A stretch of DNA of 64,000 bases from Bacteroidota bacterium (GTDB lineage Bacteria > Bacteroidota > Rhodothermia > Rhodothermales > UBA10348): positions 1 through 64,000 of the forward strand of contig JADFHF010000001.1 of the NCBI GenBank assembly GCA_022567305.1. The letters run 5' to 3'. The notes under the pieces were generated by a model, which saw only the letters and a program-made list of their open reading frames with translations, was not told the origin of the DNA and did not search any database. A program made the position numbers and the translations under genes. Positions 1-64,000 of the stretch are shown here, one piece after another. Each line of letters starts with the position of its first letter. Position 1 is the first letter of the stretch.

Positions 1-445
1 TACTGGGCACGCTCTTGGCCGCCTTCTCGGTTTCGTACTCAATTATCATCTTCGCCGATTTTACCATCCGGTTGCAGACATGAATGAGTGCTTCAGCCTG
101 CTCTGTAGGGCAGGTTCCACTCTCTATAGATTGCATCAAAAACTCAACGGTCACCACATCGCCATGCAGTTGATTAATGCACCCATCGGTTACATCATCA
201 AAACCGCACGCAACCTCGGTCAGCTTGCCGGTTAGCGCGGCCTCGAGCTGCTCGGTTGAGCAACGATTAACCAGCGCTACGTCTTCTTTGCCCGAGTAAT
301 CCAGTTGGCCTGAAACTCCGGACGAAACTGCCCGAAGGATACTTCGCGAGGCCTCAATGTCTTCTCTAATCCAATACTTTTTATCTTCCTGCCCATTCTC
401 TGGTACATCTGATACTGCAACGCCGTTTTCTTCTTTGGCTTTCAT
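1..445 (-). CDS. Unrecognised protein, 3' end cut by window edge
   Basis: An open frame runs from ATG at 445 off the left edge, giving at least 148 residues. I do not recognise the family. The visible part is hydrophilic and acidic, with no signal peptide or membrane segment. It contains Cys-bearing stretches (NRCSTEQ, SGTCPTEQ) and ends in a helical Lys/Glu-rich piece. The start is supported by a strong Shine-Dalgarno, AGGAGA, at 457-452, seven bases ahead of the ATG. The same frame stays open upstream to a TGA at 694-692 and reads plausibly as protein, so an upstream alternative start cannot be excluded. Confidence 0.6.
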   Translation of the reverse strand, partial: MKAKEENGVAVSDVPENGQEDKKYWIREDIEASRSILRAVSSGVSGQLDYSGKEDVALVNRCSTEQLEAALTGKLTEVACGFDDVTDGCINQLHGDVVTVEFLMQSIESGTCPTEQAEALIHVCNRMVKSAKMIIEYETEKAAKSVPS

Positions 446-786
446 GATTTGTCTCCTGCTGGTTTGCTGAATTGGATCTCGTTTCTGTGGTAGATTCAGC
501 CAACCAGATCCAAGCGATTTCAGCACGTCAGACTGAGAAATCCTAACCTGTCTCCTAACCCCTCGGTTCAGGATATCTCTTATCTCATTGGTAGACAGGG
601 GATTTATCCAACCTAACGGTACATCGGGGAGGGGTAGTGGATTGAGCGGGATTCCTCGATCTTTCGAGAGTCGATGCCGTATTTCAGTGCTTCATCGTGA
701 TTCCCAATGACGCGGTTCGCCAGAGATCTTCTCGGCCGCAGCCACGGCTGCCTTGACAAGTGTCGGAGAAGTCTTGAATCGCTCCT
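446..786. other. Stretch without a confident gene
   Basis: About 340 bases between the edge gene and a weak minus-strand reading frame. On the minus strand the frame of the edge gene is open from 691 and contains a protein-like segment (GWINPLSTNEIRDILNRG) with no ATG. Across the TGA at 694-692, the same frame again reads protein-like further upstream (FKTSPTLVKAAVAAAEKI). This may be a decayed upstream portion of the edge gene. I see no RNA gene, terminator or repeat here. Confidence 0.3.
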
Positions 787-1206
787 TTATTTGGTAGTCG
801 GGTCCACCACCTCCGAACCGTCCCTCGTGAAGTAGCAACTAACAAATGCCTGAATGTATCGGAGCTGTAGAAACTCATGGTTGCCTTCTCGATGGATTGC
901 TAGCAGTACGGTGAGGGGTTCGTGCCACGGCCGACGCCGCGTGAGCACATTAAAGTGCTTCTCGTCGATCTCAGTCAGATTTTCGCGATACTTCCGGTCG
1001 ACTCGGAGATCCCAGACAACGAACTGATCCCGCTCCACGTTAGATTCCGGCCCCCACTCGAACTCTGCGCAGTCCCACAGGATTCGACTCACCCCGCAGC
1101 AGAAGCCGCCCGAAGACTCCAGATACTGAAGGAGCCAGATTAGATCGCTGTGAATTGGATTTTCCGAATACGTCAACGAAGTCTTCTCACCATCCGAATA
1201 AGTCAA
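787..1206 (-). CDS. Possible small hypothetical protein
   Basis: A 139-residue frame from a TTG start, acidic and Trp-rich, with no signal peptide or recognisable motif. An in-frame TAG lies close upstream, so it cannot extend far. Two near-identical stretches (TTGACTTATTCGGA and TTGACGTATTCGGA) occur at its 5' end. Composition is compatible with a real protein, but there is no ATG, no clear ribosome binding site and no family match from memory. It could equally be a remnant in the decayed left end of the window. Confidence 0.3.
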   Translation of the reverse strand: MTYSDGEKTSLTYSENPIHSDLIWLLQYLESSGGFCCGVSRILWDCAEFEWGPESNVERDQFVVWDLRVDRKYRENLTEIDEKHFNVLTRRRPWHEPLTVLLAIHREGNHEFLQLRYIQAFVSCYFTRDGSEVVDPTTK

Positions 1207-1554
1207 GAACTACGAATTGCCCATAAATCTTTCGAGTGTACGATACGGTTGTGCGTCAAAGTATTAGAGCTCTTGTGATCAAACGTGGAAGCCAACATAT
1301 GTGTTACTGATTGGCTGGAAGCAGCGATATCAGTTGGAGGCACGCCCGATAATTTTAGGTTCAAAGGCCAGTTCACCTTAATTCATTCAAAAGTGGACTC
1401 CACACCTATGTTGTGATAACACGATCGACTATCTAGGATTCTCAACTACCCCACACCGATCCAATGCCACTCCAGAGACCCGATCTGGCGGGACCTCGAG
1501 ATTAGAACCGAGATTTTCACAGGCTTCTATCTTCCGTACTCATACGCTCTGGTC
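1207..1554. other. Intergenic stretch, nothing recognised
   Basis: About 350 bases upstream of the weak frame at 787-1206 and downstream of the methyltransferase gene. I find no protein-like frame, tRNA, repeat or terminator-like hairpin with a T tract. Confidence 0.4.
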
Positions 1555-2277
1555 TCAATTGCCGGACCGACACAGAAGAGCAGCATGATAGACGAAGATT
1601 CGTTGGGCTATTGTTGGAACTAGGTTTAGTGCGACTTTTCGAACCAGATGACGAACACGGCCCATCTTTCCGTGCTGAAAGACGACTAATTCTTTCGACG
1701 TATCGGTTATTCGTTGATCAACAATGGTTAGGCCACAAGTCTGTAGGAATCGCCGAATCGTAATTCGATCATAGAAATTGATGTGTCCAGTCAAATCCTC
1801 TACGTAGTCAGGCTTAAGACGTGCTGTACACTCAAGCGGTACTTCAACGAAGATATATTTGGCGATTCTTGACACCTCAGCAATTAGTCGGCGAGGGTGC
1901 TCAACGTGTTCGAGGACGTGGCTTAGGACAGCTAGATCAAAACGCTGGTCTTGAACGTCAATGGCGTAATCATCGATGTGTATTAGCTCTACATCTTTCA
2001 GTCTTTCTTTTCTGCGAAGAAGTTCGAGCGCACCGTCGGAGATTTCAGCACCTACGTATTCTTGGCTGAAATCTTTCTCTAAAAGTTGTTCGAGAACCGC
2101 TCCCTCCCCGCATCCCACGTCGATGATTCGGTCATGGGGAATCGAGCTGCACATGGAGATGATGTTCTCAGCCTTTCCAAACGCTCCGATACGACGCCAC
2201 TCTTCCATCTCTGGATTCTGATAATGCAGGTTGTACCGAGCATTGATCTTCGTGTCAGTATCTAATGCTTGTTGCAT
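1555..2277 (-). CDS. Class I SAM-dependent methyltransferase
   Basis: A 240-residue protein with a clear Rossmann-fold methyltransferase core. The SAM-binding motif I is DVGCGEG at residues 53-59. An acidic residue ends strand 2 (VGAEIS), and motif II/post I is FDLAVLSHVLEHVEHP, followed by VEVPLE. This is the Methyltransf_11/23 layout used for small-molecule, lipid or glycan O/C-methylation; the substrate cannot be read from sequence. No membrane segment is predicted, so it should be cytoplasmic. It starts 5 bases after the stop of the lipoprotein gene upstream, so the two are probably co-transcribed. A broken homologue of its first 65 or so residues is found at 13524-13943. Confidence 0.85.
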   Translation of the reverse strand: MQQALDTDTKINARYNLHYQNPEMEEWRRIGAFGKAENIISMCSSIPHDRIIDVGCGEGAVLEQLLEKDFSQEYVGAEISDGALELLRRKERLKDVELIHIDDYAIDVQDQRFDLAVLSHVLEHVEHPRRLIAEVSRIAKYIFVEVPLECTARLKPDYVEDLTGHINFYDRITIRRFLQTCGLTIVDQRITDTSKELVVFQHGKMGRVRHLVRKVALNLVPTIAQRIFVYHAALLCRSGN

Positions 2278-2282
2278 CTAGA

Positions 2283-2870
2283 TCAGCATCCGCCCCAACT
2301 GATCACGCAGCGATCCTCAACCTCGAACGAGTTCGAATACCGTCCGGTCTCAGGTACCGGAGTTGAATAATGTTGAGCTTGATAATCCCAGTGAAGAAAC
2401 GCCGATACCTTTATACGAAATGTCCCCGAAATATCTTGCCGTCCCCACGATTGATCTGGGTACTCTGCCCCCCACGTACCCACTGAAAAATGAATGGGTT
2501 TACTTTCGCCGGGCTCGACAACAATGGATTCATGTTTAATCAGAGGACATCCGAACCCAAGTCCCTCCCGATGTACCCACTGCCCATCTACCAGCTGTTC
2601 AAAATCTTCCAGAACCGTGCCACAACCGAAGACGTAGATCCGTGCCTTCGACTTGTTTATGTAAGTCGCGTCTACGCTGATGAGGACACTCTTTGGATCT
2701 CTTCGTCTACCGACATAGTTAGTCGAGTCGGTTACGATTTGTAGATCCTCAGCCCTCACGCGAATATCGGTATTTCCCAAAATCTCGCAGCTTGAGATAA
2801 ATAAAACTCCCAAACCCAGTATAAATAGAGGCCGATACACGATTGCGGTACAGAAACCGTTAATGATCAA
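2283..2870 (-). CDS. Putative lipoprotein of unknown function
   Basis: A 195-residue secreted protein. The N-terminus has a hydrophobic stretch (LFILGLGVLFISSC) ending in the lipobox I-S-S-C, so it is probably an envelope lipoprotein. The rest is beta-rich, with an immunoglobulin-like pattern (VEPGESKPIHFSVGTW) and four or more Cys. This resembles small periplasmic domains that modulate other proteins, but I cannot name a family. The frame opens with TTG at 2870. A GTG at 2840 gives a tighter signal peptide and is an equally good start. It lies directly upstream of the methyltransferase gene. Confidence 0.6.
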   Translation of the reverse strand: MIINGFCTAIVYRPLFILGLGVLFISSCEILGNTDIRVRAEDLQIVTDSTNYVGRRRDPKSVLISVDATYINKSKARIYVFGCGTVLEDFEQLVDGQWVHREGLGFGCPLIKHESIVVEPGESKPIHFSVGTWGAEYPDQSWGRQDISGTFRIKVSAFLHWDYQAQHYSTPVPETGRYSNSFEVEDRCVISWGGC

Positions 2871-2944
2871 ACCATAATCACCATCAATAAAAGTAATGTC
2901 AAGGCCAGAATCATTGATGGTGTAGGATCTACGTAGTTGATTCG

Positions 2945-3040
2945 GTGCACCCCTTTTTCACTCACCTCAGTCATCGCTAGTTGCTACTCTATCTGATTAG
3001 ACGCACCCTATCGCCATAAATGGCATTGAGAGGCTGACTT
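2945..3040 (+). repeat. Leader repeat, copy 1 (96 bp)
   Basis: First of three matching leaders, each placed before a member of the T9SS secreted family. It has an 18-nt 5' block (GTGCACCCCTTTTTCACT), a 33-nt variable spacer, and a conserved 3' block of about 45 nt containing CGCACCCTATCGCC and ending GAGAGGCTGACTT. Copies 2 and 3 start at 5264 and 8826. The variable middle has identical length in all three copies, which points to fixed geometry such as a promoter or protein-binding site. Confidence 0.8.
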
Positions 3041-3058
3041 CACGACCTGAAATTGGCC
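3032..3058 (+). promoter_or_regulatory. Start-codon hairpin, copy 1
   Basis: The 5' arm GGCTGACTT (3032-3040) can pair with AAATTGGCC (3050-3058), giving eight of nine pairs including two G-U, with a 9-nt loop. The ATG of the downstream gene follows immediately at 3059. There is no usable Shine-Dalgarno between hairpin and start. Confidence 0.55.
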
Positions 3059-5263
3059 ATGATCACCATTCGAGATCCCGCATATCACGTCCGAATTGCC
3101 GTTCTCGCGGTTAGCCTGACGCTCTTTTGTACTACGTCCAGTGCCCAGATATTGGAGACTAATCGTTTAGCCCTTGAGGCTCTATACCATGCCACCGACG
3201 GTGACAACTGGATCAACAACACGGGCTGGTTGACGAGCGATATCAGAACGTGGCACGGCGTCGTTTACGATATTCTTAGTAGAATAGTTGTCGCCATCGA
3301 TTTGTCAGGAAACAATCTGACTGGGAAGATCCCCTTGGAGTTAGGTCAGATCTTTAATCTGAAGACTCTTGATCTCAGCAACAACAAATTGACCGGCGAG
3401 ATTCCCTTCACCTTAGGAAATCTTCAGTGGTTAGAAAAGCTGAATCTCCAAAACAATCTTGATCTTACAGGTACTCTACCCATTTCCTTGACGAATCTTA
3501 GACGTCTAGAGAATTTCTGGTTCGACGGTACAAATCTTTGTGAATCAAAGTACGGCCCTTTCCAATCTTGGATTAGCTCGGTAGTCGACGTTCGTCGGAC
3601 CGGATGTACGGCGCTCTTTGATGAATCGCTCGTCGGCACCTGCGACCGCCCGCTCGGAGAACAATTTCTGGACGTGAATAACGTCCGAGCCCGGATCGTG
3701 AATACCGGAGGCCTGTTCTATCGAGGTAACCCGCATGTGTACGAGGTGCCGATCCATTCGGGGTCGAACGCTATTTTTGCGGGTGCACTCTGGATTGCCG
3801 GTATCATAGATGGCGACCTACGAGCTTCTGCCGCTCGATACGGAAACAACGAATTGTGGGCGGGGCCTCTAGACGAACTTGGACACCCACCTGAAGACTG
3901 CAAAGTCTACGACCGGATTTACAAAGTCAGTTCTTCGGATATCCACACGTATGAAGCAACAGGGATCGCGTCGGACGACTTGCGGGAATGGCCCACAGGA
4001 CTAGGCGCTCCAACCGTGGATGCCGAAGGAAATGAAATCGATCTGATGGACCTGCCTCTCTCTGCGCGACGAGATAGAGTGATCAACTTAGCGGCGGGTG
4101 AGCGGCCGCGGGTGCTCGGCAATCAGTCCATCTGGTGGGTCATGAATGATCGGGGGAATGAACACGAATCAACCGACACGTTACCGATGGGAATTGAGGT
4201 GCACGGACATGCGTTCGCAGCGGCGGGGGGTGAAATAGCCAATAACACTACGCTCTACAATTTCCGGATCTTCAATCGCAACGTCCTTCCACTCACGGAG
4301 GCATACGTCGGAGTCTTTCTTGATACTGATCTGGGTGATTTTGACGACGACTATGTCGGGTCGGACAGCACGCTGGGAATGGGATTAACGTACAACGCTG
4401 ACGATTTTGATGGTGGCGGAGAAGGGTATGGTTCTCCTCCACCTGCACTGGGCATGTTATTCATCGAGGGACCGGTTGCAGATGATGATCTGGTCGATAA
4501 TGATCGCGATGGAGTGGTGGACGAGCCCGGAGAGCGACTACGAACCACGGCGGTCGGTACGTATTACGGTGGCGGTGGAGTATCCGGGGATCCGACTACA
4601 GGAACTCACTACTACACCTACATGCAAGGCCAGTGGAAGGATGGAAAACCGTATACGTATGGCGGAAATGGACGTGATTTCTCAAATATTCCAACTCATT
4701 GGTTCTTTTCGGGTGACCCTGTTACCAGCGAGTTTTGGTCAGAAATGAATGTGGACGGTCTGGGTACACGCATCGAACCGGGTGACCGGCGCTGGTTTAT
4801 TTCATCTGGGCCTTTCTCTCTCGGAGCGGGTGAAGACACAGATTTCACGTTCGCTATCGTCTGGGCACTGGGAAAAGACCGTCTTGATTCAGTATCTAGG
4901 CTCCGGAAGGTAGCAGACCGTGTTCGGAGCGCCTTTGAGATAGGCGCTTGGAACGAGCCTATACTAATTCGCGAAGATCCACTCCCTATAGAACCAAATC
5001 TAAGTGCCGCGCTCGCAGACAACTTTCCGGAGCCATTTTCCGAGAGTACGACGATTAGGTATCGCGTCCCTCATTTCGCCTTCGTGCAATTAGTAGTACT
5101 CGATGTGCTCGGAAGAGACGTAACAGTATTGGTCCGTGAGCCTAAGGATGCCGGCGAATACTCCGTCACGTTCGTCGGCACCGATCTGCCATCAGGCGTG
5201 TACTTCTATAGAATTGAAATGGACCACGCGTCGGCGACTCGGTCCATGATGTTGGTGAAGTGA
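3059..5263 (+). CDS. Secreted LRR-containing protein with T9SS sorting domain
   Basis: A 734-residue secreted protein. The signal peptide covers residues 1-29 (cleavage after SSA). A plant-type leucine-rich-repeat block follows (LSGNNLTGKIP, LSNNKLTGEIP; about residues 35-180). From Cys195 (TCDRPLGEQFLD) comes a body of about 460 residues shared with the next two family members. The body carries an EF-hand-like acidic motif, DNDRDGVVDEPGER, near residue 480. It ends in a type A T9SS C-terminal sorting domain (about 655-734; VLDVLGRDV, LPSGVYFYRIE, SMMLVK). Export through T9SS to the surface or medium is inferred. The body is an uncharacterised family. ATG at 3059 is preferred over the in-frame TTG at 3053, because the leader hairpin ends exactly there. 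Confidence 0.85.
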   Translation: MITIRDPAYHVRIAVLAVSLTLFCTTSSAQILETNRLALEALYHATDGDNWINNTGWLTSDIRTWHGVVYDILSRIVVAIDLSGNNLTGKIPLELGQIFNLKTLDLSNNKLTGEIPFTLGNLQWLEKLNLQNNLDLTGTLPISLTNLRRLENFWFDGTNLCESKYGPFQSWISSVVDVRRTGCTALFDESLVGTCDRPLGEQFLDVNNVRARIVNTGGLFYRGNPHVYEVPIHSGSNAIFAGALWIAGIIDGDLRASAARYGNNELWAGPLDELGHPPEDCKVYDRIYKVSSSDIHTYEATGIASDDLREWPTGLGAPTVDAEGNEIDLMDLPLSARRDRVINLAAGERPRVLGNQSIWWVMNDRGNEHESTDTLPMGIEVHGHAFAAAGGEIANNTTLYNFRIFNRNVLPLTEAYVGVFLDTDLGDFDDDYVGSDSTLGMGLTYNADDFDGGGEGYGSPPPALGMLFIEGPVADDDLVDNDRDGVVDEPGERLRTTAVGTYYGGGGVSGDPTTGTHYYTYMQGQWKDGKPYTYGGNGRDFSNIPTHWFFSGDPVTSEFWSEMNVDGLGTRIEPGDRRWFISSGPFSLGAGEDTDFTFAIVWALGKDRLDSVSRLRKVADRVRSAFEIGAWNEPILIREDPLPIEPNLSAALADNFPEPFSESTTIRYRVPHFAFVQLVVLDVLGRDVTVLVREPKDAGEYSVTFVGTDLPSGVYFYRIEMDHASATRSMMLVK

Positions 5264-5359
5264 GTGCACCCCTTTTTCACTACCGCGTGACCTCGCTAAC
5301 CACTACACTTACTCATTAGACGCACCCTATCGCCTTAATTGGCACTGAGAGGCTGACTT
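5264..5359 (+). repeat. Leader repeat, copy 2 (96 bp)
   Basis: Second leader copy, beginning on the base after the stop codon of the upstream gene. The 5' block is identical to copy 1, the spacer is 33 nt of different sequence, and the 3' block is nearly identical to copy 1. Confidence 0.8.
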
Positions 5360-5374
5360 ATTCGGAGGTCAGTT
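5351..5374 (+). promoter_or_regulatory. Start-codon hairpin, copy 2
   Basis: The 5' arm GGCTGACTT (5351-5359) pairs with AGGTCAGTT (5366-5374) at all nine positions, three of them G-U, around a 6-nt loop. GTG at 5375 follows immediately. A Shine-Dalgarno-like GGAGG (5364-5368) lies partly in the loop and partly in the 3' arm, so folding would sequester it. Confidence 0.6.
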
Positions 5375-7103
5375 GTGATACGTTTGAATACTCATCTATT
5401 CGCTCGATTCGTCGCGCTGTTAGGCCTTTGCCTCTGGCTGATACCCGGCACAATAAAAGCCCAGAAGATTGGCGATTGTGACCGTCCGCAAGGTGAAGCG
5501 TATCTGGAGGGCAAACAATGTTCGCGCTCGGATTCCTAACACAGGCGGACTGTTCTATCGTGGACAGCCTAGTGTTTACGAAGTACCCCGTTTCTCTGGA
5601 ACCAATGCAATCTTCGCAGGCAGTATCTGGATTGGTGGTCTTGTTGACGGATCGCTCAGAGTAGCGGCGGCTCGGTACACCCAGACTGAAATGTGGGCCG
5701 GGCCGATAGACGACAGTGGGAATCCGCCGGAGAACTGCAACGAATACGATCATGTCTACAGCGTGCGCAGGATAGACATTGGGGATTATGAAGCCAGCGG
5801 ACTAATTACCGAAGACCTTCGCTTGTGGCCAACTGGGCTCGGAGCACCGACATTAGATGCAAATGGGAACCAAATCGATTTAATGAGCCAACTATTATCG
5901 AACCGCGTGTCCCGGAGAATCAACCTCGCAGCCGGTGAGCGGCCTGCAATCCGAGGCGATCAGTCCATCTGGTGGGTGATGAACGATCGTGGGAACGAAC
6001 ACAAGTCTACTGATACGCCGCCTTTGGGAATAGAGGTGCATGGTCATGCGTTTGCGGCATATTACCCAACGAGCGCAATCAACAATGCAACACTTTATCA
6101 CTATCGGATCTTTAACAAGAACGCTGTTCCGATCACTGAGGCGTATGTAGGCGTATTCTTAAACGTCGATCTCGGCGATTTCGACGATGATTATATTGGT
6201 GCAGACACTAGCCGGGGGATGGGGTTCGTTTACAACGGCGATAACTTCGATGACAATCAGTGGGGTTACGGAACCGCTCCGCCGGCTCTAGGAAGCATGT
6301 TTCTGCAGGGGCCAGTGGCAGATAGCGATCTTAAGGACAACGATGGCGACGGGCTGGTCGACGAGCAAGGTGAACGTCTTCGCACAACGACTATCGGATA
6401 CTGGCAGGGCGGAGGCGGCTACGACACCGGTCCGACTAGCGGTGAGCAATACTACCAATATCTCATGGGCGAGTGGAGGGATGGGCGGCATTTCACGTTT
6501 GGTGGTGATGCAAGAAATTTCTCCAGTACGCCAACCAACTTCGTCTTCCCCGGTGATCCCGTCACGAGGGAGTTCTGGTCTGAAATGAACGTGGATGGTC
6601 TTGGAACGCCCAATGAACCCGGAGACCGAATTTTCTTTATTTCATCCGGTCCATTCTCTATCGATCCGGGTGAGAATACTGATTTTACGTTCGCCATCGT
6701 CTGGGCCCGTGGACGTGACCATCTAGATTCGGTAATTGAACTACGAAAGGCAGCCGACCATGTTCGGAGCGCCTTTGAGTTAGGCGCTTGGGACAATCCT
6801 ATCCTAATTCCCGAAGATCCAGTCCCTGCAGCACCAAATCTAAGTGCCGCACTAGCTGACAATTTCCCCGAACCTTTCTCTGAGAAAACGACGATCCGGT
6901 ATCGCGTCCCTCACTTGGCCGATGTGCATTTAGTTGTACTCGATGTGCTCGGACGGGAAGTCACGGTATTGGTGAGTGAGCCACAGGGCGTTGGTGATTA
7001 CTCAATCTCGTTCAACGGCACGGATCTACCATCAGGCGTGTACTTCTACCGAATCGAAATCGGCCATGCTTCAGCCACTCGATCCATGATGCTGGTGAAG
7101 TGA
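5375..7103 (+). pseudogene. Frameshifted secreted T9SS protein, family member 2
   Basis: Paralogue of 3059-5263 without the LRR cassette. GTG at 5375 opens a signal peptide (FVALLGLCLWLIPGTIKAQ) and the conserved CDRPQGEAYLEG, but this frame stops at a TAA about 50 codons in. The body resumes one base out of phase (NNVRARIPNTGGLFYRG) and stays open to the sorting domain (VLDVLGREV, LPSGVYFYRIE, SMMLVK) and stop at 7103. Comparison with member 1 places the extra base near 5507-5514, where LDV-NNV should be contiguous. A frame called from TTG at 5469 would lack any signal peptide. It is either a true pseudogene, a programmed or phase-variable frameshift, or a one-base assembly error. Confidence 0.75.
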
Positions 7104-7145
7104 CGTCGATCGGTAACCATTATATCAGAATTGCATGAACCATAA

Positions 7146-8747
7146 ATGCAGTTAATGACAACCATATCACTATTGGTCATTGTTACCAAACTCACGTCGC
7201 AAGTTTATGCGCAGGTACCGTGTGAGTACGGATCGGTCGCGCTGACGATAGATTCGGGTAATGCAGAAGCTGCAGTTGAAAATGATGGTCACCTTTTCTG
7301 GGCGCATGGAACATCACTTCCACATTTCGAAGTCCCAAAAGGCAGCGGAATTAACGTCATTTTCCGAGCAAAGCCGTGGATTGGCGGCCTGATCAACGGC
7401 GAAATTCACTTCACGGGCCCACAATCAGGCCAGCTCTATTACCCGGGACCGCTGGATCAGAATGGTTACGGATTGCCTAACTGCAGCGACTATGATCGTA
7501 TTTGGAAGGTTTCGCGCTCTGATCTCCGTGAAATCGTGGAGTCGGGTAAACTCTCAGACGATATTAAGCACTGGCCTTCGGGTCTCGGAGCACCGACGGT
7601 CGACGGAAATGGTATCGTGGACGACTATGATCCGACCTCCGGCGATCTGCCAGCTATTGTCGGTCAAGAATCCGCATGGTGGATCATGAATGACGGCGGG
7701 CGGGAAAACGTCGAGAATCTCTGGTTTCCTCAAGTCGGTCTGGAAGCACGAGTATTCGTGGCGGCAATGCCTTCACGCCCAAACGTTGAAGTCTATTACT
7801 TCCGGTACACGTTTACCTATGCAAATTCGAATCCGCTGGAGGACGCATATATAGGGTTCTTTATGGATCCTGATCTAGGAGATTTCGACACCGACAAATT
7901 TGGATCTGCTTCTTGGATCAGCACGGTTTACGTCTATAAGAAGGATAATTTCGACGCTAAGTATGGTGCGAATCCTCCGGCACTCGCGATCACACTCTTG
8001 CAGGGACCGCTTGTAGACGCTGACGGCCTCGATAACAACAGAAACGGGATTATCGATGAGCCGAACGAGCGCCTCGATTTGACTGCGTTCGTTGCTGGTA
8101 ACGAAATCCATAAAAATCGACCAACCTTCTTCTATAATCATCTTCAAGGCCTGTGTGGTCGTTCGGGAAACCCAATTCGCGTTGGATCCGGATGTATCTC
8201 GGCGACCGGACAGCCCACGACGTATTGGTATTCAGGTGACCCGGTAACAGGTCTCGGGTGGTTGGATGATGGAACTTATGACAGAGCCTTCCTGATTTCA
8301 TCGGGGCCTTTCGACTGGCTACCGGGGGAAGAGCAGACCATCGCGTTTGCCATTATCTGGGCTCGTGGAAATGATAATCTGGAGTCGATCTCTCGTGTGC
8401 GAGATATAGCTGGCTATCTTCAAAATACGCCTGAATTTTTCGCCCCGGATGTCTCGATCGGACGACCGGCAGCGCTAGTTGCGAGCTTTGTTGGTTTTGA
8501 GCCCGCCTACCCAAATCCCGCCGACACGCAGGCATTTATCACATACACGGTTACTGACCCAACCGAAGTCACGCTCTCATTATTCAATATTACCGGAAGA
8601 CAAATCGCGACTGTTCACGACTCATTCCAGAGTCCCGGTAAGTACACCGAAATCTTTGACGTTTCCTCACTCCCGACTGGTGTCTACTTCTATCGCCTCT
8701 CCATTGGCCGTCTGTCGGCGACAAGACCGTTGACGGTGATACACTGA
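7146..8747 (+). CDS. Secreted T9SS protein, divergent family relative
   Basis: A 533-residue secreted protein with signal peptide (ISLLVIVTKLTSQVYAQ). The body is related to the two upstream members: it shares the layout FEVPKGSG-N-IF, WIGG, YPGPLD, SGLGAPTVDGNG, WWIMND, YIGFFMDPDLGDFD and the acidic DNNRNGIIDEPNERL motif. It ends in a T9SS sorting domain (about residues 455-533; LFNITGRQI, LPTGVYFYRLS, RPLTVIH). Neither the N-terminal CDRPLGEQ segment nor the leader repeat is present, so it is an older or differently regulated branch. Function unknown; surface or secreted location inferred. A second Met four codons downstream is an alternative start. Confidence 0.8.
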   Translation: MQLMTTISLLVIVTKLTSQVYAQVPCEYGSVALTIDSGNAEAAVENDGHLFWAHGTSLPHFEVPKGSGINVIFRAKPWIGGLINGEIHFTGPQSGQLYYPGPLDQNGYGLPNCSDYDRIWKVSRSDLREIVESGKLSDDIKHWPSGLGAPTVDGNGIVDDYDPTSGDLPAIVGQESAWWIMNDGGRENVENLWFPQVGLEARVFVAAMPSRPNVEVYYFRYTFTYANSNPLEDAYIGFFMDPDLGDFDTDKFGSASWISTVYVYKKDNFDAKYGANPPALAITLLQGPLVDADGLDNNRNGIIDEPNERLDLTAFVAGNEIHKNRPTFFYNHLQGLCGRSGNPIRVGSGCISATGQPTTYWYSGDPVTGLGWLDDGTYDRAFLISSGPFDWLPGEEQTIAFAIIWARGNDNLESISRVRDIAGYLQNTPEFFAPDVSIGRPAALVASFVGFEPAYPNPADTQAFITYTVTDPTEVTLSLFNITGRQIATVHDSFQSPGKYTEIFDVSSLPTGVYFYRLSIGRLSATRPLTVIH

Positions 8748-8825
8748 TGCCGATTGTATCCGCCCCGAATGGGATGCGATTCTTAGTTCTACAATTCCCA
8801 TTGGACGTTGTAAATACTTCTTAGA

Positions 8826-8920
8826 GTGCACCCTTTTTCACTCGACGGGATCGCATGATCTTGTTACTATTACCGTTTGGACACACCCTATCGCCATAAT
8901 TGACGCTGAGAGGCTGATTT
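8826..8920 (+). repeat. Leader repeat, copy 3 (95 bp)
   Basis: Third leader copy, one C shorter in the CCCC run of the 5' block. The 33-nt spacer length is preserved with unrelated sequence. The 3' block carries a few substitutions (ACACACCCTATCGCC, GAGAGGCTGATTT). Confidence 0.8.
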
Positions 8921-8935
8921 AGCCAGAAATCAGCT
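8912..8935 (+). promoter_or_regulatory. Start-codon hairpin, copy 3
   Basis: The 5' arm GGCTGATTT (8912-8920) pairs with AAATCAGCT (8927-8935) at all nine positions, one G-U, around a 6-nt loop. ATG at 8936 follows immediately. The C-to-T change in the 5' arm relative to copy 2 is matched by G-to-A in the 3' arm. No Shine-Dalgarno is visible. Confidence 0.65.
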
Positions 8936-9091
8936 ATGACAAGGTCTTCTTGCCGAATCTTGATTCTGAGCACTCTACTCTTGTCGCTGACGCTTTCGCT
9001 TCTACCGGGCGTCGTCGTCACGCAAGAATTTGGCACCTGCGATCGTTCACTCGCAGAACAGTATCTGGACCTCCGATTCTCGTCTAGGTAA
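8936..9091 (+). pseudogene. Truncated family member 3: signal peptide plus stub
   Basis: A 51-codon frame directly behind leader copy 3. It encodes a good signal peptide (LLLSLTLSLLPGVVVTQ) and the start of the conserved body (GTCDRSLAEQYLD). It then diverges into LRFSSR and stops with TAA at 9089-9091. The homologous 450-residue body and the sorting domain are absent. It is most simply the 5' remnant of a third tandem copy that lost its remainder by deletion. Because leader, hairpin, start and signal peptide are intact, it could still be expressed as a short secreted peptide. Confidence 0.7.
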
Positions 9092-9223
9092 TACCCACTC
9101 ATGCGTGTGACGCTTAATTCCCAACGCGTGTAAACTAATGACGTGATTTGCGTGTCTGATGATTATGCAATCGAGATCACCCCTGGCATCTCGATATCTT
9201 TGCGAGACGACCTTCAGTGAGTC

Positions 9224-9301
9224 ATGTTCAAGAATTACCTCCGCGTCGCACTGCGAAGTATGCTGCGTCAGCGCATTTACGCATCGATCAATATTGTCGG
9301 A
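9224..9301 (+). pseudogene. N-terminal splinter of an FtsX/MacB-type ABC permease
   Basis: ATG at 9224 opens MFKNYLRVALRSMLRQRIY followed by ASINIVG, which is the standard N-terminus of FtsX-like (MacB family) permeases, common in this phylum. The similarity stops after about 26 codons at 9297-9302. From there the sequence continues as a gamma-glutamyltransferase C-terminus in a different frame. The transmembrane and periplasmic domains are missing, so this is not functional. Confidence 0.6.
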
Positions 9302-9740
9302 AGATCAGAATCCTTACAATGTGGTCGAGCCCGGAAAAAGACCGAGAGCAACGTTAACGCCGGGACTGGCACTCAAGGAAGGAAAACCGTTCCTCTCGTT
9401 TGCTGTTCAGGGTGGCGATTCACAGGATCAAAACCTGCTCCAGTTTTTCTTGAACGTGGTTGAGTTCGGAATGAACGTTCAGGAAGCTGCAGAAGCGCCC
9501 AATATCAATACATTTCAATTACACGGCTCGTTTGGAAGTCATCGGAATTCACCGGGTCGTATTCGTCTAAACGATTCGATTCCCTCGTGGACGCGCACCG
9601 AATTAAAAAAGATGGGATATCGACCTGAATATTCAGCAAGAACGTCTGGACCCATTACGGCTATATTCTTCGACTGGGAGCATCATTCGTTTTGGGGCGG
9701 AGCTAGCCATCATGGAGAGGATTACGGGATAGCGTGGTAG
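9297..9740 (+). pseudogene. C-terminal fragment of gamma-glutamyltransferase
   Basis: About 147 codons matching the end of the small subunit of gamma-glutamyltranspeptidase-family enzymes: NPYNVVEPGKRPRATLTPGL, VQGGDSQDQNLLQFFLNVVE, FGMNVQEAAEAPN, then a Gly-rich tail GGASHHGEDYGIAW. The autoprocessing Thr nucleophile and the whole large subunit are absent. The fragment starts at the junction with the permease splinter and ends at a normal stop, so it is a 5'-truncated remnant left by a deletion or insertion event. Confidence 0.7.
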
Positions 9741-9891
9741 GATAGATCGTGGGAATGAATCAACTCTCTTGACATTTACCGTTATCGTGTGGTGTTGCTG
9801 AGGCGGGTTATCTTGTTTGGATAAATCTGGTGTCTGACCCGGTAAAATGGCCCCACAGCCTCTTTCGTGCACTTCGGCGCTAAACTGCGTT

Positions 9892-11571
9892 TCATCCGTC
9901 CTCCCCCCGTCCAAACGTCCACCGTGCTAGAACGCGCGTATCCGGGTCGACGACTACGTCGAGTACTTCCTGGTCGATGGACCTGGTAACTCGCGCCGCA
10001 TGGTCAGCGTTCACTTCTAACGATATTCTTTCGGACGATCCGTCGGCGAACCTGATCTCGAAATCCACGGACAGGTCAAAATCATATTTCTCCTGAGTTT
10101 GTTCAATTTCGATGACCAGCTCACCGTTCTTGAGTGTCCAGGCCCCCTCCAGAGACGGAACACCCCCCTGATACAACCACTGTTTGAAGAACTGGCCGAG
10201 ATCCAACCCCGAGGCTTCTTCCAGGTGCCTGCGAAAATCAGGAGTGATAGCATTTCCGTCTTTGAATTCCGCGTAATACGTGCGAACCCCATGGTTGTAA
10301 GACTCCTTGCCCATCATTTCGCGAAGCATATGGAGCGTCCAGGCACCCTTTTGATAGATCATCGGTCCAGAAACACGGTTCAGGTCTTCCAGGTGATCTC
10401 TGATGACACGGAAATCGTAGTCGGTTTCGTAATAATCGAAGACCCGGTCTCGGGCGTCCTTCAATCCCTCTAGGAAATCGTCTCTTCCGTAAGCATACTC
10501 TCGAAATAGCAGTGTGTAGTACGTTGCGAATCCCTCGCTGAGCCAAACATCGTTCCACTCGTACTCGGTAACGGCATTGCCAAACCACTGATGGGCGATC
10601 TCGTGAATGATCACACGCTGCCAGCGACGGTCTCGATTTCCCGTTACCGATCGGTCGCCGTAAAATATTGCCGACGCTGCCTCCATCCCACCTCCGACTG
10701 AATTGGACTGGATGTTGGCAAGTTTTTCATAGGAATAGGGTCCCACCAGGTCCGAGAAGAACGCCAACGTCTGCTTCGTAGGGATGGCAAAATCATAGAA
10801 CCCCGCATCACGATCTTGCCGATAAACCCAGGTTTGAATCGACTTGCCATCAAACGTGTCGACGTACTGGACGGCGAATTCGGCTGCTGCGAGCGCGAAC
10901 AACCACGTGGCTATCGGAACAGAATTTTTCCAGTGGGTTCGGCGATTCCCGCCGTCCAAATCGGTCTGCTCTACCAGGAGCCCGTTGGATACAACCTGCA
11001 AGTGCGCTGGCGCGGTGACAATGAATTCACTTGTGGCTTTATCATACGGGTGATCGACAGTAGGCAACCAATTCCGTGCTCGCGATGACCAATTATCGCT
11101 GAAGAAGGAATGGTCCCCATGCTTATTGGGTCCGATCACAAGTCCAGACGCCGGAATCCCACTATAGTGCAGCTTCACCTGTATTATTTCGTTCGCGTCG
11201 ATTTCACGACCGAGTTCGATGAACAACTGATCGTCTTCGTGCCTGAACGCTAGATCCCGGCCCTCCATCCGCACCCAGTCCACGCTCATTCCCTTTCCCT
11301 CTAAGGCGTCCGACTTCTTAACCAGATCCAGACGAAGTGCCGTTTGGCCCGCCTTCACGTATCTGGCATCTATCGTGGCGGTACCGTCGATCGTCTGGGA
11401 ATCATTAGACAGCTGTAACTCGAACGTATAATTCAGGACGTCGATGCCCGGGTTCTTCGGGTAATGGTCACGTACGTGATCAGCTTCAGAGGGCTGCGCA
11501 AACAGTGGGTTGGCGCTTGACAGTAGGACCAGCATCAAGGAGACAAAAACGAACACTCGACGGTTCTTCAT
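9892..11571 (-). CDS. M1 family metallo-aminopeptidase, secreted
   Basis: A 559-residue zinc aminopeptidase of the M1 (gluzincin) family. The catalytic zinc site HEIAH is at residues 323-327, with the third ligand Glu downstream in NDVWLSEGFATYY, and the exopeptidase motif appears as GGGMEAAS. The N-terminus is a signal peptide (VFVSLMLVLLSSANPLFAQ), so it acts in the periplasm or outside, trimming peptides. Start chosen at ATG 11571, because the frame upstream to 11649 would bury the signal peptide behind 26 polar residues. It is shorter than the 850-residue PepN type, matching the bacterial short secreted M1 enzymes. It is intact and flanked on both sides by gene debris. Confidence 0.88.
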   Translation of the reverse strand: MKNRRVFVFVSLMLVLLSSANPLFAQPSEADHVRDHYPKNPGIDVLNYTFELQLSNDSQTIDGTATIDARYVKAGQTALRLDLVKKSDALEGKGMSVDWVRMEGRDLAFRHEDDQLFIELGREIDANEIIQVKLHYSGIPASGLVIGPNKHGDHSFFSDNWSSRARNWLPTVDHPYDKATSEFIVTAPAHLQVVSNGLLVEQTDLDGGNRRTHWKNSVPIATWLFALAAAEFAVQYVDTFDGKSIQTWVYRQDRDAGFYDFAIPTKQTLAFFSDLVGPYSYEKLANIQSNSVGGGMEAASAIFYGDRSVTGNRDRRWQRVIIHEIAHQWFGNAVTEYEWNDVWLSEGFATYYTLLFREYAYGRDDFLEGLKDARDRVFDYYETDYDFRVIRDHLEDLNRVSGPMIYQKGAWTLHMLREMMGKESYNHGVRTYYAEFKDGNAITPDFRRHLEEASGLDLGQFFKQWLYQGGVPSLEGAWTLKNGELVIEIEQTQEKYDFDLSVDFEIRFADGSSERISLEVNADHAARVTRSIDQEVLDVVVDPDTRVLARWTFGRGEDG

Positions 11572-11881
11572 ATGTTTACCCTTACAGATTTTATTGGTCG
11601 TTACTCGTCCGAAGATCCTGCACGATAACACTCGTTCAATTTGATCCAAAATTGAAGCCAGATTTACTTCAAATTTGTGAGAAAGAACGCCGAGTGGCGA
11701 CTATGGGGAAGTCAGAATTCCCATAACACACACCCCCGCCAGACGACTACGTGTCACGAAATACGTTCTATTCACTATCTTGACAATCAGGAAGTCGATT
11801 CTGCGTGGGCGTTTCGTTCGTCCATGCCACACTCCCGAGACCCAGACCTGAGCCAAAAACTACTACCTCATCCGGAAGACC
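11572..11881. other. Divergent intergenic region
   Basis: About 310 bases between the divergently transcribed aminopeptidase and radical SAM genes. It must contain both promoters. I see no protein-like frame, RNA gene or strong palindrome. Confidence 0.4.
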
Positions 11882-13474
11882 ATGCGCAAATTACGGGTAG
11901 GCGTCATTGACGTCGTAGCAAATTCTCCGAGCACCACCGCTTATGCTCGCGCCATGAGGGCGAATTTGGCAGCCATCATGCCACAGGTCATTGCCGTCTG
12001 GTGTGAAGAAGCAGGCCATGAAGTCCATCTTGCCTATCACGCTGGACATGAGAACATGATAGAAGAATTGCCCGATGGATTGGATATCGTATTCATGGGT
12101 ACGTTCACAACTGCGGCCCATGTCGCCTACGCATTGTCGAAGATGTATCAGGCGAAGGGATGCGTTACCGTTCTCGGAGGACCGCATGCCCGGTCCTATC
12201 CCGAAGATGCACAGAAATACTTCGATTACGTCGTCGGGTTTACCAATAAAGACCTCGTCCACGATATTCTGAAAGACTGTTCCCAGCATCGACCCTTGGG
12301 CGTATACCTCGCGTCAGCACAACAACCTGAAACCCTCCCCGGCTTGCAGGCGAGATGGAAATATGTCGATCGTCTACTGCAGGAGGCTCCGTTTCTGAAA
12401 ATCGTACCGATGATAGGAAGTCTCGGATGTCCTTATACCTGCAGTTTTTGCGTCGATTCAATTGTTCCTTATCAACCGCTCGAGTTTGACGTACTGAAGG
12501 ACGACTTGCGGTTTCTGCGAGCAACGGTGAAAACGCCGCGAGTGGGTTGGCACGATCCGAATTTTGGCGTTCGATTCAATGACTACCTCGGAGCCATAGA
12601 AGAAGCCGTACCCGCAGGGAGTATCGATTTTATTGCTGAAAGCACACTCTCGCTCCTGTCTGAGAACAACGTAAAGCGAATGAAAAAGAATGGATTCAAA
12701 GCCATTCTTCCGGGAATCGAATCCTGGTATGACATGGGCAACAAATCCAAGACCGGCAAATCGCAAGGAATTGAGAAGGTTCGAAAGGTTTCGGATCAGG
12801 TGAATATGATTTCCAGTTACCTGCCGTACTTCCAAGCCAATTTTATTTTCGGTCTCGACTGCGACGAGGGTGACGAGCCGTTCGATCTAACGCGGCAGTT
12901 TCTTGAACTGTCACCCGGCGCATTTCCTGCGTACTCGTTGCTTACGGCGTTCGGCCGAAGTGCTCCGCTCAATTTGGAATATCAAAACGCTGATCGCGTA
13001 ATCGGCGCACCGTTTCACTTTCTGAACAACAGCGGTTTCATGAACGTTCGTCCGAAGAACTACGAATGGCCGGACTTTTACAAGAAGCTCATCCGCATAC
13101 ATGAAACGTCTTTCTCAAAAAAGGCCATTTTTAGACGGTTCAATGCAAACCGGGGTCCTTTTACTAAAGCCATGAACGTGCTTCGAGCGATATCGGGCGA
13201 GGGTTGGGTGAAGATCAAGTATTACAAGAACTTTCTGGATAAAGTCGAGAACGATAAACCGTTCCGTGATTTCCTCGAACAGGAAACAACTGAGATCCCC
13301 TCCTTCTTCACGGATCGGATTCGGAGTACGCTCGGACCGCTTTCCGAATGGCTTCCGGACGAGGCCATCGCCCACGATCCTTATGCGTATCAGAAATCTG
13401 AAAAAGAACCCAGAGTCGTTCAAGTCGAGCCGATCCTTGAAACCGCTTCTGTATCTGATCCTGTGAAGGATTGA
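11882..13474 (+). CDS. Radical SAM protein with B12-binding-like N-terminus
   Basis: A 530-residue enzyme. Residues 1-150 form an alpha/beta domain resembling the cobalamin-binding domain fused to many radical SAM enzymes (VIDVVANSPSTTAYARAM, DIVFMGTFTTAAHVAYALSK, VLGGPHARSYPED). No DxHxxG cobalamin ligand is visible, so B12 binding is uncertain. The radical SAM cluster motif CPYTCSFC is at residues 183-190. A TIM-barrel continuation follows (VGWHDPNFGVRF, KAILPGIESW, FIFGLDCDEG). It is a cytoplasmic Fe-S enzyme; the substrate cannot be deduced. No partner gene is adjacent. Confidence 0.8.
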   Translation: MRKLRVGVIDVVANSPSTTAYARAMRANLAAIMPQVIAVWCEEAGHEVHLAYHAGHENMIEELPDGLDIVFMGTFTTAAHVAYALSKMYQAKGCVTVLGGPHARSYPEDAQKYFDYVVGFTNKDLVHDILKDCSQHRPLGVYLASAQQPETLPGLQARWKYVDRLLQEAPFLKIVPMIGSLGCPYTCSFCVDSIVPYQPLEFDVLKDDLRFLRATVKTPRVGWHDPNFGVRFNDYLGAIEEAVPAGSIDFIAESTLSLLSENNVKRMKKNGFKAILPGIESWYDMGNKSKTGKSQGIEKVRKVSDQVNMISSYLPYFQANFIFGLDCDEGDEPFDLTRQFLELSPGAFPAYSLLTAFGRSAPLNLEYQNADRVIGAPFHFLNNSGFMNVRPKNYEWPDFYKKLIRIHETSFSKKAIFRRFNANRGPFTKAMNVLRAISGEGWVKIKYYKNFLDKVENDKPFRDFLEQETTEIPSFFTDRIRSTLGPLSEWLPDEAIAHDPYAYQKSEKEPRVVQVEPILETASVSDPVKD

Positions 13475-13523
13475 CGGATTCAAGTTCTGATTCGCCGTGA
13501 TAGATCAGATTCAATCTCACTAA

Positions 13524-13943
13524 GAAAACGACTGTACGGCTGAAGGACTTTCTGAGTGGCACGGTTTAGGAGCAATTAGTAAAGCCGCGAATATCGTTGC
13601 TCTTTTTAACCCCTTCCCCCATTCTACCATTGTTGACATTGGATGTGGTGACGGTGCCGTTCTCAAAGAGCTCGAAGCTCTGAATTTCGGCGATTCACTT
13701 TACGGCCTGGAGACCTTTTCCGAGAGAACGAGGATCCATTATCGCGTCTCTCACTTCGCCAATATACAACTAGTAGTACTCGATGTGCTGGGAAGGGAAG
13801 TCACGGTATTGGTGCCTGAGCCTAAGGATGCAGGCGAATACTCAGTCATGTTAGACGGCGGCGATCTACCATCAGGCGTTTACTTTTACAAGATCCAAAT
13901 CGACCACGCGACCGCGATCCGAAAAATGGTTCTGCAAAAGTAG
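13524..13943 (+). pseudogene. Methyltransferase fragment fused in frame to an orphan T9SS sorting domain
   Basis: One open frame with no start codon between TAA at 13521 and TAG at 13941. Codons before about 13710 match the N-terminal part of a class I methyltransferase (EWHGLGAISKAANIV, then IVDIGCGDGAVLKELEAL), homologous to the gene at 1555-2277. After the junction the frame becomes the C-terminal sorting domain of the secreted family (TFSERTRIHYRVSHF, VVLDVLGREVTVLV, LPSGVYFYKIQI). The two parts meet at a shared GGAG (13709-13712) that also occurs at the matching place in the intact sorting-domain genes, which suggests microhomology joining. Another methyltransferase piece (RFNLTKKTTVRLKDF) is readable just upstream in another frame. 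Confidence 0.75.
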
Positions 13944-14031
13944 CGCCTCCTATCGGTCGGTTTCATTCGAGTAATCGCTCCAGCATTTCGTATCATCCCT
14001 CTATCAGATGGACTAAATCCTCTGAACCGCG

Positions 14032-14055
14032 AATTAGTACGAATGCGTACTAATT
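14032..14055. promoter_or_regulatory. Operator-like perfect palindrome upstream of sulfatase
   Basis: AATTAGTACG (14032-14041) and CGTACTAATT (14046-14055) form a perfect 10-bp inverted repeat around a 4-bp centre. A further half-site, CGTACTATTA, lies exactly 30 bp downstream (14076-14085), and a separate 10-bp palindrome ATACTAGTAT sits at 14090-14099, just before the GTG start at 14107. This is the layout of a transcription-factor binding region for the sulfatase gene. Confidence 0.6.
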
Positions 14056-14106
14056 GTCCTAAATAGTAAATAATTCGTACTATTACTACATACTAGTATA
14101 CCAGCG

Positions 14107-15597
14107 GTGTTTTTTAACCATCGTTTTAGTATTGGGGTAGTTCTTCTTGTATCCTCTCTTCTTGGCTGCCAACCCGAAGTACGAAGCCCCAATATCATCT
14201 ACATCCTAGCCGATGACCTGGGCTACAATGAAGTCGGGGCCTACGGCCAGTCTATTATTCAAACCCCCACGCTTGATCAGTTGGCTGCCGACGGAATTCG
14301 TTTTACCCAGCACTATTCAGGAAGCCCTGTCTGCGCTCCTTCCAGGGGATCTCTCCTTACCGGAAAGCACACGGGCAACGCCTACATTCGGGATAATTAT
14401 GAGATGGGTGGCTGGGGGCCGAACGAACCAGAGGGTCAGCTCCCCCTTCCCGATGCAGAAATCACTATAGCTGAGCTTCTAAAACCGTTAGGGTACAAAA
14501 CCGGTTTCGTCGGAAAGTGGGGATTGGGTGGGCCCGATTCGGAGGGGCATCCTGTCCGACAAGGCTTCGATCTTTTCTATGGATATCTGTGTCAACGGGT
14601 AGCCCACAATTACTACCCTACACATCTCTGGCATAACGAAGAACCGGATAGCCTGGACGGAAACACGTATTTCGCAGCCCATCAGCGTATTGACGAGCCT
14701 TTGGAAAGCAACGAGGCCTACTACGAGCGGTTCACGGGCGCACAATATGCACCCGATCTGATGCTGTCGTCTGCGCTCGAATTCATTAAATCGAACAAGA
14801 ATGATCCATTCTTCCTCGTTTTTGCTACACCTGTTCCCCATTTGGCTCTGCAGGTGCCTCTCGAGTCTTTGATTCAATACGACGACCTCGACGAACGTGG
14901 AGCCTATCTCGGCAACAAAGGGTACCTCCCCCATCCTAAACCTCTTGCGGCCTACGCCGGAATGATATCGAGGATGGACCGGGATATCGGTCAGATCCTC
15001 GCACTGGTAGACGACCTTGGGCTCACCGATAACACCATCATCATGTTTAGTTCTGACAACGGCACGACTTATACAGGTGGCGTCGACGCGGACTACTTTA
15101 ACAGCGTCGGTGAACTCAGAGGCCTGAAAGGGTCGGTATTCGAGGGTGGCATAAGAGTACCGATGATTGTTAAATGGCCGAACAATATCGCCGCTGGAAC
15201 TACTTCAGACCATATTTCTGCCTTTTGGGACGTAATGCCGACCATTGCAGAGATCGCCGGTGCGACCGTCCCGGACGACATCGACGGCCTTTCCTTCCTT
15301 CCCACACTCACAGGTAATGTGTCGGACCAGCGAAAGCACGAGTCACTCTACTGGGAGTATCACGCCTTCGGTGGAATGCAGGCCGTGAGAATGGGAGACT
15401 GGAAAGGAGTCCGTCGAGAGATCAGGCGTCAGGAAGACGCGCCCATTGAGCTCTATAACCTGACCGACGATATCCAAGAGTCCAAAGACGTATCGAAGGA
15501 GAATCCGGAAACGGTCGAGCTTGTACGTTCGATAATGGACAGCCGATCACTGTCCGAGATAGATCGCTGGAATTTCATTCGGGACGACGAGCAATAA
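14107..15597 (+). CDS. Sulfatase (arylsulfatase family), lipoprotein
   Basis: A 496-residue alkaline-phosphatase-superfamily sulfatase. N-terminal metal ligands are in NIIYILADDLGYNE. The formylglycine signature C-A-P-S-R begins at Cys76, followed by SLLTGKHTG, and later metal-site residues are in MFSSDNGT. Cys76 must be converted to formylglycine by a maturase not seen in this window. The N-terminus is a lipoprotein signal ending SSLLGC, so the enzyme is probably membrane-anchored in the periplasm or at the surface, cleaving sulfate esters of polysaccharides. The only usable start is GTG at 14107. An operator-like palindrome array lies upstream. Confidence 0.88.
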   Translation: MFFNHRFSIGVVLLVSSLLGCQPEVRSPNIIYILADDLGYNEVGAYGQSIIQTPTLDQLAADGIRFTQHYSGSPVCAPSRGSLLTGKHTGNAYIRDNYEMGGWGPNEPEGQLPLPDAEITIAELLKPLGYKTGFVGKWGLGGPDSEGHPVRQGFDLFYGYLCQRVAHNYYPTHLWHNEEPDSLDGNTYFAAHQRIDEPLESNEAYYERFTGAQYAPDLMLSSALEFIKSNKNDPFFLVFATPVPHLALQVPLESLIQYDDLDERGAYLGNKGYLPHPKPLAAYAGMISRMDRDIGQILALVDDLGLTDNTIIMFSSDNGTTYTGGVDADYFNSVGELRGLKGSVFEGGIRVPMIVKWPNNIAAGTTSDHISAFWDVMPTIAEIAGATVPDDIDGLSFLPTLTGNVSDQRKHESLYWEYHAFGGMQAVRMGDWKGVRREIRRQEDAPIELYNLTDDIQESKDVSKENPETVELVRSIMDSRSLSEIDRWNFIRDDEQ

Positions 15598-15606
15598 ATA
15601 CTCTAA

Positions 15607-15634
15607 GTGTTACAGCATATAATATCTGTAACAC
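15607..15634. terminator. Hairpin between convergent genes
   Basis: GTGTTACAG (15607-15615) and CTGTAACAC (15626-15634) are perfect 9-bp complementary arms around a 10-nt A/T-rich loop. It lies between the stops of the convergent sulfatase and PHP genes, so it may terminate both. No T tract follows, so intrinsic termination would be weak. Confidence 0.45.
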
Positions 15635-15654
15635 GGTGGTGTACATACGGAATA

Positions 15655-16869
15655 CTATTCTTTCGATACCGGCTGTGTCCATGCGCGTTCCATCTCACCT
15701 TCCCGGTACGGATTGTCCTTCAGCCTCGACGAAATCACCTTTGCGCGAACAAAAAGATCGGATTCGCTGAGCGTATAGGATGCGCTCGTTCCGATCACTT
15801 CGTGTAAGAGCTGACCGGATTGCAATGTTTCTCCCTCTTCGGTCTGTTCGCTGGTTGTCCCGATGAACTGGATGGTGTATTCAAGACCCTCCTCTTCCTC
15901 AACAGAAATTGACAACGAAGAGCCGTCAAACTCTATGGCATCCAGTTGCACTCCCGTCGACACATAGAACGCTCCATTCTCCATGGCCCTTATAATCGAT
16001 CCGGCCGATAAGTCCTCCGCGTTGACCATGATCCACCCCCGACCAGGATTAGCTTGACCGACTTCCCATTCGCGGTAGTTGTGTGCGTCGTCAACGCCGA
16101 TTCCAAAAACCAGAGGGCGCCCTTCTGCAACGTGTCGTGTGTTCACGTAGTCCCAGATGATTTCCACGCTCGACCGCAGCGAGTCCCCTTCGTTGTGCAC
16201 GGCCGGGTGTCCGTTATACACTTCGATAAAGCGTTCACCGGTAATCTGAGAGAGCTCCTCCGCCGTGATCGCCCACTGATAATTGGGGTGATTGATATGC
16301 GGAAACATGGGCTGGCCTGTGGTTTGACGCTGTTCCAGGACCGCATCGATGTTTCGCTGCATTACATCGACAACGCTCGTCCCTCCTTGCGGTGCGATGA
16401 ACTCCGCCAGATTGGTTGCATTCAAGTGGATGGGCTTTCGCTCAAAATGATCGGTTATTTCCTCTGATTGAATGACCAGAAAGGCACCCGGGTCGTTGAA
16501 ATGTTCGGCATATTCTGCAAATGTTTTTAACCGAACCGAGACAGAATCGGTACTCTCCACGTGCTCAACCCAATCCGGACCAAAGGCCTCCAGGTAGTCT
16601 TGGAACGTAATGTATCGCGCATCCTCGGTGCTGATCGTAAGCCACCTCTCCGAATCTGCAAATGTGTTGTGATCGGAAATCGCAACGAAGTCATAATCGT
16701 GGTCCATGTACCAGGCCAGGATAGACTCAGGGAAATCATCGCCATCACTCCAGAACGAGTGGGTGTGAAGGTTCCCTTTCAGCCATTCTCTTTCTGATTC
16801 CCGGGTACAGCCGCCCAAGACCAGTATCACAGCAGCAAACAAACAACCCATTCCGATTCGCTTCAACAT
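15655..16869 (-). CDS. PHP-domain metal-dependent phosphoesterase lipoprotein
   Basis: A 404-residue protein with a lipoprotein signal (CLFAAVILVLGGC) followed by a PHP domain: N-L-H-T-H-S-F-W-S-D-G motif, YDFVAISDHN, FPHINHP and a later GVDDAHN. These are the metal ligands of the polymerase-and-histidinol-phosphatase fold. In envelope lipoproteins this family is usually a phosphoesterase or amidohydrolase-like enzyme of unknown substrate. The C-terminal 100 residues are beta-rich (LEYTIQFIGTTS). The gene begins one base after the stop of the WbqC-like gene, so the pair is very probably one transcript. Confidence 0.8.
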   Translation of the reverse strand: MLKRIGMGCLFAAVILVLGGCTRESEREWLKGNLHTHSFWSDGDDFPESILAWYMDHDYDFVAISDHNTFADSERWLTISTEDARYITFQDYLEAFGPDWVEHVESTDSVSVRLKTFAEYAEHFNDPGAFLVIQSEEITDHFERKPIHLNATNLAEFIAPQGGTSVVDVMQRNIDAVLEQRQTTGQPMFPHINHPNYQWAITAEELSQITGERFIEVYNGHPAVHNEGDSLRSSVEIIWDYVNTRHVAEGRPLVFGIGVDDAHNYREWEVGQANPGRGWIMVNAEDLSAGSIIRAMENGAFYVSTGVQLDAIEFDGSSLSISVEEEEGLEYTIQFIGTTSEQTEEGETLQSGQLLHEVIGTSASYTLSESDLFVRAKVISSRLKDNPYREGEMERAWTQPVSKE

Positions 16870-16870
16870 G

Positions 16871-17536
16871 TCAATCCTCTACCTCCCCGAATGATATGCC
16901 AGACCGCAAGATACGGGGCGCTTCGGGACCATGATTGAAGAGCAGGTCGAGCACGGACATTCCATCTACGAACCCGTCAAAGTTTTGACGATAAACGGGA
17001 TGCTTGTAGGAGAGAATACGCCGGTCAGACTCGTTGGAATTATTCCGTTTGATGTCCGAATCGAAAAGGTGTTGCGTTCGGGTGGTTGATCGTCTCTCGC
17101 GGAACCCATTAAAACCCTTATTCTCGAGCGCGCAACCGAGACCCAGGAGCTCGTGAACCAGCGCGACACTGGCAACGGTCAAAGCCGCCAGTGAGTCATG
17201 CTCTGTGACGATGACGCGGGAGACCTGATCGATGTAATGCTCATAAAACGGAGTCGAGCCGTAGTTAAATCGAAGAGCCTTTAGATGCTTGGCCTGCCAA
17301 TGAAATGCATAGTCGATCTGTGTTTCCGATATAGGAAGACCGTGCTGACCACCGATAAGCGGTACGGTCAGCCACTGCGCGCCGTCAGGCGATCTGACAT
17401 GTGCCCGATTTTGAAACGACTGTCTACTGTATTGAAAATTCTCGCCTACAACGAAGCAATCTACAGACGACATTAAGGCACAATAGGTAAGGTCCGGAAA
17501 GTAGACGGGGGGCTGTATCGCGTACGTATCATTCAC
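16871..17536 (-). CDS. WbqC-like family protein
   Basis: A 221-residue protein of the WbqC family (PF08889-like): N-terminal IQPPVYFPDLTYCALM, FQNRAHVRSPDGAQWLTVPL, then FYEHYIDQV. WbqC proteins occur in O-antigen/polysaccharide loci and in many Bacteroidota genomes with unknown biochemical activity, possibly amino-sugar modification. No signal peptide, so cytoplasmic. It is immediately followed by the PHP lipoprotein gene. The C-terminus (HPVYRQNFDGFVDGMSVLDL, FNHGPEA) matches the usual end of the family, so it appears complete. Confidence 0.75.
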   Translation of the reverse strand: MNDTYAIQPPVYFPDLTYCALMSSVDCFVVGENFQYSRQSFQNRAHVRSPDGAQWLTVPLIGGQHGLPISETQIDYAFHWQAKHLKALRFNYGSTPFYEHYIDQVSRVIVTEHDSLAALTVASVALVHELLGLGCALENKGFNGFRERRSTTRTQHLFDSDIKRNNSNESDRRILSYKHPVYRQNFDGFVDGMSVLDLLFNHGPEAPRILRSGISFGEVED

Positions 17537-17709
17537 AGAAGGTCAACCCGGTGCTCCATAGATGGCTGAGAGAGAGACTATATTATGTTGTCCCGGGGGC
17601 AGTTACCAGTAGAATCGCGATCATTTCACCAGACAATCTTTTCCAGACAATTTATTCGGAATCGTTTCTCCGGGACTGTTTCTTCGGCACCGTTTATCCA
17701 GCACCGTTC

Positions 17710-18660
17710 ATGACCGTTCAAAAACCAGCCCCTCTTCTGCGAACGTCTCGTGTGGGTATTGTCATGCCGGCGTCGGCTCCATCCGATCCGTCAGCGATCA
17801 CCAGCGGAGTGGAGGCCCTTAGAGAAAGAGGCTTGGACATTGCCCATCCTATTCCTGAGTACGCGCCCCACGGATATCTTGGGGGTACGGACGAGGAACG
17901 AGCTTCGGCTTTGAACGAGTTTCTCAGGAGAAGTGATGTTTCCGCACTGTTTGCAGTACGGGGAGGCTATGGCGTAATGCGAATCCTGGAAGAGATCGAC
18001 TATGAGGCCGCGCGCGCACACAGCAAACTCCTCGTTGGGTACTCCGACATTACGGCGCTTCAATTTGCGCTATACACCCACGCGGGATGGACGTCCGTAC
18101 AAGGGCCGATGGTAGCGGTCGAATGGCCTTCTATTGATCCCGTTTCCGAGTCGCAGTTCTGGGAGCTCTCAGGAGGAGGCGTTCTTTCGTCCTTTGAGAG
18201 ACCTGGAAGTAAGGGTTTGCAACCGATTCAAATCGGCACGGCGGAAGGCATTTTATTTGGAGGAAATCTGGCAACGATCGTACGCCTGATTGGTACCCCA
18301 TATCTCCCTCCTCTTGAACATTCCATTTTATATCTGGAAGACATCGGCGAAGCTCCATACCGTATCGATGCCTTGCTCTCGCAACTTCGTCTGGTGGGTG
18401 TTCTCGATAGCCTAGGCGGGGTGGTTCTGGGACAGTTTACCAATTGCGAGCCCAGCGCGGGCAAACGTTCATTTTCTTGCCGCGAGGTCCTCCACAATTA
18501 TTTTTCCAATGCACCCTATCCCGTGGCTGAAGGATTGGTATTCGGGCATATCTCGCCCAACTTGAGTGTGCCGTTTGGTGTTCGCGCGAAACTGACGGTT
18601 GATGAGTCTGGTGCGAACCTGGAGATGTTGGAGGCTGTGGTCCAAACAAGAAACGATTGA
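17710..18660 (+). CDS. ldcA: Muramoyltetrapeptide LD-carboxypeptidase (S66 family)
   Basis: A 316-residue serine peptidase of family S66, which removes D-Ala from the muropeptide tetrapeptide during peptidoglycan recycling. The signature is visible: VGIVMPASAPSD, the nucleophile elbow region FAVRGGYGVMR, LLVGYSDITAL, the glutamate segment LYLEDIGEAPYRID and the late HISPN. The start is set at ATG 17710 (MTVQKPAP). The longer frame from 17551 adds 53 residues that match nothing in the family, and standard members are about 300-310 residues. No signal peptide, consistent with a cytoplasmic recycling enzyme. Confidence 0.85.
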   Translation: MTVQKPAPLLRTSRVGIVMPASAPSDPSAITSGVEALRERGLDIAHPIPEYAPHGYLGGTDEERASALNEFLRRSDVSALFAVRGGYGVMRILEEIDYEAARAHSKLLVGYSDITALQFALYTHAGWTSVQGPMVAVEWPSIDPVSESQFWELSGGGVLSSFERPGSKGLQPIQIGTAEGILFGGNLATIVRLIGTPYLPPLEHSILYLEDIGEAPYRIDALLSQLRLVGVLDSLGGVVLGQFTNCEPSAGKRSFSCREVLHNYFSNAPYPVAEGLVFGHISPNLSVPFGVRAKLTVDESGANLEMLEAVVQTRND

Positions 18661-18830
18661 AGAGGTCGTCCGCCTGAGGTACACGATTTCATCTCCTCTT
18701 AGAGACCGAAGATGTCTGGCGACCTTAAAATGCTTCGTCCGTGCGATAGCCGAACAAGCCATCGGAATTGCAGAAATGCAACCTTCAATCAGGACCCGTA
18801 GAATCGATTCTGCAGAATAGAACTCCAGCT

Positions 18831-19451
18831 ATGCGACTGGCCGTCTTTGCCTCGGGCGGAGGATCCAATTTCCAATCGATCGTCGATGCAGCCGAGAGCG
18901 GTGCTCTTAAGGCTCACGTCGTACTCTGTGTAAGCAACAATCCAGCTGCAGGGGTTTTGGAGCGGGCGAAGAAGCATGACATTTCCGTATCGATCTTGAA
19001 TCCATCTGAGTATGAGAATCAAAAGGAATACGCGTCCTTGTTACTGGCGAAGCTGAGCGAACATAAAATTGAATTCGTTGCCCTTGCCGGCTACATGAAA
19101 ATGATTCCGGCCGAGATCGTGCATGAGTATTCGGGTCGCATAGTCAACATCCATCCTGCGCTTCTTCCAGCCTTCGGGGGTCCGGGGATGTACGGCCTAC
19201 GGGTACATCGAGCCGTTCTGGAGGCCGGGGCTTCGGAATCGGGTGCGACCGTTCACCTGGTCGATGAAGGGTATGACTCCGGACCCATCGTGCTTCAGGA
19301 AACGGTGCCTATTCTTCCAGGGGATACGCCCGAATCGCTGGCCGCAAGGGTGCTGAAGCTCGAGCACCAGATTTATCCGAGAGCCCTCGCACTTTTTACT
19401 GACCACCGGATTCAAGCTGACGGACCCGACGTAACCGTCCATAATGCCTGA
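18831..19451 (+). CDS. purN: Phosphoribosylglycinamide formyltransferase
   Basis: A 206-residue GAR transformylase that transfers the formyl group of 10-formyl-THF to GAR in purine synthesis. Family signatures: RLAVFASGGGSNFQSI at the N-terminus, ALAGYMKMI, the catalytic Asn-His-Asp arrangement in IVNIHPALLPAFGG and HLVDEGYDSGPIV. Start at ATG 18831, because the frame upstream to 18768 has no family similarity. Its stop overlaps the start of purH by 8 bases, giving translational coupling. FolD, which supplies its cofactor, is at 33313. Confidence 0.92.
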   Translation: MRLAVFASGGGSNFQSIVDAAESGALKAHVVLCVSNNPAAGVLERAKKHDISVSILNPSEYENQKEYASLLLAKLSEHKIEFVALAGYMKMIPAEIVHEYSGRIVNIHPALLPAFGGPGMYGLRVHRAVLEAGASESGATVHLVDEGYDSGPIVLQETVPILPGDTPESLAARVLKLEHQIYPRALALFTDHRIQADGPDVTVHNA

Positions 19452-21060
19452 TTTAATCGAATTCCACTCAATGATTTCCACAAAAGATTTGCCGGCACCT
19501 GATGACCTCTATCCCATCCGCCGGGCGCTCCTTTCCGTATTCGACAAATCAGGGATCGTCGACCTCGGAAGGGCTCTTCATGGACACAACGTTGAATTGA
19601 TCTCGACTGGGGGAACCGCGCGCGCGCTGACCGAAGCGGGACTACCCGTAACCGATGTGTCGACCGTCACCAATTTCCCCGAAATCTTGGACGGACGCGT
19701 TAAAACCCTTCACCCCAAGGTTCTCGGCGGCATTCTCGCGAGGAAAACGGATGCAGCTGATCTAAAGCAGCTCTCCGAACACGGCATCTCCCCCATCGAC
19801 CTGGTGGTTGTCAGTCTTTATCCTTTTAAAGAAGCCGTGTCCGATGTCAACGTAACGGACTCGATCGCAATTGAAAATATCGATATCGGTGGGCCGACGA
19901 TGATCCGGGCGGCAGCAAAGAATTTTTTCTTTACCGCCGTGGTTACACATCATTCCGATTATCCGGAACTCATCAGAGAAATGGGTGAAACCGGCGGAGC
20001 GCTGGGCCTCGCAACGAGACGCGGCCTCGCAACCAAAGCCTTTGAGCGGACTGCGACGTATGACGCCGCCGTGGCCGAGTATTTCAACCGGAGCACCGCG
20101 GACGTCATGTTGCCACAATTATCGATCAACGCGGCTCGTGTACAAACGCTTCGATACGGAGAGAATCCCCATCAGAAAGCTGCCCTCTACGGTGATCTAT
20201 CTCCATTCATAGAGAAAATCCATGGCAAGGAGCTGTCATTCAATAATCTGCTTGATTTGAGCGCTGCACTTTGCTTGATTGATGAATTTGATAACGCAGA
20301 CGCAACTTGTGCCATTCTCAAGCACACCAATCCGTGTGGCGTCGCCACGGCCAGCAGTCTTCCCGAAGCGTATGAAAAGGCTCTCTCGACAGATCGTCAA
20401 TCACCTTTCGGAGGAATTGTGGTTGTGAATCGCGCGCTCGACGCGACGACGGCCGAAGCCATCGACAAAGTTTTTACCGAGCTTATCATCGCGCCGGAAT
20501 ACGAGGATGGCGTTCTCGACTTTCTTCAGCAAAAGAAAAACAGGCGGCTTCTCCGTCAGAAATCCCCGGCACGTGCTTCCACTTCTTCTGACGTGCGTTC
20601 GGTGATCGGTGGTTTTCTGGTGCAGGAAAGAGACGTAGTGCTCCCCGATTCCGGGTCGCTCAAAGAACAAAGCCGGGTGGTCACCGAGCGAGAACCAACC
20701 GACGGCGAATGGCTCGATCTTGATTTTGCCTGGCGCGTCGCCAAACACGTGAAAAGCAACGCCATTGTTTACGCACGCGACCGTCAGACCATCGGAATAG
20801 GCGCAGGACAGATGAGTCGAATTGACTCGTCGCAGGTGGCCGTTCTTAAAGGCGGAAAATCCGGGCTAGATTTCTCAAACTCCGTCGTGGCTTCTGATGC
20901 CTTCTTTCCGTTTGCAGATGGTCTACTGGAAGCAGCCAGTTGTGGCGCAGTTGCTGCGATTCAACCAGGCGGATCCGTCCGTGATGATGAGGTCATCAAG
21001 GCAGCCGACGAAAACGGAATTGCCATGGTCTTTACCGGGCGCAGGCACTTTCGGCACTAA
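19444..21060 (+). CDS. purH: Bifunctional AICAR transformylase / IMP cyclohydrolase
   Basis: A 538-residue enzyme catalysing the last two steps of IMP synthesis. The N-terminal MGS-like cyclohydrolase domain is marked by [15 protein letters not shown] and [11 protein letters not shown]. The C-terminal transformylase is marked by [32 protein letters not shown] and the closing region [18 protein letters not shown]. Length is normal for the family. It overlaps purN by 8 bases. A second Met at 19471 is an alternative start. mreC follows after about 100 bases. Confidence 0.95.
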
Positions 21061-21165
21061 ACGAACGGTTGTTCGTTACCCCGTCCAAGAATGGAATACA
21101 AGTGAGACTCTGGTCCACTACCGTCTCGGTTTCAGACTTGAACCGAGGAATCGTCTTGAAAACGA

Positions 21166-21978
21166 ATGATCCGTCTATGGGATAAAATCAGGGATTGGAT
21201 TTTGCTTTTCAGCCTGCTCCTGATTTCTATGATTGTTCTGGTATCGGCCAATGAGCCGATGATAAAGGGGTTACGTGCTCGCGCTCTGGAAACCACGGGC
21301 TCGGTCGAATCCTGGTTCACGTGGCTTGGAAGCTACGTGAAGGCGGTCGAAGAAAATGAAGCGCTACGGGAGGAGAATCATCGACTTTCGAGCGAGGTTG
21401 CGCGCGCGCGCGAAGCCCGAAGCCAAAACAACCAACTTCGGAACCTCTTGGGACTAAGAGATTCGCTCGGCGCTGAAGCACTTCCCGCCCGGATCATTTC
21501 GAAGGACGTGACCCACGAAAGAAATTTCCTGGTGTTGGATGTCGGCACGGATGACGGAATTGAAGAAGGGATGGCTGTCGTAGACCCCAGAGGAATTCTC
21601 GGTAAGACCGTGTTGGTAACCAATAAGTATTCAAAGGTCATGACGTATCTGAATTCCGACTTTCACATCCCGGTTAAAATCCTATCATCTGACAGCGACG
21701 GACTTCTCAGATGGGATGGGGAGCGTTATGATCGACTTCTCTTGGAACTCGTCGTCCGGTCTCAAAATGTCGAGCGAGGTGAATTGGTGGTGACCTCTGG
21801 GTATTCGGGCGTCTTTCAGAAGGGATATCCCATCGGTGAAATCGATTCCGTGTTCATCAACCCCGGGATGATCACGTGGCAGATCTTTGTCCGTCCGTAC
21901 GCTCGGCTCGACAACGCCACCCATGTGTTCGTTATTCGTTCCATTCCGGACCCGGAGCGCATTCTGCTCGATTCGTAG
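21166..21978 (+). CDS. mreC: Rod shape-determining protein MreC
   Basis: A 270-residue bitopic membrane protein that organises the elongasome. A transmembrane helix is at about residues 12-30 (ILLFSLLLISMIVLVSA). A coiled coil follows at about 55-95 (VEENEALREENHRLSSEVAR), then the double beta-barrel periplasmic core (NFLVLDVGTDDGIEEGMAV, GILGKTV, ELVVTSGYSGVFQKGYPIG). mreB is not upstream and mreD is not downstream: purH precedes it and dacB follows after 28 bases. The latter still places it with peptidoglycan genes. Confidence 0.9.
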   Translation: MIRLWDKIRDWILLFSLLLISMIVLVSANEPMIKGLRARALETTGSVESWFTWLGSYVKAVEENEALREENHRLSSEVARAREARSQNNQLRNLLGLRDSLGAEALPARIISKDVTHERNFLVLDVGTDDGIEEGMAVVDPRGILGKTVLVTNKYSKVMTYLNSDFHIPVKILSSDSDGLLRWDGERYDRLLLELVVRSQNVERGELVVTSGYSGVFQKGYPIGEIDSVFINPGMITWQIFVRPYARLDNATHVFVIRSIPDPERILLDS

Positions 21979-22006
21979 TGAATATCATTAATCAAAGCCC
22001 GCGCGT

Positions 22007-23527
22007 ATGAAACACGTAGCTCTTGGACTATTGGTTTTGTTGACGCTTTCAATCGGATGTCAGTCAGTATCCACCGTACGCGGAAAGAGCGGTCCTCGCT
22101 CACCGAAACAGCTGAAAAATGCCATACAGCGGATTCTTCTAGAAGAGCAGTTTGAAAATGGTACGTGGGCCGTACTAATTGTTGATCTTAGTACGGAGAC
22201 CATACTATATCGACATAATGAAAAAAGAAGCTTTATTCCCGCCTCGAATACGAAGCTCTATACGACCAGTGCGGTATTGGACCAGCTTGGGCCCGAGTTC
22301 ACCTACCAGACAACCCTCTATATCGACGGACCGGTCGTTGATGGGGTGCTTGAGGGAAATGTAATCGTGCGAGGCTCGGGAGATCCGGTTATCGGCGGCA
22401 GGTTCAATGGTGGTGACCGTACGGAGACCTTTAGAAATTGGGCCGACTCATTGGCCTCTTACGGCATTTCCGTAATCAATGGAGATATCATCGGTGATGA
22501 CGACATTTTTGACGACACGCCACTGGGTTACGGCTGGAGCTGGGACGATGAACCCTTTTGGTACTCAGCCGAAGTCAGCGGTCTGTCCTTCAACGACAAC
22601 TGCATTGACTTCTCCATTACCGCCCAGAGCCCGGGAATGCCCGGATTGCTCAGCTGGGAACCGGCAAACACCTCATTTGCGAGCGTCACCAACGCCAGTA
22701 TCTCGATAGATCCAGAATCCTCACTCAATGAGGGATATTCGCGTGACCGAGGCACCAATTCGTTTCGCCTGTTCAGCGAAGTACCGCAGGGCCGTGTGGA
22801 TCGTGAGTCGCTTACCGTCCGGAATCCGACGCTCTTTTTTGTCCACGTTCTCCGAGAAACTCTTCTAGCGAGCGGGATATCGGTCATTGGTCGTCCGGTT
22901 GATGTGGATGACTTGTCCATCAAACCGCATGACTCCCGGGACACCATGATTCGTGTCGCCACGCATGAATCAAGGCCGCTGAAAGACATTGTAACGGTGC
23001 TGAACAAGCGCAGCCACAATCTTTACGCGGAGCAGCTCTTACGGACACTCGGAGCCATCCATCCCGTAGACGATCCAGATCTGGACCCTGGTTCGGCAGA
23101 AATGGGAATTGCTCGGGCCATGGACACGTTCGTAGCGGCCCGTATTGATACGAGCAGAATTCAACTTGTGGACGGCTCTGGACTATCGCGCGTGAATCTG
23201 GTAACCGCTGAAATGACCTCTTTGCTTCTGAATTACATGTTTCGGCACGACGACGACAGTACCCGAGTCGCCTTCTACCGATCGCTACCCATTGGGGGAG
23301 TAGATGGAACCCTGGAATTCAGAATGAGGTCAGGCAGCGCATTCGGAAACGTGCACGCCAAAACCGGAACGGTATCGAACGTAAGCACGATCAGCGGATA
23401 TGTTCACTCCGGGGCAGGAACGCCTCTCTCGTTCGTTCTCATGGCAAATCATTACACCGTAAAAACCGCTAAAGTTCGAGATGCCCAGGATCGCATCATC
23501 GAATTACTGGCAACATACAGACGCTAG
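22007..23527 (+). CDS. dacB: D-alanyl-D-alanine carboxypeptidase/endopeptidase (PBP4 type, S13)
   Basis: A 506-residue family S13 penicillin-binding protein that trims or cleaves peptidoglycan cross-links. All three active-site motifs are present: S-x-x-K as SNTK with Ser80 (PASNTKLYTTS), S-x-N as SHN (NKRSHNLYAEQLL) and KTG (HAKTGTVSNVS). The N-terminus carries a lipoprotein-like signal (VLLTLSIGCQ), so it is probably anchored in the periplasm. Between the first and second motifs is the usual S13 insert of about 200 residues. Its position after mreC suggests coordinated wall growth. Confidence 0.9.
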   Translation: MKHVALGLLVLLTLSIGCQSVSTVRGKSGPRSPKQLKNAIQRILLEEQFENGTWAVLIVDLSTETILYRHNEKRSFIPASNTKLYTTSAVLDQLGPEFTYQTTLYIDGPVVDGVLEGNVIVRGSGDPVIGGRFNGGDRTETFRNWADSLASYGISVINGDIIGDDDIFDDTPLGYGWSWDDEPFWYSAEVSGLSFNDNCIDFSITAQSPGMPGLLSWEPANTSFASVTNASISIDPESSLNEGYSRDRGTNSFRLFSEVPQGRVDRESLTVRNPTLFFVHVLRETLLASGISVIGRPVDVDDLSIKPHDSRDTMIRVATHESRPLKDIVTVLNKRSHNLYAEQLLRTLGAIHPVDDPDLDPGSAEMGIARAMDTFVAARIDTSRIQLVDGSGLSRVNLVTAEMTSLLLNYMFRHDDDSTRVAFYRSLPIGGVDGTLEFRMRSGSAFGNVHAKTGTVSNVSTISGYVHSGAGTPLSFVLMANHYTVKTAKVRDAQDRIIELLATYRR

Positions 23528-23622
23528 GAAAGGTGCTCATTTTTCGCAATCGACTTGAAATTAGCGCCGGATGGATCCTACATTCCCGTCAGTATTGTTT
23601 TATTTGATTTTTTGTATTTGAT

Positions 23623-24207
23623 TTGTCTAATTCGACTGATTCTTTTCCTCGAGTCTCCTACCCTATCATTCTCAGCACCACCGTCGTTGGCGTTCGTCAC
23701 AACGGGAAGGTAGCGATAGGTTCCGACGGACAGACCACCATGGGCGAGACGATTATGAAACACCGTGCTCAGAAGGTCCGAAGTCTGTACGAAGGAAAAA
23801 TTATCGCGGGTTTTGCTGGTGCGACTGCCGATGCATTTACGCTGTTCGAACGGTTCGAAGAGAAGCTCGACGAATTCGGTGGAAACCTAACGCGGTCCGC
23901 GGTTGAGTTGGCCAAGGATTGGCGCACAGATCGGTATCTTCGACGACTGGAAGCCCTTCTCGCCGTGGCGTCCCCGGATAGACTCCTGTTGATCAGCGGA
24001 ACTGGAGATGTCATTGAACCCGATGATGAAATCTTGGCTATCGGTTCCGGGGGACCCTACGCACTCGCTGCGGCACGCGCCATGATGAAACATGCACCCG
24101 AATTGACCGCTAAAGAAATCGTTGAACAGTCGCTACAGATCGCTGCAGATATCTGTATTTATACGAATAGTGAAATCACAATGCTTGAAATTGATGCGAG
24201 TGAGTAA
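23623..24207 (+). CDS. hslV: ATP-dependent protease proteolytic subunit HslV
   Basis: A 194-residue N-terminal-nucleophile peptidase, the double-hexamer core of the HslUV (ClpQY) protease. The catalytic Thr begins the mature chain in [19 protein letters not shown]. The frame puts it at residue 19, so an 18-residue propeptide has to be removed. The only standard start in frame is TTG at 23623, since a TGA lies a few codons upstream. The upstream sequence has two copies of TATTTGATTT (23601-23610, 23615-23624), the second overlapping the start. hslU lies downstream but is separated by a NYN-domain gene. Confidence 0.9.
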
Positions 24208-24296
24208 CTCGACCTGAACCACCTGATATGAATTACGGTAGCCCTACGGGTATCCAGAATTGAATGTTAAGTGCCGTTGCTACATGTTATTTCTAG

Positions 24297-25310
24297 ATGA
24301 CACTGCAAAGAGAACCCAGAATGACTTCCATATTCCGCCAGAACGCAATCATCCTCATTGATTCACCAAACGTCGTTCGAGTGACAAGTGAATTGATGGG
24401 CGATTCGAGGCAAGCAGCCGATGTCGTCCACGGTCTTGTCGAGGAACTGAGAAAATATGTTTCGCGAGATCTCGGACTCAACGTGGTACGGACCATATCG
24501 TTTTCTACCATTTCCGGAGACCAATCGATCGGGCAGGATATCCGCACCGATCTGCTCGCAAATGGAATTGAGCAACGTGTCGTTTATACAGCCGAAGGCG
24601 AGTATGCCTCCTCGATAGAACTTGCTCTCGAAGCGTCTCAAATTTTTCATTCGTCTGCGGATATTGGATCATTTATTGTCTTGTCTGGAGACCACTGGTA
24701 TGTCCCGTTGGCACAATATATACAGCGAAACGGACGCTCGGTATTGATTGCGGCTCTTGAAACACCTACGACCTCAGAACAGGTCCCATCCGACCTTGCT
24801 GAGTGCTTTTTCAATGCGAGGACACTCCTCCAAAAAGCCGGTACAATTGAGACCAACGGGCTCTCATCTACGGGCACTTCCATGGACCCACTCGGTGAGG
24901 AGTCGACTGAATCCCAGCGTCCGGAACAGACTGAGACGATCGAAGACGGTATCGCTCGCCAGGCGATGGAAATCATCGAGATGTACTTCGGTCAGTACCG
25001 GGAGGTCTATCTGACGCCGCTTTTGAGAAAACTCTCTGAGCTTCTAGAGGAAGAAGATGAGCCCAAAACGGTCATTAACTACCTCGAAGAGTGTGGTGCG
25101 GTCTGGCTGGAAAAACGAAGGGGGTTTCCACACAACTATACGGTCTTATTGGTTAATTCCGAACACCCGGATGTCACGGAAATCAAAAATTTGTTTCAAA
25201 ACGATAATCCGGAGCCGTGCTTAGAGGAGGATGACGTTGACGATGCCGTCGAGAGCGTGTCTGAGGAGTACATCGACGACAAACCCTCCTACGAGCAGGC
25301 TCACGACTAG
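24297..25310 (+). CDS. NYN-domain (LabA/DUF88-like) protein inside hslVU
   Basis: A 337-residue protein. Residues 15-170 look like a NYN/PIN-fold RNase domain: an N-terminal strand ending in [10 protein letters not shown], a middle acidic helix ([10 protein letters not shown]) and the strand-4 motif [21 protein letters not shown]. Compared with typical NYN proteins (SGDSDFVPL), the second Asp of SGDxD is replaced by Trp, and the middle Asp residues are Glu. The active site is therefore atypical or lost. Residues 225-300 ([20 protein letters not shown]) look like a winged-helix module, and the tail is very acidic. It sits between hslV and hslU with only 4 bases before the hslU start, so it is probably one transcript. 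A second Met lies at 24321. Confidence 0.7.
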
Positions 25311-25314
25311 AGCA

Positions 25315-26730
25315 ATGACTATGCAAAACGAGCTTACTCCGCATCAGATTGTAGCCGAACTGGACAAGTACATCATTGGCCAGCACGACGCTAAGAAAAG
25401 TGTGGCCATTGCGCTACGAAATCGATGGCGACGGTTGAACGCCCCCGATGAGATGCGGGAAGAGATCATGCCGAATAATATCATCATGATTGGACCCACG
25501 GGTGTCGGCAAAACAGAAATTGCCCGTCGCCTGGCTAAACTTGCGAACGCTCCCTTTTTGAAAGTAGAGGCGACCAAGTTTACGGAAGTGGGCTACGTAG
25601 GGCGAGATGTCGACAGTATGATCCGGGATCTCGTAGACATCTCTGTCAACATGGTCCGAGAGGAACATTCCGAACGAGTTCAAGCGAGGGCGCGAGAACT
25701 CGCAGACGAACGCATTCTCGACATCTTAATTCCTCCTGCGCCGGGCCAGACCGTCGAAGCGGTTCCGGCAACGGACTTTTCACTTGACATGTCCTCTGAA
25801 AACCATTCGGAGACCGAGGCTTCCGGTGAGTCTGACCTTAGAGAAAGAACGCGGGATAAATTTCGCCACAAGCTGCAGAATGGAGAGCTGGATGATCGTG
25901 AGATTGAAATAGATCTGGCCTCAGATCAAACCCCGATGCTGCAAGTGTTCGGACCCATGGGGATGGAAGAAATGGGTCTCAACCTCCAGGATCTTTTTGG
26001 AAATATTGGAGGCAAAAAGAAAAAAAAACGTCGAATCAAAGTCGCTGATGCCCGTGACGTCGTAGTCGCCGAGGAGGCTCAGAAGCTGATCGATATGGAT
26101 AAGGTGACTAAGGAAGCCTTACAGCGCGCTCAGGAATCAGCCATCGTATTCATCGATGAGATTGACAAGGTGGTTGCTCGAACCGGTTCGGCCAAAGACG
26201 GCCCCGATGTATCTCGAGAGGGTGTGCAACGTGACCTTCTTCCGATCGTTGAGGGCTCAGGTGTAATGACGAAGTACGGGATGGTCAAAACGGATCATAT
26301 TCTATTCATTGCCAGCGGAGCATTTCACGCTGCGAAACCGAGCGACCTGATTCCCGAGATGCAAGGACGCTTTCCGATTCGAGTGGAACTGTCGAGTCTT
26401 TCCGAGGAGGATTTCTACAAGATCCTAACGGTACCTAAGAACGCCCTGATTAAGCAGTATCAGACATTGATGAAATCAGAGGGTGTTGACGTCATTTTTA
26501 CGGACGGCGCCATCAGAGACGTTGCTCGTATTGCAGCGGAAGTGAATGCGCAGGTAGAAAATATTGGTGCCCGGCGACTACACACGATTCTGACGACGCT
26601 TTTAGAAGACATCCTTTTCGATGTTCCAGATGCCAACCGGGAATCGGAAATCGTCGTTGACAGTGAACTGGTCGACGCGCGACTTAGTGAAATCGTCAGA
26701 GATCGCGATCTGAGCCAGTATATCCTCTAA
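25315..26730 (+). CDS. hslU: ATP-dependent protease ATPase subunit HslU
   Basis: A 471-residue AAA+ unfoldase partner of HslV. Features: [17 protein letters not shown] at the N-terminus, Walker [10 protein letters not shown], the pore-loop region [19 protein letters not shown], and an I-domain insertion with a lysine/arginine-rich run [11 protein letters not shown]. Walker B is [10 protein letters not shown], sensor 1 IASGAFH, and the C-terminal HslV-docking tail ends RDLSQYIL. Start chosen at ATG 25315 (or 25321); the frame further upstream only shadows the NYN gene. The GNAT-like gene follows after 7 bases. Confidence 0.95.
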
Positions 26731-26737
26731 GAAGACC

Positions 26738-27745
26738 ATGAGCCCGACGGCATCGATCTTCAGTCTCGAGGACCCCGGGATACGCGAGCGATGGGAATCA
26801 CTCCATAAAGACAGTGTTATTCGTACGCCTTTCGCCACGCTTGGCTACGTCGAAGATCTTTCAAATGTGCTCCATCTTCCAGTGAAAGCTGCGATTGTCA
26901 CTGCGAAAGAGGATGTAGCAGGCCTCCTTTTTCTCGAGGAAAGAAAGTCTGGCATGAAGTACAATAGCCCTCAGGGATTTACACCGTTTAGTGGCCTGGC
27001 GGCTAAAAATATTCCGACAGGCGCTGAGATTCACTCGCGGGACACGTGGTACGAGAGCCTCATCCAATTGCTTCACGGGCAACTCAGCAAAACCGACCTC
27101 GTTTTGCCGCCCAACATTCAAGACGTGAGGAGCTTTCAATGGGCTTCGTGGCAGGTTTCACCCCTCTACACGTTTAAATTGGACGTTTCGGATCCCGATC
27201 GGTTTTTATCTGGCTGGTCTGAAGGAGCTCACCGACTGTACGCTAAAATGAAGGATCAATACGAACTAACCTGTTCGTCCGACCATGAACACCACATCGT
27301 CCAGATGTGCCTGGAGGCTTACGAGAGAAGCAACCGAACTCCGCCTCTTACATCTGACCAACTTGAGGGACTGGTGTTGAGGCAAATCCGACGCGGCCAG
27401 GGAGTTTGCTACACCGTTCATCAAACAAATGGCACCGCACCAGGCACCAAGCCAGGCGCCGCACCGAGCGCCGGGGTTGTCGTTCTCGGGGAGGCTCCGG
27501 ATGCGTACTACTGGGTTGCGGGGAGCATCCCGGGACCGGCAATGACCATATTGCTTGGGAAACTCTCCTACGAGCTTTCGAAAAGGGGCTACAAAACGTT
27601 CGACCTGGTCGGCGCCAATACGCCTTCCATCGCAGAATTTAAACGGCGATTTAACCCTGTGCTGACGACGTATTTCCACGTACGGCACGTACGTAACCGT
27701 CTATTACGTATCTTTTTCTCTCTCAAAGAAGCCAATCGTTTGTAG
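26738..27745 (+). CDS. GNAT-fold acyltransferase-like protein
   Basis: A 335-residue cytoplasmic protein with the double GNAT layout of FemAB/BioF2-like acyltransferases. The C-terminal half contains the usual acceptor region YYWVAGSIPG ... LSYELSKRGYKTFDLVGAN, then SIAEFKRRFNP followed by YFHVRHV. A short Pro/Ala/Gly-rich linker (GTAPGTKPGAAPSAG) is inserted before the last strands. It begins 7 bases after hslU, but its downstream neighbours (membrane protein, flippase) suggest a role in polysaccharide or envelope building. The exact acceptor cannot be deduced. Confidence 0.65.
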   Translation: MSPTASIFSLEDPGIRERWESLHKDSVIRTPFATLGYVEDLSNVLHLPVKAAIVTAKEDVAGLLFLEERKSGMKYNSPQGFTPFSGLAAKNIPTGAEIHSRDTWYESLIQLLHGQLSKTDLVLPPNIQDVRSFQWASWQVSPLYTFKLDVSDPDRFLSGWSEGAHRLYAKMKDQYELTCSSDHEHHIVQMCLEAYERSNRTPPLTSDQLEGLVLRQIRRGQGVCYTVHQTNGTAPGTKPGAAPSAGVVVLGEAPDAYYWVAGSIPGPAMTILLGKLSYELSKRGYKTFDLVGANTPSIAEFKRRFNPVLTTYFHVRHVRNRLLRIFFSLKEANRL

Positions 27746-27922
27746 GTCGTATTCGATCTGGTACGTCCTGCTCCGACGGGAGAGCGAGAGACCATAGAGC
27801 AACCGTCCCATCATTCGTATCGTCATACACTCGTTCTTACGCTCCTGATCACGTCCAGTCTGTACTTCCTCAGATTTGGTTATGATTTTGGAGTCAGTGA
27901 TCAGGGCGAATTTCTGCCGTAC

Positions 27923-29401
27923 TTGCTCAGTCGGTTGAACCCGGACCTGCTTTCCTCCGATTGGTTCGTCAGCCTTCAGAATTCTGGATTTAATATTCGG
28001 ACGGGCATCGTAACGCTGCTTCATCCCTTTGCGATGTTTCTGCCGATCTGGTTGACGGTACTGGTGTTCTACGTGCTGGCTTCTCTTTTCTGTATGTCCG
28101 CCGTGTTTAGACTCTCCTGGATGGCAACGCGCAGCCCGCTTCTCTCAATGCTTTCTACTATCGGCGTGCTGATTTTTACCCCACACTGGAATCTGGGGGG
28201 TAACGAAATCATGAGCAGCATGCTTCTCCCAAGCACAATGGCGTGGGGGTTAGCGTTGTGGGGATGGGTCTACCTCTATCAAGAAAGGGACATGATGGCC
28301 GGCGTACTTATCGGAGTAGCCGCATTCGTCCAGCCGCTTGTTTCACTGCAAATAGCCCTGATGGCGTTCCTGACCTTGGGCCTCCTCATGACAGTTACAG
28401 ACCCGAGAGAGACCATTCGGCGTGTCGTTCGATTCGCTTTCGCTTTCGCACTCTTTGCATTGCCCGTTCTCGTTCCCCTCATCCTGAATCAACTCCGGAG
28501 CCCAGGATCCAGCGAAGCGCTTTACATCATAGCAGCTTTTCGAAATCCGCATCATTATTTACCCGACGCTTTTCCTGTTGTGGCATATATAAAATTCGGA
28601 ACGCTGGCGGTCTTCGGAGGGGTGATATTTTCACTGTCTAAGTCCCAATTTTCGTCACGATTTTGGACGCATGCTGTGACCACGTTACTCGGAATAACCG
28701 TCGCTCTTTTGGTTGCCGTACTTGGTACAGTCATCTTGGAACACGCCCTGATCACGAAACTGCAACTCTTCAAACTGACCGTGCTTGCCAAAGTGATTCT
28801 CGTTCCAGGCCTGGTTGTCGGTGTGTTTAGATTCGTTCCTGGTAGCCTAAAATTCTGGCTAGAAGAACTTTTGCGTAAGCGATTAACGATCATTCCTTTT
28901 GCATCTGTTCCTCTTCTCTTAGCAATTCTTGCCAGTTCGTGGTCACCCGTAGCCACGAGAACGCGACCGAGCCTCGCCCGAAATTCGTCGTCGGAAGGTG
29001 TGATGCTGGCATGGATCAAAATGAACACCGGCAAAGGCACCGTTTTCGCGATTCCCCCGACTCTTTCTGGATTCCGCTACCGAGCGGAACGGGCGATATT
29101 CGTAGATTTTAAAGCGTTTCCCTTCCATGACGACGAAATGATAGAGTGGTATCGGAGACTTCTATCGGAAGCCCCGATTCAACGTCTTGCCAGAGGTGGA
29201 ACCATCGCAATGCAGTCCCTCGATGATGCATACAATGACATGTCACCCACGACGGTCGAGCGGCTAGTTCATACGGAGGGGATCCACTTTATTCTGCGAC
29301 GAAGCGCCTTGAATAGCGAATCGATGATTCCAGGCGTACAACTTGCCCACCAACAGGGAACATGGTGGCTCTACCAATACCATACTCCATTGAATGAGTA
29401 A
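27923..29401 (+). CDS. Multi-pass membrane protein, envelope cluster
   Basis: A 492-residue integral membrane protein with about ten hydrophobic helices, a large soluble region near the C-terminus and no catalytic motif that I recognise. It resembles glycosyltransferase-like or DUF membrane proteins of polysaccharide loci. The first standard start is TTG at 27923, but the same frame is open and protein-like back to 27746 (RHTLVLTLLITSSLYFLRFG then YDFGVSDQGEFLPY). That stretch adds a further membrane helix but holds no ATG, GTG or TTG. The true N-terminus is therefore uncertain. Its last codons overlap the flippase start. Confidence 0.7.
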   Translation: MLSRLNPDLLSSDWFVSLQNSGFNIRTGIVTLLHPFAMFLPIWLTVLVFYVLASLFCMSAVFRLSWMATRSPLLSMLSTIGVLIFTPHWNLGGNEIMSSMLLPSTMAWGLALWGWVYLYQERDMMAGVLIGVAAFVQPLVSLQIALMAFLTLGLLMTVTDPRETIRRVVRFAFAFALFALPVLVPLILNQLRSPGSSEALYIIAAFRNPHHYLPDAFPVVAYIKFGTLAVFGGVIFSLSKSQFSSRFWTHAVTTLLGITVALLVAVLGTVILEHALITKLQLFKLTVLAKVILVPGLVVGVFRFVPGSLKFWLEELLRKRLTIIPFASVPLLLAILASSWSPVATRTRPSLARNSSSEGVMLAWIKMNTGKGTVFAIPPTLSGFRYRAERAIFVDFKAFPFHDDEMIEWYRRLLSEAPIQRLARGGTIAMQSLDDAYNDMSPTTVERLVHTEGIHFILRRSALNSESMIPGVQLAHQQGTWWLYQYHTPLNE

Positions 29402-30893
29402 GTCGACTCGTCTCAGATCGCTTCTCGATATCTATCGGAGCAACTCCGGGATGAGAGGCCCGATACTCAAACTGCTATCGGCAACCGGTTACGCATCCGT
29501 CGCCGGATATGGAGGAATGCTGATCCTCGTTAGGCTCTATCCGGAGACCTCGTTCGGGTTGTATGATTTTGTCATCTCGATCGTAGGTATCCTCACCCCG
29601 TTTGTTTCGTTACGGTACGAAGACACGTTGATGTTGGCCGACAATGACCGGGACAGCGCTCATAGCTTTCTTTTGGCGCTCGGATTGACACTTGGACTGT
29701 CACTCGGCCTTTACCTTCTTCTACCGTTTGGCGATGTCTTCGCAGCTTTTTTCGGAGACGAGTCCATAGCGACATGGTTGTGGATCATTCCTCCGATTCT
29801 GATCGTGATCCGGTACGCTCGCATTTCCGAGTTGTGGTTGAGTCGTAGCGAACAATTCGGACGCGTCTCACGGGGACAGATGACCTACACCACGACGATG
29901 ACAGGGATCAAAATTGGTGGAGGATTCATTTCCACGTCCCCCGCGGGATTGTTATTCGGATTTCTGATCGGGTGGGTTTCGGCTATCCTGGTCAATCTAA
30001 GGCGCGTTATTGAAGGTGTTTCGCGAGCTCTCGCCGAGGGAGTCTCACTGAAAAAATTGAAATACCTGGCCATTCGATACCGGCGTTTTCCCTTCTTTAC
30101 GATGCCGGCTTCTTTTGTGTCGATGCTCAGTCTGCGGCTTCCCTTCTTGGTTCTTGCCTATTTTTTCAGCCTGGAGACCGTCGGATATTTTGGACGGGCA
30201 TTCAATGTCCTCTTCGTCCCGCTGAGCTTGATCGGCGCTGCGGTGGGACAGGTTTTCTTTGTCCGCGCAGTTGAAGCACATCGAGATGGCACACTGGCAG
30301 ACATAACCGAGATCATTCACAAGCGCCTTGTTTTCCTTGCGTGGTTTCCAGTAACCGTGATTATGGTCGCGGGTCCTGAGATATTCCACTTTCTCCTCGG
30401 AGAAACGTGGCAGCTATCCGGTGTCATGGCTCGGTATATGGCGCCATGGATTCTCTTTTCGGCGGTGGCCTCACCCCTCTCGCGTCTTTTCGATGTGCTC
30501 GAACGCCAGCGTGTGGAGTTCGCGACCAACTTTGCCATGTTTGTCGTTGTTGCATCCGGCTTGATCTACGGTGGTTCGACAGGTGACGTCATGTTGACAC
30601 TGCAGCTTCTCACGATCGGTGGTTCAGTGGTACGTGGTTGGCAGATCGTGATTCTGATGAGAATGGCCCGGGTTGAGATTCGGAGTGTTATCAGGCCATA
30701 TATCCGATATGCTCTTCTAAGTCTCCCATGGTTGGCGCTGACGGGAGCAGCGGTTACGTGGACGAGTCCGGCTATCGTAACCCTCGTAGGAGTCGTAGGA
30801 GGCATCTCCTTCTTGGTATCCGTCGTGTTCTCGGAAGGGTTGCTCGTTTCCAGAGACAGTCTTCCCGAACAACATCCTGAATCCAACGAATGA
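29394..30893 (+). CDS. Polysaccharide/lipid flippase (Wzx-like, MOP superfamily)
   Basis: A 499-residue protein with about twelve to fourteen hydrophobic helices in the oligosaccharidyl-lipid flippase arrangement, including the N-terminal GYASVAGYGGMLILVRLYP pattern and FGLYDFVISIVGI typical of Polysacc_synt families. Likely role: moving lipid-linked glycan across the inner membrane. The start ATG overlaps the previous gene by 8 bases and its stop overlaps the next by 4 bases, indicating a tightly coupled operon. Confidence 0.8.
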   Translation: MSKSTRLRSLLDIYRSNSGMRGPILKLLSATGYASVAGYGGMLILVRLYPETSFGLYDFVISIVGILTPFVSLRYEDTLMLADNDRDSAHSFLLALGLTLGLSLGLYLLLPFGDVFAAFFGDESIATWLWIIPPILIVIRYARISELWLSRSEQFGRVSRGQMTYTTTMTGIKIGGGFISTSPAGLLFGFLIGWVSAILVNLRRVIEGVSRALAEGVSLKKLKYLAIRYRRFPFFTMPASFVSMLSLRLPFLVLAYFFSLETVGYFGRAFNVLFVPLSLIGAAVGQVFFVRAVEAHRDGTLADITEIIHKRLVFLAWFPVTVIMVAGPEIFHFLLGETWQLSGVMARYMAPWILFSAVASPLSRLFDVLERQRVEFATNFAMFVVVASGLIYGGSTGDVMLTLQLLTIGGSVVRGWQIVILMRMARVEIRSVIRPYIRYALLSLPWLALTGAAVTWTSPAIVTLVGVVGGISFLVSVVFSEGLLVSRDSLPEQHPESNE

Positions 30894-31762
30894 AAGCGCC
30901 CGTAAAACTCGTCGCCCTTGTCCTGGTCCCTTTTTTAGTTGGAGCGTGTCAAGAGTCCCGCAACCAACAGTCGGTGTCGGCGATGACGTTTAACATTCGC
31001 TATGCCAATCCCTCGGACGAAATTCATGTCTGGGAAAACCGAAAGGACTGGGTCGCGGAGATCATCCGCGAATCGGAAGCTGATGTGGTTGGACTGCAGG
31101 AGGCTCTAAGGCACCAGATCGATACGCTGTCGACCAGGCTTCCAGAATATGAGTGGGTCGGACAGGGAAGATCCGATGGGCAGAATGGTGGCGAGTTCTC
31201 GCCCATTTTCTTTAGAACGGATCGGCTCCAGCTCCTCGAGACAGAGACATTCTGGCTATCTCCCTGGCCTGACTCGGTAGGTTCGGTTGGGTGGGACGCG
31301 GCTTTGCCTCGCATCGTAACATGGGCTTCGTTTGAGTTGAAAGCCACGGGGGGCACCTTCTTGTTCTTCAATACCCATTTTGATCATCGGGGAGAAGGCG
31401 CAAGAGAAGAGAGTGCCCATTTACTCCGGAGGAAGATCATGGAGATTGCCGGTAGCCGTCCGTTCATCGTCACGGGTGACTTCAATACATTGGATTCTCA
31501 GCCACCCTATTCCGCACTCACTTCAAAAACTCCCTTCGCGCCTATCCTGCTCGATACCCGGTCAGCCGCCGTCCAATCGGATATGACTACTTTCCGAGGA
31601 TTTGAGGTGGGGTTAACAGAGTCTCGGACCATCGACTACATTTTCCATTCCGAATACTTTCTGGCGACATCGCATGAGGTGCTCGACGAGTCGCGAAAAG
31701 GCTCCTATCCATCAGACCATCTTCCGGTGCTTGTGGTGCTGGACCGGCCGAATAGGCCATAA
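30890..31762 (+). CDS. Endonuclease/exonuclease/phosphatase-family lipoprotein
   Basis: A 290-residue EEP-fold hydrolase with an N-terminal lipoprotein signal (VLVPFLVGAC). Active-site motifs appear in order: MTFNIRY, VVGLQEALR, FNTHFDHRG, IVTGDFNT, TIDYIF and SDHLPVLVVL. In secreted members of this family the substrate is often a phosphodiester or phospholipid rather than DNA. The 4-base overlap with the flippase gene places it in the same operon. The tRNA-Gly gene on the opposite strand starts three bases after its stop. Confidence 0.85.
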   Translation: MKAPVKLVALVLVPFLVGACQESRNQQSVSAMTFNIRYANPSDEIHVWENRKDWVAEIIRESEADVVGLQEALRHQIDTLSTRLPEYEWVGQGRSDGQNGGEFSPIFFRTDRLQLLETETFWLSPWPDSVGSVGWDAALPRIVTWASFELKATGGTFLFFNTHFDHRGEGAREESAHLLRRKIMEIAGSRPFIVTGDFNTLDSQPPYSALTSKTPFAPILLDTRSAAVQSDMTTFRGFEVGLTESRTIDYIFHSEYFLATSHEVLDESRKGSYPSDHLPVLVVLDRPNRP

Positions 31763-31765
31763 CTG

Positions 31766-31837
31766 AGCGGGTGATGAGATTCGAACTCACGACCCTCACG
31801 TTGGCAACGTGATGCTCTACCACTGAGCTACACCCGC
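31766..31837 (-). tRNA. tRNA-Gly (GCC)
   Basis: A 72-nt cloverleaf on the minus strand. The 7-bp acceptor stem is GCGGGTG with CACCCGC, the D-arm is TAGCTCAGTGGTAGAGC, and the anticodon loop TGCCAAC gives anticodon GCC. The T-arm is GTGAGTTCGAATCTCAT. The discriminator base is T, and the 3' CCA is not encoded. Confidence 0.95.
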
Positions 31838-31921
31838 TTTTGAAAGCGCGCCCATTATATAAATATTCACTCGTCCAGTCAACCGGAGTTCCGTCCTTTA
31901 CACGAAGCTCAAGAAACGTTT

Positions 31922-32980
31922 TCAGGAATCTCGGTTACCGATGTACCCTTTCGAGACGAGTAACTCGGCGTTGAGGATGGCTCCACCGGCGGCTCCACGT
32001 ATCGTGTTGTGAACGAGAGATACAAATCGATAGTCAAGTACTCCACAGGCTTTGAGTCGTCCCACCGAGACTGTCATTCCCCCTCCCAACAGGGAGTGGC
32101 GAGCAGGCTGGGGACATTCGGGGTCGTCAAAGAGGTGTAAGAATTGATCGGGAGAAGAAGGGAGATCGATTACATCCGACGGTGAATTGAAATTTCTAAA
32201 TACCCCCTCCACGTCCTCCAGACTGGCCTTCTCTCTGAACTGAACGGAAATACTGATCAGATGTCCATCGACGACCGGGACTCGATTGCACTGGGCACTG
32301 ATTGAAATTTCCGATCGCTGCACCTCGGAATCGACGACGGACCCGAGCAGTTTCAGTGGTTCCATTTCTAACTTTTCCTCCTCACCCCTGATAAACGGCA
32401 ACACGTTTCCCTGTATATCCAGAGATGAAACTCCGGGATAACCCGCCCCGGATAAGGCTTGCATCGTTGTGATCTGGAGGGCATCCACACCGAACGCATC
32501 ATCCAGGGGCTTTGCCGAACACACCACTCCTACGGTGGAACAGTTGGGATTCGTCACGATGAATCCGCCGTTGGGCCATGATTGCTTCTGAATGAGACAC
32601 AAATGATCAGGATTTACTTCCGGAATCAGCAGTGGTACGGTCGGGTCCGAACGGAAATTTTTTGCATTCGAGATCACAGGTAATCCTTGCGACGCAAACT
32701 GAGACTCCAGTTCCGTGGCGACGGAAGAATCCAATCCGGAAAAAACGAAGTCGCATTGGAGCGGATCGGCTGCACGTTTGACCGTCGTCTCTGAAACTGC
32801 TTTCGGAATCGGAGCGGTTCCCATCCAGGTTACCGCTTCCGGGTACAGCTTCCCGACTGAACGATCGGAAGCAATCAGTTCTGCCGTTTCGAACCACGGA
32901 TGTCCATCCAGCAGTTCAATGAATTTCTGTCCGACTACACCCGTTGCTCCCAATATGCCCATTCGGTATCGTTTACTCAT
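31922..32980 (-). CDS. asd: Aspartate-semialdehyde dehydrogenase
   Basis: A 352-residue NADP enzyme of the lysine/threonine/methionine and diaminopimelate pathway. The nucleotide-binding start is MGILGATGVVGQKF, the catalytic Cys lies in VTNPNCSTVGVV, and the later catalytic His/Arg region is HLISISVQFREK. It belongs to the archaeal/fungal-like branch by length and motif spacing. Start chosen at ATG 32980 (MSKRYRMG), since the longer frame to 33031 adds 17 residues before the Rossmann strand. It is transcribed divergently from folD. Confidence 0.92.
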   Translation of the reverse strand: MSKRYRMGILGATGVVGQKFIELLDGHPWFETAELIASDRSVGKLYPEAVTWMGTAPIPKAVSETTVKRAADPLQCDFVFSGLDSSVATELESQFASQGLPVISNAKNFRSDPTVPLLIPEVNPDHLCLIQKQSWPNGGFIVTNPNCSTVGVVCSAKPLDDAFGVDALQITTMQALSGAGYPGVSSLDIQGNVLPFIRGEEEKLEMEPLKLLGSVVDSEVQRSEISISAQCNRVPVVDGHLISISVQFREKASLEDVEGVFRNFNSPSDVIDLPSSPDQFLHLFDDPECPQPARHSLLGGGMTVSVGRLKACGVLDYRFVSLVHNTIRGAAGGAILNAELLVSKGYIGNRDS

Positions 32981-33312
32981 AACCCAATTCTCGTGCGTGG
33001 AATTGACGTCGCGCTTCGTGTCGATCATCATGGGTCAGGCGACGCCCGTCATCAAATCCAAAGCCACGAAGATACCACCCGCAGGCGTTCGGATTCATCC
33101 AAAGTTAATCACCATTAAAAATTTAGACGGTCTAGGGAATAGAAACGGTATATCGTTATACCACTGGTGTTTACATGATATAAATAATGTATATAATTAG
33201 TCGTCAGCGTCGGTATCTCCTTCCGCATTTGATCCGCGCTGTCATTAGTTTAAACGCCTTCTAGCAGACTCTCTTCTACTGCCACTTTTATCTCATCAAC
33301 TCTAACGAAAGC
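32981..33312. other. Divergent asd/folD intergenic region
   Basis: About 330 bases containing both promoters. It is strikingly A/T-rich around 33165-33200, towards folD, which is where a promoter would be expected. I see no RNA gene or clear operator. Confidence 0.4.
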
Positions 33313-34176
33313 GTGGCTGTAATCATCAACGGTAAGGCAATCGCTGCCGACATCAGGAATGACATTAAACAGGGCGTCGACGAGTTGATAAAAGCGGGAC
33401 GTCGCCCACCGTATCTGGCGGTGGTTCTGGTAGGCGATGACCCTGCTTCCGCATCATATGTCCAAGGAAAACAGAAGGCCGCCCATGAAGTGGGCATCCA
33501 AAGCGATACCCGTACGTATCCTGATTCAATTACTCAGGCGGACTTAGTGAACGTGGTGCACCGACTCAACGATGACTCAGAGGTTGACGGTATTCTCGTG
33601 CAGCTTCCTCTTCCCGATCATATAGAGTATCAACGCGTCATTGAGGCGATCAATCCCGACAAAGACGTTGACTGTTTTCATCCTGAAAACGTAGGAAAGT
33701 TGATGCTAGGCTTACCGGGATTCAAACCGGCCACGCCAGCCGGCATTGTTGAGCTGATCAAGAGATCCGGTATCGATATCGCAGGAAAAAGAGTGGTAAT
33801 CATCGGTCGGTCCAATATTGTCGGCAAACCCCTGGCCAGCCTCCTGATTCAAAAGGGAGTGGACGCTACCGTAACCGTGTGTCACAGTCGCACGCAGAAC
33901 TTGCCGGACATTACACGACGGGCAGACATCCTGGTCGCGGCCCTCGGACGAGCGGAATTCGTGACGGCGGATATGGTAAAAAAAGGCGCTGCTGTCATCG
34001 ACGTTGGGATAAACCGTGTTGACGATGCAACCAAAGAGCGTGGATACCGACTGGTTGGAGATGTAAAGTTCGACGAGGTGGCCGAGAAAGCATCCTTCAT
34101 CACGCCGGTCCCGGGTGGAGTGGGTCCGATGACGATCGCCCTCATGCTTCAAAACACACTGGTTGCAGCGCAGTAA
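33313..34176 (+). CDS. folD: Methylenetetrahydrofolate dehydrogenase / cyclohydrolase
   Basis: A 287-residue bifunctional enzyme making 10-formyl-THF, the formyl donor used by PurN and PurH. Signatures: catalytic Lys in SYVQGKQKAA, VDGILVQLPLP, KDVDCFHPENVG, the nucleotide-binding IIGRSNIVGKPLA and the C-terminal PVPGGVGPMTIALM. Starts with GTG at 33313. It is convergent with osmC, with about 28 bases between their stops. Confidence 0.95.
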   Translation: MAVIINGKAIAADIRNDIKQGVDELIKAGRRPPYLAVVLVGDDPASASYVQGKQKAAHEVGIQSDTRTYPDSITQADLVNVVHRLNDDSEVDGILVQLPLPDHIEYQRVIEAINPDKDVDCFHPENVGKLMLGLPGFKPATPAGIVELIKRSGIDIAGKRVVIIGRSNIVGKPLASLLIQKGVDATVTVCHSRTQNLPDITRRADILVAALGRAEFVTADMVKKGAAVIDVGINRVDDATKERGYRLVGDVKFDEVAEKASFITPVPGGVGPMTIALMLQNTLVAAQ

Positions 34177-34204
34177 CCGTGATTCGAGAGCGGCCCATTA
34201 AGCG

Positions 34205-34666
34205 TTACGCCGATCCTACGAGCGCACCTTCCAGGAGCTCACCATTGACCATGAAATCGTATCCGATCGTTGCGCTTTTTGCCAAGGTGGCGGCAACAGA
34301 GCAATATTTCCCGAGACTTAGTTCGATAGCTCGCCGAGCTTTTGACGGCTCTACATCGCCTTCGAAAATAAATCGTACGTGGATATCGCCATACACAGAC
34401 GGGGAAGTGCCATCGGGCTTCTCCCCTGTGATCTCCATGTCAAAGCGTTCAACCTGTTGCCTGCTCTTGGCCAGGATCGAGACAATATCAACCCCGCTGC
34501 AACTACCCAATGCCATCAGCAGAAGCTGCATGGGACCAACACCGCTTCCGACTCCATTCTCATAGGCCGTCGCGTCGTCCATGTCGACGGTGTGTCCATT
34601 CGCGTTCTGGCCACGAAAATGAAAATCCGTTTCCTGTTTGGTAACGCGAACTTTGATCGTAGCCAT
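34205..34666 (-). CDS. OsmC/Ohr-family protein
   Basis: A 153-residue member of the OsmC-like peroxidase fold, which reduces organic hydroperoxides using two cysteines. Both are present, in MALGSCSGVDIV and LSLGKYCSVAATL, with the usual SGVGPMQLLLMAL helix between strand and first Cys. Cytoplasmic. Its start abuts the surE stop, so it closes the long minus-strand run. The specific substrate could differ, as in many OsmC paralogues of unknown function. Confidence 0.85.
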   Translation of the reverse strand: MATIKVRVTKQETDFHFRGQNANGHTVDMDDATAYENGVGSGVGPMQLLLMALGSCSGVDIVSILAKSRQQVERFDMEITGEKPDGTSPSVYGDIHVRFIFEGDVEPSKARRAIELSLGKYCSVAATLAKSATIGYDFMVNGELLEGALVGSA

Positions 34667-35596
34667 TTATGATTTTACCAATTTCGTCTGGTGATCTTTT
34701 TCTTCGTGGGTGGCTTTATTGGGAACAGCTTTATCCAGAATGGCTTCACTCGGTAGATCTCCTTCCGACACAGCTTCGTCTGACTCGGGTTCGTCAGCCA
34801 CAGAATCGTCCCAGGTCCATTTTTCCAGGCCTTCGATCGCTCCATGAGCCGTCAGGTCATGTTGGATGGGTGTGACCGAGACGAAGCCGTTATCAATCGC
34901 CGCAAGGTCCGTATTCTCTCCCGAATCCATATTTACGAAGGTACCGGATAGCCAGTAATAAGGTTGATCAAATGGATCCATTCGTTCGCTGAAGGACTCT
35001 TCCCACTTGGATTTTGCCTGACGCGTGATGGAGATCCCGCGTATGGCCTCGTAGGACAAATCGGGGATATTTACATTGAGGAGAACTCCGTGAGGCAATC
35101 CACGTGCTAGAACCTGTTTGACGATCTTGCGGGCAATCCTGGCACTGCCTTCGAAATCCCCTCCCCTCCACCGGCAGAAAGAGAACGAGACTGCCGGAAT
35201 TCCCAGAATGGTTGCTTCCGTAGCCGCGGAGACTGTACCGGAATAAATGACATTCACAGCGGCGTTGGGGCCCTGATTGATGCCGCTTACGACCACTGCG
35301 GGAGTGCGCTGCAGCAATTTATCGATCGCAAGCTTAACGCAGTCAGCTGGCGTACCGCTCACGCTGAATGCCTTTACAGCGCCTGACGGAACCCGGAATG
35401 GCCAAGGTCTGGCTCGAACGGGATCGCGAATGGTGATCGAATGACCCACGGCGCTTTGTTCATGCGCCGGGGCAACAATTATGATCTCTCCCAGGCCGTC
35501 CAAACCGGCCGCCAGCGACAGAATTCCGGGTGCATCTATACCATCATCATTGCAGATCAGGATCAGGGGTGGGTCCGTCTTAGAACTATGAGTCAT
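34667..35596 (-). CDS. surE: 5'/3'-nucleotidase SurE with long acidic tail
   Basis: A 309-residue nucleotidase that dephosphorylates nucleoside monophosphates and survival-related substrates. Metal and phosphate motifs: [53 protein letters not shown]. The core ends near residue 258. The remaining 50 residues ([20 protein letters not shown] and onward) are a highly charged low-complexity tail absent from typical SurE of about 255 residues. It lies 15 bases downstream of panB. Confidence 0.9.
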
Positions 35597-35611
35597 CCCG
35601 CCGCCCCTCCT

Positions 35612-36445
35612 CTAGTAACTTTCATCTTCGGTTGGAAATTTTCGATTTCGTACATCTTTAATGTATCTGGCGACCGATTCTTTAATCACCTCGTCGAGTC
35701 GTGCATACCGTCGCACGAATCGAGGATTGAAATCTGTTGTCAGGCCTAATAAGTCATGTGTTACAAGTACTTGACCGTCGCATTCCAGTCCTGCACCGAT
35801 TCCGATGGTCGGGATTTTGATAGAAGATGATACGTCGGCTGCGAGCTCAGCAGGAATCTTTTCAAGGACCAAGCTGAAACAACCCGCCTCTTCAAGGAGA
35901 GCTGCATCCGCCAATAACCTCTTCGCTTCCACTTCGTCTTTGGCTCTTACCTGATACGTACCAAATCGGTAAATGCTTTGTGGGGTCAGGCCCAGGTGAC
36001 CCATCACAGGAATTCCGGCATCCAAAATTCGTTTTACAGCGGATTTGATCACCTGACCTCCTTCCGCCTTAACACCATGCACGCCTGCTTCTTTCATGAA
36101 GCGAATGGCTGAGGCGAGGGCCTTCTTCGAGTTCCCCTGATACGACCCGAACGGAAGGTCCACAATAACCAGTGCCCGTTCGACCCCTCGGACCACACAC
36201 TGAGCATGGTAGATCATCTGATCCAGCGTGATGGGCAGTGTTGTCTCGTGGCCGGCCATGACGTTCGAAGCCGAATCTCCCACCAGGACGACATCGACTC
36301 CCGCGCTGTCCAACAATCTTGCAGACGTGTAATCGTATGCCGTCAACATAGCAATCGGAATTCCACGCTCCTTCATTTCGCTCAGGGTCAGCGTCGTTAC
36401 ACGCTTGGCGGCATCCGGTACGGCGGGGTTTACTTGTGTACTCAT
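35612..36445 (-). CDS. panB: 3-methyl-2-oxobutanoate hydroxymethyltransferase
   Basis: A 277-residue enzyme of pantothenate/CoA synthesis that transfers a hydroxymethyl group from methylene-THF to ketoisovalerate. The signatures are clear: [54 protein letters not shown] and the late IGIGAG. Its length is standard. The methylene-THF it uses links it to FolD nearby. Confidence 0.93.
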
Positions 36446-36556
36446 AGCTCAGCTGGTATGACTCTGGCGTGGAATATAGGGCGAAGATTGGCGTCAAAAG
36501 AAAAGCGGATACCCCTTCCGGAACACCCGCCTTTCAAATTTGGAGTTAGTGAGCGT

Positions 36557-37108
36557 TCAGTCGCTTTGGGCCTCCTCGTCGATTTCAATTCCCAATTGTT
36601 CTGCGATATCCAGATTGATGTTGATCACAGAATCTTCGTTCACGAAGAGCAGTGCCGGCGATCTCAAAACAAGGTCCAGTCCCTTTGCTGCAGCTACCTC
36701 GTCGATTACTTCCTGTACGCGATCCAGGAGCGGAGCCATAAGATCCTCCTGCTTTTGGGCCAGTTCCTGGTCCTTGCGCGCCGCAGAATCCTGAATCTCA
36801 GTCTGTAGTTGGGCCAACTCGGCCTCACGTTCTGCCTGTCGCGCCGTGGACAGCAGCGGTTGTTGCTTCTGATACTTGGTTACCCGTTCCTGGAAATCCT
36901 CCGCTAGCGCCTGAAGTGCCTCCTGACTGGTACGGTATTCTGCGGCCATCTGCTGCTGAATATCCTGATATTCGGGCATAAAAGTGATAATTACATCCGG
37001 GTCTGCATAGCCGATTTTTAACGATTGCGCCGTTGCCGGGGCACTAAACACCGATGCAAACAAAATTGCAACTGCACCGATTTTTGCAAAACGCATTTTA
37101 GTTTTCAT
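36557..37108 (-). CDS. OmpH/Skp-family periplasmic chaperone, copy 2
   Basis: A 183-residue Skp-like protein. Signal peptide (AVAILFASVFSAPATAQ), then the IGYADPDVI strand, a long alpha-helical hairpin rich in Gln/Glu (about 55-130), and a closing strand LVLRSPALLFVNEDSVIN. Skp trimers hold unfolded outer-membrane proteins for BamA. It is the second of two tandem homologues downstream of bamA. The acidic C-terminal extension (EQLGIEIDEEAQSD) is shared with the first copy. Confidence 0.87.
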   Translation of the reverse strand: MKTKMRFAKIGAVAILFASVFSAPATAQSLKIGYADPDVIITFMPEYQDIQQQMAAEYRTSQEALQALAEDFQERVTKYQKQQPLLSTARQAEREAELAQLQTEIQDSAARKDQELAQKQEDLMAPLLDRVQEVIDEVAAAKGLDLVLRSPALLFVNEDSVININLDIAEQLGIEIDEEAQSD

Positions 37109-37145
37109 TGATTGAATAGATTAATAATGTCACGGTCGTGACGGC

Positions 37146-37712
37146 TCAATTAATTACCTGTCGTTGATTTCGCAAGCCCGTCACTTCAATTCCAAGCTCT
37201 TCTAAAACCTTGTCACTGATGTCCCACTGGTCTCTCGCAAATAAGAAAAGAAAGTCTCCGGATTTGTCAAAGATATAGTCAAACCCTTCTTGTATGGCTA
37301 CTTCCTCAATCGCAGTGAGTACCCGCTCTTGAATAGGTCGCATCAACTGTTCCTGCTGAGTGAAGATTTCCCCTTCGGGTCCAAAATATCCCGTACGACG
37401 ATTCTCTAAATCCTCCTCGGCGTTCATAATCTCCTGTCGTCTTCTCTGGCGTTCCTCATTTGTATAAAGAAGTTCGCGAGCCTGATAGTCTTTGAACTTC
37501 TGATCCAACTCTTGACTTAATTTTTTCAGTTCGGCATTCCACTCATCAGCCGTTCGGTCTATTTGCTGTTGAACCGTTATGTATTCAGGGGTCTGGGACA
37601 GAATGTATTCAGAGTCTACGTGACCCACTTTCTGTTGAGCGCTCGATGCCGTAATGCCAAAGATGGCGAAAAATGCGAAGATGGCCATGCGCATGTTCGA
37701 GTTCCGTGTCAT
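37146..37712 (-). CDS. OmpH/Skp-family periplasmic chaperone, copy 1
   Basis: A 188-residue Skp-like protein with signal peptide (MAIFAFFAIFGITASSAQ), KVGHVDSEYILSQTPEY, a helical coiled-coil hairpin and a terminal strand DYIFDKSGDFLFLFARD. Start fixed at ATG 37712, which has an excellent Shine-Dalgarno GGGAGGA just upstream; the longer frame to 37823 is not needed. It follows bamA by 68 bases, consistent with co-expression of the outer-membrane assembly machine and its chaperones. Confidence 0.9.
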   Translation of the reverse strand: MTRNSNMRMAIFAFFAIFGITASSAQQKVGHVDSEYILSQTPEYITVQQQIDRTADEWNAELKKLSQELDQKFKDYQARELLYTNEERQRRRQEIMNAEEDLENRRTGYFGPEGEIFTQQEQLMRPIQERVLTAIEEVAIQEGFDYIFDKSGDFLFLFARDQWDISDKVLEELGIEVTGLRNQRQVIN

Positions 37713-37780
37713 AATTCGTTCCTCCCATCGGACGGTTAATGTCCAAAATCGTATACAAAACCTCTCAAGTCCGTGGTCTG

Positions 37781-40237
37781 TTACTGTCCGAATCCCTGAC
37801 CAAGGCTGAACTGAAACGTCCATTTTCGGCTGCCATCGTGTCTCGAGTTGATCGGATCAAACGAATCGAAATTGTATCCGTAAGTCAGCTCAATCATACC
37901 GAGAATGGGCAGAAATAGACGTCCACCGAATCCAGCCGATCGAAATATGTCAGAAGGATTATAGGATCGAAAACCATCCCACGAGTTTCCTGCATCAATA
38001 AACAAATATGGTGCCGCCTGAAGTTGGTCCGCCCGGACGGCGAGCCATCTCAGCTCAGAGGTGAACTTGTTCAAAATCCTGCCACCGAACGGATCGTCGT
38101 CGAGACGGGGACCCAGTGCACCCAGAGGATACGCTCGCATATAGACAATGTCTTTTCCAAAGAAGTTGAAGAATCCCTGTGTTTCGAAAGGAGATCCTCC
38201 AAGTACAAATCGCTCGAATTGGACCTCTTCCCCGTTTAGCGATCCGATATAGCCCGCATCGACTCCCACCCCGATCGAAACCCTGTTCATCAGAGGCATA
38301 TTCCAACTCGTATTAAGACGCCACTTGTGATACTGAATCAGATTGCCAATGGGCGGCGCAATCTCTAAAGACAACAGGAGCTTTGAACCTGTGCTAGGGA
38401 AAAGTGGATGGTTCGTGGAATTCCGGATGAGTGACTGCTTAAACGTTATTTCCGAGCTTATGCCCAGAGGCAACGTCGAGATGTAATCGTTGTTGTCGAA
38501 ATACTGATATCCAATCGTTGTGGAGGTACTGAAAAACTGATCCGGCCACTGAAGTCGCCGCTCATAAAACGTTCTGACTGAAAAGGTCAACAGGTTTCCT
38601 GTCGACGTGGTATTAAACGAGGAAAGTGAGATCCTGGAAAAGGAGAGTGAAAATCCAAGTGGTGTCGGGCGACCTCTAAACCACGGCTCCGTAAAGGACA
38701 ATGAATAATTTTGATATCGCCTTCCGTTTGTCTGTACACTCAGAGACAACTTCTGACCATCTCCAGAAGGCAATGGACGCCACGCACTTCTATTAAACAG
38801 ATTTTGAGCCGAGAAATTATTGAAGCCAAACCGGAGCATGAGCACGATTCCAAATCGACCCCACGTGCCTGACAATTCCAATTGGTCCGATCCTTGTTCT
38901 TCAAGATTGTACTTCAGATCAACTTGTTTCTTCTCCGGATTGAGCTCAACCCCAGGTCCTGCGGCCAGAGACTCCTGTGTGAAGTAGTTCATCTGCATGA
39001 GCCGTCGAATGGATTCCTGGATATGACTCCGGCTAAACGTATTGCCCGGAACGGTAAATAATTCTCGACGAATAACATGCTCACGGGTTTTCCGATTGCC
39101 GGCAATGGTAACGTCACCATAACGATAGATATCGCCTTCAAAAATGTCGAAGGTGAGATCCAGTGAGTCTTCTCCAACAATGGAAATACGTGGATTTACG
39201 TTAAACCGCATGTATCCGCGGTTCATATACAGACTCGACACATCGTTGTCTTTTCCTACACCGTATAGCTTTTCGTCGAGCCGCCGGGTATTGAAACGGT
39301 CTCCTCGGAGAAACCCCAATTGAGTTGTAAGTACGGCGTCGGTAAATATCGTATTGCCTTCCCATGCGATATTCCGCACGAAGTATTGTGGACCTTCCAG
39401 AACATCTACTTCAACGATCATTTTGGGCTTCTTTCCCGGAATCTGCTCGAGGTACACGGAGTCCCGAACAACACGTGCGTCATAGTATCCACGCTCGTTA
39501 TACTCGTCAACTATCCGCTCGAGATCTTCGTGGAACACGGCTTCCTTATAGATTCCTCGTCGCCAGAACTTCCACCAGGAGGGCTTTTTCGTTTTCATGA
39601 ATTTCCGCACTTTGTTATCCGTGAGGGATTCATTGCCGCTGACGATTATCTCTCCCACTTTGACTTTCGGACCACGATCAATCGAAAATTCCAGTGTTGA
39701 CGTATTATCGTCGTGGTCCGTGCGAGTGACTTCGACCGTCGCCAGTGGTCTACCTTTCTCTGCGTAGTACTCTATTATGACCTGTTTGGCGCGTGCAATC
39801 GAACTGGGTCGAACAGCGGCCCTCGTATACAATGGTACTTCCTTTCGTAGGTCTTTCTGCTCACCCTTGCTGATTCCACTGAATTGATAGTCGCGAAGAG
39901 ATGCGGTCCGCTTGACTCGAATGACTAGAAAAACACCTTGCCCAACGCGCTGCTCTTCAAGGATTTGAACATCTTCATACGTGCCCAGCCTGTAGATCGC
40001 CCGGATCGCATCTCCGAAAGCAGGATCGCCGGGAATCGTAACTCGCTGTCCCACCCTCAGGCGACTACTTTGTTGAACAAAGCTGCGCGTGTATTCGTCC
40101 GTCACTCCCTCAACAGACAAACTAAGAATCTCCAGATTGTCGAAGCCATTGGCCTGGGTCGAACTTCCGATTTGTGCGCTGGCCGATCCAGTCAGGAATG
40201 CACCAAACACTAAGACAATGATTAATCGCACGGACAT
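37781..40237 (-). CDS. bamA: Outer membrane protein assembly factor BamA
   Basis: An 818-residue Omp85 protein. Signal peptide (LIIVLVFGAFLTGSASAQ), several POTRA repeats (about residues 40-440, e.g. VEGVTDEYTRSFV, DVQILEEQRVGQGVFLVIRV, VKVGEIIVSGNESLTDNKVR), then a 16-strand barrel including FNNFSAQNLFN and the closing WTFQFSLGQGFGQ. It inserts beta-barrel proteins in the outer membrane. Start at ATG 40237, since the frame upstream to 40291 precedes the signal peptide. Two skp genes follow. Confidence 0.93.
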   Translation of the reverse strand: MSVRLIIVLVFGAFLTGSASAQIGSSTQANGFDNLEILSLSVEGVTDEYTRSFVQQSSRLRVGQRVTIPGDPAFGDAIRAIYRLGTYEDVQILEEQRVGQGVFLVIRVKRTASLRDYQFSGISKGEQKDLRKEVPLYTRAAVRPSSIARAKQVIIEYYAEKGRPLATVEVTRTDHDDNTSTLEFSIDRGPKVKVGEIIVSGNESLTDNKVRKFMKTKKPSWWKFWRRGIYKEAVFHEDLERIVDEYNERGYYDARVVRDSVYLEQIPGKKPKMIVEVDVLEGPQYFVRNIAWEGNTIFTDAVLTTQLGFLRGDRFNTRRLDEKLYGVGKDNDVSSLYMNRGYMRFNVNPRISIVGEDSLDLTFDIFEGDIYRYGDVTIAGNRKTREHVIRRELFTVPGNTFSRSHIQESIRRLMQMNYFTQESLAAGPGVELNPEKKQVDLKYNLEEQGSDQLELSGTWGRFGIVLMLRFGFNNFSAQNLFNRSAWRPLPSGDGQKLSLSVQTNGRRYQNYSLSFTEPWFRGRPTPLGFSLSFSRISLSSFNTTSTGNLLTFSVRTFYERRLQWPDQFFSTSTTIGYQYFDNNDYISTLPLGISSEITFKQSLIRNSTNHPLFPSTGSKLLLSLEIAPPIGNLIQYHKWRLNTSWNMPLMNRVSIGVGVDAGYIGSLNGEEVQFERFVLGGSPFETQGFFNFFGKDIVYMRAYPLGALGPRLDDDPFGGRILNKFTSELRWLAVRADQLQAAPYLFIDAGNSWDGFRSYNPSDIFRSAGFGGRLFLPILGMIELTYGYNFDSFDPINSRHDGSRKWTFQFSLGQGFGQ

Positions 40238-40444
40238 AAACTCTCTAATAAATGGATCAGGGTGGAACACCTCTGCAGTTGATTTCCGCACTAACGGCGA
40301 ATATCGGGCCTTGGTTTCGCGAAGACGGGTGCCATTCGTACTTCCCTACGAAACGACAAAAACATGGGATTTATTGTCTTTGAGGAGCTACGGCCACCTT
40401 TGCGACGTCAAGAACGGAAACAGGGCCGGCGTGGTTTAAAATGG

Positions 40445-41209
40445 TCAACCTGCGGTTTCAACACGTCCAAATCGACGATCCCGACTCTGAAAGACTTTTA
40501 TGGCATCGTAAAGCTGTTTGCGACGAAAATCAGGCCAGTAGACATCGGTAAAGTACAATTCAGAATATGCGATTTGCCACAGAAGGAAATTAGAGATGCG
40601 AATATCTCCACCTGTACGAATCAGCAGATCCGGATCCGGTACGGTGACGGTCTCAAGTGCCTGAGATATCATCGATTCGTCTATGGAATCAGGATCTAAG
40701 TAACCGTCTCTGGCTCTCCTTGCCAGGGCTCGTGTCGCTTCAATAATCTCCCAACGACCACTGTACGAAAGGGCAAGGATCAGTGTGATCCGCTCATTCT
40801 CTGCACTCGCCGTGATCGACTCCTCCAACTCACGCTGAGCAGCAATAGGAAGCTCGCTCCAGTTTCCGATCGACTGGAGTCGAATACCCTTTTCGAGAAA
40901 CGTATCCATCTCTTTGCGGAGCGTTCGAATGAGCAGCTCCATGAGTGCATTGATTTCGCTTACTGGCCGGTTCCAATTTTCCGTGCTAAAGGTATACAAT
41001 GTCAGATACCGGACACCCACTTGAGCACAGGCGTCAACGATATCCCGAACAGATTCGACGCCCTCTTTGTGGCCTTGTATTCGATTGAGACCCTTCTGCT
41101 TCGCCCATCGACCATTGCCGTCCATGATTACGGCGATGTGTTCGGGGACATTTCCGTTCGCTGCGAGCTCCTGTTGAGCCTTGAGATCCGCTTCGTTTTG
41201 GCTGGTCAT
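40445..41209 (-). CDS. uppS: Undecaprenyl diphosphate synthase
   Basis: A 254-residue cis-prenyltransferase making undecaprenyl-PP, the lipid carrier for peptidoglycan and polysaccharides. Motifs: HIAVIMDGNGRWAKQ with the catalytic Asp, RIQGHKEGVE, TLYTFSTENWNRP, and the C-terminal DLLIRTGGDIRISNFLLWQ region plus ELYFTDVYWPDF. Note IRISNF where most family members have RLSNF. It lies 49 bases after rseP and about 200 bases before bamA. Confidence 0.93.
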   Translation of the reverse strand: MTSQNEADLKAQQELAANGNVPEHIAVIMDGNGRWAKQKGLNRIQGHKEGVESVRDIVDACAQVGVRYLTLYTFSTENWNRPVSEINALMELLIRTLRKEMDTFLEKGIRLQSIGNWSELPIAAQRELEESITASAENERITLILALSYSGRWEIIEATRALARRARDGYLDPDSIDESMISQALETVTVPDPDLLIRTGGDIRISNFLLWQIAYSELYFTDVYWPDFRRKQLYDAIKVFQSRDRRFGRVETAG

Positions 41210-41258
41210 GTTTAGAGACCCAAGCGAAGGAATGAATGGGCTTTAGACTGTCGGATGA

Positions 41259-42635
41259 CTATAGGTTCAGAATATCGTTGAATATGACAAATGCCATAAA
41301 CGCGAACAGAAGGACCATCCCGATCTGCTGAAGAACCATTCTCAACTTTAACGACACCTCGCGCCGCACGATTCCCTCGTACAAGAGAAAAACGAGATGT
41401 CCTCCGTCAAGAGCTGGAATCGGTAGGATATTGATGATGGCCAGCGTAATCGAAAGTATAGCAACGATTTGCCAGAAATAGTAAGCGCCGTTTTGGGCAG
41501 CTTCCTTGGTCAGCTTGGCGATCATGATCGGGCCGCCAATATTCTCCCGGAAATTTTCCTTACCTGTAAACAGCCTTCCCAGGCTGGTGATCATGACTGA
41601 AGTTTTGGTCCATGTTTCGGATAGACCAGCCCCAACAGCCTCAATGGGCGAATGCTTCAGCGTGGTGAGGTAGTTACGGACCCCAAGAAGATAGCGTCCT
41701 CCGTCCATCGTCGGAGTGAGGCTCGTCTCGTAAAGCACCCCGGCCCCAGACGGATCGTTGATGGCAACGGCCCCGGGTGGAATGATGCCAGACAATGAAT
41801 CGGGACGCCTAAATCTGATGACCATAGACTCGCCCTCCGACTCCTGAACCAGCTCCGACATCGTTGAGTAAAAGCTGACTGGCGTTCCGTCGATACGCTC
41901 GATCAGGTCTCCAACTCGTAGGCCCACCTTTTCTGCACCGCCACCTTCGACGATTTCTCCGATAATGGCTGCATCAAAACTGACTCCAAATCTCCCACCT
42001 GACCTATTGAGACGGGTCATGATATCATCCAGTCCATGAACCGTCTGCGTCGCCTCGTCGCGTTCAAACTGGACGATGAATTGATCCGCCTTTAACAACT
42101 CTTCCAATTGGGTTACTCGGAAATTGGCATGGGTCGCATCGCCATTTACCGATATGATCCTATCTCCTGTACGAAGGCCCATATCGTAGGCAATCGATCC
42201 TTCCTGAATCTTGACAAGGCCCTCAGCGACCGGGATCGGAAAACCATAAAAGGCATTGAGAGAGATGAACACCACAGCCGCCAAAATCATGTTAAAGACG
42301 ACTCCGGCCGTTATGACGATGATTCTTTGCCAAACCGGTTTTGATCGGAATTCCCAGGGTTGCGGCTGCGACGTCAGTTTGTCCGTGTCCATACTTTCGT
42401 CAACCATCCCGGAAATTTTCACATATCCACCCAGCGGCGTTAATCCGATCACGTATTCCGTTTCACCAAATTTTTTGCCGATGATCTTCGGAGGAAACCC
42501 GATCGAAAATTTTTCGACCCGCATCTTGAAAAACTTGGCAAGCAGAAAATGACCGAGTTCGTGAACGAAGACCAGAATCATGATGGCCAGAAGGAGCCAC
42601 CCGATGGTCGTTAGGATTTCGAAAAATAATCCCAT
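41259..42635 (-). CDS. rseP: RIP metalloprotease RseP (site-2 protease)
   Basis: A 458-residue intramembrane zinc protease. The active site HELGH is at residues 25-29 in the first helix (LVFVHELGHFLLAKF). The second metal motif is NILPIPALDGGHLVF near the C-terminus, with PDZ domains between (LRTGDRIISVNG, LRVGDLIERIDG). It cleaves membrane-anchored anti-sigma factors or signal-peptide remnants. The gene order dxr-rseP-uppS-bamA is a conserved envelope cluster. Confidence 0.93.
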   Translation of the reverse strand: MGLFFEILTTIGWLLLAIMILVFVHELGHFLLAKFFKMRVEKFSIGFPPKIIGKKFGETEYVIGLTPLGGYVKISGMVDESMDTDKLTSQPQPWEFRSKPVWQRIIVITAGVVFNMILAAVVFISLNAFYGFPIPVAEGLVKIQEGSIAYDMGLRTGDRIISVNGDATHANFRVTQLEELLKADQFIVQFERDEATQTVHGLDDIMTRLNRSGGRFGVSFDAAIIGEIVEGGGAEKVGLRVGDLIERIDGTPVSFYSTMSELVQESEGESMVIRFRRPDSLSGIIPPGAVAINDPSGAGVLYETSLTPTMDGGRYLLGVRNYLTTLKHSPIEAVGAGLSETWTKTSVMITSLGRLFTGKENFRENIGGPIMIAKLTKEAAQNGAYYFWQIVAILSITLAIINILPIPALDGGHLVFLLYEGIVRREVSLKLRMVLQQIGMVLLFAFMAFVIFNDILNL

Positions 42636-42693
42636 AGGAGGTGCAGGCGAGGAGTAATGGTCCTCGATGTAAACGAAGAATTAAAGGGGCGAT

Positions 42694-43878
42694 CTAATGT
42701 ACTTGGGCATTAGCGAGTTCCTGAACCCGACTACGTGCTCGCCTGTCGGCATGGAATAAGTCTTCAATAGTCGCACTTCCTTCATCCTCCAAATCGTTCA
42801 TCGTGCGCTCAATCAGCGAAGGAATGTCCAGAAATCCGATCTTGTCCTGGAGAAACAGGGCGACTGCCATCTCATTGGCTGCGTTTAGAACCGCGGGCGT
42901 TGCGCCCTTGGCATTGAGGGCATCGAACGCTAAACCCAAACACGGAAACTTCGCCGGATCGGGTTTTCTAAATTGGAGGTCATCAACATCGTGCCACGAA
43001 ATCCTAGGATGATCAGCTGGCCAGCGTTCGGGGTAACACAGCGCGTATTGAATGGGGACTTTCATGTCCGGCACGCCGAGTTGTGCTTTTGTGGATCCGT
43101 CAACAAAACTGACCAGTGAATGGACAATCGATTGGGGATGTACCAGAACATCGATGGCGTCCGCATCCACGTCAAAGAGCCAATGCGCCTCGAGAACCTC
43201 GAGACCTTTATTCATCATCGTCGCTGAATCAATGGTAATCTTCGGGCCCATTTGCCATGTGGGATGACGCAGGGCCTCTTCTTTGGTTATCTGCGAAAAC
43301 GTCTCAAGCGCCCGCTCTCGAAAAGGCCCTCCGGAAGCTGTCAGGATCAGTCGTTCTATCGATTCCTTCTCCTCACCCACGAGGCACTGGAATATCGCCG
43401 AGTGTTCACTGTCTACCGGAATGATCTCGGAGTCGTGCTTTGCCGCAAGTGGACAAATAAGAGATCCTGCGATCACCAGTGTTTCCTTATTGGCCAGTGC
43501 AATTCGTTTTCCTGCCTTGATGGCCGCAACCGTCGGACGCAGTCCAGTGGCTCCAACCACCGCCGTCACAACCACGTCGGTAGATTCGAGTGCAGCAGCC
43601 TCTTCCAACCCTGATTCGCCGTCCAGGACATCAATGGGTAATTCGGCCAAGCGTTCCTGAAGGCTCGCGACTCGTGCCTTGTCTGCGATCACGACGCACT
43701 CGGGTAAGAACTCCCGGGCCTGGTCGGCAAGTCGATCGACCGCGGATCCGGTAGACAGGACCGATACCTTGAATCGATCGGGAAAGAGTCGGATGATATC
43801 GAGCGTTTGCCCGCCAATTGACCCCGTTGATCCTAAAACAGCGACGTTTCTCACATCTGGGTTTCGGCTTTCAAACAT
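42694..43878 (-). CDS. dxr: 1-deoxy-D-xylulose-5-phosphate reductoisomerase
   Basis: A 394-residue NADPH enzyme, the committed step of the MEP isoprenoid pathway, upstream of the UppS product. Motifs: NVAVLGSTGSIGGQTLDI, LANKETLVIAG, IPVDSEHSAIFQCL, LTASGGPFR, SATMMNKGLEVLEAHWLF and VHPQSIVHS. Complete and of normal length. It is the first gene of the minus-strand run and faces away from the TPR gene at 44113. Confidence 0.94.
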   Translation of the reverse strand: MFESRNPDVRNVAVLGSTGSIGGQTLDIIRLFPDRFKVSVLSTGSAVDRLADQAREFLPECVVIADKARVASLQERLAELPIDVLDGESGLEEAAALESTDVVVTAVVGATGLRPTVAAIKAGKRIALANKETLVIAGSLICPLAAKHDSEIIPVDSEHSAIFQCLVGEEKESIERLILTASGGPFRERALETFSQITKEEALRHPTWQMGPKITIDSATMMNKGLEVLEAHWLFDVDADAIDVLVHPQSIVHSLVSFVDGSTKAQLGVPDMKVPIQYALCYPERWPADHPRISWHDVDDLQFRKPDPAKFPCLGLAFDALNAKGATPAVLNAANEMAVALFLQDKIGFLDIPSLIERTMNDLEDEGSATIEDLFHADRRARSRVQELANAQVH

Positions 43879-44112
43879 GCGGACCTATGCATCGTTGGCG
43901 AAAATGAAGTGGGGTAAAACGCGAGAATATTGGCCTATTTTCCGCCTTTGGGACATAATAAATGATCAAGAAATGGGCGAGACGCGAAGTTGATGAAACT
44001 TACGTGCTTCGACCACCATATTAAAGCGTCTTTTAATCTGCACAGATCAAATCGAACATAGTCCTGCTTATCTCGAGATTTACTTGAGACAGCATCTCTG
44101 AGACGTATCGGT

Positions 44113-45981
44113 ATGAGGCGACAACGCCCTCTTCTTAATTTCCTTCTAATCGGTTCCTTTCTAGCTCTCACATCGCTCAGGGTAGGAGCTCAGATTTCTG
44201 ACAGTGCGCTCGTTTCGCGATTCCAACTGGCAGAGTCGTTCTTACGGGCCGCTCAGTATCAGAGGGCCATTGGTCTTTTGGAGGACCTGGTTGCACGAAG
44301 CCCCGAAACGCATGTTTTTTACGAGCGGCTTCGGACAGCTTACGAAAACGTTAAGCGGTTCGAAGATGCCATCGCGCTGGTCGATACTAAAATCAAAACT
44401 GAATTAGTACCGACCCTTTACATTTCAGAAAAGGCCCGACTCGTCTATCTGACAGGTGATGAGCAACGTGCCATGGACGTCTGGCAAGAGGCCATCGATA
44501 CGAGTCCAAATGCTCCAAGCGTCTACCTTCTGGTTTATCGTTCCGTCATGCAGGTGCGGATGTTTGAGCTAGCCATCGCGTTTCTGGAACAGGGACGAGA
44601 TCGCCTTGAAAATGACACTCTTTTTCAAACCGACCTGGCCTATCTGTATGGACTCTCCGCACAGCATGACAAAGCCATGCGGGAGTACCTGTCGCTTTTA
44701 AGGACAACGGACGAGCAACTGAACTTTGTTCGGTCTCGCCTCAATCAGTTCATTCTGGATGACGGTGCACTCGAGGTAAGTATTGCTGAAGTTGAGAACG
44801 CTGTAGCCATCGAACCGCTGGTGCGGTCGTACCGTGACCTTCTCGGCTGGCTGTACATCGAGGCCGGTAGGTTTCGAGATGCGTTTAACGTGAATCGCGC
44901 GATTGATCAACTGGAAGACGAAGACGGTCGGGTGCTCTATGCGTTTGCCCAGGTCGCTGCCGAGGTCGGCGCATTTGACGTAGCCGTCGAGGCATATGAG
45001 GAGGTGCTCGTTTCGTACTTAAATGTCCCGACGCTTCCGGATGCGCTTCGCGAATTGGGTCTGACTCTTGAGCGGTGGGCGGTGAGTGAAAACGAACGCG
45101 TGTATGACGATTCCGGTATGAACATACCGGATACCCATTATCACGAGGCACTGCGAACATATTCTCAGTTCTTGACGGACTATCCTACTCACGCGTTTTT
45201 TCCAGATGTTCTCCGTCGGATCGGACGACTTCAACAGGACATCTTTTTTGACTACCAGGCTGCTGAAGAAATACTTTCTGAAGTCATCTCGAGATACCCG
45301 AATCATAGAGCCGCCAACGATGCTGCTTTCGACCTTGCCCGCTTGAAGCTGGCAAACAACGACCTGATAACGGCTGAGGTACACTTCTCAAGAATTGTAT
45401 CCAGACTCAGAACCGGTGAAACAGCTGACCTGGCTCGATTCGAACTTGCACAGATCCATTTCTACCGCGGTGAACTGGAAAGTGCCTTGTCGCTGGCGTC
45501 CGTATTACAGGAGAATACATCAGCCGATGTGTCCAATGATGCTACTCAGCTCAAGCTTTTGCTGATTGAGAACCGGGGACCGGATTCCCTCGATACACTC
45601 CTTCACGGATTTGCCCAGGCGATGCTGCTCATTCGGCAGCACCGAACAGATGAAGCCCTGTCCCGCATCAATTTTTTGTTGGAGCAATCCGGTGAGCATC
45701 CACTTACAGATGATCTCCGATTTGAGCGTGCAAACCTTCTGCGCGTACATGGCCAGTCGGTCGAAGCGCTGCAGGCCTATTTGGAAATCCCCCTGATTCA
45801 TCCGTATAGTTTTTTAGTTGATCGATGCTTATTTGAGGCGGCGGAGATTCAGGAGCGCGATTTGGGCGATTCGTCAGGCGCAATCGCCACGTATTTTCGT
45901 TTACTAAACGAATATCCCGGATCACTCCTCGTTCCGGATACACGAGCTCGAATTCGAGCACTTCGCGGCGACGGTGCCTGA
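44113..45981 (+). CDS. Secreted tetratricopeptide-repeat protein
   Basis: A 622-residue protein with a signal peptide (FLLIGSFLALTSLRVGAQ) followed by helical tetratricopeptide repeats over its entire length, e.g. AESFLRAAQYQRAIGLLEDL, AFDVAVEAYEEVLVSY, HEALRTYSQFLTDYPTHAF. Likely a periplasmic or outer-membrane-associated scaffold. The C-terminal repeats (SGAIATYFRLLNEYPGSLL) are of the YbgF/BamD-like kind. It begins a plus-strand run with the next gene 20 bases downstream. Its partner proteins cannot be named. Confidence 0.75.
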   Translation: MRRQRPLLNFLLIGSFLALTSLRVGAQISDSALVSRFQLAESFLRAAQYQRAIGLLEDLVARSPETHVFYERLRTAYENVKRFEDAIALVDTKIKTELVPTLYISEKARLVYLTGDEQRAMDVWQEAIDTSPNAPSVYLLVYRSVMQVRMFELAIAFLEQGRDRLENDTLFQTDLAYLYGLSAQHDKAMREYLSLLRTTDEQLNFVRSRLNQFILDDGALEVSIAEVENAVAIEPLVRSYRDLLGWLYIEAGRFRDAFNVNRAIDQLEDEDGRVLYAFAQVAAEVGAFDVAVEAYEEVLVSYLNVPTLPDALRELGLTLERWAVSENERVYDDSGMNIPDTHYHEALRTYSQFLTDYPTHAFFPDVLRRIGRLQQDIFFDYQAAEEILSEVISRYPNHRAANDAAFDLARLKLANNDLITAEVHFSRIVSRLRTGETADLARFELAQIHFYRGELESALSLASVLQENTSADVSNDATQLKLLLIENRGPDSLDTLLHGFAQAMLLIRQHRTDEALSRINFLLEQSGEHPLTDDLRFERANLLRVHGQSVEALQAYLEIPLIHPYSFLVDRCLFEAAEIQERDLGDSSGAIATYFRLLNEYPGSLLVPDTRARIRALRGDGA

Positions 45982-46001
45982 CCGTACACGATAGCGACAC
46001 G

Positions 46002-47285
46002 ATGACGAACCTTTTTACATTCGGCAAGTGTAGGCTCCTGTTCTTTGGGCTGATTCTACTGACGGCAAATCCTGCCCGGTCGCAGGATATATTGATCTCC
46101 ATGGATGATCGCCAGTCCGATCACCTGAAAGCATATGGTGCGGTTTTTTGGGCCCTGGAGCGTCAAATTCCGGTTGATTGGCTTCTCAATTATCGAGGAG
46201 GATCGTTTTTACTTGCACAGGACGACGTCAGTGAATCGGAACTTCTGATCCGAGGCGTGTCCTATGAACTCTTGTCCGGCGCCCAGACGTCTACCGTGAT
46301 TTCCGAAATAGAAGACGAATCAAGCAACACGAGTATCATCCGGCTCGAAAAGGCCCCGAAGATCGTCGTCTATGCCCCCGACCAGACATTGCCCTGGGAT
46401 GACGCCGTGCTCTTGGCGTTGACCTATGCCGAGGTGCCATACGAGATGATCTACGATGATGGCGTACTCGATGGAAAGCTGGCCGACTACGACTGGCTCC
46501 ATCTCCATCATGAGGACTTCACGGGTCAGTACGGAAAGTTCTTTAACTACCGAAGCTCTCAGTGGTACATCGAACAACAGAGACAGGCAGAGGCAACTGC
46601 TCGTCGGCACGGCCTCAGGAAGGTGAGCCACTTGAAACTGTTGGTAGTCGAAGAGATTCGCACCTACGTCGCAACCGGCGGATTCCTGTTTGCCATGTGC
46701 TCGGGTACGGACACCTTTGATATCGCCCAAGCTGCGATCAGAACGGACATCGTTCCGTCCGAATACGATGGCGATTCTATCGACCCCAATGCCCTTGCCT
46801 CCCTGGATTTCGATCGAACATTCGCTTTCCACAATTTTCGACCGAGTTTCAATGCCCGCGAATACGAACATTCGGACATTGATACGGGCCCCCCTCCCCC
46901 TCAGCTCCGAAATCCTGCTGTGGACTACTTCACCCTATTTGACTTCAGCGCAAAGTGGGATCCCGTTCCTACCATGCTGACGCAGAACCATGTCTCGACC
47001 GTAAAGGGTTTCATCGGTCAGACAACCAATTTTCGAAAGAGCACCGTCAAACCCAATGTGGTTATTCTGGGCGAGGCACCAGGCCGGGATGAGGTTCGAT
47101 ACTTGCATGGCACGTTTGGAGAAGGCACGTTTACCTTCTATGGTGGACATGACCCTGAGGATTATCAACATTATGTAGGAGACCCCGCAACAGACCTGAG
47201 CCTCCACAAACATTCTCCGGGCTATCGTTTAATTCTGAACAACATTCTCTTCCCGGCAGCCAAGAAAAAGAAGCAAAAGACGTGA
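46002..47285 (+). CDS. Periplasmic amidotransferase-fold protein of unknown function
   Basis: A 427-residue protein with a signal peptide (FFGLILLTANPARSQ). An N-terminal segment (ILISMDDRQSDHLKAYGAVF) is followed by a class I amidotransferase-like alpha/beta region (KIVVYAPDQTLPWDDAVLLA, LHLHHEDFTGQYG, FLFAMCSGTDTFDIA). The nucleophile-like Cys sits in FAMCSGTD, but no complete triad is obvious. Homologues in this phylum are often labelled asparagine synthetase B, which the sequence does not support. It follows the TPR gene by 20 bases and ends next to the thioesterase. The C-terminus is a Lys-rich run. Confidence 0.6.
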   Translation: MTNLFTFGKCRLLFFGLILLTANPARSQDILISMDDRQSDHLKAYGAVFWALERQIPVDWLLNYRGGSFLLAQDDVSESELLIRGVSYELLSGAQTSTVISEIEDESSNTSIIRLEKAPKIVVYAPDQTLPWDDAVLLALTYAEVPYEMIYDDGVLDGKLADYDWLHLHHEDFTGQYGKFFNYRSSQWYIEQQRQAEATARRHGLRKVSHLKLLVVEEIRTYVATGGFLFAMCSGTDTFDIAQAAIRTDIVPSEYDGDSIDPNALASLDFDRTFAFHNFRPSFNAREYEHSDIDTGPPPPQLRNPAVDYFTLFDFSAKWDPVPTMLTQNHVSTVKGFIGQTTNFRKSTVKPNVVILGEAPGRDEVRYLHGTFGEGTFTFYGGHDPEDYQHYVGDPATDLSLHKHSPGYRLILNNILFPAAKKKKQKT

Positions 47286-47286
47286 C

Positions 47287-47757
47287 ATGGAGGAATTGAC
47301 CAAAAAGGTGGCTGATTCGAGGTGTGCGATGACTGAAATTGTGCTGCCAAACGACACGAACAGCCTGGGCAACCTGATGGGAGGACGACTGCTGCACTGG
47401 ATGGATATCTGCGCATCCATTTCATCGCAGCGACACGCCGGATCGGTCTGCGTTACCGTAGGTGTCGACGAAGTTGACTTCAAATCGGCTATCAGGCAAA
47501 GCGAAATCGTTATCCTTGAAAGTCAGATCAATCGAGCCTTTCGCACCTCTATGGAAGTTGAAATCAATGTGTGGGCTGAAAATCCACGAGAGGGGACGAA
47601 AAGAAAGTGCAATCGAGCTTTTTTTACATTTGTGGCGATTGGACGGGATTCGAACCCTCGTCGTGTTCCAAGCCTGGATATTCTGACGGACGAGGAGAAT
47701 GAACGATTCGAAGGTGCTGGTCGGCGCCGTGAGCTTCGGCTCGCTCATTCAAGTTGA
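47287..47757 (+). CDS. Hotdog-fold acyl-CoA thioesterase
   Basis: A 156-residue single-hotdog protein of the YciA/BACH group: an N-terminal IVLPNDTNSLGNLMGGRLLH followed by WMD, which carries the catalytic Asn/Asp, VDEVDFKSAIRQSEIV and VEINVWAENPREG. It hydrolyses acyl-CoA, probably of medium or broad chain length. It starts one base after the stop of the preceding gene, so translation is coupled. The TTG of the next frame overlaps its stop. Confidence 0.85.
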   Translation: MEELTKKVADSRCAMTEIVLPNDTNSLGNLMGGRLLHWMDICASISSQRHAGSVCVTVGVDEVDFKSAIRQSEIVILESQINRAFRTSMEVEINVWAENPREGTKRKCNRAFFTFVAIGRDSNPRRVPSLDILTDEENERFEGAGRRRELRLAHSS

Positions 47758-48278
47758 TTAGCCAGGATCGAGGCATCAGGCCTGCAGCTACTGTCCACCA
47801 TCATAGAATCTGCCATACCGGTCTTTTCTTGTTGGGTTGTCTGATGTGGATTGGACTCGTCAACACATCCTCAGCACAACCGCAGGGTCGAATGTTGGGT
47901 CTGGGCGGAATGGTTGGAAGGACCGCTGGCCTATCGTCCAAGCTCTACATTGCCAGGGACTCGTCGGCGGTCCAACCTGCCGACGTGCGGGCTCTTGATT
48001 TCAGCATCTCGTGGACGGCGGACGACATCGTGTGGTGGACGGTCCATGCGCTTACACATCGCAAAATCCCGAATTCTCCGCTGAGCTTCTTCCTCGGCCC
48101 TGGTGCGACGGTGGGACTGAATGATTCCCGACTTTTTTGGGGAATCAGTTCCAACCTCGGACTGTTTTTTGAGAAGCACAGCTTTGAAATCTTTATGCAA
48201 ATTTCCCCCAGGTTGGTGATCGTTCCGGATATGGTGGGTGAGTTTGGATCAGCAGTTGGGCTTCGCTACTATTTGTGA
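47754..48278 (+). CDS. Small outer-membrane-like beta-barrel protein
   Basis: A 174-residue protein with a hydrophobic signal (GLFLLGCLMWIGLVNTSSAQ) and a beta-rich remainder (MLGLGGMVGRTAGLSSKLYI, LSFFLGPGATVGLND, FWGISSNLGLFFEKHSF). It ends in aromatic-terminated strands (GEFGSAVGLRYYL), typical of small outer-membrane barrels. The frame opens with TTG at 47754 overlapping the thioesterase stop; an ATG inside the signal region is the alternative start. No specific family recognised. Confidence 0.55.
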   Translation: MISQDRGIRPAATVHHHRICHTGLFLLGCLMWIGLVNTSSAQPQGRMLGLGGMVGRTAGLSSKLYIARDSSAVQPADVRALDFSISWTADDIVWWTVHALTHRKIPNSPLSFFLGPGATVGLNDSRLFWGISSNLGLFFEKHSFEIFMQISPRLVIVPDMVGEFGSAVGLRYYL

Positions 48279-48360
48279 AACCCGACAGCGTTAGGCTCGT
48301 TAGGCGTGCTTCGATTTCATCACGTATCCGATTTGATTTGCAGAATCGTATGGAACCAGG

Positions 48361-49287
48361 ATGCTTTATCAACGCGTCTTAATTACAGGAGCGAATGGAC
48401 TTCTCGGGCAAGAGCTCGTCCGGCAAATGAGCAGCCGCCCTGACTATGACGTCCTTGCGACAGCCAGGGAAGACGAACCGAAATTTTCAGGCGGTTCGTG
48501 TGGTTATGTTCGGCTGGACATCACGGATGAAAGAGCCGTCTCGGGTGTCTTTCAAGATTTTTCGCCCGATGTCGTTGTGAACTGCGCAGCTTTTACTCAG
48601 GTAGATCGGTGCGAATCGGAGCGTAAAACATGCTGGCAGGTGAATGCCGATGCGGTCAACACGCTGGCCAAACAATGTTTGACCTTCGGATCCAGAATCG
48701 TTCAGGTGTCTACCGATTTCATTTTTGACGGGTTGGAAGGTCCTTACAAAGAAGGTGATCGTCCAAACCCTCTTTCCTATTACGGGCGATCGAAACTGGC
48801 TGGCGAAAACGCAGCGCGGCGAGCCGGCATGGAACATTGGGTGATAGCAAGAACGGTGCTTGTGTTTGGCGCGGGAGAGAACTTATCCCGTTCAAACTTT
48901 GTGCTCTGGGTTATTGAACAACTGGGCAGAGGAGAATCCGTTCGCGTAGTCACGGATCAATTCAGAACGCCAACGTATGCTCCCGACCTTGCCCAAGGCA
49001 TCGAACGAATCGTGCGTTTCAAAAAACAAGGAGTGTATCATATTTCCGGTAGGGAATTGTTCTCGATCTATGAATTGGCCATCGCCGTGGCAGAAGCGTT
49101 TGACCTGGATACCCAACTGATCATTCCTACCGACGGCTCCGAGTTTACCCAGCCGGCATTCCGTCCACCCCGCACTGGTTTTCTGGTTCTGAAGGCAGAA
49201 ACTGAGCTGGGTTACAAACCCCATTCATTAAAGGATGCGCTTCACGATCTGTCGCGTCGCCTCATCGCTTTAGAAGAGGCAAAATAG
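48361..49287 (+). CDS. rfbD: dTDP-4-dehydrorhamnose reductase-like SDR
   Basis: A 308-residue extended short-chain dehydrogenase of the RmlD family. Dinucleotide motif VLITGANGLLGQEL, VNCAAFTQVDRCE, VSTDFIFDGLEGPY and the catalytic Y-x-x-x-K in SYYGRSKLAGE, followed by ARTVLVFG. RmlD makes dTDP-L-rhamnose for cell-surface glycans. The other rml genes are not adjacent, so it may act on another NDP-sugar. serS follows after 10 bases. Confidence 0.78.
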   Translation: MLYQRVLITGANGLLGQELVRQMSSRPDYDVLATAREDEPKFSGGSCGYVRLDITDERAVSGVFQDFSPDVVVNCAAFTQVDRCESERKTCWQVNADAVNTLAKQCLTFGSRIVQVSTDFIFDGLEGPYKEGDRPNPLSYYGRSKLAGENAARRAGMEHWVIARTVLVFGAGENLSRSNFVLWVIEQLGRGESVRVVTDQFRTPTYAPDLAQGIERIVRFKKQGVYHISGRELFSIYELAIAVAEAFDLDTQLIIPTDGSEFTQPAFRPPRTGFLVLKAETELGYKPHSLKDALHDLSRRLIALEEAK

Positions 49288-49297
49288 TCGACGACTT

Positions 49298-50578
49298 ATG
49301 TTGGATCCTCACTTTATTCGGGAGAATCCGGAACGGGTTAGAACGGCCATTCGACAAAAAAACTCGGGCTCTGTTGAATTGGTAGATCGTGTACTTGAGC
49401 TCGACGAATCCTATCGAGCCTGTCTAACCGAATTACAGCAAAATCAGTCCGATGCGAATACCGTATCTGCATCAATCGGAGAGCTCATGCGAGCGGGTAA
49501 GCAGGAAGCAGCCGGCGAGGCTAAATCTCGGGCAGCCGAGTTGAAGGTAAACATCAAGGAAAAGCACGCCGAGGCTAAGACGATCTCAGGAGAACTGAAC
49601 GCTCTGCTACTCGAGATTCCGAATATTCCACATGATTCGGTTCCTGAAGGAAAAGGCGCGGATGACAATCAGGTCGTTTTTGAAACCAATGACAAGCCTG
49701 CATTCGAGTTCGAACCCGTGCCTCATTGGGATCTCCTCGACAAACACAACCTGGTTGATTTCGACCGTGGAAGCAAGGTAACGGGGGCCGGATTTCCTTT
49801 TTATCTCGGACAAGGTGCACGACTGCAACGTGCCCTGGTCGCGTTTTTTCTGGATCTAGCGGTAAAAGAGGGTGGCTATCAGGAGATTCAACCGCCATAC
49901 GTTGTTAACTCTGGTTCGGCGACCGGCACGGGTCAACTACCGGACAAGGAAGATCAGATGTATGAATTGGCACGGGATGACCTCTTTCTGATCCCTACGG
50001 CCGAAGTACCAATTACTAACTTCTTCAGAGACGAAATCATCGACGAAGACGATCTACCCGTCAAGTTCTGCGCCTATACGCCCTGCTTCCGTCGAGAGGC
50101 AGGCTCATACGGAAAGGACGTACGCGGTCTGAATCGGATCCATCAGTTTGATAAAGTTGAACTGGTCCAATTTGTTCACCCGGATCTAAGTTACGAGGCG
50201 CTGGAAGGCCTTCGCGCGGACGCCGAAAGAGCACTGGACAGACTCAAGCTTCCGTATCGCCGATTATTGATGTGCACGGGGGAAATGGGTTTTACCCAGG
50301 CTAAGAAGTACGATCTGGAGGTCTGGAGTGCTGGCCAGAAGAAGTGGCTCGAGGTCTCGTCCATCTCCAACTACGAGGCGTATCAGGCCAGAAGAATGAA
50401 AATCCGATATCGTCCGAAGGGGGCCGTCAAACCGACTATCCTGCATACCCTGAATGGGAGTGGGCTGGCGCTTCCCCGTATCGTAGCTGCCCTTCTGGAG
50501 AACAATCAGCAAGACGATAGGACAATCCGAATTCCTGAGGTGCTGGTCCCGTATACGGGATTTGATGTGATCGGCTAG
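49298..50578 (+). CDS. serS: Seryl-tRNA synthetase
   Basis: A 426-residue class II aminoacyl-tRNA synthetase. The N-terminal coiled-coil tRNA-binding arm covers about residues 25-105 (MLDPHFIRENPERVRTAIRQ at the start). The catalytic core follows, with motif 2 in CFRREAGSYGKDVRGLNRIH, the PTAEVPITNF serine site and motif 3 in LNGSGLALPRIVAALLEN. Complete and of normal length. Confidence 0.96.
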   Translation: MLDPHFIRENPERVRTAIRQKNSGSVELVDRVLELDESYRACLTELQQNQSDANTVSASIGELMRAGKQEAAGEAKSRAAELKVNIKEKHAEAKTISGELNALLLEIPNIPHDSVPEGKGADDNQVVFETNDKPAFEFEPVPHWDLLDKHNLVDFDRGSKVTGAGFPFYLGQGARLQRALVAFFLDLAVKEGGYQEIQPPYVVNSGSATGTGQLPDKEDQMYELARDDLFLIPTAEVPITNFFRDEIIDEDDLPVKFCAYTPCFRREAGSYGKDVRGLNRIHQFDKVELVQFVHPDLSYEALEGLRADAERALDRLKLPYRRLLMCTGEMGFTQAKKYDLEVWSAGQKKWLEVSSISNYEAYQARRMKIRYRPKGAVKPTILHTLNGSGLALPRIVAALLENNQQDDRTIRIPEVLVPYTGFDVIG

Positions 50579-50806
50579 AACCGCAGTTCTTTGGGGCGCT
50601 CACAGAGCAGGGTGTCAAAAATCCCCTTGCAACCTGTCCGTATTTTAAAGATAAATACGTATTCGGCCGATGCTATATGTTCTTTAGAATGTCTGGTCTT
50701 AGGCCCCACCTTCGAAATTGCATCCTTTCAGGATCATTCCGTGACATCTTTTGGCACGTTTCGGACGATATTTTAGACTGAACCGGAGTTTGATCTACGA
50801 TCACGC

Positions 50807-52384
50807 ATGAATGCAGTGAAGGATATATTCCTGACCCGATCGCCAGCGCAACCGGTCGGCATCGAAGCCGGACTGGACGAATATCTGGAGCCGCTGGATC
50901 GCGCGAGGGCTGCCCATTTGTTGAGACGAACGTCACTGTTCGGTACAGCGGCCGACGTGTCTGCACTCATTGGACGATCCGCTGGAGAGGTGGTAGACGA
51001 ACTCATTCTGAACGCTCGAATTTCCCCCCATCCTGATGATCCACCATGGGCAAATAGTCTCCCGCCTGGTAGAGATGCACCAGCGAGCGTTCGCCAGGCC
51101 TACGACAGTAACAACAATACGTGGGTTAAGGACTTTCGTCGGGAGTGGGTTGGAGAACTCTACACGGGAGGCCTTCGCGAAAAGATAAGTCTCTTCTGGC
51201 ACGATCATTTCGTGACGGAAATTAGGACGTATAAGTATGCCGTCTTCGCCCACCGGTATCTGAAACTCCTTCGAACTAATTCTCTCCAGTACTTCAAGAC
51301 GTTCGTGCGACGGATTGGTACGGATCCATCCATGCTGATCTACCTGAACGGAGACGAGAATCGGGTCGGCAAGCCCAATGAGAACTATGCCAGAGAGTTG
51401 CTCGAACTGTTCACGATGAGCCCGCAAGATGAAAATAATGTAGATAATTACACAGAAGACGACATCAAGGAAATCTCACGTGCATTGACCGGGTGGGTCC
51501 TATCTCCAACGACCGGAATAGCCGTGTTGGATCCGGAACGCTATGATTCGGAGGAACCTAAGAACATCTTCGGTCTGGAAGGCTCGTTTGATTACGATGG
51601 CGTCGTCGATTTGATTTTCGATCAACGCGGTCCCGCGATTGCCAACTATATGGCTCAAAAGCTCTACGCGCTCTTCGTATATGATCTTCCCGATGCATCG
51701 GTCGTAGCCGAGCTTGCGCAGCAACTTCTTGATACGGACTTCGCCATTTTCTCTGCCGTCGCATCGCTCTTGAAGAGTCAGCACTTTTTCGATCCGACCG
51801 TATTCGGAACGAAAACTAAGGACCCCGTTGAGTTCACGTTCCAACTGGCCAAAAGTACGGGTCGCGAGTCGTCCGAGGAGTTGATCGAATATCTTTACCG
51901 ATTTATTCCGTTGATCGACCAGGAACTGTTCAATCCACCTGGTGTCGACGGTTGGCCGGGGTATCACAATTGGATTTCTACCAGTTCTCTCCCGATGCGC
52001 TGGGCGGTGAGCGATGTAATATTACTCGGCGAAGACGGCCATATGCCGCCTGCAGATCTTCAACCCATGGCCGCTGAGCTTTACGACGCCAATGATCCAG
52101 AAGCGGCATTTTATCTACCCGCTGCGATCGCCGACCATCTTTTCGCAGTCGAATTGAGCAGCATCGATATCCCCGAAATTCCGGAAGACTTTGGAGGAGA
52201 TCTGATCTCTTTCCCAGTTCCTGATGCCATCTTGAATGGCCCCGCGCACATTCGAAACCTGTCTAAGATATTCTTAGGGGGTGCTCCTTGGTATGAGTGG
52301 TTCCTGTACAATCAAGGTTCTAACGAGAGATTATTGGCGTATGTACACCATCTCATTCAGTATCCAGACTATCAACTGATGTAA
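50807..52384 (+). CDS. DUF1800 family protein
   Basis: A 525-residue DUF1800 protein, a family of unknown biochemical role usually paired with a DUF1501 partner and predicted to be exported. Family pattern: AAHLLRRTSLFGTAADVSAL at the start, EKISLFWHDHFVTE, VGKPNENYARELLELFTMSP, DDIKEISRALTGWVLSP, then a helical region and GVDGWPGYHNWISTSSLPMR. No classical signal peptide is seen. The DUF1501 gene lies 35 bases downstream, as in many other genomes. Confidence 0.85.
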   Translation: MNAVKDIFLTRSPAQPVGIEAGLDEYLEPLDRARAAHLLRRTSLFGTAADVSALIGRSAGEVVDELILNARISPHPDDPPWANSLPPGRDAPASVRQAYDSNNNTWVKDFRREWVGELYTGGLREKISLFWHDHFVTEIRTYKYAVFAHRYLKLLRTNSLQYFKTFVRRIGTDPSMLIYLNGDENRVGKPNENYARELLELFTMSPQDENNVDNYTEDDIKEISRALTGWVLSPTTGIAVLDPERYDSEEPKNIFGLEGSFDYDGVVDLIFDQRGPAIANYMAQKLYALFVYDLPDASVVAELAQQLLDTDFAIFSAVASLLKSQHFFDPTVFGTKTKDPVEFTFQLAKSTGRESSEELIEYLYRFIPLIDQELFNPPGVDGWPGYHNWISTSSLPMRWAVSDVILLGEDGHMPPADLQPMAAELYDANDPEAAFYLPAAIADHLFAVELSSIDIPEIPEDFGGDLISFPVPDAILNGPAHIRNLSKIFLGGAPWYEWFLYNQGSNERLLAYVHHLIQYPDYQLM

Positions 52385-52419
52385 TCCAGGCACCCAAGTC
52401 GACCAACGACGACAAGATC

Positions 52420-54045
52420 ATGTGTATACGACACCCGAAAAATACCCGATTGGGAGAACGCCTGGCTGATGGCTGCGCCCACGAAGCGCACCACACGAGC
52501 TGGTCCAGGCGGCAGTTCATGAAAGGTCTGGGAATGGTTGCTGCTGGAGCTTCTGTATCTCTGTCAGGGACACCGGTGCAGGCGTTTGGCGGATCCTCCC
52601 TGCTATCGAAACTGGCAAGACTCGGAACGAACCGGGTTCTAGTACTGGTTCAGTTAAACGGCGGAAATGATGGTCTGAATACGCTCGTACCCATCAACAA
52701 CGATATTTATTACAATGCTCGACCCGGGATCGCCATCCCTTCGAACACGACGCTTCCACTCACAAACGACCTGGGTTTCCATCCGTCGCTGGCATCGCTG
52801 GAACCCATATTCGGCGATGGAGATATGGCCATCGTTCAGGGGGTCGGTTACCCGGATCCAAATCTGTCTCATTTTCGGTCGACGGACGTCTGGTTGACGG
52901 GCGATGAATCCGGGGCCGCTGTAGGAACCGGATGGTCGGGACGCCATTTGGACGTTGCCCATCCGGAGTTTGGAGAGTCACCTCCATCGACCCCACTCGC
53001 CGTTCAGATTGGAAATACTTCTCCACTGCTTCTTCAGGGTCCGATTTCGAATATGGGCATGTCTCTTTTCAGCGTCGATCTATTTGATCGAATTGCAGAG
53101 ACGGGCAAGTTTTATGACGAGGAGAACATCCCGAATTCGATACAAGGAGACGAAATCACTTTTATGCGGAAAGTGGCCAATAACTCTTTCCGGTATGCCT
53201 CATCCATCCAGGATGCCTCAGAATCGGGTAGCAATGACGTCGAATACCCAAACAACAGTTCGCTGGCGACCCATCTAGCGATCGTGGCTCAGTTGATAAA
53301 GGGCGGACTCGGAACGAGTATCTATCACGTGAGCATCGGTGGATTCGATACGCATGCCAATCAGACCACACGCCACGCCAATTTGCTTAAATATATCGCA
53401 GATGCGGTGTCTGCATTTCGGGCCGACATCACTGCAACCGGTATGGAGGAGGAAGTACTCGTAATGACCTTCTCAGAATTTGGCCGAAGAGTCTCTCAGA
53501 ACGGATCGGCCGGAACCGATCATGGTACGGCCGCCCCGATGTTCCTGTTTGGAGCCGGTGTAAATGGCGGAATGTACGGAGCCCAACCAAGCCTGTCGGA
53601 TCTTGATAATGCGTCCAATATGAAATTCAGCACGGACTTCAGAACGGTGTACTCCAGTATTCTCCTGGACTGGTTCGGTCTGGATCCGGCGGATGTGACG
53701 CAGATCTTCGGCAGCGATTTCCCGCATTTATCGCTGATTACGAGCCCGACCGGCGTGAACGTGGAGGAGCCCTCGATTCCCTCGACCATCACGCTCAATC
53801 AGAATTATCCGAATCCGTTCAATCCGGTGACGACCATTTCGTTTGCTCTTCAGAAATCTCTGCCGGTTACACTCGACGTTTATGACGTTTCCGGACGGTT
53901 GGTCTCGCAATTGATCGATTCCATCATCCCGTCGGGACAGCACGATATTCACTTCGATGCACGCCAACTTCCAAGCGGTCTCTACATCTACCGGCTTCGT
54001 GCGGACGGTCAGACTCTGTCCAAATCGATGACTCTTCTCCGATAG
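52420..54045 (+). CDS. DUF1501 family protein with Tat-like signal and T9SS sorting domain
   Basis: A 541-residue protein. The N-terminus carries a twin-arginine-like motif (SRRQFMKGLGMVAAGASVSL) and a processed region ending VQAF. The DUF1501 body is related to the alkaline-phosphatase/sulfatase fold: VLVLVQLNGGNDGLNTLVP, SHFRSTDVWLTGD, YHVSIGGFDTHANQ, MTFSEFGRRVSQNGSAGTDH. Residues about 462-541 are a T9SS sorting domain (NQNYPNPFNPVTTISF, LDVYDVSGRLV, LPSGLYIYRLR). It is the partner of the upstream DUF1800 gene. Role unknown; surface location inferred. Confidence 0.85.
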   Translation: MCIRHPKNTRLGERLADGCAHEAHHTSWSRRQFMKGLGMVAAGASVSLSGTPVQAFGGSSLLSKLARLGTNRVLVLVQLNGGNDGLNTLVPINNDIYYNARPGIAIPSNTTLPLTNDLGFHPSLASLEPIFGDGDMAIVQGVGYPDPNLSHFRSTDVWLTGDESGAAVGTGWSGRHLDVAHPEFGESPPSTPLAVQIGNTSPLLLQGPISNMGMSLFSVDLFDRIAETGKFYDEENIPNSIQGDEITFMRKVANNSFRYASSIQDASESGSNDVEYPNNSSLATHLAIVAQLIKGGLGTSIYHVSIGGFDTHANQTTRHANLLKYIADAVSAFRADITATGMEEEVLVMTFSEFGRRVSQNGSAGTDHGTAAPMFLFGAGVNGGMYGAQPSLSDLDNASNMKFSTDFRTVYSSILLDWFGLDPADVTQIFGSDFPHLSLITSPTGVNVEEPSIPSTITLNQNYPNPFNPVTTISFALQKSLPVTLDVYDVSGRLVSQLIDSIIPSGQHDIHFDARQLPSGLYIYRLRADGQTLSKSMTLLR

Positions 54046-54059
54046 CACCCAGAGTGGGA

Positions 54060-56126
54060 CTAGTCCTGGTTCTTTCTCGACTTGGGCTTTCGCCGTATGG
54101 ATTTGCCATCTGAGGGAAGATTTACGTCGGTCACATGTCCATTACCGCTCGAATCAACAACCACACGTTCTCCTGGAAACTGTCTGATATGATCCGGTTT
54201 AATGACTTTCCCCGTTCCCTTTGCGTTCGGTGACGCTTCGTGAATGTAAAAGTCCTCATTGGGCAAAGAATCGTTGTGTCGCCTTGCCGCGGAAGCCGCT
54301 CTTCGCATACTCTCATCGGCATTCTTTCTGAGCTCACCCAAATTCGACCGTATCCTCATTTCCAGAAGATCGAAGGCGTGCTCAAACGCTGCCCGATCGC
54401 GCTCAAACTCCAGCGTTCGACTGCCAGATCGAATAAGCTGATCCATTCTCGATAAGCTCGCGCTCAACGCGAACAAATAGATTGCGCTATTGGCCAGACG
54501 AGCCTGAGTGGCCTGCCGGGTCACAATCTGTTCTTTGTGCCATTTGCTGGCAAGCTTGAACGAGTGAGAATGTTTTTGAACCAGACTCGACAATCGAGAA
54601 GCGTATTCAACCAACTCTGGCTGAACCGAAGGCAGCTCCGGAGGTGGCGGCTTATATCCGGCGAACAGCTGCGCCGCCAAATGAATCGCTCTCTTAAATA
54701 TTTTGGGATTCGACAGATTTCTTGATAGACGGCGAATGTTTTCGGAGACAGCGGCATCACCATGCCACGCAACCGCTTCCTGAATTTCAATCATTTGCTC
54801 GGCCAGCTGCTTACCACCGTAGGCGAAAATGAATGGTTGCATCACTTCGTTTGAACCCTCAACGATTCGGTGGATTCGATTGTCCCTCCAAATCCGTTCC
54901 AGCTCATTCTCGGTCATGAACCCCTCGCCTCCCATAATCTCCAGCGCATCATCTATGACTTCCCACCCGAGCTCGGAGCATAAAACCTTAGTGATCGCGG
55001 TTTCGACCATGATGTCGACGTCTCCTCGATCCAACATCCCTGTCATCAGGTAAAGAGAAGCATCCATGGCAAACGTGAATGCCGCCATTTTCGCAATACG
55101 TTGCTGGACCAACTCGAATTCTGCGAGCGGACGGTCAAACTGATACCTGGTCTGAACCCATTTTACACTCTGGTCCATGGCCTGTTTTGCACCGCCGGTA
55201 ACTCCTGCAGACAGGGTACACCGTCCAAAATTCAAGCAGGTTAAGGCAACTTGCAGGCCTCGCCCTTCTTCATGCAGCACATTCTCTCTGGGAATCCGCA
55301 CATTGTCGAATCGAATTCTCGCTTGCCAGGTGCCTCGAATGCCGGCCTTACTTCGATTATTTTCGAATATTTCAAAACCGGGCATATCCGGTGCGCAGAT
55401 GAGCGCCGTAACCGCGTCTTTCTCCTCCCCAGTCTTCTCGCTGCGGATAAGTTGCTTCGCCATAACGGTGAACACACCGCTAAACGAACCAGAAGTGCTC
55501 CACTTCTTCTCACCGTTTAGAATAAAATACTTGCCGTCTTCGGACAGGACGCACCGGGTTTCTTGTCCGGCGGCATCTGAGCCTACGTTTGGTTCTGACA
55601 GGCAGAATGCCGACAGGTATTCCCTCGCGACTTTCGGTAAGTAGTATCGCTTTTGTTTCTCGGTACCAAAAAGCATGATCGCCTTGCACCCGATCGACTG
55701 ATGGGCCGAGACCAATACAGCAGTCGATCCGCAATAGCGACCGATCAATTCGAGAACCCGGTTGTAACTGGTAATGCCAAGCCCGAGTCCGTCGTACTCC
55801 TGAGGTACTGTCATCCCCATAACGCCCATGTCAAAGAGACGTTTGATACACCACTCCGGAATGCACTCGTCCTGGTCAATCGCCACAGACGGATGTTCCA
55901 TCTTCATGTAGGGTTCCAGCTCAGCGAGGAGCGTGTTGCACCGGTTTTTTTCTTCCTCACTCTCCTCCGGATACGGGAATACGGCCTTCCCCTGGAAACG
56001 CCCCCAGAAGAGGTTTTTTGCAAACCCCATTTCATCCGGCTCCGGTCCGATCATCTTATCGATTTCAAGAATCATCTTCTGATCCTTAGCAGAAATATTC
56101 TTGAGATTCAGATTACCGAGACTCAT
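54060..56126 (-). CDS. Acyl-CoA dehydrogenase with C-terminal extension
   Basis: A 688-residue flavoenzyme oxidising acyl-CoA to enoyl-CoA in beta-oxidation. The standard dehydrogenase core covers about residues 55-460: FCLSEPNVGSDAAG, FILNGEKKWSTSGSF, VRIPRENVLHEEGRGLQVA, QFDRPLAEFELVQQRIAKM and the late EIMGGEGFMTENELERIWRD. A further 200 or so helical residues follow, as in the VLCAD/ACAD9-like long forms, ending in a short basic tail (SIRRKPKSRKNQD). It is divergent from pyrF and convergent with the DUF1501 gene. Confidence 0.9.
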   Translation of the reverse strand: MSLGNLNLKNISAKDQKMILEIDKMIGPEPDEMGFAKNLFWGRFQGKAVFPYPEESEEEKNRCNTLLAELEPYMKMEHPSVAIDQDECIPEWCIKRLFDMGVMGMTVPQEYDGLGLGITSYNRVLELIGRYCGSTAVLVSAHQSIGCKAIMLFGTEKQKRYYLPKVAREYLSAFCLSEPNVGSDAAGQETRCVLSEDGKYFILNGEKKWSTSGSFSGVFTVMAKQLIRSEKTGEEKDAVTALICAPDMPGFEIFENNRSKAGIRGTWQARIRFDNVRIPRENVLHEEGRGLQVALTCLNFGRCTLSAGVTGGAKQAMDQSVKWVQTRYQFDRPLAEFELVQQRIAKMAAFTFAMDASLYLMTGMLDRGDVDIMVETAITKVLCSELGWEVIDDALEIMGGEGFMTENELERIWRDNRIHRIVEGSNEVMQPFIFAYGGKQLAEQMIEIQEAVAWHGDAAVSENIRRLSRNLSNPKIFKRAIHLAAQLFAGYKPPPPELPSVQPELVEYASRLSSLVQKHSHSFKLASKWHKEQIVTRQATQARLANSAIYLFALSASLSRMDQLIRSGSRTLEFERDRAAFEHAFDLLEMRIRSNLGELRKNADESMRRAASAARRHNDSLPNEDFYIHEASPNAKGTGKVIKPDHIRQFPGERVVVDSSGNGHVTDVNLPSDGKSIRRKPKSRKNQD

Positions 56127-56366
56127 GCAGCGTCACCAAATTACATTTTCAATGATTCCAAACTCTGTCCTGGATCTCAGGATAGATCGCGTCCCCTTTA
56201 TGGTTACCGTATTCGAGAGTTCCACGCTCCAAGGTGCATATTCTGTGATGATTTCTATTATGAACGTGGACTCTTGTGCCTGCCCGCTGAGGACCTTCGC
56301 CTATTGGTTATATTCGGCATGATTTTGCATCTCAAAAGCAGATAATCGTAGCAGAAATAAATTATC

Positions 56367-57197
56367 GTGAAGGCATCATTCCAGACGCAGCTTCTCGAGA
56401 TACAATCCTCAAAGCAGTCTCATCTGTGTGTCGGATTGGATCCCGACCCGGCCAGAATGCCGTCAGGCCTCACGGCTTCTTCTTCGGTCGCGAATGCGGT
56501 TCTGGAGTTCACAGAACGCATCATTCATGCCACATCTCCTTATGTCTCCGCTTTCAAGTTTAATATTGCCTTTTTTGAAGCCCTCGGCACCGATGGTTTT
56601 CGGGTCTTGAAAGAGGCGCTTTCTTGCACTCCCGCGGGCATCGCTACCATCGCCGATGCCAAACGAGGTGATATCGGGAATACAGCACGTTTTTATGCTA
56701 AAGCCTTCTTTGAAGACTTGAATTTCGACGCCATCACGATTTCACCGTACATGGGTGGTGATTCTGTTCGTCCGTTTCTGGAATATGAGGGAAAGGGTGT
56801 TTTTCTCCTCGTTCGGACGTCCAATCCGGGCGGTAATGAATTTCAGACGCTGATGGTCAACCATGAACCTGTGTATCAGATCGTGGCCAGAACGGCAGTC
56901 GGATGGGCAGCCGACCTGCCCGGTTCTTTAGGATTTGTCGTCGGTGCCACGAATCTGGATGAGCTCTCCCACCTTCGAACCGCCCACCCCGATGTTCCGT
57001 TTTTAATCCCCGGAGTAGGAATTCAGGGAGGAGACGCCGTGTCCGTGATGAATTCTGCTGGTTTAGGACCGGTCCTCATCAACAGCAGCCGCCAGATCCT
57101 GTACGCATCCGACCGCGATGATTTTGCACAGAAGGCTGCGGAGCAAGCTGAACTATTGCGCCTCGAACTAAGGGAGGCCCGTCATTCAAAACCATAA
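56367..57197 (+). CDS. pyrF: Orotidine 5'-phosphate decarboxylase, type 2
   Basis: A 276-residue decarboxylase making UMP, of the longer type-2 branch. Motifs: HLCVGLDPDPARMP, FKFNIAFFEALG, the catalytic DAKRGDIGNTARFYA, TSNPGGNEFQTL and VPFLIPGVGIQGGDA. Starts with GTG at 56367. The ABM-domain gene begins 12 bases after it. Confidence 0.93.
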   Translation: MKASFQTQLLEIQSSKQSHLCVGLDPDPARMPSGLTASSSVANAVLEFTERIIHATSPYVSAFKFNIAFFEALGTDGFRVLKEALSCTPAGIATIADAKRGDIGNTARFYAKAFFEDLNFDAITISPYMGGDSVRPFLEYEGKGVFLLVRTSNPGGNEFQTLMVNHEPVYQIVARTAVGWAADLPGSLGFVVGATNLDELSHLRTAHPDVPFLIPGVGIQGGDAVSVMNSAGLGPVLINSSRQILYASDRDDFAQKAAEQAELLRLELREARHSKP

Positions 57198-57209
57198 CCT
57201 GTACGTTAA

Positions 57210-57506
57210 ATGCTCGTTCGAATCGTCCGTATGTCGTTCAATGAAGGCGAAGTAACATCGTTTTTATCGCTGTTCCATGACACGTGCGACCAAATTCGTG
57301 CTGTTTCAGGCTGCAATCACCTGGAACTGTGGCAGAATATCGATGAACCCGGCGAAATGACGACCTATAGTCTCTGGGATTCGACCGAGGCCCTGGAGGC
57401 CTACCGAGAGAGTGATCTTTTTCGGATCACATGGGAAAAAGCTAGATTGCTCTTTGATGCTCCCGCCCTCGCCTCCAGTCATGCGATCAAGGTTGCGCGT
57501 CCGTAG
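57210..57506 (+). CDS. Small ABM-domain (antibiotic monooxygenase-like) protein
   Basis: A 98-residue ferredoxin-like dimeric alpha-beta barrel protein: LVRIVRMSFNEGEVTSFLSL at the N-terminus, then GCNHLELWQNIDEPGEMTTY and SLWDSTEALEAYRESDLF. These small proteins act as haem or quinol monooxygenases or as unspecified stress proteins. It is probably co-transcribed with pyrF and is convergent with the TonB-receptor gene. Confidence 0.75.
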   Translation: MLVRIVRMSFNEGEVTSFLSLFHDTCDQIRAVSGCNHLELWQNIDEPGEMTTYSLWDSTEALEAYRESDLFRITWEKARLLFDAPALASSHAIKVARP

Positions 57507-57532
57507 CCCGATCGAGCTCAACGATCGAGTCG

Positions 57533-59572
57533 CTAAAAGGAAAGACTGGCACCGGCGCGCATTTCCCGGCCGATTCCAGGTAAACCCAGTTGCGGCGAGA
57601 CAACCTCATCCGTCACATTGTTCAGGCCAGCGTACAGTTCAATGAAAATGCCACCCACGTGAAAATATCTTCGAATTGCTGCCCTCAGATTAAGCTCGGA
57701 CGATGGTGGCAATGCCACCTGATCATTGTTCAGATCTTGACCGTAGGCGCGGCCAACCCGCCTGAGGTTGGCCTGGAAGGAGCCCCCCCAGCGTGTAATG
57801 ACGTTTACGCTGATCGATCCCAGGAGCTCAGGTTTTTCAATGAGCTTCCGGGTGCGACTTCCAATTAAAGCCTCGGGCTTCATCCAGCTTACATGGCCGT
57901 GCGCGGTCAGGTATTCGAACAATCGAATCGAACCAGCCACTTCAACACCTCGCACACGACTTCCATCCAAATTGATTCTTTTCCTTCTCGTGGTGCCCTC
58001 TATGTCTATTACAACCTGATCGATCGTATCGAAGGTGCGTCTGTAGAATGCGACGATTTCACCGGATATAACGTCACCGCGAACCTCAAAGGCCGCATCG
58101 GCCTGAAAGGAGGTTTCCGGACGCAGATCCGGATTCAATTCAAACCGGTGAAGGGCTTCGCCGAATAGTTCTCTCATGGTTGGGAATCTGACTTTCCTTC
58201 CTAGTGAGATTCGGATCAAACGCTGATCTCCGAGCTCATACCGCAGGCTACCGGTTACGCCGCCGGCGATGTCCGTATCACGCGCAGGTTTGTCGCCCGT
58301 CTCCGGTGTAGCGCTCGCATCCAAACTCGCGCCAACCGTGATCCCGATTCGTTCACGGATTGGCATCTCAAATTCTAACCCGGATGAAAAGAGAACCTGT
58401 TTGAACTGTTGTGTTAGCGAACTCGATCGCAATGGGTCCTCGGCCAATTCCAAATCGATCTGCGAGTGAATCGAACGCAACCAGTTGATGGACGCGCGAA
58501 TCTTACCTGGGCCAAGCGACCGACTGCCAACGAGTCGAAGGCCGATGGTCCTGTCTTCATCTTCTTCGAGATCAGTAACCCGGTTATAACGATGGTCGCT
58601 GAACTGTTCAATGTGCTGATCGAATCGACCTATCCAAACGGTAGCTCTGAGTTGTCCGACGGATGATCGAGCCGTCCGGGCATTGGCGATGAACATCGTA
58701 TTTCGCCACAGCGGATATCTCCAATATCGGACGCGATCCCGTTCCGGGTCGATGTGGCCCTCCGGGGCGATTCCCTTCTTTGCATCCACATGCAGGACCG
58801 AAAAACCCAACTCGGAATCGTCGTTACCCAGCCGACTGATCCGAGCAAACACGTTCGAAATGTTGCGATCTGTATTGGTTCGGATCTTTCCGCCAATCTG
58901 ACTAAACTCCAGATTTGCACCATCCGGCAGGCGCTGCCCGTCGGAAGAGAACAATCCACCGCTAACCACCGCCGACCATTTCTTGGTCCTCCATAGGTAT
59001 ATGGCCCTGCCCAATCGAGAAGAATTTGATCCAAGTTGGATGGTCGACTCGGCATGCGAACCGGTACCGTCCATCGACCTGGACTGAAGGTTTACGGCTC
59101 CTCCGATAACGTTCGCTCCATAAATCACAGATGGAACGCCACGAGAAACAGCCATTCCGCCCAACATCCCGGTCGGAATCAGACTCATATCCACTCGATA
59201 GTCCCAGGGGATATTGAGAAGAGCTCCGTCGAAGAACACGGCTACTTGACGCTCGCCGGCATTTCGTATGTAAATGAGGGATTCTCCCCGGGAGTTGGTC
59301 TGCAAATGAGCAGACGGTATCAAGGGTACGAGGGCCGCCACCGACGGAGCATCCTGGCGTACGATTGAGGCAATTGAAATGCGTCGGATGGCTTCAGTTG
59401 ATTGCCTCGCTCCGGAAGACCCGCCGACGACGATTTCAGAAAGTTCATACGTTCGAAGCGAATCTGCTTTGCTCGCTCCAGGCTGAGCGCGTGCAGGTGC
59501 GGCGTTGAGGCCGAAAAGCACAGCGACTCCCAGAAATATCTGGCTCCCTCGAATCACTTGTCGTTTTCTCAA
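57533..59572 (-). CDS. TonB-dependent outer-membrane receptor
   Basis: A 679-residue receptor. The signal peptide (FLGVAVLFGLNAAPARAQ) and a TonB-box-like segment (RTYELSEIVVGG) precede the plug domain (SLIYIRNAGERQVAVFFDGA, VIYGANVIGGAVNLQ). A 22-strand barrel follows, with the terminal strand REMRAGASLSF. It imports a siderophore, cobalamin or glycan; the substrate is not identifiable. Its only plausible start is a TTG at 59572, which overlaps the stop of glgC by 4 bases, so translation should be coupled to glgC. Confidence 0.85.
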   Translation of the reverse strand: MRKRQVIRGSQIFLGVAVLFGLNAAPARAQPGASKADSLRTYELSEIVVGGSSGARQSTEAIRRISIASIVRQDAPSVAALVPLIPSAHLQTNSRGESLIYIRNAGERQVAVFFDGALLNIPWDYRVDMSLIPTGMLGGMAVSRGVPSVIYGANVIGGAVNLQSRSMDGTGSHAESTIQLGSNSSRLGRAIYLWRTKKWSAVVSGGLFSSDGQRLPDGANLEFSQIGGKIRTNTDRNISNVFARISRLGNDDSELGFSVLHVDAKKGIAPEGHIDPERDRVRYWRYPLWRNTMFIANARTARSSVGQLRATVWIGRFDQHIEQFSDHRYNRVTDLEEDEDRTIGLRLVGSRSLGPGKIRASINWLRSIHSQIDLELAEDPLRSSSLTQQFKQVLFSSGLEFEMPIRERIGITVGASLDASATPETGDKPARDTDIAGGVTGSLRYELGDQRLIRISLGRKVRFPTMRELFGEALHRFELNPDLRPETSFQADAAFEVRGDVISGEIVAFYRRTFDTIDQVVIDIEGTTRRKRINLDGSRVRGVEVAGSIRLFEYLTAHGHVSWMKPEALIGSRTRKLIEKPELLGSISVNVITRWGGSFQANLRRVGRAYGQDLNNDQVALPPSSELNLRAAIRRYFHVGGIFIELYAGLNNVTDEVVSPQLGLPGIGREMRAGASLSF

Positions 59573-60834
59573 AGTTTAGTATCGTCGGGAATCAGTGCAT
59601 TTTTCGGAACAATGAGTATTCCATCTCGGATGTAATAATTTTCCCCATCGTATTCAGAAACGTTCTCCGAATTTCGAATAACACATCGTTTGCCGATGCT
59701 GACGTTTCTATCGATGATCGCACCTTCAATCACTGTTCCGGAGTCGATTCCAGGCTCAGGAGGCCCTTCATCTGTCGGACGAACCGACGGATCGTGCCAT
59801 CTGAAATAATCCGACCCCATCAGGATCGAATCCCTAATCGTGCAGCCCGATCCGATAAAGGAGCGAAGGCCAATCACGGAATTCGAAATAGAGCTTGCGA
59901 AGATGACCGTTGCTTCAGCAATCAGGGACTCGGTGATGTTCGATTCAATGATTTTTGCCGGGGGCAGCGTTCGAGGATTGGTATGCAGCGGCATTTTGGG
60001 ATCGTAAATGTCAAAGGGAGGACTCGGACGTGCCAACATCAGATTCGCTTCATAGAACGATTTGATGGTCCCGATATCGCTCCAGTATCCCTCGAAAGGA
60101 TAGCTATACACCTTATGGGTCCCAATAGAATAAGGAATTATTTCCCTTCCAAAGTCATGCGAATCTGTTCTCTCTTCCAAAAGACCGGCAAGTACACCCT
60201 TTGAAAAAATGTATATCCCCATGGAGGCGAGATACTGCCGGCCTTCGGCCTTCATCGTATCACTGACAGAACTCTCCAACCCTGGTACGTTTTCAGGATT
60301 TGGTTTCTCATAAAACTCAGTGATTCGATGTTCCGGAGTCGTTTTTAGAATGCCGAAATCTGGCACTTCCTGCCGGGTTACCGGAATTGAAGCAATCGTT
60401 ATGTCCGCGCCGTGTTCGATATGATGCGCCAACATCTTGCGGTAGTCCATGGTATACAGCTGATCGCCCGAGAGCACCAGCACGTGTTCTTTTCTGTATA
60501 ACGCAACGTGTTGCATACTCTGCCGGACGGCATCGGCCGTTCCCTGAAACCACTCGGTCGAACCCGGTGTCTGTTCGGCGGCCAGGATGTTGACAGAGCC
60601 ATGTCGAAATCGATCGAATCGATACGTCTGTGCGACGTGCCTATTCAGGCTAGCAGAATTGTACTGCGTCAACACGAAAACCGTATTGATGCCCGAATTG
60701 ATGCAATTGGATAATGGGATATCGATGAGACGGTACTTTCCGGCTACCGGTACCGCGGGTTTGGCTCGCCGCTGGGTAAGCGGAAACAACCGCGTACCCG
60801 CTCCGCCACCCAGAATAATTGCGACTATGCTCAT
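59569..60834 (-). CDS. glgC: Glucose-1-phosphate adenylyltransferase
   Basis: A 421-residue ADP-glucose pyrophosphorylase, the committed step of bacterial glycogen synthesis. Motifs: AIILGGGAGTRLFPLTQRRA followed by KPAVPVAGKYRLID, QGTADAVRQ, VLVLSGDQLYTMDY, FYEKP, and a C-terminal left-handed beta-helix (IEGAIIDRNVSIGKRCVIRN). Complete. The TonB-receptor gene overlaps its stop. It is divergent from the DUF4175 gene. Confidence 0.93.
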   Translation of the reverse strand: MSIVAIILGGGAGTRLFPLTQRRAKPAVPVAGKYRLIDIPLSNCINSGINTVFVLTQYNSASLNRHVAQTYRFDRFRHGSVNILAAEQTPGSTEWFQGTADAVRQSMQHVALYRKEHVLVLSGDQLYTMDYRKMLAHHIEHGADITIASIPVTRQEVPDFGILKTTPEHRITEFYEKPNPENVPGLESSVSDTMKAEGRQYLASMGIYIFSKGVLAGLLEERTDSHDFGREIIPYSIGTHKVYSYPFEGYWSDIGTIKSFYEANLMLARPSPPFDIYDPKMPLHTNPRTLPPAKIIESNITESLIAEATVIFASSISNSVIGLRSFIGSGCTIRDSILMGSDYFRWHDPSVRPTDEGPPEPGIDSGTVIEGAIIDRNVSIGKRCVIRNSENVSEYDGENYYIRDGILIVPKNALIPDDTKL

Positions 60835-61033
60835 GGCCGAATTTGAAATGACTTAGGTGTATTTCATGAGCCAAAATAAGGAGCTCCGATCCAACGAGTT
60901 GATTAAGGATCTCGCAATATTCTGATATTTTCAATCGTTTCGAGTTCAATCGCGTCCGTTTTTGGCGCCAACTTCTGAAACCAGAGCTGCCTCCGACCGG
61001 TAAACCGATCACCAAAATGTACCTCTAACCGCC

Positions 61034-64000
61034 ATGAGTGATCAAACGCTAAAGCTGGTCGCCGCCATCCGTGCTCGTCTTGAAGCGACTAGACGCAGGA
61101 TCACCGTCCTTGACTCCGTGGCAGGTCTACTCCTGACGATCGGTATCGGGTCTGGTCTCTGGCTCATTCTGGTTTCACTTGAAGCCGGATTCTGGCTACC
61201 ACCTACCGTTCGTGTCGTCACCTTGTCCATTCTCGGTCTGACGATCAGTGGCCTGCTCTTGTACTTCGTTGTTCTTCCAATCGCTCGGTTTATCGGGTTC
61301 TTCGACGAGTTCACTGAACAGAGCGTCGCAAGACGAATTGCCAAAGCCTACCCGGATGTAAGCGACCGGTTGATCAACTTGTTACAGCTTACAGGAGGGG
61401 CTCATAGCGAAGCGCCTGAGCCACTGCTGGATAGAGCGGTTCGGGACCTGAGCGAGGAGATTCGACCTGTCCAATTTGAAGGGATCGCATCCACATCGAA
61501 AACGAAGAAAATTGCCTGGTTCGCGTCGATCCCTATCGCGACGGTTGTGCTCTTCAGTCTCTCAAGTCCGGGGCTCTTTACTCACGCATCCGCCCGTGTC
61601 CTTTCACCTGGTACGACTTTCTCTCGTCCCACTCCCTTCAAGATCAGGGTCGAACCCGGGAATGTAGAAGTAATTAAAGGAGATTCGGTCGTCATTTCTG
61701 CCATCATTGTCTCAATGGATACCCGTACCGATCTCACTCCGGACCTCTCTCTGGAATACATGTATCACGACGAGGTTCGCTCCCGTAGCCAACTCCTGGA
61801 AACGGATGAATTCAGACGCCATTCGTACACGTTTGAAGGGTTACGTCAATCATTGTCCTACAGCATCGTGGGAGGCGGTGTTCAGTCTGATCGTTTTTCG
61901 ATTGACGTCGTAGAGCGACCCATTGTTCAGCGTCTGGATATCACGCTAACGTATCCGCGTTATGCCCGCTTACAGTCTCAGGTGTTGGAATCCAACGTTG
62001 GCGATATTTCTGCCCTCGCGGGCACCCGGGCAAATATAGAATTGACCATCGGTGGAGCTGAAGCAAAAACAGGTGAAATCGTTTATTCGACGGGACAACG
62101 AGCCCCATTGGAAATCAATGGTGATCGCGCATCCGCCTCCATTCGCATTTACAGTGATTTCAATTACTGGTTCGAGCTTTCGAGCACGGAAGACGTTTCG
62201 AATGTGGATCCCATCCATTATACGATTCACGTGATGGAGGATGCCCTCCCCTCCGTTGTATTCAGCTATCCGGATCCGCAATCCGAAATCAATGAAGAAG
62301 CGCTTGTTCCTTTCGCGATCCGGTTTTCTGATGATTATGGATTCTCTTCGATCACCCTCTTCGCCCGCCTGGCAGAGACGCGATTCGGTTCGGCGCAAGA
62401 GGAATTCGTATCCGTTCAGATCCCCCTGGAACAACCGTACCTACTCGATCAGATTCTCGAATATTCCTGGGACCTAAGAACAGAAACCGGCTTCGATCCT
62501 GTACCCGGCGATATCATCGAATACTTCGTTCGAGTGTGGGATAATGACAGCGTGAGTGGATTTAAGTCGTCCTCCACGGCCACGCATACGGTGCGCTTTC
62601 CTTCTCTGGCCGAGCAATATGAACATCTGGACCTGGTAGAAGACGACACCGAAAGTGATCTGGAAGAACTGGTCGACCAGGCACGAGATATTCGAGAGCA
62701 GTTCAAGAAACTACAGGAAGACCTGAGACAGAAACCGGAGTCGGACTGGCAAGATGAACGACGGCTTGAGCAATTGCAGGAGCAGCAGAAAGAGCTGGAA
62801 TCTTCGGTTGAGAATATTTCCGAAAGCATTCAAGAACTCATTGAGGAAATGACGCAGAACGACCTGGTCTCCGAAGAAACCGTAAACTTGTTCAAGGAAC
62901 TTCGTGAAGTCGTCGACGAAGTGAACTCTCCGGAATTGATGCAGGCGCTCCAAGACCTCGAAGAGTCGCTTCAGATGATGGACCTGAGTAAAATCCAGCA
63001 AAACCTGGAAGAGTTCGAGTTCAATGAAAAGATGTACAACGAGCGGCTTGAGCGCGCCTTAGAGCTATTTAAAAACCTGCGACTCCAACAGGATTTGGAA
63101 GAGGCCGAAAAACGAACGGAGGATCTGGTGAACCTCGAGGACCGCATTGAAGAGGAAACTGCCAAGCTCCAAAACGAGAATGAGCGGCAGGATGCAGCCA
63201 ATCGACCCGACGACGCACAGCGCCCCGATAGTGAGCCCGAATCCGATGTTAAAGAATCAGATCGACTAGCGGCCGAACAGGATCAGGCGGCCAGCGATAT
63301 GAAAGCCCTTGAGAAAAAATTGGAGGATATCCGCAAGAGGATGGAGGACCTCAACTCCGGTCCAACGGAGCAAATGCAAGATCTCGAAGAGGATACGCTG
63401 GATCGAGAGCTTCCGCAGCAGATGCAACAGAATGCCGAGGATATTCGGGACCAGCAATTCGAGCGTGCGCAGGAGGGTCAGCAGCAAATGCAGGAGCAGC
63501 TCGGGCAGTTGCAGGGTCAGCTAGGACAAATGCAACAGAATATGTCCGGCCAGCTCATGCAGATAAATATGTCCGGGCTGAGAGCTGCGTTGGAAGACAT
63601 TCTGACACTGTCCGAACGCCAGGAGGCATTGCGCCTCGAAGTGGCCAATATGCATTCAGAAAGTCCTCGACTGAGAGAATCCGCCCAGGATCAGGTAGAG
63701 CTTTCTGAGGGGCTTACAATCGTTGCCGATTCGCTTCAAAGACTGGCCCGAAAAATTTCGCAGATGAGCCGGGACATTCAGCAACAAACAGGTGATGCCC
63801 TTAGAGAGATGGGAGCCGCCGTGGCGGCGCTCGTAGATCGATCTTCCAGACGCGCGATCGGACACCAAAAAAGTTCAATGACCCACCTGAATGAAGTGGC
63901 TCTGATCCTTTCGGAGCTGCTGAATCAGATGATGAACAGCCAGGCCTCATCGGGAAGCGGGATGAGCCTGGAACAGCTCATGGAACAGCTTCAGAATATG
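61034..64000 (+). CDS. DUF4175-type membrane/coiled-coil protein, 3' end cut by window edge
   Basis: An open frame from ATG at 61034 to the right edge, at least 989 residues. Two transmembrane helices (about 26-50 and 58-82) are followed by a large extracytoplasmic beta-rich region (RVEPGNVEVIKGDSVVISA, FDPVPGDIIEYFVRVWDNDS; about 190-520) and a long coiled coil (about 535-760). A Gln/Met-rich low-complexity zone follows (about 800-845: QMQEQLGQLQGQLGQMQQNM). This matches the DUF4175 family of large envelope proteins of Bacteroidota and Alphaproteobacteria, whose function is unknown. The ORF is intact within the window. Confidence 0.75.
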   Translation, partial: MSDQTLKLVAAIRARLEATRRRITVLDSVAGLLLTIGIGSGLWLILVSLEAGFWLPPTVRVVTLSILGLTISGLLLYFVVLPIARFIGFFDEFTEQSVARRIAKAYPDVSDRLINLLQLTGGAHSEAPEPLLDRAVRDLSEEIRPVQFEGIASTSKTKKIAWFASIPIATVVLFSLSSPGLFTHASARVLSPGTTFSRPTPFKIRVEPGNVEVIKGDSVVISAIIVSMDTRTDLTPDLSLEYMYHDEVRSRSQLLETDEFRRHSYTFEGLRQSLSYSIVGGGVQSDRFSIDVVERPIVQRLDITLTYPRYARLQSQVLESNVGDISALAGTRANIELTIGGAEAKTGEIVYSTGQRAPLEINGDRASASIRIYSDFNYWFELSSTEDVSNVDPIHYTIHVMEDALPSVVFSYPDPQSEINEEALVPFAIRFSDDYGFSSITLFARLAETRFGSAQEEFVSVQIPLEQPYLLDQILEYSWDLRTETGFDPVPGDIIEYFVRVWDNDSVSGFKSSSTATHTVRFPSLAEQYEHLDLVEDDTESDLEELVDQARDIREQFKKLQEDLRQKPESDWQDERRLEQLQEQQKELESSVENISESIQELIEEMTQNDLVSEETVNLFKELREVVDEVNSPELMQALQDLEESLQMMDLSKIQQNLEEFEFNEKMYNERLERALELFKNLRLQQDLEEAEKRTEDLVNLEDRIEEETAKLQNENERQDAANRPDDAQRPDSEPESDVKESDRLAAEQDQAASDMKALEKKLEDIRKRMEDLNSGPTEQMQDLEEDTLDRELPQQMQQNAEDIRDQQFERAQEGQQQMQEQLGQLQGQLGQMQQNMSGQLMQINMSGLRAALEDILTLSERQEALRLEVANMHSESPRLRESAQDQVELSEGLTIVADSLQRLARKISQMSRDIQQQTGDALREMGAAVAALVDRSSRRAIGHQKSSMTHLNEVALILSELLNQMMNSQASSGSGMSLEQLMEQLQNM

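Follow-up and report, generated by a model that had tools for sequence, protein, structure and literature searches.

Hairpins that occlude the start codon or the ribosome site are familiar from RNA thermometers, ribosomal-protein leaders and translational riboswitches. Here we analyzed a window of 64,000 nucleotides (the whole stretch of DNA under study, positions 1 to 64,000 of contig JADFHF010000001.1 from a Bacteroidota bacterium of the order Rhodothermales) that holds three copies of a leader ending in a start-codon hairpin; all copies of this leader head one paralogous family of T9SS-type secreted proteins (T9SS type A sorting domain). Like the known occluding hairpins, the leader has a local stem beside the start codon, which in three copies takes in part of a GGAGG, but the leader has no Rfam match or known ligand and leaves the start codon open. 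In Flavobacterium johnsoniae, ribosome profiling showed that structure near the start codon tunes initiation (PMC6847099); structured initiation regions are a genome-wide statistical trend there, whereas the hairpin described here is discrete and conserved within a single gene family. The bS21-dependent control of Shine-Dalgarno (SD)-bearing mRNAs in Bacteroidia, such as rpsU (PMC9976891), offers a second comparison: leader copies 2, 4 and 5 carry a GGAGG at a workable distance from the start codon in a genome poor in SDs but, unlike that system, the leader genes are not ribosomal protein genes, and the SD is short and is absent from copies 1, 3 and 6. It is plausible that the leader is a new, lineage-restricted case of the known start-proximal 5'UTR hairpins. 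The proposal of an earlier sequence-only reading, that an RNA structure controls translation of surface proteins, is likewise plausible and in part supported, by consensus pairing and by the T9SS-type secreted genes downstream; control itself is what we infer, from a single genome.

The three copies in the window comprise the following features, with bit scores from R1, a covariance model of the leader.

2945-2962, + strand: upstream box of copy 1, GTGCACCCCTTTTTCACT
2985-2992, + strand: -10-like motif of copy 1, TACTCTAT, putative promoter element
2999-3058, + strand: conserved leader of copy 1, predicted whole 5'UTR, 71.9 bits
3013-3024, + strand: upstream stem-loop of copy 1, GCCA/TGGC
3032-3058, + strand: start-codon hairpin of copy 1, 8 of 9 pairs, 9-nt loop; 5' arm GGCTGACTT at 3032-3040, 3' arm AAATTGGCC at 3050-3058, then ATG 3059
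3059-5263, + strand: copy 1 gene, intact, with signal peptide, LRR, family domain and T9SS sorting domain
5264-5281, + strand: upstream box of copy 2, immediately 3' of the copy 1 stop codon
5304-5311, + strand: -10-like motif of copy 2, TACACTTA, putative promoter element
5318-5374, + strand: conserved leader of copy 2, 83.0 bits
5332-5343, + strand: upstream stem-loop of copy 2, GCC/GGC
5351-5374, + strand: start-codon hairpin of copy 2, 9 of 9 pairs closing a 6-nt loop, part of GGAGG within the stem; 5' arm GGCTGACTT at 5351-5359, 3' arm AGGTCAGTT at 5366-5374, then GTG 5375
5375-7103, + strand: copy 2 gene, starting with GTG and frameshifted by one base after ~46 codons
8826-8842, + strand: upstream box of copy 3, one C shorter
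8865-8872, + strand: -10-like motif of copy 3, TACTATTA, putative promoter element
8879-8935, + strand: conserved leader of copy 3, 79.9 bits
8912-8935, + strand: start-codon hairpin of copy 3, 9 of 9 pairs, identical to the hairpin of copy 6 (contig C107); 5' arm GGCTGATTT at 8912-8920, 3' arm AAATCAGCT at 8927-8935, then ATG 8936
8936-9091, + strand: copy 3 gene fragment, 51 codons

The sequence-only reading had placed the end of the hairpin exactly at the start codon in all three leaders, and a base-by-base check confirmed this: the hairpin forms the final 24-27 bases of the 60-base leader and directly abuts the start codon, with zero gap at ATG 3059, GTG 5375 and ATG 8936. Its pairing counts of 8, 9 and 9 of nine in copies 1, 2 and 3 were reproduced as well (a C.A mismatch and two G.U pairs in copy 1, three G.U pairs in copy 2 and one in copy 3), as was the partial sequestration of GGAGG in the copy 2 stem. 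A random stem with nine of nine pairs at a given window position (loop 3-12) has a chance of ~0.16%, and one with at least eight pairs ~2.4%, the three hairpins being copies of one leader and not independent. The compensatory exchange of C-G for U-A is present but, with no difference between the hairpins of copies 3 and 6, it counts as a single evolutionary event. Copy 1 has an additional in-frame TTG at 3053, within the 3' arm.

Only copy 1 of the three leader genes in the window is intact, and its LRR is an insert. The copy 2 reading frame from GTG ends after 54 codons at TAA 5537; the frame is lost at an AAA run (window 5375-5540), reflecting either a real frameshift or an assembly error. 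The copy 3 leader and gene fragment (8880-9070) are 91% identical to the C107 copy over 191 bp. Beyond the window, CACCCTATCGCC and the later part of the leader recur at C63:475-534, C63:3601-3660 and C107:152357-152416; the copy 4 gene is cut by the contig end, and those of copies 5 and 6 are intact. R1 scored the six full copies, in and beyond the window, at 72-85 bits. The next match, C4:8214-8276 with 18.4 bits, is a degraded leader standing ahead of a pseudogene of this protein family; it retains CTGAGAGGCTG and most stem pairs.

The leader was found in one genome only, and the downstream protein family is common in the order. Searches with R1 found no leader in the 394 phylum genomes sampled besides its own (E up to 0.001) or in 113 other genomes of the order, exact-pattern scans of GTDB contigs and viral contigs gave none, and no matching leader was seen upstream of homologues in relatives. 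Three weak R1 matches in genomes of the order (L039-L041) proved to be unrelated sequence. Against Rfam, the whole window gave only a tRNA, and the copy 1 leader had no match at E up to 5. Family members without the leader also occur in the same genome, namely two on contig C93, one on C79 and the paralogue at window 7146. The last of these (7146-8747), a distant T9SS-family paralogue, lies 42 nt after the copy 2 gene and is perhaps co-transcribed with it.

The hairpin at the start codon is probably real. RNAalifold gave a consensus of two stem-loops, at alignment columns 15-18/23-26 and, for the start-codon stem, 34-42/52-60, and column shuffles matched the observed consensus energy in only 0.2% of cases for the full leader and 0.05% for the hairpin alone. 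Consensus partners were paired in 94-96% of cells, compared to 18-52% for slid partners. Extending the covariation analysis to six or seven copies, as the earlier reading had suggested, revealed one pair per stem changed on both sides, 40-54 (C-G, U-A) and 18-23 (A-U, U-A), although these are few independent events in one genome; pair shuffles reached the observed value in 20 of 500 trials with six copies and 11 of 500 with seven, in a control that ignores relatedness. Six of eight changes in the 3' arm keep pairing, mostly where G.U pairing tolerates them (chance of 2, 9 and 19% at transition fractions of 0.5, 0.67 and 0.8). At pair 40-54, copy 1 keeps the C.A mismatch and copies 3 and 6 have U-A; copies 1 and 6 are sisters in the protein tree and both have A at column 54, a pattern that would read as loss of pairing followed by repair. 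Folding energies of the 30 nt upstream of the start are -8 to -11.4 kcal/mol for the six copies, compared with 0 to -6 kcal/mol for most other window genes. Copies 2 and 5 show 88% identity in the leader, against ~64% of bases shared by their genes. The structural evidence is nevertheless fair rather than strong, because single leaders gave weak z-scores (-0.3 to -1.4) while isolated hairpins gave -1.8 to -4.4 in the six copies (mononucleotide shuffles). Copy 3 and the C4 pseudogene copy have a different minimum-energy fold. All pairs of an extended upstream stem (CCTATC/GAGAGG) are invariant across copies and so speak neither for nor against it. A K-turn in the upstream stem was rejected on inspection: the positions opposite GA are Watson-Crick.

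The predicted stem of 8-9 pairs ending at -1 covers the initiation region, and we compared this region between the six copies and 27 leaderless homologues. Bases -15 to -1 were less often unpaired in leader copies (mean 0.42 versus 0.56, p 0.002) and the start codon was more often unpaired (0.73 versus 0.43, p 0.004); the starts of homologues in relatives were less occluded than those of leader genes. On these predictions, the hairpin probably limits translation initiation. The earlier reading had also pointed to a missing SD in copies 1 and 3. This is correct, but it means little as a sign of control, because only 2 of the 33 window genes carry an SD (background 9.3%, that is, no enrichment). 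GGAGG is found only in copies 2, 4 and 5, where it lies partly in the stem and may serve it. For a trans-acting small RNA, the seed TCAGCCTCTCA was found only opposite the six leaders in the genome; a shorter or imperfect seed is possible. The leader also falls short of a riboswitch, being tied to one gene family in one genome, with no competing fold shared among its copies.

Conservation extends upstream of the leader. With up to three mismatches, the copy 1 box has just six sites genome-wide, four of them at leader loci; in copy 5 the box is only degenerate. Spacing between box and leader is constant in the copies having the box, and the T-A of a TAC..TTA-like motif is fixed in place in all six copies, amid mostly diverged sequence. 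Leaders are 73-90% identical to one another, and their flanks have mostly diverged. The Bacteroidetes -7 element is TANNTTTG (PMC6847099). If the motif is such a -10/-7 element, transcription would begin close to where the conserved block does, and these 60 bases are probably the entire 5'UTR.

We favor, with moderate confidence, a family-specific 5' regulatory module whose start-codon hairpin restrains initiation. Such a module would combine three elements: the 18-bp upstream box, the -10-like motif at its constant spacing, and a 5'UTR of 60 nt that folds into two stem-loops. The downstream stem-loop would end one base before the start codon (at -1), leaving the 15 nt upstream largely paired and the start codon exposed. 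This hairpin would most likely lower or gate initiation of the secreted proteins, either by its own stability or because some factor recognizes the leader's invariant 5' half; this invariance suggests a second constraint on the same bases, for example a protein or the promoter. The transcription start, formation of the hairpin in the cell and repression are what we infer. If the hairpin works in this way, one shared 5'UTR would restrain translation across the family, a compact case of a Bacteroidota-type bacterium that hardly uses SD sequences holding back a whole family of secreted proteins; the mosaic copies described below show a route by which control of this kind can spread as genes duplicate.

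Shared descent with recombination is a possible but doubtful substitute for this module: duplicated genes would exchange segments, joining promoter to gene through the homology of the leader, and the hairpin would be a by-product or do no more than minor tuning. Over -97 to -60, copy 6 shows 91% identity to copy 2 and 35% to copy 3; from -27 to +135 (hairpin and signal peptide) its identity to copy 3 is 86-100%, and its gene body has 81% identity to copy 1. By these comparisons it is a mosaic of a copy 2-like promoter, a copy 3-like hairpin and signal peptide and a copy 1-like body; the junction lies within the leader, so recombination contributes to leader uniformity. Nearby IS-like debris and the decay or truncation of some copies (C4, copy 3) fit the same account. 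Against it, 5'UTRs are alike even between copies with strongly diverged genes, the conserved block starts at the predicted transcript start and the consensus pairs better than shuffled columns do. Part of the conservation is explained by descent and by recombination between copies, and the structural-control and recombination readings are not mutually exclusive. A reading in which the leader doubles as a start-codon RNA switch and a crossover junction, at which promoters and signal-peptide-bearing surface-protein genes are reshuffled without any recombinant losing the shared post-transcriptional control, is distinctly unlikely.

Control at the DNA level, with the conserved blocks and inverted repeats as regulator binding sites around the transcription start instead of RNA structures, is unlikely. 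GCACCC is common to box and leader, ~54 bp apart at constant spacing where the box is present, and the box itself is AGTG-N11-CACT-like; yet the 3' arm drifts while still pairing, in part by G.U pairs, with which a DNA palindrome would be broken, and the end of the hairpin is locked to the start codon. We consider it very unlikely that the hairpin serves only to limit read-through translation in tandem arrays or to protect the 5' end, without specific regulation. The boxes of copies 2 and 4 directly abut the stop codon of the paralogue before them, and a C93 paralogue overlapping its neighbor by ATGA lacks the leader, as insulation would have it, but no paralogue stop codon directly precedes copies 1, 3 and 6, and the base-level invariance of the leader's 5' half exceeds the needs of a plain insulator.

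Several further observations concern the surroundings of these copies. The 138 bp upstream of copy 1 (window 2860-2997) recur at the contig end C14:42107-42244 with 97.8% identity; the repeat stops just before the leader, and the sequence after it is one that we take to resemble an IS end. On C107, ~2.7 kb from copy 6, a gene for a large serine recombinase (L043:1820-3898; Resolvase, Recombinase and zinc ribbon domains) is adjoined by integrase-like fragments. The area 3' of copy 3 looks decayed, with a short permease-like stretch followed by a gamma-glutamyltranspeptidase gene fragment at window 9159-9740 (profile positions 377-502 of 512).
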